Part shown: one piece after another, positions 1 through 33,724 of the stretch | How the letters are laid out: every line of letters begins with the position of its first letter | Position numbering within the stretch: the first letter of the stretch is position 1 | Virus record (IMG/VR): IMGVR_UViG_3300050343_000038 | Span: 1 to 33,724 of that record | Origin: a virus | DNA: 33,724 nucleotides | Direction: 5' to 3' (one strand) | The notes under the pieces: generated by a model | The model's input: only the letters and a program-made list of their open reading frames with translations | Databases searched by the model: none | Told to the model about the DNA's origin: nothing | Translations under genes and position numbers: made by a program

Positions 1-1425
1 TATTGCTATTCTAGCAAGTTGTTCTACAACGTAAGTTGCAAAACTTTCAAATTCTAATTTTCCAGTTTTTAAACCATCAACAATAGCATCTTCAAACTTT
101 TTCATTGTATTGACTGCTGTTGTTTGCATTGTTTTATCTATGTCTTCTAATGTAGCTACAAATACTTGTAAAGGATTGAGGTTATCAACCATACCTGATT
201 GAAATGACTCAAAGAATTCATTAGATGATAATGTTCCGTTTTCTACTGCCTCAATTAATTCGTTTATAAATGTAAGAGAACTGTCCCCACTAGGATCATA
301 TTCAAGCTCTTTATTCATTTCCATTAATGATTTTGCTACCCTCATTATTTCATCATTTATTTCGGCATATCCATCAAAATGTTTTCGTCTTGACATGCTT
401 AAATAAACTTGCGAATTTGAACGCATGGCTTTAGTTAATTCATCTAAATATTCTTTTTGATCTATAAATGCAGCCCTTGCTTTATCACTTTCTGTAACTA
501 TATCTCCAAACATCATTTTGCCTAATCCTGACATTTGAAATTTAACAAATTTCATACGCAATGAATCAAACATATTACTAAAAGATATAATTACGTTTTT
601 TATAGCCTTTAAAACAGAAACAGATATAGATTTACCCAAGGCATCAAATCCACCAGCAGCATCTTTGTTAGCGGTTATTGTTGCTCCAATTTTTTCCGCT
701 ATTAGTTGTAACGCTGGAACAAATGCTGAAGTTATATTATTTGCAAATGCACCTACCTGTAATTTTATTACCGATACTGTATCATTAAATTTTTCAACAC
801 CTTTGATAGTATCTCTATCTAATATAATTCCTAGATCATTTGCTCTATCAATAAATGTTTGCAGACCATCAGCACCATCTCTAAAGATTTCACTAAATTG
901 TATTCCTGCTCTACCAAATAAATTAGCTAATGCTGTAGCTCTTTCAGCTTCAGAGCCAAGCTCACCTAACCCCTCAGCTACATCAAATAATATTTCTTCA
1001 TACGTTCTAAGTGTTCCATCTTGATTTTTTATTTCTACACCTAGGTCTCTAAATATATCAGCTTGAGTTTTAAGTCCTCGACCTGCATCACCTATTGATC
1101 TAGCAAATTTCTCTAAGCCTTTTTGAGTTTGTTCTATAGTAGTCCCTGACTCAATAGCAGCCAATTGAAATGCTTGCAATGTATCAGTGGCAATACCTGT
1201 TCTTGATGCTGTTTTGCCAAGAGTATCAATATAATCAAATGATTTTTTTGTAAATAAAGCTATACCAATAGCGGCACCAGTAGCAGCTAATCCTACTTTG
1301 CCTATAGCCATACTGGCTTTACCAGCTACAGAGCCAACACCTGCCAATCCTTTGGTTACTTTGTTAAAAGCAGCTTTTGTTTTATCTACCGCTGTTAATT
1401 CAAACTTTACTTTTTTATTTGCCAT
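1..1425 (-). CDS. Tail tape measure protein, N-terminal 475 codons
   Basis: This is the 5' part of the tape-measure gene, which runs off the left edge and resumes at the right edge. It starts MANKKVKFELTAVDKTKAAF and has a hydrophobic Gly/Ala stretch at about residues 30-55 (SVAGKASMAIGKVGLAATGA), then long helical segments typical of tape measure proteins. The last residues before the edge, FESFATYVVEQLARIAI, match the conserved 'fulfil ...F..YVV..LARIA' block that precedes the C-terminal domain in lambda-family tape measures. The frame is open to base 1 exactly. The start overlaps the end of the frameshifted chaperone gene by 11 nt, implying translational coupling. With the distal part the protein is 584 residues, shorter than lambda gpH (853). 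If tail length scales as in lambda, that predicts a tail of roughly 90 nm (inference). Confidence 0.93.
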   Translation of the reverse strand, partial: MANKKVKFELTAVDKTKAAFNKVTKGLAGVGSVAGKASMAIGKVGLAATGAAIGIALFTKKSFDYIDTLGKTASRTGIATDTLQAFQLAAIESGTTIEQTQKGLEKFARSIGDAGRGLKTQADIFRDLGVEIKNQDGTLRTYEEILFDVAEGLGELGSEAERATALANLFGRAGIQFSEIFRDGADGLQTFIDRANDLGIILDRDTIKGVEKFNDTVSVIKLQVGAFANNITSAFVPALQLIAEKIGATITANKDAAGGFDALGKSISVSVLKAIKNVIISFSNMFDSLRMKFVKFQMSGLGKMMFGDIVTESDKARAAFIDQKEYLDELTKAMRSNSQVYLSMSRRKHFDGYAEINDEIMRVAKSLMEMNKELEYDPSGDSSLTFINELIEAVENGTLSSNEFFESFQSGMVDNLNPLQVFVATLEDIDKTMQTTAVNTMKKFEDAIVDGLKTGKLEFESFATYVVEQLARIAI

Positions 1426-1899
1426 TTTTTCTTTTTTCTTCAGCTAACTCTAGGTAAGCTATCCATCCTTGATATTCCTGGACACTAATTTGCTGTATTT
1501 CTTGTAAAGTCTTGTTAAGTCTTTCAGCTAGTGCATATTGCACATATAAATTAGTATCCTTTATTAGTTTTTTTTCGTTTCCTCAATAGGTTCTTGACCC
1601 ATGATTTGTGTAGCAACGCTTACCAATATCTCTCTATCAACACTATTTAATAAGGCATTTTTATCACCTAAATCAAACAGCTTGTCTCCATTTTCATCTA
1701 ATGCTTTATATATAAGAACATAAGCCATCATCGTTAAATCGTCTTCTTTACTCATTTTATAAAGTTTAGAAGTTTCAGCCAACGTCAATGGCTTACTGAA
1801 TATTCTTAGAGGTTTATCATCTTCACCCCATTCAGGCACTTCGATTACTTTTACATCTTGCTCTGCAAAATGCTTTTTTGCGTTATCTATTACTGACAT
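1415..1899 (-). CDS. Tail assembly chaperone, frameshifted long form (gpGT-like)
   Basis: This is the long product of the tail chaperone gene, made by a -1 ribosomal slip at positions 1573-1567. The first 111 residues are those of the short form. After the slip the ribosome reads 50 more codons (LIKDTNLYVQYALAERLNK onwards) and stops at 1417-1415, overlapping the tape-measure start. The extension has no ATG of its own, and it carries the pattern seen in lambda gpT-type extensions (helical Q..AL.ERL..TL.EI followed by E..GWIAYLEL). In lambda-like phages the G and GT proteins bind tape measure and tail tube proteins during tail assembly and are absent from the mature tail. The position between tail tube and tape measure is the canonical one. 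The total of 161 residues is inferred from the slip model. Confidence 0.85.
1564..1899 (-). CDS. Tail assembly chaperone, short form (gpG-like)
   Basis: This is the zero-frame product of the chaperone gene, 111 residues ending ...IEETKKN followed by tandem stops (TAA TAA). The composition is acidic and helical, with the segment LRIFSKPLTLAETSKLYKMS in the middle, as in TAC_1-type tail chaperones. It lies directly after the tail tube gene with a 4-nt gap and before tape measure. The family works as a soluble assembly factor that keeps tape measure in an assembly-competent state. The identification rests on position, size and the slippery heptamer at its 3' end more than on residue identity. 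Confidence 0.85.
   Translation of the reverse strand: MSVIDNAKKHFAEQDVKVIEVPEWGEDDKPLRIFSKPLTLAETSKLYKMSKEDDLTMMAYVLIYKALDENGDKLFDLGDKNALLNSVDREILVSVATQIMGQEPIEETKKN
1567..1573 (-). promoter_or_regulatory. Programmed -1 ribosomal frameshift site A AAA AAC
   Basis: On the minus strand eight A residues are followed by C, and the zero frame reads ACG AAA AAA AAC TAA. The heptamer A AAA AAC fits the X XXY YYZ rule for -1 slippage. The zero-frame stop follows immediately, which favours slippage. The -1 frame is then open for 50 codons up to the tape-measure start. I did not identify a convincing stimulatory stem-loop downstream. Confidence 0.85.
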
Positions 1900-1903
1900 A
1901 TTA

Positions 1904-2290
1904 TTAAGCTGTCGCTAATGTAAGAGCAGATTTGCCTTGTACAGATATAGATGCTTCAACCATACCATCGAATGATGATGAAACACTTAAACCAGTAACA
2001 ATAGCTGTTCCTGTGTAATACTTATCACCAGTATCAGCTCCTTCAACATAGAACTTTAAAGTAACTTCTGTGCTAGGCTGTAATGCTTGTTGTGCTGTAT
2101 CTGATTCATCCCAAAAAACATCTATGCTTCCTGAGAAAGAAGTTAAACTTGGTAGATAGTCTCTAAAACCATCACCCATAGTTGTTACCTCAATAGTATC
2201 AGAAGTTTCTTCAACAGAATAAGACTTAATTTCAGCTATTGCATCTGTTCCTACATGAACAGTACCTTCACTTCCTTTATGTATCGCCAT
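1904..2290 (-). CDS. Major tail tube protein
   Basis: A 128-residue protein beginning MAIHKGSEGTVHVGTDAIAEI and rich in beta-strand-forming Ser/Thr/Val. It has the pattern IKSYSVEETSDTIEVTTMGD followed by GSIDVFWDESD, characteristic of the TP901-1/gpV-like tail tube family. These proteins stack as hexameric rings around tape measure to form the non-contractile tail tube. It sits directly before the chaperone pair, as expected. The start overlaps the end of the preceding 56-codon gene by 14 nt. It has no C-terminal Ig-like domain such as lambda gpV carries, so it is a minimal tube protein. Confidence 0.88.
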   Translation of the reverse strand: MAIHKGSEGTVHVGTDAIAEIKSYSVEETSDTIEVTTMGDGFRDYLPSLTSFSGSIDVFWDESDTAQQALQPSTEVTLKFYVEGADTGDKYYTGTAIVTGLSVSSSFDGMVEASISVQGKSALTLATA

Positions 2291-2447
2291 TTTCTTTTAC
2301 CTCGTCTTTCGACTTTTTCTTGGAAGAAGGTTTAACTTTGTCTTGCGACTGGATTGCTTCTTCCTTCCAACCCATATTCTTAAATGACTCAACTTTTAAA
2401 GGTTGAGCTATTACTGAATTTTTACCATTTGGACTAATTAGTTTCAT
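2277..2447 (-). CDS. Small basic protein in the tail operon, unknown
   Basis: A 56-codon gene starting MKLISPNGKNSVIAQPLK, with a lysine/serine-rich C-terminal half (KPSSKKKSKDEVKENGDT). A good Shine-Dalgarno sequence, AGGAG, lies about 6 nt before the ATG. It fills the gap between the tail terminator stop and the tail tube start and overlaps the tube gene by 14 nt, which supports real translation. I do not recognise a family. The first 30 residues look like a small folded beta unit and the rest like a disordered, charged tail. It may be a tail assembly accessory, judged from position only. Confidence 0.65.
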   Translation of the reverse strand: MKLISPNGKNSVIAQPLKVESFKNMGWKEEAIQSQDKVKPSSKKKSKDEVKENGDT

Positions 2448-2459
2448 AATTATCTCCTA

Positions 2460-2906
2460 TTATACTGCCACATCAGGATTGGTTTCCTGAACATAGTAGT
2501 TTGTTAAAAAAGTTAGAGTTACATAACCTACTGGCTGTTCTCCATCTCCTGTGTATTCTATTTCAGTTGATTCAACATAAGTATCTTTTGCTAAACCACC
2601 CAATGTTCTATCAGCAGAAATTGCTTCTTCAACTTCTTTGCTTATTGTATCAATAGTATCATCAAAGTTGCTAGTTGCTTTGCAATATGCTTCAACAACT
2701 ACCGCTAGTTCTCTACTCATAACCCTGTCAACACCTATTACTATAGGCTCAGATGTTTCAGATTTTGTGTAGATAACTAATGATGGCAAAGTATTATCTT
2801 GCAATGTATATACCCTAGACTCATAAACATTAGTGCCGGTTGTTGCAAGCCCTGTTAATGCGGTTCCAAAGTATTCCCTAATCTGTTGTCTTACATGATT
2901 AGCCAT
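2460..2906 (-). CDS. Tail terminator protein (gpU-like)
   Basis: A 148-residue protein, MANHVRQQIREYFGTALTGL onwards. It has the helix-then-beta layout of tail terminator proteins: an N-terminal helix, ...YTLQDNTLPSLVIYTKSE, a central strand ELAVVVEAYCKA, and a C-terminal GYVTLTFLTNYYV strand. The family forms a hexameric ring that caps the grown tail and docks it to the head connector. It lies between the head-closure-like gene (1-nt overlap) and the tail tube gene, as in lambda-like genomes. The family call rests on fold-like pattern and gene order. Confidence 0.68.
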   Translation of the reverse strand: MANHVRQQIREYFGTALTGLATTGTNVYESRVYTLQDNTLPSLVIYTKSETSEPIVIGVDRVMSRELAVVVEAYCKATSNFDDTIDTISKEVEEAISADRTLGGLAKDTYVESTEIEYTGDGEQPVGYVTLTFLTNYYVQETNPDVAV

Positions 2907-3253
2907 TATTGAACCTCAAGTATCAATGAGGTAACCCCAAGGTTATCATTTTCAAAATTTATAATTTTATAATTTGTTGCTGATTTTATTTGAGTGCCAT
3001 CTAAATTATTTATAGCAGGTGCTGCTAATAAATCTCCGAAAGCAATGTTTGGCACGTCTGTTGTTTTAACTTGGGCAACCGGAGTAAATCCTTGCACAGG
3101 TAATCCAGCTGTATCAATATCTACGTACTCTTGATTTAAAATTGCATTAATAGAAGATGATGACCCTCCGGTTGGAGTATATGTTACTTTTATACCATGC
3201 CCGAAATCAGCATCAAAGTACCCATCAAAATCTCTATCAAATTCCATTGACAT
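2906..3253 (-). CDS. Head-tail joining protein (gpFII-like)
   Basis: A 115-residue protein starting MSMEFDRDFDGYFDADFGH. Residues from about 45 on (QEYVDIDTAGLPVQGFTPVA then VPNIAFGDLL and ATNYKIINFENDNLGVTSLILE) match the lambda gpFII layout, in which an N-terminal FD..FDA segment is followed by a small beta barrel. FII-type proteins form the last connector ring where the tail attaches. It follows a small gene after the capsid gene and overlaps the tail terminator start by 1 nt. The family assignment is from pattern and position. Confidence 0.65.
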   Translation of the reverse strand: MSMEFDRDFDGYFDADFGHGIKVTYTPTGGSSSSINAILNQEYVDIDTAGLPVQGFTPVAQVKTTDVPNIAFGDLLAAPAINNLDGTQIKSATNYKIINFENDNLGVTSLILEVQ

Positions 3254-3255
3254 AA

Positions 3256-3513
3256 TTAGTCTTTAGATTTTGTTTTTAAAGTTTTTGTTTTTGAAGTTTT
3301 TAAACCTACGCTTCTATTTTCTTTTTTTACTTTAGGTTTTTCAACATAAACTTCAGCTTTATTGTATGAGCATAGCTCAATACCAACGTGCTCTGGGAGC
3401 TCTATAACGTCTCCTGCGCATACTTTTTTGCCTAAGGCTATTGTATCACTAGTTATTAAAAATTTTTTCATATTTAAGATAGGGGCATTGCTGCCCCCAT
3501 TCCATTTAAGCAT
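3256..3513 (-). CDS. Small head-region protein, unknown
   Basis: Up to 85 residues. The first ATG lies 8 nt after the capsid stop. The second Met (residue 15, position 3471, giving 71 residues beginning MKKFLITSDTIALGKKV) begins the conserved-looking part, and the bases between the two fall within a strong hairpin (3482-3497). Neither start has a clear Shine-Dalgarno. The body has one small beta-rich unit (KVCAGDVIELPEHVGIELCS), then a lysine-rich tail (KTSKTKTLKTKSKD). Small proteins with this V..GDV.EL pattern are common between capsid and connector genes in phages, but the role is unknown. The start is uncertain. Confidence 0.6.
   Translation of the reverse strand: MLKWNGGSNAPILNMKKFLITSDTIALGKKVCAGDVIELPEHVGIELCSYNKAEVYVEKPKVKKENRSVGLKTSKTKTLKTKSKD
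3482..3497 (-). terminator. Strong hairpin after the capsid gene
   Basis: The minus strand has arms GGGGCA and TGCCCC around a GCAA tetraloop (GNRA type), followed by TATCTTAAAT, which is only weakly U-rich. It lies 24-39 nt past the capsid stop. It is more likely an attenuator or 3'-end stabiliser of the capsid message than a full terminator. Confidence 0.45.
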
Positions 3514-3527
3514 CGACTAATTAGTCG
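3514..3527. repeat. Perfect 14-bp palindrome over the capsid stop codon
   Basis: CGACTAATTAGTCG is self-complementary and contains the capsid stop (3523-3521). With the GCAA hairpin just downstream it makes a double stem structure at the end of the most highly expressed structural gene. Its function is unknown. Confidence 0.55.
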
Positions 3528-5806
3528 CTTGATTTACAGAAAGATACTGCATGTCTTACAGCTACATCTAAAGTTTGTAGAGCAACAATTCGTACCCCAC
3601 CTGATGTGCTAAGAGCATACGGATCAACTGTTATATCAAGACCGCCATAAAGACCAATTAATAAGTCTGCAAAGTTACCAAAGTAGTAATCACCTGAAGT
3701 AACTTGGTTTGATCTAACAACATCATATCCATTAATGTTTCCATCTGGACCGACTATCATTTGACCAAATCCACTTGCTTTATCAACAGTTTTTAGGTTA
3801 CCCCAATCTGCAGGTCTAGCTATATATCTTAATGACCCTGTTAAAGCGTTGTCATTTGATACAGCAGATTCCATTGCAACTAGCTCTGCAAATGTAGGCA
3901 CGGCAGCGGCAAATGTTGTAGTGTTAATACCTGAAGTATTAGCAATACCAGTAGGTTGGCCACTTGAACCTGAACCAGTTAAAGCACCTAAGTCAATTGC
4001 AGTAGCAATAGAAGCACTTAAGTCATTTCTTATTAAGTTTTCAACATCTAAAGAAGACTGCTGAAGCATTAATCTTGAAGCATCTGTAAACGCGCCAATT
4101 ACTTTTGGAGACATTGTTACTGAACCTGTAGTAAATTCACTTTCAGCAGCAGCAGCGCCTTCAGTTGCAATCCAAGCAGCAGATGAAGCACCTGTTTTCT
4201 TTGGTATTACAATATTTCCTTGCAATCCGCGTAAGGTCGTCGCTCCGGCTTGCATAACGCTTGAAGAGTTTCTTAATACATCAATAAAATCACCAGCTCT
4301 ATAATCTTCAGATATAAGAGTTGAATCATCGGATGTGTTTAAGTCTCTTTTACCCCATGCTCCTAAAACTTCTGCAGGAAGCATAATGCCTTGAGCTGTT
4401 TTACCATACTGTCTAGCAGCTTCATCTGAACATTCAAATTCAAATTTAGCAGCTTCTTGAGCTTTTCTATCTGAAGGATTTGCTAGTGCATTAATTGCTC
4501 TAACTAAAGAGAATTCTCTTACTTCTTCTTTGCTCATACCGATTTCAGCAGTATCTAAAGGTTTGTCATTGCAAATTTCATTTAACAATGCACCTCTAAA
4601 TTCTTCTACTGAAACACCGTTTCTAATAGCGTCATCAGCTAAATCTCTTTTGTTATGCTTAACAGCTAAATCAATGATTTCTTTCGAATTTCTTTTGAAT
4701 TCAGCTTTAGCTTCCTCAAGAGTCTGGCTTCTGACTTCGTCAAGATTAATATCTTGTTTTTTTTCTTCTGTCATAATAATACCTTTTTTTAAGTTAGCAG
4801 AACGACCAACACCAACAAGTCGCGACTGATCTGCCGGCACAGAAACACTGGATACCTCCATTGGAGTCCAGGCTGCGCGGTAGTAGTCTTCATCGCCGTT
4901 GTTATCTCGTTCTAATTTATTTACTCTATACCCAACACTTATATTCATTCGAATACCGTCTTGAATATCCTGAAAAACTTCTTGAGCAAGAGCTGATCTT
5001 CCCAATCTTACTACTGCTATTGTCTTTTTAGCAGTCTCATCAAGTTTAAATTCTTCTATAACTCCAATCTGTTTAGTCATATCATGATCTAACAAAAACG
5101 GAGCCCTACCTGAAGATATAAATTGCATATCTATATCTTTTTGCTCGTGGCTTAAAACTTCTAAGCCAAATGAGCGTTCAACCGGTTCTTCAGAGCTTAC
5201 GCCAATTCGAACAAGTCTTTTTTCTTCATCAATATAAGATGCTTTTGATAAATCAATTGTTCTATAATTTATAGAAAAATCAATATCGCGGTTATCTTCG
5301 TCTTGATCTGAAGATGCTTCTAATTCAATAGCATCATCTTCTTGTTTTACATCCTTATGCTTCTCAAACTCAACCACAACTGTGCTATCTGTTTCAGTCA
5401 CATTAAGGATATGTCTATCTTCTTTTAACATAGATTCCTCCTTTAGGTTTGTTAATAAAGGATGTTTTTCCGACCCGTTAAGGCCAAAACTTTTTTCATT
5501 TTTCATTTGATTAACTAATTTTCTTGACCAGCTATAACCTGCGTCCCCGCCCCATAAGCCCCAGGCAATTCTGCCATTGCTAGGAAAGCCGTCTTCACCA
5601 GGTCTAAATCCTTCTGCTTTTTTATCAACCTCATGTCTAGAAAAATAACTATACATTCTTTTGATCGTGCTGTCGGACAAGTCAACACCGTTAACAATTT
5701 GATTTGCTCGTGTAACGCCAATACGCGTTCCCCCTCTACCAAATTCTTTACGCCAGTCTAATGCTCTTTGAGCGTCTTCTTTCATTCCTTTAGTCGGTAT
5801 CGTCAT
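3521..5806 (-). CDS. Fused prohead protease and HK97-type major capsid protein
   Basis: A 761-residue protein starting at the ATG at 5806, chosen because AAAGGAGG lies 8 nt upstream. A further in-frame ATG at 5836 lacks such a site. Residues about 1-95 (ALDWRKEFGRGGTRIGVTRA, then GFPSNGRIAWGLWGGDAGYS) are a domain often found attached to phage proteases. Residues about 175-335 are the HK97 prohead protease fold, with FLLDHD carrying the likely catalytic His and NISVGY the likely Ser. From about 345 a helical delta/scaffold-like segment is followed by the HK97 capsid fold (about 440-761: WIATEGAAAAES..., YIARPADWGNL..., VAVRHAVSF). The protease would cleave the fusion and the scaffold segment during maturation. 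The 3' end of the portal gene overlaps its start by 17 nt. Confidence 0.93.
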   Translation of the reverse strand: MTIPTKGMKEDAQRALDWRKEFGRGGTRIGVTRANQIVNGVDLSDSTIKRMYSYFSRHEVDKKAEGFRPGEDGFPSNGRIAWGLWGGDAGYSWSRKLVNQMKNEKSFGLNGSEKHPLLTNLKEESMLKEDRHILNVTETDSTVVVEFEKHKDVKQEDDAIELEASSDQDEDNRDIDFSINYRTIDLSKASYIDEEKRLVRIGVSSEEPVERSFGLEVLSHEQKDIDMQFISSGRAPFLLDHDMTKQIGVIEEFKLDETAKKTIAVVRLGRSALAQEVFQDIQDGIRMNISVGYRVNKLERDNNGDEDYYRAAWTPMEVSSVSVPADQSRLVGVGRSANLKKGIIMTEEKKQDINLDEVRSQTLEEAKAEFKRNSKEIIDLAVKHNKRDLADDAIRNGVSVEEFRGALLNEICNDKPLDTAEIGMSKEEVREFSLVRAINALANPSDRKAQEAAKFEFECSDEAARQYGKTAQGIMLPAEVLGAWGKRDLNTSDDSTLISEDYRAGDFIDVLRNSSSVMQAGATTLRGLQGNIVIPKKTGASSAAWIATEGAAAAESEFTTGSVTMSPKVIGAFTDASRLMLQQSSLDVENLIRNDLSASIATAIDLGALTGSGSSGQPTGIANTSGINTTTFAAAVPTFAELVAMESAVSNDNALTGSLRYIARPADWGNLKTVDKASGFGQMIVGPDGNINGYDVVRSNQVTSGDYYFGNFADLLIGLYGGLDITVDPYALSTSGGVRIVALQTLDVAVRHAVSFCKSSD
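4772..4790 (-). promoter_or_regulatory. Internal ribosome binding site and start for free capsid protein
   Basis: Inside the fusion gene the minus strand reads AAAAAAAGGT, then a short spacer, then ATG at 4774, in frame. Translation from here would give a 417-residue capsid precursor (MTEEKKQDINLDEV...) with delta domain and capsid fold but no protease. That length is typical for an HK97-type capsid protein. It would let the phage make more capsid than protease without a separate gene. Confidence 0.5.
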
Positions 5807-7301
5807 TATTTGACCCTCCTTTAATTTCGGGTTCAATTGGCATTTTTATTCCAAATGGCTGGAATGCTGTTTTAATCCCGTACTGCTCAGCAAGTTTTTG
5901 TTCTCTTTCGTGCTGTTCGTATAGCTCTTCAACATCACGCCCGTAATTAGATTGAACATCTTGATATGTTACAAGGCCGGCTTGCATACCACTTATTGAC
6001 GCATTCATTTCTTTTTGTGGGTCTACCCACTGGAATGATCTGCCAATAAAAATTGTATTATTTGCAAATTTTTCATATTTACCCATTGGTAATGGTCCAC
6101 TCGCCTCGTCTCCCATCATAATAGCGCCACTTGAAATAGCCATTTCAAGCCACTTTTCAAACACAGGCCGCATAAAGTGATCAACTACAAATCTTTGATA
6201 TAGCTTATACATTTCTCGGTCTTCTAAAGCGCCTGCTCTTAAAGAACTATAATTTACAGAGCTTAAATCATTTGTTAATGCGTGATATGAAATATTTAAT
6301 CCTGAAGCTATTCCTCTTAATACCTGGGTTGTAAACGGGCCAAAAGCTGTAGCCGGATGATCGGGATCAAAACTTTTAAAATCCATGCCAGCTGGTAACT
6401 GCTCAAAGCTGCCAGCGGATGCTTCCATAATAGGAGTGTACTCATCTTCGTAACCTTCGCCTATATAGCCATCACCGTCCGGGCTTGTAAAGAATCCCAT
6501 TTTAGCTGCTGAAACGCGAGCCGCTGTAATTTCAGCTTCCATATAGCCATTAAGCATTTTTATCTGAGGCATAGCAGAAGCAGTCATAGGGACTCCTCTG
6601 GTCTGCTCTGCTCGTGTCGGCATGTAAGCGTGTATGATTTCCTCAGCTGGAACTCTTATGTGCTCTTTAGGCGACTGATATGTATTATCATACGGATGAT
6701 TTTTAAATAAATAATATGCAACAGGCTTATCAAACTTGTCTACCTCTACGCCCATTTTAATTTTATTTTTAGTTTTTGAGTTAACTCCGTTTTTCTGCTC
6801 ATCTAAATGATCAGCTTCAAGAAATTGAATTTTATATTTGTATTTAGTATCAGTTGGCGTAGCGTGTCTTATTAAAACTTCTCCGTCTCGCATTAACGCT
6901 TCTACAAATAATTTTTGACAATCTAAAAATGATTGCCTGCCATTAAGCGTGCAATTCCCCATTTTTGCCCAATTTTTAAATTCACGCTCAATAGTTTGAT
7001 TGCCTAATATGTCTAAATCGCCTTTAGGGTTTCTTGCTTTAACGCTTAGCCTAATACCATTTGCTCCAATGATATTGCTTATCATTAAATTTAAGTACCT
7101 GGTAACATACGAATCATTTCTTGCTAAATCTCTACTGCGATCTCTTAAAATTCTTAATTGATCTTTTATTTCAGAATCCGCTGAAGTATTTGCAGCTTGA
7201 AAGTCCGCAAATAGTCTGCCGGTATTAGCACCTGCATATCTACGAGTAGAAGATACTTTTTTTAATTTTTTTTTGTTTGTAAATCTGTTATACCAGGCCA
7301 T
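5790..7301 (-). CDS. Portal protein, lambda gpB family
   Basis: A 503-residue protein starting MAWYNRFTNKKKLKKVSSTR. The segment AGANTGRLFADFQAANTSAD, the helix RDRSRDLARNDSYVTRYL, and the IGANGIRLSVKARNP and LFVEALMRDGEVLIRH blocks are hallmarks of the Phage_portal_2 (lambda) family. YHALTNDLSSVNYSSLRAG is the conserved stem/crown block. Portal dodecamers form the DNA channel at one capsid vertex and dock terminase and then the connectors. The gene follows the gpW-like gene with a 2-nt gap and precedes protease/capsid, the standard order. The length is close to that of lambda gpB (533). Confidence 0.95.
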   Translation of the reverse strand: MAWYNRFTNKKKLKKVSSTRRYAGANTGRLFADFQAANTSADSEIKDQLRILRDRSRDLARNDSYVTRYLNLMISNIIGANGIRLSVKARNPKGDLDILGNQTIEREFKNWAKMGNCTLNGRQSFLDCQKLFVEALMRDGEVLIRHATPTDTKYKYKIQFLEADHLDEQKNGVNSKTKNKIKMGVEVDKFDKPVAYYLFKNHPYDNTYQSPKEHIRVPAEEIIHAYMPTRAEQTRGVPMTASAMPQIKMLNGYMEAEITAARVSAAKMGFFTSPDGDGYIGEGYEDEYTPIMEASAGSFEQLPAGMDFKSFDPDHPATAFGPFTTQVLRGIASGLNISYHALTNDLSSVNYSSLRAGALEDREMYKLYQRFVVDHFMRPVFEKWLEMAISSGAIMMGDEASGPLPMGKYEKFANNTIFIGRSFQWVDPQKEMNASISGMQAGLVTYQDVQSNYGRDVEELYEQHEREQKLAEQYGIKTAFQPFGIKMPIEPEIKGGSNNDDTD

Positions 7302-7303
7302 AG

Positions 7304-7894
7304 TTAAAACCTTGCCTTTACTGAATTACCAGAGGCTGTTTTATTTTTAATTCGAGCTTTTTTAATTTCTTTTAAATATTCCGCTTTATATCTGTCTCTA
7401 AAAGTCATGATCTCATCGATAGTCATTCTTGATAACGACCTTCCAGCTATAGACATAGAAGACTGATCAATTGATGCCCTGCCTTGTATTACAGCCTCTA
7501 ACGCATCAAGCACTTTTTTTGCGTGTGTTCTTACGTCGGCATTAGTATCAGCAAAATTAGGATTTAAAAGCATGATTCCATTATCTACAATTGACCTAGC
7601 GCTGTCACTCGTCCGGGTGATGTATGCATTCCATTTATAAGTATGTGCATTGTAATTGGCCGTAGTAGCAGCAGGCACTTCAATATAATAAGTGCTATCT
7701 GCTTCTGTTGCATTAATTGTAAATTGATGGTTGCCACCGCCTCCTGAATCACAATGAAATTCATAAGATAGCGAATAAGAACCGACCGGGTAATCAATAG
7801 CGAGGTCGTCTTTTTTCCACGCCCAGGTATCACCTACGACCAACTCAAACGGTTCGTTTGATGCGTAGTCCGCTCTATTAAAAATATTAGCCAT
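7304..7894 (-). CDS. gpW-like head-tail joining protein with extra N-terminal domain
   Basis: A 196-residue protein. Residues 1-115 are beta-rich (FELVVGDTWAWKKDDLAI, YSLSYEFHCDSGGGGNHQF, TYKWNAYITRTSDSARS), like a small Ig-type domain. Residues about 120-180 (AKKVLDALEAVIQGRASIDQ, then SLSRMTIDEIMTFRDRYKAE) resemble the gpW family of head-completion proteins, whose pattern is A..AL..L..G......DGR...Y....L..L..YI. It sits between the nucleotide cassette and portal, where lambda carries gpW next to portal. The start follows a promoter-like region and lacks a strong Shine-Dalgarno. The N-terminal domain could be a virion-exposed decoration, which is inference. Confidence 0.6.
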   Translation of the reverse strand: MANIFNRADYASNEPFELVVGDTWAWKKDDLAIDYPVGSYSLSYEFHCDSGGGGNHQFTINATEADSTYYIEVPAATTANYNAHTYKWNAYITRTSDSARSIVDNGIMLLNPNFADTNADVRTHAKKVLDALEAVIQGRASIDQSSMSIAGRSLSRMTIDEIMTFRDRYKAEYLKEIKKARIKNKTASGNSVKARF

Positions 7895-7918
7895 AAATTA
7901 AAAATATATCTATACCCG

Positions 7919-7948
7919 ATTATAACGAATATTTATAATAAATTGTAA
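7919..7948 (-). promoter_or_regulatory. Candidate promoter before the head operon
   Basis: In the 61-bp gap before the gpW-like gene the minus strand shows TTACAA (7948-7943), an 18-bp spacer and TATAAT (7924-7919), a fair sigma70-type match. It would drive the head genes independently of the nucleotide cassette. It does not contain the 16-bp motif shared by the other two strong candidates, so a different control class is possible. Confidence 0.5.
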
Positions 7949-7955
7949 GATATGT

Positions 7956-8420
7956 TTAAAATTTATTTTTATGTAATTTTATATAATTTATATTACTTTT
8001 AGCTAGTAATTCTGTTGAGGTTTTAAAACTTTTAACCCACTTATCTTTAGGCGGTTTCGGCGAATACGTTACCACTTCTTTTATACCTACTTGAATAATA
8101 CCTTTTGCACATTCATGGCACACCTCTAAGCCATACACAAATAATGTTGACCCTTCTAAGGATATCCCATTTAGTGTGGCATGGTATATACAATTCATTT
8201 CAGCATGAATAATATATTGTTTTTTTAATTCTGAGTTTTCATATATGTTGAGCGTATCATTAAACTTTTTAGGAAATCCGTTATAGCCCTGTGATAATAC
8301 TTGACCTTTTGAACCTATAGCAACAGCACCAACTTTAACTGAAGGGTCTTTAGACCAGCTAGCAAACTTTTTTGCTAATTCAATATATTTTAAATTCCAT
8401 GCATCAGAATAATTAGACAT
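7956..8420 (-). CDS. dCMP deaminase
   Basis: A 154-residue member of the cytidine/deoxycytidylate deaminase family. The zinc site is visible as H72-A-E74 (YIIHAEMNCIYHA) and C101-x2-C104 (LEVCHECAKG). Glu74 is the proton shuttle. The Pro normally seen before the first Cys is replaced by Val. The N-terminal pattern WSKDPSVKVGAVAI followed by GYNGFP is typical of dCMP deaminases. The enzyme would make dUMP from dCMP and feed thymidylate synthesis. Its ATG overlaps the stop of the thymidylate-synthase-like gene by 8 nt, and it is the last gene of a five-gene cassette. In T4 the equivalent enzyme (cd) works beside dCMP hydroxymethylase. Confidence 0.9.
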   Translation of the reverse strand: MSNYSDAWNLKYIELAKKFASWSKDPSVKVGAVAIGSKGQVLSQGYNGFPKKFNDTLNIYENSELKKQYIIHAEMNCIYHATLNGISLEGSTLFVYGLEVCHECAKGIIQVGIKEVVTYSPKPPKDKWVKSFKTSTELLAKSNINYIKLHKNKF

Positions 8421-9207
8421 TAACTTTTAATTTTTGTACTGCATTATGTTTATAACTTGATATTAAGAAATCATTATTATAAATATTATCAATATTAGCT
8501 TGATCATTTAATTTTACATTTGGTGGGTTAAATATTTCAAGCGTATCAATAGTTTTTGCAAACTGCAAATGATTATTATAGATATGCGCGTCGCCTAAAT
8601 TAAATATTAGTTTATGAGGAGTTATATCTAATTCATTAGATAAAACTAACATTAATAATGCATGAAACAAGACATCCGAAGGAAGTCCCACCATTACATC
8701 AGACGAGCGCATATTGACTAGTAAATTTAAATTATTCTCGTGAATTAACAATTGAAAACCGTGAAAACATGGTAATAAAGCCATTTTATTAGCATCAATC
8801 GGATTCCAGGCTGTTACATACAACCTTCTTGATTGAGGATTCTTTTTAGCTTCGCTAATTACATTTCGTAACTGATCTATTTTAAACCCCGAATAATTTC
8901 TCCACTGATAGCCATATATAGGCCCAAGGTTTCCATCATCCTCAGCCCAGGCGTCCCAATAGTTACAACCCAAACTTTTAAAGTCATTAACATTTGTATG
9001 GCCTCTTAGGAAAGCTAATAGCTCGCCAATAACGCCTTTATAAAATATTTTTCTATGCGTTAATAAAGGAAAGCCTGCTTTAAGATTTAATTCTAAGTTA
9101 GCACCAAATATACTTTTTGTACCAACGCCTGTTCTTTCTTTATCCCTATTAACGCCTTGAGTTAATACTTTGTTAACTAGATTGAAATATTGCTTTTCAT
9201 TTTCCAT
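8413..9207 (-). CDS. Thymidylate-synthase-fold enzyme, probable dCMP hydroxymethylase or dCMP methylase
   Basis: A 264-residue protein (E. coli ThyA is also 264) that aligns across its full length with ThyA. Conserved: R25 (RTGVGT), E62 (GELLAFLRG), W84 and W87 (WDAWAEDDG), Y98, R127-R128, catalytic C147 (LLPCFHGFQ), R167-S168-x-D170 (MRSSDV), H208 and Y210 (DAHIYNNH). Two changes fall on the base-recognition site. ThyA N177 (GLPFN) is D178 here (GLPSD), and ThyA H147 beside the nucleophile is F148. Asn-to-Asp at this position is the established determinant of dCMP preference in T4 dCMP hydroxymethylase and in engineered thymidylate synthases. The substrate is therefore probably dCMP. Whether the product is hydroxymethyl- or methyl-dCMP cannot be told. 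A plain dUMP enzyme remains possible. Tightly overlapped by its cassette neighbours. Confidence 0.88.
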   Translation of the reverse strand: MENEKQYFNLVNKVLTQGVNRDKERTGVGTKSIFGANLELNLKAGFPLLTHRKIFYKGVIGELLAFLRGHTNVNDFKSLGCNYWDAWAEDDGNLGPIYGYQWRNYSGFKIDQLRNVISEAKKNPQSRRLYVTAWNPIDANKMALLPCFHGFQLLIHENNLNLLVNMRSSDVMVGLPSDVLFHALLMLVLSNELDITPHKLIFNLGDAHIYNNHLQFAKTIDTLEIFNPPNVKLNDQANIDNIYNNDFLISSYKHNAVQKLKVNV

Positions 9208-9463
9208 TTTGTTTTTTTAAGTAAGCTCCGTAAAAACTAGCATAATTAATTAAATCTAATACCGAATCATAGCTAGATTCAAAGTTAGGTTTCTTTTCGT
9301 CAAACGCTATCGATTCTAAACGCTTTACTTTTGTTTGAATCATTTGCAAATATGAATGATGCCCATACGGAAAATATTCTTGCTTAGCTTCAGAATCTTT
9401 TGAGTTGTAATCTTCGGCTTTTTGTTTTTGTAAAGCTGCCGCTTCGCTTAATACTGAATGCAT
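9197..9463 (-). CDS. DUF1599/Nmad1-type nucleotide-associated protein
   Basis: An 88-residue helical protein with KAEDYN near residue 16 and the block YLQMIQTKVKRLESI...NFESSYDSVLDLINYASFY. This matches the pattern of the small DUF1599 family (Nucleotide modification associated domain 1), often encoded in phages beside thymidylate synthase or other nucleotide enzymes and thought to relate to all-alpha NTP pyrophosphatases. A TAAGGAGT Shine-Dalgarno precedes the ATG. It overlaps the thymidylate-synthase-like gene by 11 nt. The family call is from pattern memory, and the biochemical role of the family is not well established. Confidence 0.65.
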   Translation of the reverse strand: MHSVLSEAAALQKQKAEDYNSKDSEAKQEYFPYGHHSYLQMIQTKVKRLESIAFDEKKPNFESSYDSVLDLINYASFYGAYLKKQNGK

Positions 9464-9466
9464 GTT

Positions 9467-9868
9467 TTACTCCTTATTTAAAAAATCTAATTTACCTACA
9501 TTATCAAAATGTTGAGGAGCTTGCCAGCCTTCTGGTTTTACAAGATCGGGCAATCCTAAAGGATTCGGCCTGCTATCTTTAACTCCTATTTCTTTTTGCA
9601 TGTTTGCATGATGCACACGCTTCCATGCTGTTTTAATATCTACATCAAACGCATCAAGAGAGCCTAGCGCAATTACAATGATATCTATAAAAGCATCAAC
9701 TACTTCATCGGGCTCTTCATTGTTAATAGCTTCAAACAATTCTGTTAATTCTTCTTGAATAAACTTAGCTCTAAATTCAAGATAATGTAATTTTTCATTA
9801 TCAGATGCTTTGCTAATAAACCGGTATATTTTGTAATACCGGTTTAATTTTTTAATATCGCCAATCAT
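9467..9868 (-). CDS. All-alpha NTP pyrophosphatase (MazG / dCTPase-like)
   Basis: A 133-residue protein with the paired metal-binding motifs of the all-alpha NTP pyrophosphatase superfamily: E39-E40-x2-E43 (IQEELTELFEAI) and, 11 residues on, E55-x2-D58-x3-D62 (EVVDAFIDIIVIA). The C-terminal WKRVHHANMQK block recalls the HisE/MazG-like 'V..SN.SK' helix. Family members hydrolyse (d)NTPs to monophosphate and pyrophosphate; T4 gp56, a dCTPase/dUTPase, does this to supply dCMP and exclude dCTP from DNA. Given the dCMP-type neighbour, dCTP is a reasonable substrate guess (inference). The start shares an ATGA overlap with the upstream gene. Confidence 0.82.
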   Translation of the reverse strand: MIGDIKKLNRYYKIYRFISKASDNEKLHYLEFRAKFIQEELTELFEAINNEEPDEVVDAFIDIIVIALGSLDAFDVDIKTAWKRVHHANMQKEIGVKDSRPNPLGLPDLVKPEGWQAPQHFDNVGKLDFLNKE

Positions 9869-10080
9869 TTTTTATTAAAATCCGCAATAACTTTTTTATT
9901 TTCTTTAACCATAAAATTGTAAGCGTCTTGCTTGTTATTAAAACGAAAATGTTTAGGTACTTTATGTTTAAAAGGGTTCATACCTTTAACAAAAAAATGT
10001 GTATAAGAGGCCGATGGTCCTCCAAGCACATACCAAGTATAAGCAGGGTTTTTTACATATGGATTATTTTGTATATTCAT
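9865..10080 (-). CDS. Small protein, first gene of the nucleotide cassette, unknown
   Basis: A 71-residue aromatic-rich protein (NPYVKNPAYTWYVLGGPSAS, then THFFVKGMNPFKHKVPKHFR) with a basic C-terminal helix (AYNFMVKENKKVIADFNKK). A TTAAGGAG Shine-Dalgarno lies 6-7 nt before the ATG, and its stop overlaps the pyrophosphatase start as ATGA. It is the promoter-proximal gene after the motif shared with the early promoter. I do not recognise the family. The compact beta-then-helix layout and basic charge would suit a small regulator or nucleic-acid-binding protein, but that is a guess. Confidence 0.7.
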   Translation of the reverse strand: MNIQNNPYVKNPAYTWYVLGGPSASYTHFFVKGMNPFKHKVPKHFRFNNKQDAYNFMVKENKKVIADFNKK

Positions 10081-10118
10081 AATTAACTCCTTAAATTATG
10101 TTGTTTGTTTATAAGATA

Positions 10119-10156
10119 ATTATATCAAATCATATATAAATGTATACCTTTTTATA
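10119..10156 (-). promoter_or_regulatory. Promoter of the nucleotide cassette with shared 16-bp motif
   Basis: The minus strand shows TATAAAAAGGTATACA (10156-10141), ending in a -35-like TATACA, then a 16-bp spacer and TATAAT (10124-10119), followed by the Shine-Dalgarno of the first cassette gene. The identical 16-bp motif lies in front of the early operon (19498-19483), there with a 17-bp spacer before TATAAT. It begins 3 nt after the terminase large subunit stop. Confidence 0.7.
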
Positions 10157-10159
10157 TGT

Positions 10160-11986
10160 TTATTTCCAATCATTTACCCAATTACGCCTTTGATTAGCTC
10201 TAAATGAATTGTTTTTAACATTTTTTGTATGCTCCGCTTGCGTTGATTTGTTTTTATTAATTAATTGCTCTAAGCGGTCATAATTCGGTTGCAGTATATA
10301 CAAAGCGGCCAATCCATAAACAAATGTATCAAGCGCTTCATTACGCGTTGTCTTTTTAACCCATTCAAACTTTTTAGCCCCTTTAAAATATTTAATAACT
10401 CTTTTTTCAGAAGTTAACTGACGAAAATATTCCTCATCAACTGTAGCTGGAAAGTGTATTGTTTTTATTTCAGATTTTAATCGAGTATAAATTGCTTCTT
10501 TTGCAGTATCAGAACCAACAGGGTAAAGTATATGTCTTGACCGGCCAATAAAAGATGGTCGCCCTGCTACTGGCTTATTGCTTTGTGACTGACCTTTAAT
10601 AGCAAATACTTTTCTATGTACACGTTTTGAAGTAAACGCATACACTTGTTGTGTATGATGGCCGCCGGAGTCAACACAAGCGCATGCAATTCTAAGAGGT
10701 TTATCATCTTCTCTTTTAAATGTTGTTCCTAAATATGTATCTAAATCTTTCCAAACAACATTACTTGAGGGGTCCCCAAAAAATACGCGATAGTCTAAAA
10801 CCCAAGCTTCGTTGTTTTTACCCCAACCTATTGTTTGGGCTTCGAGTCTATCCCCCTGTACATCAACACCGGCTGTAATTAATAAAACATTGTTTGGAAT
10901 ATTTGAATAGTCGTACTCTTCTCGTTGATTCATTAATGAGCTATGTTCAATACTTTCACCCGGATCATCAAACGTTTTACCTAAAGCAGTATTGACCCAT
11001 GTCTTTAGCATTTCAGGCTGACTCTTAACAGCATAAAAATCAACAGCCATATCTTTCCATGTTCTCCACGGTGAATATAATTCGGATATATGAAATCCTG
11101 CTGTTTTCTTTGTTTCTTGCGTTGCAACCCATTTGCCTCGAGATAACATCCACATTTTTTTAGTTTCCGAGATAATACATTCGCAATGCTTGCAAGTATA
11201 TTCTGCTGTTTCAGGCTTTTTAGATTCCCAATGTATTTGCTCCCAATCTAAAACCTGGTATTCGTTACATTCAGGGCACGGGACATTATAATATCTTTGG
11301 TCTGACTGCTCAAACGCAATTTCAATTCTTGATAAGCCTTTAATTGTTGGGGTTGAAGTAATAAACACTTTTCGATTCCAAAACGTTGTAGTACGTTTTA
11401 CCGCTAGGTTGATCGGGTCTCCTTCTGCACCAGCGCTAGGGTCATAACGATCTATTTCATCGCAAAGCAAAATTCGTATTGGTCTTGATGCTAATCCTGC
11501 TGCTGAGTTTGACCCGACGATATTTATATTACCTCCCGGGAACTGCTTAGATAAAACTGTGTTAGAACTATCTTTACTTCTTGGGTCTTTAACTTTAGCT
11601 CTTAACCTATCGCAATCACGAATCATATTAGCTAGCCTGTCTTTACTCCAAGCTTGAGCCATTTGCAATGTTGGTTGTAATACTAAGCACGGGCTAGGGT
11701 CTTGATCAATATAATAAGCCACTATATTGTTTAATATTTCAGTTGCGCCAACCTGCGCACTTTTCATAAAAACAATAGTATGAATTTTAGGATCATTAAC
11801 AGCATCCATAATACCTTTTTGATATGGTGCTCGTGATGTTTTCCACATACCTGCTTCCGCTGATGACTCGGGCGAAAGCGTTCTATACTGATCAGCCCAT
11901 TCTGAAACAGTTAAATCAGGCGGAGGGGTCCACGTCTTTTTTGTCGATAAGAGTATTCTCTCTATATTCTCTTGGTATTGGGTCAT
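10160..11986 (-). CDS. Terminase large subunit, GpA family
   Basis: A 608-residue packaging motor and nuclease. The N-terminal part has WTPPPDLTVSEWADQYRTLS and ...SRAPYQKGIMDAVNDP, the usual GpA opening. The ATPase has the Walker A-like loop MKSAQVGATEILNN and Walker B ILLCDEIDRYD. A zinc-binding segment follows (CPECNEYQVLDW...CKHCECI). The nuclease domain starts at LLITAGVDVQGDRLEAQTIG. The GpA family includes lambda gpA and is generally associated with cos cleavage, which supports the cos candidate upstream. Its start lies inside the small subunit gene (71-nt overlap). The length is close to that of lambda gpA (641). Confidence 0.95.
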   Translation of the reverse strand: MTQYQENIERILLSTKKTWTPPPDLTVSEWADQYRTLSPESSAEAGMWKTSRAPYQKGIMDAVNDPKIHTIVFMKSAQVGATEILNNIVAYYIDQDPSPCLVLQPTLQMAQAWSKDRLANMIRDCDRLRAKVKDPRSKDSSNTVLSKQFPGGNINIVGSNSAAGLASRPIRILLCDEIDRYDPSAGAEGDPINLAVKRTTTFWNRKVFITSTPTIKGLSRIEIAFEQSDQRYYNVPCPECNEYQVLDWEQIHWESKKPETAEYTCKHCECIISETKKMWMLSRGKWVATQETKKTAGFHISELYSPWRTWKDMAVDFYAVKSQPEMLKTWVNTALGKTFDDPGESIEHSSLMNQREEYDYSNIPNNVLLITAGVDVQGDRLEAQTIGWGKNNEAWVLDYRVFFGDPSSNVVWKDLDTYLGTTFKREDDKPLRIACACVDSGGHHTQQVYAFTSKRVHRKVFAIKGQSQSNKPVAGRPSFIGRSRHILYPVGSDTAKEAIYTRLKSEIKTIHFPATVDEEYFRQLTSEKRVIKYFKGAKKFEWVKKTTRNEALDTFVYGLAALYILQPNYDRLEQLINKNKSTQAEHTKNVKNNSFRANQRRNWVNDWK

Positions 11987-12428
11987 TTGCTAATTCCTCT
12001 AATGCCTCATATATTGAATTCTTTATTATTTTTTCTACCTCATTAAAATCTTCGCTAGCTAAAACTAAATGACTTACTTTATTTGGTATTGTTAACAGCT
12101 TACCACGGCAATTAGCAGCATAACTTACCCAGGTTGATTCTACTTGATCGGTTGGTATTAGCTTTCCTTCTATAACAGCCACATCTAGCTGCGCTTTCTT
12201 TGCTTGGGCGGCTGTAAGCTTAGTTTTTTCCTCTGTAATATCTCCTGTGCCATCTTTTAATGTATATCTAGCCTTTTGTTGCAACTCTTCTATATAAGAT
12301 TGTCTGCAATGATCTAAATCAAGCGGATTTGGGCCTGGTTTTGGCTTAAATACGCCTTTTTCAACTAATTTGCCAACATTTTGGACCGACATAAACAAAT
12401 GCTCGGCTACGTCTTTTCTACTTGCCAT
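11916..12428 (-). CDS. Terminase small subunit (Nu1-like)
   Basis: A 170-residue protein with an N-terminal winged-helix-like DNA-binding segment (MASRKDVAEHLFMSVQNVGK, LVEKGVFKPK), a central coiled region rich in Lys/Glu (EEKTKLTAAQAKKAQLDVAV), and a C-terminal helical oligomerisation part. The block LTAAQAKKAQLDVAVIEGKL is typical of the lambda Nu1/gp1 family. It would recognise the packaging site and load the large subunit. It lies directly after the GC-rich candidate cos site and overlaps the large-subunit gene by 71 nt. Confidence 0.9.
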   Translation of the reverse strand: MASRKDVAEHLFMSVQNVGKLVEKGVFKPKPGPNPLDLDHCRQSYIEELQQKARYTLKDGTGDITEEKTKLTAAQAKKAQLDVAVIEGKLIPTDQVESTWVSYAANCRGKLLTIPNKVSHLVLASEDFNEVEKIIKNSIYEALEELANDPIPREYRENTLIDKKDVDPSA

Positions 12429-12455
12429 AATCTAAAATTAAACTCAATGTACGGA

Positions 12456-12520
12456 ACGAGTGTCTAATAAAACCCCGTGAGCGAATAACCGCGGCGGTCA
12501 TATTCCACAGAGTACCTGTT
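12456..12520. other. Candidate cos packaging site
   Basis: In a 114-bp gap before the small terminase gene, an AT-poor island stands out. The minus strand reads ATGACCGCCGCGGTTAT (12501-12485), a hyphenated palindrome with 7 of 8 pairs matching around a central C, then CTCACGGGGTTTTATTAG. Lambda cos has a comparable layout: a GC-rich dyad nick site, then CGCGGGTTTT, placed upstream of nu1 in the same orientation. The terminase is of the GpA (cos) type. The cut positions cannot be told from the sequence. Confidence 0.45.
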
Positions 12521-12542
12521 GTTTTGGAACTTATGCTTAAAA

Positions 12543-12953
12543 TCAAAGTGAACCCCTTATACTATAGCTGTGCAAAGTAATTATTGGAATCAAGTAGCAT
12601 TTAGCATTGTTAACTTTTATATCTTTACAATCTTCTCGTAAGATACACTCAATGATTTTTATAGGTTTAATCCATAAGAATCCAGAGGCTGTATGTATAC
12701 ACCAATAGCTAGCTTTAGTTGTAAGTATATCTCCTGGCTTATTATTACGCTCATACTCGATAATAATATTATTTGTTTGCTCAGACTTTTTATCGTATTT
12801 AACTTCAACGCTTTTATGTAACTCGGGCACCCATATATCGTAGTCAACGAACTGCCCCTCTATACGCGTTGCTAACGGGTATTTTCTTTTTAAGGTTTTT
12901 AAAACTTTTTCTTCGTACTCTATGCCCATGTTTAATAATGATTGAAAATTCAT
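12543..12953 (-). CDS. PD-(D/E)XK nuclease-like protein next to the packaging site
   Basis: A 136-residue protein. The segment GIEYEEKVLKTLKRKYP, then DYDIWVPELHKSVEVKYDKK, shows the helix-D-(10)-E-x-K layout of the PD-(D/E)XK fold, with D39, E50 and K52 as candidate catalytic residues. TTKASYWCIHTASGFLWI continues the beta core. The start overlaps the preceding stop as ATGA. It is the last gene before the candidate cos site and terminase, so a role in recombination, DNA processing or packaging is possible; position alone does not decide. It is distinct in sequence from the other three nuclease-like genes here. Confidence 0.65.
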   Translation of the reverse strand: MNFQSLLNMGIEYEEKVLKTLKRKYPLATRIEGQFVDYDIWVPELHKSVEVKYDKKSEQTNNIIIEYERNNKPGDILTTKASYWCIHTASGFLWIKPIKIIECILREDCKDIKVNNAKCYLIPIITLHSYSIRGSL

Positions 12954-13540
12954 TTAGCTTTGTACCCAGCTTTTTTAATATAATAATTTGCAATCTTTTC
13001 ATATTTAATTGGGTATAACTTATTTGCTGCGCTTGTAGCCACTCGATAAAATGGAAATATAGGATTATATTGTGGATTGGTTTCAAACCTATGAATAATT
13101 TTTACACCTTTTTTAGTTGGCTCCCATACGCCATAAATACCTTTAATTGTATCTTTAAATTGTTTGCCTTTAACAACACCAGATTTTCTACCAGGTATAT
13201 TGCCGTACTTATTAAGCTTAGCATTTACAGTTGGAACAGCTGTATTTATTACTGGTCTTACTCCTCCGACTATGTTTCTGTGTATAAATTCCTGAGCCCA
13301 GTCTCTAAATGTAATTGTTGATTGAAGTTTATTTTTTTTAGCAAATTCAACATAAACACTTTTTAAAGTTTGCGGTCTCGGCCTGTCAAATGATTTACGC
13401 ATAGACGCTTGTTCAAGCTCTTTAATTCGTACTGCTGTTTCATTTAAAGCTATGCGTGTAACATTCGGTATATCAACTTTTTGAAACTTTTTTAACTCTT
13501 TGTTAAATTCTTTTATATTGCTTTTAACTGATACTTTCAT
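12950..13540 (-). CDS. Possible minor tail protein Z-like, outside the tail operon
   Basis: A 196-residue basic protein. Its opening (KEFNKELKKFQKVDIPNVTR, IALNETAVRIKELEQASMRK), in which a helix is followed by 'ALN..A......', resembles the lambda gpZ/HK97 gp10-like tail completion family. RPRPQTLKSVYVEFAKK, then a central basic region and a C-terminal FYRVATSAANKLYPIKYEKI, fit the same general layout. If correct, it is displaced from the tail genes and lies between the replication genes and the terminase. It may instead be an unrelated early protein. No catalytic motif is visible. Confidence 0.45.
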   Translation of the reverse strand: MKVSVKSNIKEFNKELKKFQKVDIPNVTRIALNETAVRIKELEQASMRKSFDRPRPQTLKSVYVEFAKKNKLQSTITFRDWAQEFIHRNIVGGVRPVINTAVPTVNAKLNKYGNIPGRKSGVVKGKQFKDTIKGIYGVWEPTKKGVKIIHRFETNPQYNPIFPFYRVATSAANKLYPIKYEKIANYYIKKAGYKAK

Positions 13541-14042
13541 ATTTTTTTATTTGCCCTCGTAATTTATATGTTGCGCGCTTAGCATTAAATATAGTTTGAT
13601 CTATTGCTATAAGTAATTCGTCAATATAAAAAATTATAACATCTTCTTTGCTTTTGTATCTTTCGTATGCAATCGGCATATCATCTTCGTTGACGCAAAT
13701 AATAATTTGTTTATTTGTAACAGGATGATTACTTAATATAAATTCTGGTGATAACTTATTATAGCCTAAGTCTTTAGCATCTTTTATTAATGCTTCATAA
13801 GCTCTTATCATCATATTATTTAACTCAATCTTATTATGTGTTAAATATGCGTTTAAGTATTTTGCCTCGGCTCTTTTAAACCTCATGAGAAGCTCTGGAG
13901 ATATTAACTGTAAAATTCTTTGTTTACCCCACTCTTTACTTATTTTGTTTTTTATTTGATTCAATTCTAGCAATGACTTATTTAATTCTTTCTTAAGTTG
14001 CTTTGCTTTAAGTTCTTTTATTTTGTCTTCTTTATAATTCAT
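13524..14042 (-). CDS. Conserved-looking helical protein, unknown
   Basis: A 172-residue protein. The N-terminal 60 residues are a lysine-rich coiled coil (IKELKAKQLKKELNKSLLEL). The middle part has ELLMRFKRAEAKYLNAYLTH, and the C-terminal half has a mixed segment with NKQIIICVNEDDMPIAYERY. The gene starts directly beside the repeat array (the first repeat begins 1 nt upstream of its ATG) and overlaps the next gene by 17 nt. I do not recognise a family. Being adjacent to a possible origin and the primase-helicase gene, it could be a replication partner, but there is no direct evidence. Confidence 0.7.
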   Translation of the reverse strand: MNYKEDKIKELKAKQLKKELNKSLLELNQIKNKISKEWGKQRILQLISPELLMRFKRAEAKYLNAYLTHNKIELNNMMIRAYEALIKDAKDLGYNKLSPEFILSNHPVTNKQIIICVNEDDMPIAYERYKSKEDVIIFYIDELLIAIDQTIFNAKRATYKLRGQIKKYESIS

Positions 14043-14208
14043 AGTTACATTAATAGTTACATATTAGCAAAAGGCGACTTCTTAAAAAGTTACATGAGTT
14101 ACATATACCTAAAGGTATATGTATGTAACTCAAAATGTAACTCTTTTTTCTTTGAAGTTTGAAAAGAAATGTAACTAAAAAGTAACTAATGTAACTAATT
14201 ATGTAACT
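14043..14208. repeat. Array of ten 8-bp repeats around a palindrome; possible replication origin
   Basis: Four copies of AGTTACAT (starting 14043, 14055, 14088, 14097) are followed by a perfect inverted repeat, ACATATACCT (14101-14110) and AGGTATATGT (14113-14122). Six copies of the reverse form ATGTAACT follow (starting 14123, 14135, 14169, 14180 with one mismatch, 14189, 14201). Starts within clusters are often 9 or 12 bp apart. The stretch has no plausible gene and lies between the primase-helicase stop and the next start. Iteron-like arrays beside a replication initiator or helicase gene are a common origin layout. An operator array is the main alternative. Confidence 0.7.
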
Positions 14209-16051
14209 AATTAATATCATCGTACTTTTTAGCTTGATAGCCTTTGCCTTGTTCATAATATATTTTATTATCATCCTTCAATCTTTTTAGCCTTTGTTTA
14301 ACAGTAGACTCCTTTAAATCACGCTGCTTACGTATTACTTCGCTTTGTGTAACCCAAATAGATATAGGGTCAACATCTTCAGCCTCAGCTTTTTCTGCTT
14401 GTATTTCAGCAATAGCTACAATAGTTTCATCTGTTTTTGAATCTTTTTCTTTAAAATCATCATATTCAGTTTTAACTAAAACGCCAGAAGTTAAACCCGG
14501 ATAGTTAAGCAAATCAATTTCTCTAAATTTAAAAAACTTAGGATTCATCGGCTTACCGTCTTTTATTAAAGTTTGTGTAAATTCAACCCTCATTTCCTCG
14601 CCCTCGTCTTTCGGTCGTTTAACTGCAAACTCTGCATCAACTGCAGCTGGAAGCACAGAAGAGCCACGAGCTCGTCCAGAACTACTATGCCCTGTATGAT
14701 GTATCAAAGCTATACAGCAACTAAACTCAGACTTTAAATGATCCACACGTTCAATAAATCTATTCATATCTTCAGTGCTATTCTCATTGCCAGCCCCAAA
14801 GTTACGAGCCAAAGTATCTACATATAAACAGCCTATATCTCCAAACTCATCAGCAACCTGGTGGATATGGTTTATAAGATTTAAATGGTCTTTCTCATCT
14901 AAAAACCTTACGCCTCTATCAGATACAAACATTTGAGACTTATGTAAATCATGGCCATAATAATGTTCCCATGCTTGCACACGTCTTGCAATACCTCTTT
15001 GTCCTTCGCCCGCTAAATAAATTATAGGGGTTTGTACGGTTTTATGTGATTGCCATGGAATACCTAGCGAAGAGCATAAAGCCATATCAATAGCAACGAA
15101 AGATTTACCACTTTTAGGTGCTCCGTATATATCAATAACTGAATCTTTTTCCATAATATCTTCAATAACCCATTCAGGCTCTTGTATATTTGTAATTAAA
15201 TCAGATATTCTACGCAACGAAAGCGATGGTTTTTTAGGCTTTGATACTTTCGATTCAATATATTCTTTAAACGATTCTTTAGTATATATATTTCTATAGT
15301 AAGCATCATATAAATCATCTTTTTCATTTAAAGCTTCAGGCACTTTAGCTATAACAACACTGCAATTGTTTTCAGTTAAGTATTCGCTTAACTCATTAGC
15401 GCATTTAAAACCCGCCTCATCGTTATCTGGCCAAATAATAATATCTTTACCAAATATAGGTTGCCAATCCGCTTTTTTCCAACTGTTAACACCACCATGC
15501 CAGGTTGCCGTAGGCCCTTCGTATAACTGGTTTGCCCCTAGTGTAGCCTTTTCGCCTTCGCTTATTAAAACAGGTCCGTCACCGTCTTTATAATAAATTG
15601 GCATTAAGCCGTCAGGCCTTTTTAAATACCAGTTATCGTTATCTTTACAAAAAGGCGCATATTTTTGCTTAATGCTATGCCCTTCTTTAAATCTCATTAC
15701 AACGAATGAATCAGTATATTTTAATAATACTTCAGCTTCGTTAGCTAATAAGCGCATTTGCTCTTGTGTGTATTGTTTGTGTTTTTTTGTTGTTTCTAAT
15801 TTAATAGTTTCTGTAAAACCTGAACCATACATATTTAAGATATCGTTTCTATTTTGATTAAAATGATCTATTAACCATATAACTCCTCCTCCCTCATCTA
15901 ATTCAAAACTAAAAAACAATCCAGTTTCAAGATCAAGGCACCAACTTCCATTAGTGCCCCATCTGTATTCTGAACTGGACTGCTTAGTAGGTTGACCTAA
16001 AAGATGAAGCCCAACTTGAGGAGCCAACTGTACAAAGTCGACTTCTCTCAT
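14207..16051 (-). CDS. Bifunctional primase-helicase (TOPRIM plus RepA-like ATPase)
   Basis: A 614-residue protein. Residues 1-80 resemble a primase N-terminal module without an obvious zinc ribbon (WCLDLETGLFFSFELDEGGG). A TOPRIM domain follows with E166 (VLISEGEKATLGAN) and D209/D211 (IIIWPDNDEAG). Residues about 280-500 are a RecA-like ATPase with Walker A GAPKSGKSF (310-318), Walker B CLYVDTL (D412) and the HHTGHSSSGRARGSS block of RepA/AAA_25 helicases. The last 60 residues (WVTQSEVIRKQRDLKESTVK) look like a winged helix that may bind DNA. It would prime and unwind DNA at the fork. It follows the SSB-like gene with a 2-nt gap and precedes the repeat array. No DNA polymerase is visible, so host polymerase must be used. 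Confidence 0.9.
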   Translation of the reverse strand: MREVDFVQLAPQVGLHLLGQPTKQSSSEYRWGTNGSWCLDLETGLFFSFELDEGGGVIWLIDHFNQNRNDILNMYGSGFTETIKLETTKKHKQYTQEQMRLLANEAEVLLKYTDSFVVMRFKEGHSIKQKYAPFCKDNDNWYLKRPDGLMPIYYKDGDGPVLISEGEKATLGANQLYEGPTATWHGGVNSWKKADWQPIFGKDIIIWPDNDEAGFKCANELSEYLTENNCSVVIAKVPEALNEKDDLYDAYYRNIYTKESFKEYIESKVSKPKKPSLSLRRISDLITNIQEPEWVIEDIMEKDSVIDIYGAPKSGKSFVAIDMALCSSLGIPWQSHKTVQTPIIYLAGEGQRGIARRVQAWEHYYGHDLHKSQMFVSDRGVRFLDEKDHLNLINHIHQVADEFGDIGCLYVDTLARNFGAGNENSTEDMNRFIERVDHLKSEFSCCIALIHHTGHSSSGRARGSSVLPAAVDAEFAVKRPKDEGEEMRVEFTQTLIKDGKPMNPKFFKFREIDLLNYPGLTSGVLVKTEYDDFKEKDSKTDETIVAIAEIQAEKAEAEDVDPISIWVTQSEVIRKQRDLKESTVKQRLKRLKDDNKIYYEQGKGYQAKKYDDIN

Positions 16052-16053
16052 GA

Positions 16054-16680
16054 TTAAAACGGTAGATCGTCTTCAGTTAATTTTGCAGAAGGATCAAACC
16101 TAGGATCACCTTGTTGAGGTGTAATAGTTTGCGAACTAGGGTTAGCAAAATCAAAACCACTGTTTGTGTTTTGCGTTTCTAATACAGGCTCAGCATCCAT
16201 ATCTGTAAAAACAAAGTCTTCTGGTTTATCAACCCATTGCACAAATTCAAACTCAGGAATTGCTGCTTGGCCTACTTTAAACTTTTCAACCTTTGCACCT
16301 GTGTATTTAACGTGCACAACTTTTCCAGGATTGGCATTTATGTCATTCCAAAAGGTTGCACATAAAGAATTAAATCCTTGACTTTCACCCCAACTAAATC
16401 GTCTCCATAACTTTGCTTTGTGTTCTTTTGTATACATCCAAACACTAAAAGCTCTTTTATGCTCTGAAGTTGGTTGTGATTTAGCTACGCCGGGCTTGTC
16501 ATCCCATTGCCAATGGTACCCACCTTCGTAAATACCCCATCCAGTTTTAATTGTTGATGGGTCAATAAGTATGTGCACAATATCTTTATGCTCATCCTCG
16601 CCTGACATCCAACAATTACTTTGTGAACTATGTTTAATAAAAACATTATCACTACTACCATTAATACCCAATATATCCAT
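16054..16680 (-). CDS. Single-stranded DNA-binding-like protein
   Basis: A 208-residue protein. The body has many aromatics and a beta-rich layout (IYEGGYHWQWDDKPGVAK, KAKLWRRFSWGESQGFNSLC, GKVVHVKYTGAKVEKFKVG). The C-terminal 50 residues are low-complexity and end in AKLTEDDLPF, the acidic-plus-Pro-Phe tip typical of SSB proteins, which recruits replication partners. It lies directly before the primase-helicase. TTAAGGAG precedes its ATG. I cannot place the core in a named SSB family from sequence alone, but tail and context agree. Confidence 0.72.
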   Translation of the reverse strand: MDILGINGSSDNVFIKHSSQSNCWMSGEDEHKDIVHILIDPSTIKTGWGIYEGGYHWQWDDKPGVAKSQPTSEHKRAFSVWMYTKEHKAKLWRRFSWGESQGFNSLCATFWNDINANPGKVVHVKYTGAKVEKFKVGQAAIPEFEFVQWVDKPEDFVFTDMDAEPVLETQNTNSGFDFANPSSQTITPQQGDPRFDPSAKLTEDDLPF

Positions 16681-16690
16681 ATTTTACTCC

Positions 16691-16864
16691 TTAATGTAAT
16701 ATAGGTTGCGCGTCATTGCGCCATTTTTCAATTAGTGTATATCTAAATTCAGATACATACTCATCAAAACTCATTTTTATTTCAGCATCTGCTTCTAAGT
16801 ATTCAAGATACTCAAGAACACAGAATTCTGAAAATCTTAATTCTTTATTCGTCTCTGTTGACAT
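16691..16864 (-). CDS. Small acidic protein, unknown
   Basis: A 57-codon gene (MSTETNKELRFSEFCVLEYL, then EADAEIKMSFDEYVSEFRYT) that is helical, acidic and aromatic-rich. It starts 20 nt inside the resolvase-like gene and ends just before the SSB-like gene's Shine-Dalgarno, so it fits exactly between two real genes. No family is recognised. Its charge would allow it to mimic DNA or bind a basic partner, but nothing shows this. Confidence 0.6.
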   Translation of the reverse strand: MSTETNKELRFSEFCVLEYLEYLEADAEIKMSFDEYVSEFRYTLIEKWRNDAQPILH

Positions 16865-17267
16865 AAGCTAAGAAAATATTATTTCTTTTAATTATATCTA
16901 TAAAATCATTCCAACCGCAAGTAAATATTTTTGCATTATCTTTAGGCTCGTCTTTTAATATAGCCCAAAAGGGCATAGCAACTTCAATTGGCCTGCGATT
17001 ATATTTATAAACTAATACAGGTATTCGTGTTTCACCGGCTGATACGCACACTTGATCCCACCAACCGGATTTGTAACCTTTACCGTCACTATAGCATTTG
17101 CATTCAATTGCATAATTTAAAAAATTGATATCACATTCGCCTTTTTTATACATTTGTTCAAAGTTCCTTGTTATATGTATATCAGCTTTATGCTCTGCAG
17201 AAAAATCTTTTAATAGGTTAACAATTGTTCTTTCAAATGCTGCCCCTTTGTTTCTACTATTTACCAT
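16845..17267 (-). CDS. Holliday-junction-resolvase-like PD-(D/E)XK nuclease
   Basis: A 140-residue protein. The N-terminal NKGAAFERTIVNLLKDFS, with E12, then CDINFLNYAIECKCYSDGKG, with D46 and E55-C-K57, give the E...D-(8)-E-x-K arrangement of the archaeal-type resolvase/VRR-like PD-(D/E)XK fold. KSGWWDQVCVSAGETRIPVL continues the core. It is encoded among recombination and replication genes (exonuclease upstream, SSB-like downstream), which suits a branched-DNA or recombination nuclease that resolves replication intermediates before packaging. The exact substrate is not predictable. Confidence 0.72.
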   Translation of the reverse strand: MVNSRNKGAAFERTIVNLLKDFSAEHKADIHITRNFEQMYKKGECDINFLNYAIECKCYSDGKGYKSGWWDQVCVSAGETRIPVLVYKYNRRPIEVAMPFWAILKDEPKDNAKIFTCGWNDFIDIIKRNNIFLAYVNRDE

Positions 17268-17382
17268 TTTTCTTTTCTTTCTTTTTCTTTTTAAATATTA
17301 AATCCCAATTAGCATCAACCTTTTTTTTATCTTCAGGCCTTCTTTTTGAGCCTTTGCCTCCGTGCCATTTAGCCATCTTCAT
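17257..17382 (-). CDS. Small lysine-rich phage protein with KGGKGS-type motif
   Basis: A 41-codon gene, MKMAKWHGGKGSKRRPEDKK, then NWDLIF and a lysine-rich end. The GGKGSKRR...D......NWD.IF pattern is the same as in small proteins of many podo- and siphoviruses that carry KGGKGSAPRK...FDKIFGK. Their function is unknown. It overlaps the upstream gene by 14 nt and the downstream gene by 11 nt, which supports real translation. The alternative start at the third codon (Met3) is possible. Confidence 0.65.
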   Translation of the reverse strand: MKMAKWHGGKGSKRRPEDKKKVDANWDLIFKKKKKEKKNGK

Positions 17383-17515
17383 TTGATTTTAATTTTTCTT
17401 TTAAAAGCTTTTCAACAACAAAAATCATCTTTTGCCCGTTTTTATCGCAATATTGTTTTAATTCTTTATGCGTATCTGGCTTAATCCAAACTGCTTTCAT
17501 TTGTGTATCATCCAT
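17369..17515 (-). CDS. Small ribbon-helix-helix-like protein, possible regulator
   Basis: A 48-codon gene reading MDDTQMKAVWIKPDTHKELK, then YCDKNGQKMIFVVEKLLKEK. A short strand (MKAVWIKP) followed by two helices (DTHKELKQYCDKNG and KMIFVVEKLLKEKL) is the ribbon-helix-helix layout of CopG/Arc-type repressors. These dimers bind short palindromic or repeated operators. TAAGGA precedes the ATG, and it overlaps its upstream and downstream neighbours by 8 and 14 nt. If it is a DNA binder, the shared promoter motif or the 14101-14122 palindrome would be natural targets (inference). Confidence 0.62.
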   Translation of the reverse strand: MDDTQMKAVWIKPDTHKELKQYCDKNGQKMIFVVEKLLKEKLKSNEDG

Positions 17516-18446
17516 GTTTTTTAATCCTTAGAGTCTTAGCTCTGATTGACCTCGCTTCTTTAGGAGGAGTTATTTTTTCGGGCTGAGGTTTATAGTTAAT
17601 CATCGGCCACATTACCGTGTGGGTGTTCGTTTGGCCCCCATCAGCGTCTTTAATTAGTTCTTTTAAAGCTAATTCTGCATCTTGTATAGTTACTTGCAAA
17701 TCTTTAATTAATCTTTTGCTTTCAGTTATTGTTTCGCACAGCGTATCAGCTTTATGCTCTAAACTAATAATATCTTTATTAACATTATTATATACAATGT
17801 TTGCATCATCGCTAGTTGTAGGCGGATAATATAATTTATTTTTTACTCTATGATCAAAATCTAATACTAACGAGTTTAATTCTTTTTGAAACTCAGGTTT
17901 CCTGGAGTATAAATAAATCCTAAAGTCCGTTGATTGCCATAGCACTATAACGGCAGCCCAGCTATAACCCGTGCATTCCATTAATCCTTTGGCTTGCAAT
18001 ACGCCTCGCCACTCTTCCAAATCGTTAGTAGCTATATTCCTTGTGGCTTTGCACTCTATAACACCAGGACCATCTAAAACTATTGTTTCTTGTTCCGGAA
18101 TAATTACATGATCTAAATCGCCGTTTCTAAATGTAACTTCTTTAGCTATACCAGTAGCATCTAAGGAGCCCGCAAGGGGGAGTGTCGAATGTAATACAGG
18201 CTCCTCATAGTCTACTTTTACGCTATCAAGGCCTAATATATTTTTAGCCTCTTCGCATAAAACTGGTTCAAGTAAATCACCCATGCGTTGTAGCATGAGT
18301 TGTGGTGTTTGTTCTGGCAAGTCCCCTTCACTTGCTTTGATAGCAGTGTCAAGCCATTGATTTCTTGTTTGATATTGACTAATACCTTTTATATAAGGTA
18401 GCGTTGAGCAGCTTGCTTGATCGTATCTTGTTTTTTTACCTACCAT
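17508..18446 (-). CDS. YqaJ-type viral recombinase / lambda exonuclease-like nuclease
   Basis: A 312-residue protein from the ATG at 18446, chosen because ATAGGAGT lies 8 nt upstream. A longer reading from 18476 has no such site. The opening RYDQASCSTLPYIKGISQYQ resembles the 'G.S......GLS.Y.T' block of the family. Candidate metal ligands are E60 (GDLLEPVL), D96 (AGSLDATG) and E131-C-K133 (GVIECKATR), and VLQAKGLMECTG supplies the following Gln/Lys helix. The C-terminal part has a coiled coil (KADTLCETITESKRLIKDLQ). Such enzymes resect dsDNA 5'-3' for single-strand annealing. I see no Beta/RecT-like annealase, though an unrecognised small neighbour could do this. Confidence 0.82.
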   Translation of the reverse strand: MVGKKTRYDQASCSTLPYIKGISQYQTRNQWLDTAIKASEGDLPEQTPQLMLQRMGDLLEPVLCEEAKNILGLDSVKVDYEEPVLHSTLPLAGSLDATGIAKEVTFRNGDLDHVIIPEQETIVLDGPGVIECKATRNIATNDLEEWRGVLQAKGLMECTGYSWAAVIVLWQSTDFRIYLYSRKPEFQKELNSLVLDFDHRVKNKLYYPPTTSDDANIVYNNVNKDIISLEHKADTLCETITESKRLIKDLQVTIQDAELALKELIKDADGGQTNTHTVMWPMINYKPQPEKITPPKEARSIRAKTLRIKKHG

Positions 18447-18450
18447 TTTA

Positions 18451-18669
18451 TTAACTCCTATAATATAAATCAGCAATTTCCATTAAAGACAAATCGCTTG
18501 GTATTGTATGCACTTCTTCAGCTTTGCCAGGTTTTTTGTTAATAACCTTCATACTGTTATCGTTATAAATAGTTTTAACATATTTATTAACCCCATAATT
18601 ATTTACTTCAATCTCTTTAACGCCTTGGGACCACTTAACAATTTTTTGTATATCAGTTACAGGAATCAT
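18451..18669 (-). CDS. Small early protein, unknown
   Basis: A 72-residue protein (MIPVTDIQKIVKWSQGVKEI, then YGVNKYVKTIYNDNSMKVIN) with mixed strand/helix character and a C-terminal helix SLMEIADLYYRS. The start overlaps the upstream stop as ATGA, and the stop lies 4 nt before the exonuclease ATG, so it is co-translated. No recognised family. Confidence 0.65.
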   Translation of the reverse strand: MIPVTDIQKIVKWSQGVKEIEVNNYGVNKYVKTIYNDNSMKVINKKPGKAEEVHTIPSDLSLMEIADLYYRS

Positions 18670-18866
18670 AAGTACGACCTATGTATTGCTTTTACTTTTT
18701 TATAGAAAGATATAAAATCTTTTTCACTATAATTAGCATCATCATAATGAAAAACTGTTGACTCTACAGGGTTTTCAATAGGGTTATCTTCAACAACCCT
18801 TAAAAACCATAATAAAAACTCAATTTCTTTTTGATTAAATTTACGTTGATTCAAATTAATATTCAC
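18666..18866 (-). CDS. Small early protein with GTG start, unknown
   Basis: A 66-residue protein beginning at GTG (18866), which overlaps the upstream TGA as GTGA. The sequence NQRKFNQKEIEFLLWFLRVV, then HYDDANYSEKDFISFYKKVK, is helical and charged. Its stop overlaps the next start. No family recognised. The chain of 4-nt overlaps from 18866 to 18666 supports a real operon. Confidence 0.62.
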   Translation of the reverse strand: MNINLNQRKFNQKEIEFLLWFLRVVEDNPIENPVESTVFHYDDANYSEKDFISFYKKVKAIHRSYL

Positions 18867-19039
18867 TGTACTACCCCCATTAAATAAGCAATTTCGGTTA
18901 ACGACTCTCGAACTTTATGTTCGCTTTCACCAACTTGTACTTTTGTTTCGCCTGTTAAAAAGTCTTTGTAGTAACCTCTTATTTCTCGCTTAGGTAAAGA
19001 GATTTGCCCTCCGCCTATAATGTTTAATATTACTTCCAT
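18863..19039 (-). CDS. Small early protein, unknown
   Basis: A 58-codon gene reading MEVILNIIGGGQISLPKREI, then GYYKDFLTGETKVQVGESEH and ESLTEIAYLMG. GAGGAGGT lies 6 nt before the ATG, an unusually strong Shine-Dalgarno. It overlaps the upstream gene by 10 nt and the downstream GTG start by 4 nt. The short beta-hairpin-plus-helix layout recalls small host-takeover proteins, but no family is recognised. Confidence 0.62.
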   Translation of the reverse strand: MEVILNIIGGGQISLPKREIRGYYKDFLTGETKVQVGESEHKVRESLTEIAYLMGVVQ

Positions 19040-19272
19040 TGTTTACCTCCTCTTAATTCCCAATCCATATTGTGATCAGCAATTCTGGTATCTTGATTCC
19101 ATTCGTACACTTTACCGGTGCCAATATGTTTAACATGGTTTATTAATTGTGCTTCGGCATTTGTTTTAGGCATATCTACAATTTCAAATTTATTGCCAAT
19201 TTTTTTTGCAGGAGCAAAGTTTTCGTATTTTAAAATAGTTTGAAAATCTTTATAGCTTTTTTCTATAGGCAT
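19030..19272 (-). CDS. Small early protein, unknown
   Basis: An 80-residue protein: MPIEKSYKDFQTILKYENFA, then KIGNKFEIVDMPKTNAEAQL, INHVKHIGTGKVYEWNQDTR and a short C-terminal WELRGGKQWK. The stop of the preceding basic protein lies 1 nt upstream. It has mixed charge and no transmembrane or catalytic motif that I can see. It is the second gene after the early promoter. Function unknown. Confidence 0.65.
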   Translation of the reverse strand: MPIEKSYKDFQTILKYENFAPAKKIGNKFEIVDMPKTNAEAQLINHVKHIGTGKVYEWNQDTRIADHNMDWELRGGKQWK

Positions 19273-19273
19273 T

Positions 19274-19423
19274 TTACTTCCCCTTCTTTTTAGTTAGTTT
19301 TACTTCGTGACCCTGTTTGATTAACCTAGCTCTTTTCCTAGCCATATAAAATAAGTCTCTTGTCTTAATTGCAACTACCCAACCTAAGCTAGGTAGTTTT
19401 ACTTGTAAAGTGTATCTAGTCAT
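19274..19423 (-). CDS. Small basic protein, first gene of the early operon
   Basis: A 49-residue protein from the ATG at 19423, chosen because TTAAGGAGTT lies 7-9 nt upstream. A longer in-frame reading from 19531 would run across the promoter. The sequence (TRYTLQVKLPSLGWVVAIKT, RDLFYMARKRARLIKQGHEV) is a strand-strand-helix unit with a very basic end (KLTKKKGK). It could bind nucleic acid or RNA polymerase as an early takeover factor, but no family is recognised. Confidence 0.68.
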   Translation of the reverse strand: MTRYTLQVKLPSLGWVVAIKTRDLFYMARKRARLIKQGHEVKLTKKKGK

Positions 19424-19459
19424 GTTATTTAACTCCTTAATTTTATTTAACATACCCCC

Positions 19460-19498
19460 ATTATACAAGGCTAATATATGTTTGTATACCTTTTTATA
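19460..19498 (-). promoter_or_regulatory. Early promoter with shared 16-bp motif
   Basis: The minus strand shows TATAAAAAGGTATACA (19498-19483), whose last six bases serve as a -35-like box. A 17-bp spacer and TATAAT (19465-19460) follow, then GGGGG. The Shine-Dalgarno of the first early gene lies about 25 nt downstream. The 16-bp motif is identical to the one before the nucleotide cassette (10156-10141). Confidence 0.75.
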
Positions 19499-19545
19499 TA
19501 TATTTATGCATGTTATATAAAGGCTCAACAAAGTAAAATAAACAA

Positions 19546-19605
19546 GAGGCCGATATATAAATATGCATACTCCTTAACTCAATATCTCTGTATTTAGTCG
19601 GCCTC
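19546..19605 (-). terminator. Long-loop inverted repeat between late and early regions
   Basis: Arms TCGGCCTC and GAGGCCGA (19598-19605 and 19546-19553 on the plus strand) are perfect 8-bp complements separated by 44 nt. The upstream arm encodes the last residues of the nuclease gene. On the minus-strand transcript the second arm is followed by TTGTTTATTTTACTTTG, which is U-rich. This is the natural place to end late transcription. The large loop makes a normal intrinsic terminator doubtful. Confidence 0.35.
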
Positions 19606-20052
19606 ATTCAAAAAAATTGGTCTAATAATAGGAACAGACGATAAGCTATCTAAAGTGTCTTTAAATGTATCAATTTCTAAAGTAGGGGTGATAATTTTTT
19701 TATCAAATGTGAAGTAGGTCTGGGAGCTTGTATTCGGCTTAAAGAAAATTCGTTTATCAGGCATAAACACAAAAGCAATAATATCATAATGATAATGCTT
19801 ATATATTTGGCTTTGGTTTCTTGAATTTTCAGTTGCAAAAACATATTTACCTTCAGGCGATACATTTCGTGCTTTTACTTGCACAGTGTATTTAGCAGAC
19901 CCTAATTCGCATATTAAATCTGCTGGATGTTTTTCTTGGCATGGAAAACAAAAATCACAATACTCTAAAAGAAATGTTTGCGCTAGCGATTCAGCTAATG
20001 CTCCTAATCTTGAATTTGCTTGGTGCTCTTCGGCTGTTTTTTGTGATGGCAT
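19594..20052 (-). CDS. PD-(D/E)XK endonuclease-like protein (group I intron endonuclease-type)
   Basis: A 152-residue protein. RLGALAESLAQTFLLEY, with E21, then EKHPADLICELGSAKYTVQV and KARN, with D45 and Q58-V-K60, matches the PD-(D/E)XK_5 layout G.LAE......LL..G.....P......DL......Y.VQVK. Q instead of the usual E before K is common in that family. The start overlaps the lysozyme gene by 49 nt, and GAGG lies about 12 nt upstream. It is the last gene of the late/lysis block. It may act as a host-DNA nuclease or a homing-type remnant; there is no intron here. Confidence 0.7.
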   Translation of the reverse strand: MPSQKTAEEHQANSRLGALAESLAQTFLLEYCDFCFPCQEKHPADLICELGSAKYTVQVKARNVSPEGKYVFATENSRNQSQIYKHYHYDIIAFVFMPDKRIFFKPNTSSQTYFTFDKKIITPTLEIDTFKDTLDSLSSVPIIRPIFLNEAD

Positions 20053-20453
20053 TTTTTTAATTCCTCTGAATTAAATATAGCTCGTCTTCCAACCTGCTCC
20101 GCATATTTTGAATCAAGCAGTTCGTCCCCTGCTTTTTCCCATTCACCTAATTCCATATATGCACGCGTTTTACGAAATGCAAGCCATGTGTTTATACCCA
20201 TATTAAAAACTAAATCCACTACAACCATTTGGGCTCGCTCAGGGAATGTTTTATATATAGGCCAGTGCGTATCTAATTTTATAATAACATTTTTAATATC
20301 ATTATCTAATAAAAAATTAGCCTCTTGTTCTGTAATGCCGTTTGATTCTAAGTTCCTACCGATACCTATACTTATAAATCCTTGCGAACATTCATACGGT
20401 TTTAAAACTAAACCTTCCCAGTCAAGTAGTCTTTTTTTTACGCTGTCAAGCAT
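20004..20453 (-). CDS. Endolysin, T4-type lysozyme (GH24)
   Basis: A 149-residue protein from the ATG at 20453, 1 nt past the holin stop. A longer reading from 20564 would run far into the holin gene. The segment WEGLVLKPYECSQGFISIGI is the GH24 active-site block. E13 is the catalytic acid, with C22 at the T4 Asp20 position and S28 at the T4 Thr26 position (E-8-C-5-S instead of E-8-D-5-T). Cys at this place is known to be tolerated in T4 lysozyme. MVVVDLVFNMG matches the T4 ALINMVFQMG core. There is no signal or transmembrane segment, so it needs a holin to reach the cell wall peptidoglycan. The C-terminus is basic. Confidence 0.88.
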   Translation of the reverse strand: MLDSVKKRLLDWEGLVLKPYECSQGFISIGIGRNLESNGITEQEANFLLDNDIKNVIIKLDTHWPIYKTFPERAQMVVVDLVFNMGINTWLAFRKTRAYMELGEWEKAGDELLDSKYAEQVGRRAIFNSEELKKCHHKKQPKSTKQIQD

Positions 20454-20454
20454 A

Positions 20455-20847
20455 TTATTTGCTGTGAACGCCTTTGAATTTTTCTGCTGTTCTAAGCGAT
20501 GACATGCCCAGCAACGATAGAAGTATTGTTGTAAGTTGTGAAAAATCAAACTCAAGAGCTTCAAGTTTTAAATCTGCTCCATTGACTACAGCTATCCAAG
20601 TTGCAATAGGCAAGATAATGTAATGAGTGCAAAGGCTAAACCCACAAACATATCCAATACAGGGTCTCCATGACGATACAAACCAGTTCCCGTTCTTCGC
20701 TTCTTCAGCATTAAGGCTAATTTGTGCTTTATCAAGCGATATAAGTTCTTTTTGTAAGTCATGTGATAATTGTTCTTTTAAATCTTTATCCTGAACAAAT
20801 TTATCCAAGACGTTATTTGCTACTTCAGCAATTTTGGTAATACTCAA
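20455..20847 (-). CDS. Holin, GTA three-transmembrane type
   Basis: About 130 residues if translation begins at the TTG at 20847, which overlaps the preceding TGA as TTGA and has AAAAGG 7 nt upstream. An ATG at 20913 would lie inside the previous gene. An N-terminal helical part (ITKIAEVANNVLDKFVQ) is followed by NGNWFVSSWRPCIGYVCGFS, then LCTHYIILPIATWIAVV and FSQLTTILLSLLGMSS. The W..SWRP......C layout is that of the GTA_holin_3TM family, common in alphaproteobacterial phages and gene transfer agents. It would make the inner-membrane hole that releases the lysozyme encoded next. The start choice is likely but unproven. Confidence 0.75.
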   Translation of the reverse strand: MSITKIAEVANNVLDKFVQDKDLKEQLSHDLQKELISLDKAQISLNAEEAKNGNWFVSSWRPCIGYVCGFSLCTHYIILPIATWIAVVNGADLKLEALEFDFSQLTTILLSLLGMSSLRTAEKFKGVHSK

Positions 20848-21044
20848 AATAAGCCTTTTACTATTAAGGTAAATAATGCAACTACTATTGTAGTAAGACC
20901 ACCAACCAACCAAGCTTTTGTGCTATTAACTGAGCTTTGCAGGTCATCAGTTTTTCGGTAGATGGTCTTCCAACGCTCTTGGCAAATCGCATCATGCTTT
21001 TCTAAATCTGATGCTACTGATGCGATTGTCTTACGTTCTGCCAT
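20844..21044 (-). CDS. Small single-transmembrane protein, holin accessory-like
   Basis: A 66-residue protein with a soluble N-terminal half (ERKTIASVASDLEKHDAICQ, RWKTIYRKTDDLQSSVN) and one C-terminal transmembrane segment (AWLVGGLTTIVVALFTLIVK). The layout resembles XhlA/hemolysin-type phage lysis proteins or a pinholin partner. It lies directly before the GTA-type holin and shares its TGA with the holin TTG. A spanin role is less likely because the membrane segment is at the C-terminus. Confidence 0.62.
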   Translation of the reverse strand: MAERKTIASVASDLEKHDAICQERWKTIYRKTDDLQSSVNSTKAWLVGGLTTIVVALFTLIVKGLF

Positions 21045-21046
21045 TA

Positions 21047-21283
21047 TTATTCCTCTGTTACTTCCTCTTCTACAGTTTCAGAAAATGCTTTGACCTGTAG
21101 CTCTCTATAGTCAGCAAGAATTACATATCTTTCATAAGCAGATTGTAGTTCTTGTAACTCTCTTTGAGCTACATTTAATTTGCCAGCTATATTTGCCTGA
21201 TCTTCGTTTAAATCTTCTGCTTTAAAGTCTCTGCCATTAAAGCTGATGATTACATTATTTTCTATTTGTTTTTCATTACTCAT
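21047..21283 (-). CDS. Small DUF6447-like phage protein
   Basis: A 78-residue acidic, helical protein: IISFNGRDFKAEDLNEDQAN, then VAQRELQELQSAYERYVILA. The 'I.FNG..Y...DLS......I..L......E...L' pattern is seen in small proteins of marine phages (DUF6447-type). Function unknown; the position between tail-fibre and lysis genes is typical. AAGGAG precedes the ATG. The long helix may form a coiled-coil oligomer. Confidence 0.6.
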   Translation of the reverse strand: MSNEKQIENNVIISFNGRDFKAEDLNEDQANIAGKLNVAQRELQELQSAYERYVILADYRELQVKAFSETVEEEVTEE

Positions 21284-21298
21284 AATATTCTCCTTAAA

Positions 21299-21325
21299 AT
21301 TATATTATAAATTATTTTAATTCAA
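21299..21325 (-). promoter_or_regulatory. Weak candidate promoter before the lysis genes
   Basis: The 56-bp gap before the DUF6447-like gene contains, on the minus strand, TTGAAT (21325-21320) and overlapping TATAAT copies (21309-21304 and 21304-21299). The spacers of 10 and 15 bp are short, so the match is weak in such AT-rich sequence. Confidence 0.28.
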
Positions 21326-21339
21326 AAAAGTATAAAAAC

Positions 21340-21576
21340 TTATGACCATAGTGCAGTTGCAATAGTCTGTACTAATTGATCTTCCTTAGAAACATCATCG
21401 CCTTTGCTGAAATGCAAAACCTTAGTAGCAGTTACTGGTAACTGGTCATCTTTTGGGTCATCAAACAAATCGTTATATACCACCATTAGTGTTGGGAATG
21501 TTTCTTGTCCCTCTTCTGCTGGTTGCGCTGGATAAGTTTCTACCCTTTGTACTGTTCTTGTTAATGAAATTGCCAT
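21340..21576 (-). CDS. Small protein after the tail fibre, unknown
   Basis: A 78-residue protein: MAISLTRTVQRVETYPAQPA, then ETFPTLMVVYNDLFDDPKDD and a C-terminal TATKVLHFSKGDDVSKEDQL. It is beta-rich and Thr/Val-rich. Similar small proteins follow tail-fibre genes in marine phages, perhaps as accessory virion or assembly factors, but I cannot name a family. It begins 11 nt after the fibre stop. Confidence 0.6.
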   Translation of the reverse strand: MAISLTRTVQRVETYPAQPAEEGQETFPTLMVVYNDLFDDPKDDQLPVTATKVLHFSKGDDVSKEDQLVQTIATALWS

Positions 21577-21586
21577 CTTTATTTTC

Positions 21587-24500
21587 CTATATTGTTGTTA
21601 TTATAAAGGCTAAGAGTTCATTATATCTCACCCCAAGCCTGGTTTGTTCTACACCATCACCATCTTCCCAAGTGCTAGAGATAAACATCCCATAGTCACT
21701 TGCATCCAATCCTTCTGCTGTAAATGCATCTTGTAAGTCTTGAGCTATGACTCCAAAATGATATCTAGCTGTTTCATCAGAATCAGAATTATCATCTTTT
21801 TCTGCTACTGAATCTTGCCATCTAAATCTTCTTATTAAACCTTTACACGCTGTAGCAACTCTCTGCTCTGCATCTGTTAAGGCTTGTATATCTTGTTTTT
21901 CGTTTTCATCAGAAGTTTGAATAGTGCCATTAGTTGCATAGATGTCATCAAACCTTGCACCTGAGTAACCAAGGTCTATAGCGTTATCTCTATACGCTCC
22001 AGTACCACTACAGGGTGCTATTCTTGCGGTATTTATGTAATCCCAAAAAGCTAAACCGACTTTACCAGTAGTTGTGCCATTGGCTATATACAACTCATTA
22101 GCATTATCTTGTGGTTCTTGTATTCCTATAACTCCGCCAACCGCATTATCTTTTCTTAGTTCTAATAAAATGCCATCGCTAGTTTTTCTGTTAAGTAATA
22201 AAGGCAAATCACCATCTCTAACAATGGAAACAAAATCATTAGTGCCATCTATTCTTATTCCGTTTGTTGTATTGTCTGCAACAGTTTTACCAAATAAAGA
22301 AATGCCTGTACTTGTAATAGCACCACCATCTATAGTTCCTGCGAAGGTAGCACCCGTTGTAGTAAATGTAGCTACAGTTGATTGCGCTCTCTGTAAAACT
22401 AAATCTTCGTTATAAGAAGAAATAATCCCCTCATCTACTACTAATCTTTTACTAAAATAAAATCTTGGTCTGTCTGTATAAAAATGACTATAACCTGCGT
22501 TACCTGCACCTATTTCTGTGTAACCACTATTTGTTTGTATTTTTAATCTATTGCTGGTATCGGCTTTAGATAATTTTGTTAAAGAATCTTGAAGCAGTAA
22601 TTCACCTGCAAAGGTAGTATTACCCGATGCATCTAAAGTAATTCTGTTAGCTGTTGCAGTAACATCTCGTATTATAAAATTAGTACCGCTAACATACTGC
22701 TGATAAGAACGTGAACCACCTTCTAAACGAAATACAGGTGTGGTTGCATTTAAATGCAAAAGCTCTTGTGGCAAATCAGTTCCAATTCCAACGCTGCCTG
22801 ATGAGTTTATGGTCATAGCTCTTGAAACTGATGAATCATCTCCTGCTGTGTAAAATGCTAAAGAAGTTGCAGCATTAACATCAGAAGAGCTTTCTCTAAG
22901 TGCAGCAATAGAAGCACCCTCTTGTGTTGTTTGGTTGCCTTCAGGCACATAAAAAGAAAGTTTAGTACCATCACCTGCAACAAGGTCGCTTATTTCAGGG
23001 GCTTCTGTTACTTGCAGTCTTAAGACTTCTGTAGGAGTACCTGTTCCGCTTGTAGATAATGTTTCTATGTGTAAAGGAACACTTGGATTATCAGTTCCAA
23101 TTCCAACTTTTCCGCTAGCGTTTATGGCAAACCTAGTTACTCTAGACGCCCCAGATTTAACATTACCTGTTTGCGTTGTGGATTGATTTATACAAAAATC
23201 ACCATAGGCATTTACATCATTTTGAATTGCCCATGACCGACTTCCTGCACTTGCGGTTGAGTATGGGAAAATAGCACCACCGTCATTAAAAGCACCCTTA
23301 CCAACTTTTAGCCAACCAGAGCCACCAAAATCTAGCTTTTCACTTGGCGAAGTTGTCCCCAAGCCCAACCTCTCAGCACTAGCATCCCAAAATAGTTTTG
23401 CTGTTGTTCCAGTGTCTTCGTAGAATGAGATGTCTCCGTTGTTGGCTATTTGAAGCCTAGTATCGCCATCAGTATATAGCTTTATAGCACCTGAGCCTGA
23501 ACCTGACTGATAAACAACAAAATCTTCAGTAGTATCTCCGCTTATACCTACATTCCAAGGAACAGAAGATACTATGCTTTCAAAACTAATTTGAGAGCCA
23601 TTGTTTGTACTATCAATAGCGATACCAGTAATACTGGTTGTGTTTACATCTATAGTCCCATCTACAGTCAAACCATCAGCAGTTACTGTTCCCGTTACAT
23701 CAAAACCAGTCGCTGTACTTTTCGCCTTGATATCACCTGTGTGGTATAGCTTAACGCCATTAGAATAATCTGCTGTTAGATATGTCTGTGAACCTTGACT
23801 AACACCTGATGTTAAATTTACGCTAGTAGAACCTGTATAAAAAGTGTTTCCAGTACCAATAAAATAACTATTAGAGCCATTAAAATATATCTCAGTATCA
23901 TTTCCAGTTCCCAAGTATATTTTCTTATTATCACCAAGACTTATATCACCAACTACACCTAAAGTAGCACCATCAAAAGTTAAGCCTGATTCACCATTAA
24001 TAGTAGTTCCACCAGTCGCTGTAAGAATTCTGTTGTTAGCGTTGTTAGAAATAGATGTAACTGCACCTACGTCATCGTCTGACCATATAAGGGTACTTCC
24101 TGTAGATGGCACTTTTAAAACTTGACCAACTGTTCCAGATATATTTGGAATTATGTAATTATTACCAACGTCTATTGTGCCTTCAACAGCAAGATCACCA
24201 GTTGTTAAAGATACATCGCCTGCAAAGGTAGCGTTTGTATCATGGTCTAATCTTAATGCTTCGTCTAAAGTGGAATTATTTTGCGAGACATTGAAAGATA
24301 GTCCTGTACTTGAATCTGAATCACCTGACATTTCCCTTCTAGCTACAATAGAAGCACCTGTTAGACTGTCACCTGCTGAATCATTACCTGCTAACTTAAA
24401 TTGGATTCCTATGCCTGATGCTGTAGTTTGATTTACAGTATTACCTGTATCTATTCCTGCAACTGTTAAAGGAAAATAAATAGTATCAGCAGTTATGTCT

Positions 24501-25996
24501 TTAGTAGCTGTCATAACACCACTGGTGATAGTTCCTGTAAAGGTAGCGTTGCCTGAAGAATTTAAAGTAAATACCGCACCTGTACTTGCTTGTCCATTTT
24601 CTCTAACACCAAATTTTAAACCATACCCAAAATCCCCTGAATTTGCATTTTCTTTATATCCTTTAATATAAGAACCGCCACTTACAGCATTTGTTCCTTG
24701 ATAATAACTAGAAAAAACAATAGAACCGCCTGTGTCTGCGGCTAAACTTCTTGTATCAACTAAATACAGGTTAGAATTACCGCTTGTAGGAATATTTGCT
24801 CCACTTCTGCGACTATCTATTAAGCCACTAGAAATAGTGCCTATATTGGTTAAGTTACGAGAGGAGTCTATTACATCAGTTCCATTTATTTGGATATTAC
24901 CTGTTTTGGTATTTAAATTTCTTTTTGCAACCAAATCCCCTGAAGTTGTTAATGCAAAAGCATCATCGCCAAGTGCAGTTGAATAGATATGATAATCAAG
25001 AGTTGATGCTATCCCATTGGTAGTTCTTATTCCTGTATACCAGTAATTTGCAGTATTATTTTTATATCTAGTCATGGCTTCATAAGTGCCGTTACCAGTT
25101 ACCCTTAAATAATTATCAGTAGCTGCGGCTACTGAAAACTGACCTGCTAAATTTGCACCTGCATTGTTAAAGTCAATTACATTTGTCCAAGTTCCACCAC
25201 TATCATTAACCCAAATATCAAGAACACCATCTGTACAATCAATAGCTGCGTATGGATTATTTCCAACACCATACCAAGTGCTTACACTATTATTAGCACC
25301 ATCAAAATATATAGTTCTATTTGTGCCTTGTGCTTTAATGACATTACTAAATTGTTCTCCTGCGGGAGTATCATCACCACCTGAGCCTTTAATTTGATAA
25401 GGAATAATATTGCGAGAGGAATCTATTACTATTGTGTCGGAATTCCCCATGGTAAGAGAGCCAACTCTAATATTTATATTTCCATCATATTGCTCATAGC
25501 CTGTTCCATCCCAAGAAGCACGAATATTGTTATAACCACCACTTCTATTAGTATCTTCTAAGACCCAAAGATTGTCACCATTTTGACCTATATGCCATGC
25601 TGTACTTGCATCACTATCTTTAAAATAAACAGCAGGATTAGTACCTACTAAATCAATCCCGCGGAAATCACTTGCACCAGTTCCATTCACTGTAACTGTT
25701 CCTGCAAAGGTGGTATTGCCACTAGTATCAATAGAAACACTAGGTGTTGTACTTGTGGCTGATTGACCTATATGAAATTCTAGGGTTCTATCTGTTCTTA
25801 TAAATGAATTAGCATCTCCACCACCAATCATACCCATACGCATGAAGGAGTTACCTTGCTGACCATTGTTAATAATTATTTGACCTGTATCACCGCTTAT
25901 TTGATCAACTAAGTTTAATGAACCATCAGATGTGATAATGTTACCATTTTGGACAATTAGTCCATTTTTAATTCTAAAGTCTTTTTGTGTTGCCAT
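21587..25996 (-). CDS. Long tail fibre with C-terminal S74 self-cleaving chaperone
   Basis: A 1469-residue repetitive fibre. The N-terminus (MATQKDFRIKNGLIVQNGNI, ITSDGSLNLVDQIS) is typical of fibre proteins of marine phages. Then come many beta-solenoid/fibre units of the type GNTTFAGTVTVNG, ...GTISSGLIDS, ...GKVGIGTDNPSVPLHIETLS and LSLGTTSPSEKLDFGGS-like blocks. The last 109 residues begin TSDENEKQDIQALTDAEQRV, the peptidase S74 (intramolecular chaperone) signature, with S1362 followed by Asp. That domain trimerises the fibre and then cleaves itself off. It would bind the host surface. GGGAAG precedes the ATG. Sequence units are shared with the gpJ-like gene just upstream. Confidence 0.9.
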   Translation of the reverse strand: MATQKDFRIKNGLIVQNGNIITSDGSLNLVDQISGDTGQIIINNGQQGNSFMRMGMIGGGDANSFIRTDRTLEFHIGQSATSTTPSVSIDTSGNTTFAGTVTVNGTGASDFRGIDLVGTNPAVYFKDSDASTAWHIGQNGDNLWVLEDTNRSGGYNNIRASWDGTGYEQYDGNINIRVGSLTMGNSDTIVIDSSRNIIPYQIKGSGGDDTPAGEQFSNVIKAQGTNRTIYFDGANNSVSTWYGVGNNPYAAIDCTDGVLDIWVNDSGGTWTNVIDFNNAGANLAGQFSVAAATDNYLRVTGNGTYEAMTRYKNNTANYWYTGIRTTNGIASTLDYHIYSTALGDDAFALTTSGDLVAKRNLNTKTGNIQINGTDVIDSSRNLTNIGTISSGLIDSRRSGANIPTSGNSNLYLVDTRSLAADTGGSIVFSSYYQGTNAVSGGSYIKGYKENANSGDFGYGLKFGVRENGQASTGAVFTLNSSGNATFTGTITSGVMTATKDITADTIYFPLTVAGIDTGNTVNQTTASGIGIQFKLAGNDSAGDSLTGASIVARREMSGDSDSSTGLSFNVSQNNSTLDEALRLDHDTNATFAGDVSLTTGDLAVEGTIDVGNNYIIPNISGTVGQVLKVPSTGSTLIWSDDDVGAVTSISNNANNRILTATGGTTINGESGLTFDGATLGVVGDISLGDNKKIYLGTGNDTEIYFNGSNSYFIGTGNTFYTGSTSVNLTSGVSQGSQTYLTADYSNGVKLYHTGDIKAKSTATGFDVTGTVTADGLTVDGTIDVNTTSITGIAIDSTNNGSQISFESIVSSVPWNVGISGDTTEDFVVYQSGSGSGAIKLYTDGDTRLQIANNGDISFYEDTGTTAKLFWDASAERLGLGTTSPSEKLDFGGSGWLKVGKGAFNDGGAIFPYSTASAGSRSWAIQNDVNAYGDFCINQSTTQTGNVKSGASRVTRFAINASGKVGIGTDNPSVPLHIETLSTSGTGTPTEVLRLQVTEAPEISDLVAGDGTKLSFYVPEGNQTTQEGASIAALRESSSDVNAATSLAFYTAGDDSSVSRAMTINSSGSVGIGTDLPQELLHLNATTPVFRLEGGSRSYQQYVSGTNFIIRDVTATANRITLDASGNTTFAGELLLQDSLTKLSKADTSNRLKIQTNSGYTEIGAGNAGYSHFYTDRPRFYFSKRLVVDEGIISSYNEDLVLQRAQSTVATFTTTGATFAGTIDGGAITSTGISLFGKTVADNTTNGIRIDGTNDFVSIVRDGDLPLLLNRKTSDGILLELRKDNAVGGVIGIQEPQDNANELYIANGTTTGKVGLAFWDYINTARIAPCSGTGAYRDNAIDLGYSGARFDDIYATNGTIQTSDENEKQDIQALTDAEQRVATACKGLIRRFRWQDSVAEKDDNSDSDETARYHFGVIAQDLQDAFTAEGLDASDYGMFISSTWEDGDGVEQTRLGVRYNELLAFIITTI

Positions 25997-26755
25997 CTTC
26001 CCTATCCAATGTGCTTACTATTATTGTTAATATCAGGTTTCTATTCCTGATACGCTAAATTTAAATTCTGTTGATGCAGACTGATTGGGGTCAACCAACA
26101 ATCTAATATTTCCACCTGAAATATCAGCATCAAAAGTTGCTAACGAGCTATTTGAAAATATCGTTGCATATTCCGTCATATAAACTGTAGTTCCGTTATG
26201 TGTTAAAAGTATTTCTGTTGCGTGAAAATTAGTGCTTGATTTGATTTGAACTAATACTTTTATAGTTCTATAAGTTGTTGCAGAAGCTAGTATTCTATTA
26301 GTCTGTGAAGCACTTGTAGTTGTTAGAGTTGCTACATCTTGACCTATTAAGGCATGACCTACCCTTATGGTAGAAAAGCCTGATATCGTTTGTCCTGACT
26401 GGTCTGCACTTAAACCACCACTTAACTCAAGTAGTCCAGAAATAGTAGCATCGCCTGTTATGCTTACACCATTTCCTGTAACTACAAATCTATTTGTAGT
26501 CCCTATTCTGTTTACTATTGCGTCTGATGACGAATAAAAAGTAAAGGAATCAGCACTATCTGCATTTTGTGTTTGTATTGCGAAAAGTGTTGCATCATTA
26601 CTATCTTTAAAAAGTATTCCATGATCATCATCATCTGATGTGTCTTTTAATATTAAAGTCGGTGATGCGTGTTGTATTTTAAATTGATTAGAATTAAAGG
26701 TAGCATTACCTGTTGATGTAATAGCACCACTATCTATAGTTCCTGCAAAGGTAGC
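22314..26755. repeat. Repeat units shared by the two fibre genes
   Basis: The two neighbouring fibre genes share short near-identical tracts. One 38-nt stretch at 22314-22351 and another at 26718-26755 match except at two positions, encoding ATFAGTID(G/S)GAIT. The phrase CCTGCAAAGGTAG recurs at several other places in the two genes (for example near 22606, 24219 and 26742, and with one change near 25701). Both proteins are built from the same TFAGT(I/V)-type unit. The coordinates span the range in which such units occur. Confidence 0.7.
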
Positions 26756-29700
26756 TGTATTATTGCCATCAAGCCTAAGTGCTGTAGTTACGTTAGAACC
26801 ATCATAAGTTTGGAAAGATAAAGAATAATTATTAACCAAGCCTTCTATTATTCTTGCATCTCCATTCGCCCAATCCAACATTCCACCTGAAGGCAAATCA
26901 TATTCAGTTGCATATACTGCACCACTACTTGTAATTGCACCACCAAAAGTAATTCCATTATTTTCAGCAGTAACATTTACATAAGAGTTGCCATCATACC
27001 AAGCGTGTCTAAAGTTAGATGTTGACTGGTCGTGTTTAACTCCATACCAATGTAATCTTGCAAACTGATTTGTACCTCCTTCTTGTCTAGCATCTGCCCT
27101 TTGATGTGATCTATCTGTATCGCTTTGATACCATCTTTGAGTTCCGTCTACACTTAATGTATCTACATTAGTAAGGCTATTACCATGTAAATTAAAAGTT
27201 CCAAGAGAACTAATAGTTAATCTATTTGTAGTTATACTTCCATTTGAAGCGACTATAGATATACCTCCATTTGAGGTATTATCACGACAATTTATAATAA
27301 GATTTGAGCCACTTTGGTAAATTCTACCTAATTGATTTGTACCATCAGTATCACTTAATGTAAGCATTGGGCTTGAAGCTTCAACAGTCAAACCATCACT
27401 TGTAACTGTTCCTGTTACATCTATAGCACCTGAATTGATAGTGCCAACAGTTATATTTGGCGTACCTGATAAGCCTATTGCAGTTATACCTAGTGCATTT
27501 ATTTCAGCCTGAGTTTGATCTGTAGTTGCATTTGCTTCTATACCATCTAGCTTATTTCCATCATCTGCTATGTCTCTGCCATCAACTGTGCCTGTTACGG
27601 TTATATTTCCTGCTGATAGATCGTTTCCTGCTAAATGGATAGCCTTCCAAGAACCCCAAGCACTAGAACTTGAGCCATATCTTGTTTGCAAGTTACCTGC
27701 TTGATCGTATGCTATTTGTATTGGATATCCACCTGATAGGTCTGTGCTACTACCATATGATCTAAAAGTTAAAACACCTGCATAACTTCCACTGCCTGTA
27801 AGACCTATTGTAGTTTGTAATTTAAAATCAACATATAAGCCCTTATTTCTAGCAGAAGGTGAGCTATTAACATTTCGTGAATCTAAAGAAATAACGCTAT
27901 TTGTTGAGTCACTTGATTTTGTAGGAGTATAGCCATTGTAACTAGCTATATTAGATAAGTTTCTTGCTTGATCAAACCATTGTGCTGTGCCTGTTAGGTA
28001 CGCACCTGTGCTAGTTATAATAAAATAGTTGTTTGTATCTCCTGCACCTAAAGACAAATTACCTGAAGATTCTCTGTTGTAAACAAAAGCACCATTACCT
28101 GATTTTTGTAATAAGAAGCCATCAGATGTAGCTGTTCCATTATCTCTATCAAAGATATACATGAATCCTGAACTGCCAGTAGCACCTACAATTTTTATAT
28201 TATCATTTGCAGTAATAACGCCTGTGCTTTCAATACTCCCACTATCTATAGTGCCTGTTACTGTTGTATTAGAGCCAAGAGTAATTGCTGAACCTGTGTC
28301 TGTAATATTTGAATCATCTAATATTGAACCGTTAAATTTAACAACTTTATTTGTAACAATATTTGTGACACCCAATGAACTAGCACTAACAGTTCCTGTG
28401 GCTGATATGTTTCCTGCAACTGATAACTTTTCACTTGGATTTGATAGACCTATACCCACTCTACCGTTAGCAGGAACATAATTAAATCCACTACCTTTAG
28501 CAACCCAGCCTGTAACATTACTATAAAAAGCTACATAATTCCCTGTGCCACTGCCGTCTCCATTGTATTCAAGTATGAAAGCATCATTATTATCTTCTCT
28601 AAACTTAATTTTTGGTTTATTGCCTGCATTATCATATAAATCAACAGTTCCGTTTGTACTTGTAATACTACCTGTTGTGCTAATAGAGCCTGTAGCATCA
28701 ATAGCACCTGAATTGATACCACCTGTTACATTTAAAGGATGCGAAAAGTTAAAGCTATCGTTAGCTGTATTCCAAGTTAAGGTAGCGTCTTGGGTAGCAC
28801 TTACAGCATCTTGAATAGTAATACCTGCACCATTTGCATTAGCTGAAGTATCACCAGTGCCATAATTTAAAGTAATGTTTTTGTCTTTAACATCTAGGTT
28901 GGCTGTGTCTATAGTTGTGGTTGTGCCTTGAACATCTAGGTTGCCTTCTATTACAACATTAGATTCAAAAGTAACATCATCTTCAAATGTTTTAGAACCT
29001 CTTACTGTAGTTCCTATATCTAGTGTAAATGTAGCATCACCTGAAGCAAAAGAAGCACCACCTGTAAGACTGCCACCTGATGTATTTATAGTTACACCTG
29101 TAATATCTCCTGCACCTGTGTCTACTACTGCACCATTCCAGTATAAAGAACCACCTACGTTATAAAGTTTATTGGTGGTGGTAGATGGTGCTGAGCCTTG
29201 AGTTACTTCAACTATTGGTGTTGTTGCTGAACCTGCTATTGTAGTTTTAGATAATTCAACTCTTGATAAATCATTCTGATTTGCATCACTTGAAAAATAC
29301 AACTTAAGAGGAGTTGTTGTTTTTGCTTTTATACCAACAGTGGAATTTGTAATAGTAGTTTCACCACTTATTGTATAAGTTGTTTCAGGTGTTCCAGTGC
29401 TTACATGCCCTGTTGTCCAGTCTCCATCAAGCTCAATAAAGCTATCATTGTATGAAGCATTTATATCATTACCATAACGAATTTTAAAACTTCCTAAAGC
29501 ATTGGATTCATCACCTAAAACTATCGCATTACTAGCTGAAGATGTTATATACAAACTAACATCATCTTCATCACCATTTCCTAAATAAAAATAATTAGTA
29601 TTACCACCTGCATTCCAATAAAACTTACCTTCTAAATCAAGCTGATTGTTAATTTTAAAAAAGTTTCCATCTTGCCCAGCTGTTGTTCCATAGGCAACCA

Positions 29701-32248
29701 ATGTAGATAAAACCTCTCCATTTACTGTAATCACACTTGCATCTAGCGTTCCTGTAACAGTTGCATTTTGCACATTTAAAGAAGTTGCGGTAATAGAGCC
29801 TGTTACATTTGCACTTGTAGCAGTCATAGCACCTGCTGTAGTTACTACAAAAGCACTTGAGCCTATGTTTAAACTACCTGCATCAATATCACCCAAATTG
29901 CTATTTATAGCAGCTAAATCAGTAACAGTAATTTTATCCGCACCAATAGTTCCTGAAGTTATATTATCTGCATCTAAGTTGGTAACAGTAATAACTGAAG
30001 CATCAATAGTTCCTGCTGTAATTTTGTTTGCTGTTAAAGAGTTAATCTTTGCATCAGTAACATTACCATCTAGTATCTTAGGTGTTGTAATCGCATCATC
30101 TGTTATCTTGTCTGTAACAACAGCATCATCTTGTATGTCTGCTGTAGCTGTTGGTGGATTGCCAATGGTAAACGACTTTACAACAGCATTAGACTCAATA
30201 CCAACTCCATTAAAAGAAGTTATATTTGCATTGTAATTACCAACAGCAAGAAAACTTAAATCTACACTATTTGTATCAACTAGTTTGCTAAATACTTGTA
30301 CTGGTGGGTTTGCTGTATCTTCTACATCTACTCTATATTGCCTTACAGGAAAATCAGTTGGTTCAGTCCAAGTTAAAGTAGGCCTGTTGATTGATGAAGC
30401 ATCTGTGTCTGTGAATACGATACTATTTGCTTCAGGTGGATGTATAGCACCTATAGTTGGTGGCTTGGCTATAATTGTTGTTGGTTCTTGAGCTGGTACT
30501 TCCCATGTATAAACATCAAAGTATTCAATTAAACTAACAGCAACTAACCCATTAGCTTGTAACTCTAATGCTTCTACTCTGCAAATTTTTGCATTAAAAT
30601 TTAAAGGTAGGTAAGTAAGGTCAACAATATCACCTACATTTAATTTATACATCTCAGGAGTTCCTAAGAACTGCATAGTAGTCTGATTTCTGCTTCTAGT
30701 TAAGATAGCCTTACCCATGTTGTAAGCAATGTATGGGTCTGTTACATAAGGGAATTCAGCTTTAACTTCTAATATCTCACCATCATCTGAATAATATTCA
30801 GGTGAAGCATCATGTAAAACTGTGGCTGTATCTAGTTCATATTTCTTATTAGCATTAAAGAACTCAATGACAACTTTGTTGGCTCTTTTATCCTTATTAC
30901 CATAATCAACCGATATACCAGCATCGCCTATAATATGGTCATCAGTAATACTAAATGTAGAAGTGCCTGTATCTTCTATTTGTAATTCATATTTGCCATC
31001 AATATAAGTAAAGATACCACGCATGTTTGCAAGTAATTCTTTAGCGTTATCCATGACATTTTTATTAGTGTCAATATAACCATTACAATGAAATCTTTTA
31101 GTTCTACCTTTTATTGTTCCAGCTTCATTAGTGTAATCTTCTGATAAAATATCATTAATATAAACTCTGTTCTCTTGGGTTTGGTCATAAAACTCGTAAC
31201 TTGTACTATCCTTAATATCTGTTTCATCAATAACCAAATCACCATCTGAGTCTCTTATATCTAAGACTTCATCTATTTTATTTTGAAACCAATCATCATA
31301 ATCATTGATAACAATATAATCATTACCTGTATCGCCACTCCATGTAAAACTCTGATAACTTCCATTGTAGTAAGGTTGATCTACTAAAGTGTCGCATTTA
31401 TCAGCAGCAGTTCCTATAGCAGTCATGTTGATTTGTGATGTTGCTAAACCTTTACCATATTCATCATTTTGTATGTAGTCTAAGAAACATAAAGCTGAAT
31501 TGCTTGACCATTTTGTAGAATTATCTCTTGGGTCAAAAACCCTCTTACCTCTAACTTGTACTGTTATCTGTGGCACGCCTTTGTACATACCTTTCTTATC
31601 GTAATCAAATGAAGCAGCTATATAGCATATTCCATTTAATTTATGTGCTGTTGTCCATTGTGAACCAATAGATGCTGAAAGCATTGGGTCTACTGTTTGT
31701 GAAGATGCTCCATGATGTAGGTTAAAAACAAAAGAATATCTAAGAGCTGGATTTGTTCCCAAGTTACCAGCACTAGAATATTGATTATCTCCAACTTGCG
31801 ATGCAGTATTTAGAGGTCTATGGTTGTTATAACCTGTTTGCCCATATCTATCTGAGCCTACATACCCACCGCCTTTGTAGATATTTCCATCATAAATGCT
31901 ATTGCCATCAATCTCTATTGAGTTTGGAATAATCTCATCACATTCACCAACAGCTAATGCATAAACAACAAACAAATCTTTTGACCTGTTTTGTGCTGTG
32001 TCCATATAAACAATTTGTGCACCAACCCTTCTTGTTCCATATATGACTGGTATCTTGCCACCAGCAGCAGTTTTGTTAGCTAAAATGTCCTGACCTTTAG
32101 CCAACATTTGTTTTGCTTGTAGAAACCCTTTAACACCTGTATATAAGGTGTACACTTCTAATGCAAATCTAATAGGATTAGCTGTAGCGTAAGCTGTTAC
32201 AGCTTTACCAACAGCAACAAAAAAATCAACAACTGCCTTCCAAACCAT
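26033..32248 (-). CDS. gpJ-like tail tip / host-specificity protein with fibre extension
   Basis: A 2071-residue protein. Residues about 1-640 are the tip-attachment part: a hydrophobic N-terminal segment (ANPIRFALEVYTLYTGVKGF), then IPVIYGTRRVGAQIVYMDT, FDYDKKGMYKGVPQITVQV, and a late PEMYKLNVGDIVDLTYLPL block as in gpJ and phage-tail tip proteins. Residues about 650-740 are an Fn3-like domain (RPTLTWTEPTDFPVRQYRVD). Residues about 740-880 hold DIQDDAVVTDKITDDAITTP-type repeats. The rest is a long fibre of TGTIDSGAITSTG-like units, ending in a beta-rich C-terminal domain (RTIKVLVQIKSSTNFHATEI). This hub-plus-fibre would span the tail tip and contact the receptor. Confidence 0.88.
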   Translation of the reverse strand: MVWKAVVDFFVAVGKAVTAYATANPIRFALEVYTLYTGVKGFLQAKQMLAKGQDILANKTAAGGKIPVIYGTRRVGAQIVYMDTAQNRSKDLFVVYALAVGECDEIIPNSIEIDGNSIYDGNIYKGGGYVGSDRYGQTGYNNHRPLNTASQVGDNQYSSAGNLGTNPALRYSFVFNLHHGASSQTVDPMLSASIGSQWTTAHKLNGICYIAASFDYDKKGMYKGVPQITVQVRGKRVFDPRDNSTKWSSNSALCFLDYIQNDEYGKGLATSQINMTAIGTAADKCDTLVDQPYYNGSYQSFTWSGDTGNDYIVINDYDDWFQNKIDEVLDIRDSDGDLVIDETDIKDSTSYEFYDQTQENRVYINDILSEDYTNEAGTIKGRTKRFHCNGYIDTNKNVMDNAKELLANMRGIFTYIDGKYELQIEDTGTSTFSITDDHIIGDAGISVDYGNKDKRANKVVIEFFNANKKYELDTATVLHDASPEYYSDDGEILEVKAEFPYVTDPYIAYNMGKAILTRSRNQTTMQFLGTPEMYKLNVGDIVDLTYLPLNFNAKICRVEALELQANGLVAVSLIEYFDVYTWEVPAQEPTTIIAKPPTIGAIHPPEANSIVFTDTDASSINRPTLTWTEPTDFPVRQYRVDVEDTANPPVQVFSKLVDTNSVDLSFLAVGNYNANITSFNGVGIESNAVVKSFTIGNPPTATADIQDDAVVTDKITDDAITTPKILDGNVTDAKINSLTANKITAGTIDASVITVTNLDADNITSGTIGADKITVTDLAAINSNLGDIDAGSLNIGSSAFVVTTAGAMTATSANVTGSITATSLNVQNATVTGTLDASVITVNGEVLSTLVAYGTTAGQDGNFFKINNQLDLEGKFYWNAGGNTNYFYLGNGDEDDVSLYITSSASNAIVLGDESNALGSFKIRYGNDINASYNDSFIELDGDWTTGHVSTGTPETTYTISGETTITNSTVGIKAKTTTPLKLYFSSDANQNDLSRVELSKTTIAGSATTPIVEVTQGSAPSTTTNKLYNVGGSLYWNGAVVDTGAGDITGVTINTSGGSLTGGASFASGDATFTLDIGTTVRGSKTFEDDVTFESNVVIEGNLDVQGTTTTIDTANLDVKDKNITLNYGTGDTSANANGAGITIQDAVSATQDATLTWNTANDSFNFSHPLNVTGGINSGAIDATGSISTTGSITSTNGTVDLYDNAGNKPKIKFREDNNDAFILEYNGDGSGTGNYVAFYSNVTGWVAKGSGFNYVPANGRVGIGLSNPSEKLSVAGNISATGTVSASSLGVTNIVTNKVVKFNGSILDDSNITDTGSAITLGSNTTVTGTIDSGSIESTGVITANDNIKIVGATGSSGFMYIFDRDNGTATSDGFLLQKSGNGAFVYNRESSGNLSLGAGDTNNYFIITSTGAYLTGTAQWFDQARNLSNIASYNGYTPTKSSDSTNSVISLDSRNVNSSPSARNKGLYVDFKLQTTIGLTGSGSYAGVLTFRSYGSSTDLSGGYPIQIAYDQAGNLQTRYGSSSSAWGSWKAIHLAGNDLSAGNITVTGTVDGRDIADDGNKLDGIEANATTDQTQAEINALGITAIGLSGTPNITVGTINSGAIDVTGTVTSDGLTVEASSPMLTLSDTDGTNQLGRIYQSGSNLIINCRDNTSNGGISIVASNGSITTNRLTISSLGTFNLHGNSLTNVDTLSVDGTQRWYQSDTDRSHQRADARQEGGTNQFARLHWYGVKHDQSTSNFRHAWYDGNSYVNVTAENNGITFGGAITSSGAVYATEYDLPSGGMLDWANGDARIIEGLVNNYSLSFQTYDGSNVTTALRLDGNNTATFAGTIDSGAITSTGNATFNSNQFKIQHASPTLILKDTSDDDDHGILFKDSNDATLFAIQTQNADSADSFTFYSSSDAIVNRIGTTNRFVVTGNGVSITGDATISGLLELSGGLSADQSGQTISGFSTIRVGHALIGQDVATLTTTSASQTNRILASATTYRTIKVLVQIKSSTNFHATEILLTHNGTTVYMTEYATIFSNSSLATFDADISGGNIRLLVDPNQSASTEFKFSVSGIET

Positions 32249-32796
32249 TAGCTACCCCACCTTACATCTGATTTTACTTGTGTAGCAAACTCTAAACCCT
32301 TATCGCCTGAATACTCTGCTTGTTGAGATTCATCTGAATAATGTCTGCCTTTTGTTAAATTCCAATTTGCCCAATGAGAAGCCACAGTCATAAATAATGT
32401 AGAGTTATTTGCACTTTCTGATATTGATACATTTCTAATTTGACCTGTGAAATAACTTATAGCACCTACTAAAGTTTCATTACTGTTAAAGTAAGCCAAA
32501 TATATTTCTACAGTTTTATCTGTAAATGCACCACTTTGTACAAGATTTCTTACTTGATTAGTAACATTTGAAAAGTTAAGACTGATTTCATCTACTTGTA
32601 ATTGACCTGTTTCTGCAACTGAGTCTACTGTTAAAAAAGAGCCACCAGCTTCATAAGAATTAGAATCATAAGTAACATTTGAATACCAATCAGTTAGTCT
32701 TATGGTTGTAGATAAACCTAATTCAACAAGAAATGCTGTTTTGGTTTCTTGTGCTGATACTTGTGTTTGTAAATCTGTTGATAAGGTTCTTGGCAT
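32248..32796 (-). CDS. Minor tail / hub-region protein (gpL- or DUF2163-like)
   Basis: A 182-residue protein beginning MPRTLSTDLQTQVSAQETKT, then IRLTDWYSNVTYDSNSYEAG and a C-terminal TKGRHYSDESQQAEYSGDKG. This resembles the 'GR.YS..SQ....GDKGL.F' ending common in DUF2163/BR0599-type baseplate hub proteins of siphoviruses and gene transfer agents. Such proteins link the distal tail protein to the tip protein. Start and stop are joined to neighbours by TAATG overlaps. There is no NlpC/P60 peptidase gene after it, where many relatives have one. Confidence 0.6.
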   Translation of the reverse strand: MPRTLSTDLQTQVSAQETKTAFLVELGLSTTIRLTDWYSNVTYDSNSYEAGGSFLTVDSVAETGQLQVDEISLNFSNVTNQVRNLVQSGAFTDKTVEIYLAYFNSNETLVGAISYFTGQIRNVSISESANNSTLFMTVASHWANWNLTKGRHYSDESQQAEYSGDKGLEFATQVKSDVRWGS

Positions 32797-33395
32797 TATG
32801 TTATTACCTCTCTAACATCAAATGAAATGCTGTAAAAACCACTAGCATCTGTACTATACATAATATCATTATTTTCAAGATATACAGTAAAAGATGGCTT
32901 GTTTACAGTTACAGCTTCATTATTTGCTAGAGAGCTAACAAGATTTGGAGATATTTTTACAGCAGACTGGCCTACTGATGCATTTTCATTTTCTTGCACC
33001 ATATATACTTTTGAATGATTCGCGAATTTAATTAGATCACCAGCTTTAAGAACGCCTGTAGTTGCTGAAAAGCCATCCATATTAACAGTCTCAGCACCTG
33101 CCGAATGTGCGGTGTTTACGAGTATGTCTGTTTCGTTTTTACTTGCACCTAAATTATCTAATGGTGCTTGTATTGTAAAGTTACCAATAGCACCTTTTTG
33201 TTTTTGTAAGAAAGCAAATATCTCTTGTGCTTTCTCTTGTTGTAATGGTGGCATTTGAACTGTAAATGAAAAATACTGAGAACCTATTTGTCTTGCAGAC
33301 TTTTTGCCTGATAGTGTTTGATTCAGTAATGTAGGCCTGTTGTCTTGAAAGTTTATTGACCTAAAGTTTGGGTCTGTTGGAAATGCACCGCTCAT
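32796..33395 (-). CDS. Distal tail / minor tail protein
   Basis: A 199-residue protein: FRSINFQDNRPTLLNQTLSG, KKSARQIGSQYFSFTVQMPP, then LQQEKAQEIFAFLQKQKGAI and GNFTIQAPLDNLGAS. The pattern NL.T.T.SG+.......Q.+SF....PPL......++.AF...Q.G....F is common in minor tail proteins of marine and Pseudomonas siphoviruses encoded directly after tape measure. The C-terminal half is beta-rich (FTVYLENNDIMYSTDASG). It probably forms the distal tail ring. The start overlaps the tape-measure stop by 1 nt. Confidence 0.62.
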   Translation of the reverse strand: MSGAFPTDPNFRSINFQDNRPTLLNQTLSGKKSARQIGSQYFSFTVQMPPLQQEKAQEIFAFLQKQKGAIGNFTIQAPLDNLGASKNETDILVNTAHSAGAETVNMDGFSATTGVLKAGDLIKFANHSKVYMVQENENASVGQSAVKISPNLVSSLANNEAVTVNKPSFTVYLENNDIMYSTDASGFYSISFDVREVIT

Positions 33396-33724
33396 TACAC
33401 TATTCCCATTTTGCCTTGAGTATTCATAGCATTGTTAATTATTTGTGTTATTAGTCCTTTTCTTGATGTTAGTAACTGGTCAAATCCAGCAGCATCAACT
33501 GTTGATATGTTGAAGTTTACTGTAGCACCCATTCCTTGTCCTTTTGTGTGGTCTACAACAGTTTCATTTGGATGTAGTATTGCTGGGAAGCCACCTTTAC
33601 CATCTATACCACCAGCTCTTGCACCCATACCTGTATAACCACCACCATCTGCTGAAAACAAATCTCCAAAACCTGAAAAAAATGATTCAGCACCTGAGGT
33701 AAGTGGTTTAATTATCATTTGCTG
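33395..33724 (-). CDS. Tail tape measure protein, C-terminal 109 residues
   Basis: This is the 3' part of the gene that begins at 1425. Reading from base 33724 on the minus strand gives CAG CAA ATG, that is QQ followed by MIIKPLTSGAESFFSGFGDL. It continues the frame left open at base 1 (...LARIAI) without a gap. The result, LARIAIQQMIIKPLTSG, followed by FSADGGGYTGMGARAGGIDG and ...ILHPNETVVDHTKGQG, matches the conserved C-terminal block of lambda-family tape measures (LARIA...I..PL...., then GG.TG......G..H..E.V). The Met at 33718 is internal, not a start. Confidence 0.92.
   Translation of the reverse strand, partial: QQMIIKPLTSGAESFFSGFGDLFSADGGGYTGMGARAGGIDGKGGFPAILHPNETVVDHTKGQGMGATVNFNISTVDAAGFDQLLTSRKGLITQIINNAMNTQGKMGIV

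Follow-up and report, generated by a model that had tools for sequence, protein, structure and literature searches.

A repeated promoter element in a phage genome probably marks two places for one early-type module

In the window (the whole stretch of DNA analysed here, a 33,724-base virus record of 35.1% GC whose identified genes lie on the minus strand), one element precedes both a nucleotide-gene cassette in the late region (site A) and the early operon (site B). The two sites are probably two places for one early-type promoter-leader module with a small-ORF slot, swapped between the places. As proposed, the module would comprise a sigma-70-like promoter, a dyad over its -35, a short leader carrying a Shine-Dalgarno sequence, and a slot that takes one or two accessory ORFs. 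On the best reading, site A is an early-type slot resembling morons and PeSL cassettes, with the MazG, ThyA and dCMP deaminase genes of this lineage behind it.

Genes were ordered as tail genes, holin/lysozyme, a 152-aa protein, site B and the early operon (small ORFs, nuclease-like genes, a 208-aa protein, primase-helicase), followed by a likely cos site, terS, terL, site A and the nucleotide cassette, and then by head-tail joining, portal and capsid genes. A megablast search of named phages with the window had no match. The nearest named phages were roseophages CRP-821/811/406, at about 52% terL identity (CRP-821: terL 52%, portal 48%), and a terL relative at 60% identity is present on a SAR86 single-cell contig. 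CRP-821/811/406 are founders of the 'CRP-822-type' family, of which subgroup V has about 35.4% GC and is predicted to infect SAR86 (PMC12629253). Judged from sequence comparison, the window is probably a member of the family. Relatives were gathered by scanning IMG/VR for terL, thyA, primase and the exact motif, and the element was located in them by a mismatch scan. The comparison contigs were metagenomic, and exchange was inferred from comparison among them.

Many relative contigs start at GTTATTCGC.., about 62 nt before terS, and this start matches the window after GACCGCCGCG, at about 12489 (-). The point is likely a cos end, which would put some 2.3 kb between site A and the left end of the virion DNA. 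The AT-rich gap after the primase-helicase gene (14043-14206) holds clustered GTTACAT/ATGTAAC repeats and an inverted repeat, possibly origin iterons, and a single 771-aa ORF at 3521-5836 fuses prohead protease and major capsid domains.

The preliminary description had reported an identical 16-bp motif before the early operon and the cassette, each copy followed by TATAAT, and no third exact copy. All of this held: exact copies of TATAAAAAGGTATACA lie at 10156-10141 (-) and 19498-19483 (-), the distance to TATAAT is 16 bp at site A and 17 bp at site B, and a third exact copy was not found in the whole window. The full identity is longer, at 17 bp (ATATAAAAAGGTATACA, 10157-10141 and 19499-19483). 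The twin repeat alone is weak evidence, because the window has seven distinct direct repeat pairs of at least 16 bp; dinucleotide shuffles gave a mean of 0.47 repeated 16-mers. With 3 mismatches allowed, the window contained 5 matches to the motif vs. 1.75 expected. It is position together with conservation, as read from the aligned sequences, that lifts the twin element above chance. Elsewhere in IMG/VR, the exact 16-mer had 51 matches outside the group; these unrelated contigs were considered as group members and judged to be background (right dyad arm in 1/51, -10 in 2/51). Two contigs, L107 and L111, apparently of a T4-like phage, have this 16-mer and a TATAAT ahead of a CobS-like gene.

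The dyad element of site A, ATATAAAAAGGTATACATTTATATAT, lies at 10132-10157 on the minus strand, has the form ATATA-N5-GTATAC-N5-TATAT and is conserved in relatives. It overlaps a predicted sigma-70-like promoter (10119-10146, minus strand; TATACA 10146-10141, 16 bp, TATAAT 10124-10119), and sites A and B each match the sigma-70 hexamers at 10/12 positions. A leader with AAGGAG (10092-10087) follows at 10081-10118 (-) and can form a weak hairpin (CATAATT/AATTATG) with the Shine-Dalgarno sequence in its loop. A special role for this hairpin was set aside, its folding being no better than that of shuffles. In three different leaders (sites A and B, and G012), the start codon region lies in a stem and the Shine-Dalgarno sequence in a loop.

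Behind the leader, all on the minus strand, are a 71-aa ORF (9865-10080), which has no PHROG or Pfam match and is replaced by other ORFs or by none in relatives, a MazG-like nucleotide pyrophosphohydrolase (9467-9868; PF01503), an 88-aa protein (9197-9463; PHROG match to hydrolase family phrog_18404, DUF1599 below cut-off), thymidylate synthase ThyA (8413-9207; PF00303) and dCMP deaminase (7956-8420; PF00383). The head-operon promoter region (7895-7955, minus strand; ..ATAAATATTCGTTATAATCGG..) lies behind the cassette, is conserved in relatives and differs in sequence from the A/B element. The cassette thus bears out the earlier view that it has an early-operon-type promoter of its own (predicted), which differs from that of the head genes behind it; since the head promoter is both conserved and different, the cassette looks like a separate unit. 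Its genes have 28-33% GC vs. about 38% for terL and portal, a composition that differs from the neighbours. No terminator was found in the window clade between terL and site A or at the cassette end, so early read-through from site B could also express the cassette.

At site B, the conserved dyad element ATATAAAAAGGTATACAAACATATAT (19474-19499, minus strand) overlaps a predicted promoter with the same 10/12 score (19460-19488, minus strand; TATACA 19488-19483, 17 bp, TATAAT 19465-19460), followed by the leader GGGGGTATGTTAAATAAAATTAAGGAGTTAAATAAC (19424-19459, minus strand). Slot B of the window is empty, the first gene, e1, running from 19423; the start of the early operon (17508-19423, minus strand) consists of e1, e80, e58, e66, e72 and a 322-aa nuclease-like gene. 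Between the 152-aa gene and site B there is a conserved long-loop hairpin, GAGGCCGA..TCGGCCTC (19546-19605, minus strand), in which one pair is altered on both sides in relatives (GAGGCTGA..TCAGCCTC); it is perhaps the end of the late/lysis transcript.

The element was recovered at site A in 35 contig records and at site B in 30, some records being the same contig. Nearly all close relatives covering the stretches concerned have site A after the terL stop and site B before the early operon, and in nearly all relatives with at least 79% terL identity the site A element begins a few bases past that stop. The 26-bp dyad, with its centre overlapping the -35-like TATACA, was kept in 22 of 26 distinct elements. 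The scan of relatives for the same pair, which had been proposed as a check, found exactly two dyads, A and B, in each of the 7/7 long contigs (window included). In a clade at 77% terL identity, the dyad is retained at site A with its filling changed. The 54-61% terL clade has a shifted form of the promoter, TATACATTTATATAT..TATAAT; among its contigs with a filled site A, both sites were read in L303 alone, and there the shifted form occurs at both.

The stretches behind the two leaders are hypervariable, each slot holding none, one or two small ORFs. Slot A, from the leader to the next conserved gene, carries alternative ORFs of 50-101 aa or is empty (L025, L039), and slot B carries ORFs of 57-137 aa or is empty (the window and eight other records). 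The variable ORFs gave no useful PHROG function, with one weak match to a family of unknown function. Most ORF families are site-specific and only a few occur at both sites: L053-A vs. G002-B/L137-B at 91% aa identity, L008-A vs. G005-B at 66%, L035-A vs. G002-B at 40%, and L303-A vs. L369-B at 76% (vs. window e80, 54%). Leaders are also common to the two sites, with 99% identity for L019-A to L141-B and for L053-A to L181-B, and a B-type leader is present at site A of L017 and G005. When the DNA was aligned, homology ran from promoter start to ORF stop in L053-A vs. L137-B, and from the element to the ATG in L019-A vs. L141-B and L053-A vs. L181-B, with unrelated flanks in each case. L008-A and G005-B have a common ORF and different leader types, so ORFs also seem to move alone. 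In L303 (11815-12490), the leader ATGTTAAACAAAAAGGAGTCAAA recurs before the second slot ORF, suggesting a stacking of leader-ORF units.

The idea of a mobile cassette of promoter plus genes was thus partly upheld: the homology blocks point to movement of promoter, leader and one small ORF, and the nucleotide genes, which stand behind site A in closer relatives only, gave no sign of moving between sites. Steady homogenisation of A with B inside a genome found no support, same-genome pairs being no closer than different-genome pairs in the 8 two-site genomes (permutation P = 0.31 and 0.09), which points to occasional exchange.

More distant relatives differ at the terL-head junction. An insert is present in the window clade, L301, L303, L307, L311, L323, L337, L338 and L342; in L298-L300, L302, L304-L306 and others the gap is just 81-90 nt with a head promoter, and in roseophages CRP-821/811/406 terL and the head genes are adjacent. 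Filled sites of the 54-61% terL clade carry an early-type promoter, a B-like leader, 1-2 ORFs and an intrinsic terminator, the whole unit lying upstream of a resident TTGACA-type head promoter. No homologs of the window nucleotide genes were detected in these filled units, and the cassette is absent from CRP-821/811/406 and from a SAR86 single-cell contig. This distribution, as opposed to a tree, suggests that the slot came first and that the nucleotide genes were placed behind it. In L026/L030/L031, a terminator-like hairpin after terL is followed by opposite-strand sequence and then by the MazG cassette. By their anatomy as read from sequence, the distant filled units are morons, and the window unit is called only moron-like because no terminator of its own was found in the window cassette.

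A 43-aa predicted ribbon-helix-helix (RHH) protein is encoded in the early operon at 17369-17500 (-); profile and fold matches, of which no single one is decisive, point to RHH regulators and make it a candidate for regulating both dyads. Its Pfam match was below gathering (PF07764, E 4e-4), its PDB matches were RHH regulators (best 2kel, 56B, E 0.004), and its AlphaFold model (pLDDT 84) has an extended N-terminus and two helices; the top Foldseek matches were mostly RHH (ParG/Arc/CopG types), none with E < 0.001. Identity of the predicted protein across main-clade early regions was 70-98% (61% in L292); it fell to 33-39% in the 60% clade, whose element is different too. The earlier suggestion that the twin element is a site for a phage-directed factor is accordingly possible, and binding of the RHH protein to the dyads is offered as a hypothesis.

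If the module works as proposed, host RNA polymerase would read A and B at the same early time, and the cassette would be switched on together with the early genes. MazG, ThyA and dCMP deaminase would then be made early despite lying among packaging and head genes, and the head genes would use the separate promoter at 7895-7955. The short common promoter and leader would supply homology for exchange of ORFs and promoters, both between the places and between co-infecting phages. In what is the weakest step, the early RHH protein would bind the dyad and shut both promoters down together.

Three other explanations were weighed. Two independent strong host-type promoters, alike through the preference of host RNA polymerase for AT-rich sequence, would agree with the 10/12 hexamer fit at both sites and with the same 16-mer and -10 in an unrelated T4-like phage (L107/L111); an A-tract at about -42 to -38, which we presume would suit a proximal UP element, also favours them. 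However, the head promoter of the same genomes differs, conservation extends to spacer and dyad positions to which sigma-70 would be indifferent, and homology runs on through leader and ORF, so that this origin is considered improbable. Site A could nevertheless have kept its own promoter under selection for the same host polymerase. A second possibility, judged scarcely probable, is that promoter A is a mere booster within a long early-to-late transcript, most cassette expression coming from read-through that starts at B and crosses terL. In its favour, the genes are one-directional and the search of their strand gave no convincing terminator from B to A; against it, promoter A is kept immediately behind the terL stop throughout the clade, and in sister lineages a putative terminator separates terL from the cassette.

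The twin element might instead be mainly an operator, with the 43-aa RHH protein co-regulating early operon and cassette and the likeness kept by binding, an account that does not exclude the exchangeable module. We regard it as doubtful: the dyad in 22/26 distinct elements and at both sites of all long genomes, the predicted protein kept in the main clade and diverged along with the element in the 60% clade, and its RHH-type PDB and Foldseek matches speak for it, while it leaves the common leaders and ORFs unexplained, the Pfam scores are below gathering and the dyad is AT-rich. Rather unlikely as a whole is the broader picture of a small lytic phage swapping genes between two addresses tied together by one early RHH repressor. 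If true, small genes, perhaps for host takeover or counter-defence, would move between the early operon and a late slot with the same timing and shut-off.

For the preferred reading of two places for one module, a second early-promoter copy used as a dock would be a way to install early-type genes in the late region with the core genes unmoved. The slots mark a place to harvest new small phage proteins, possibly for counter-defence or takeover. These marine phages are abundant and mostly uncultured; roseophages are the closest named phages to them, and SAR86 may be their host. The dyad and the 43-aa RHH protein form a testable candidate operator-repressor pair.

Among known systems, morons (definition in PMC6316719; P22 pid, PMC3573128; SPP1) are, like the site A unit, late-region inserts between genes that adjoin in relatives, with their own promoter (here predicted) and small ORFan proteins, and the 54-61% terL clade units have their own terminator too. 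Unlike in morons, the promoter-leader here closely duplicates the promoter of the phage's own early operon, the same ORF families occur at both places, and orientation is the same as that of the neighbours. The likely family of the window is almost without integrase (PMC12629253) and hence probably lytic. The SAS/ESAS of cluster K mycobacteriophages, a 13-bp GGGATAGGAGCCC at start codons with many copies per genome (PMC3203893), are likewise repeated conserved sequences, partly inverted repeats, ahead of different gene families; the A/B sequence differs from them, includes -35 and -10 and has two copies. The protein 56B (PDB 2kel), P22 Arc and, by prediction, the 43-aa protein are small viral RHH-type proteins, the last a candidate for dyad-over-promoter binding. 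PeSL cassettes of T4-type phages were reportedly described by Arbiol in 2010 and Comeau in 2014. Viewed through PMC4503421 and PMC4177764, they consist of an early promoter and a stem-loop terminator in many copies per genome. Compared with them, the A/B module is similar as a repeated intergenic early-promoter sequence and in apparent homology for small-gene shuffling, and different in that a ~33-kb phage has just two copies, the clade of the window shows no stem-loop terminator, and leader and Shine-Dalgarno sequence lie inside the repeat. The same ORFs and leaders at A and B, with block boundaries at the element, fit PeSL-like shuffling, presumably by recombination.
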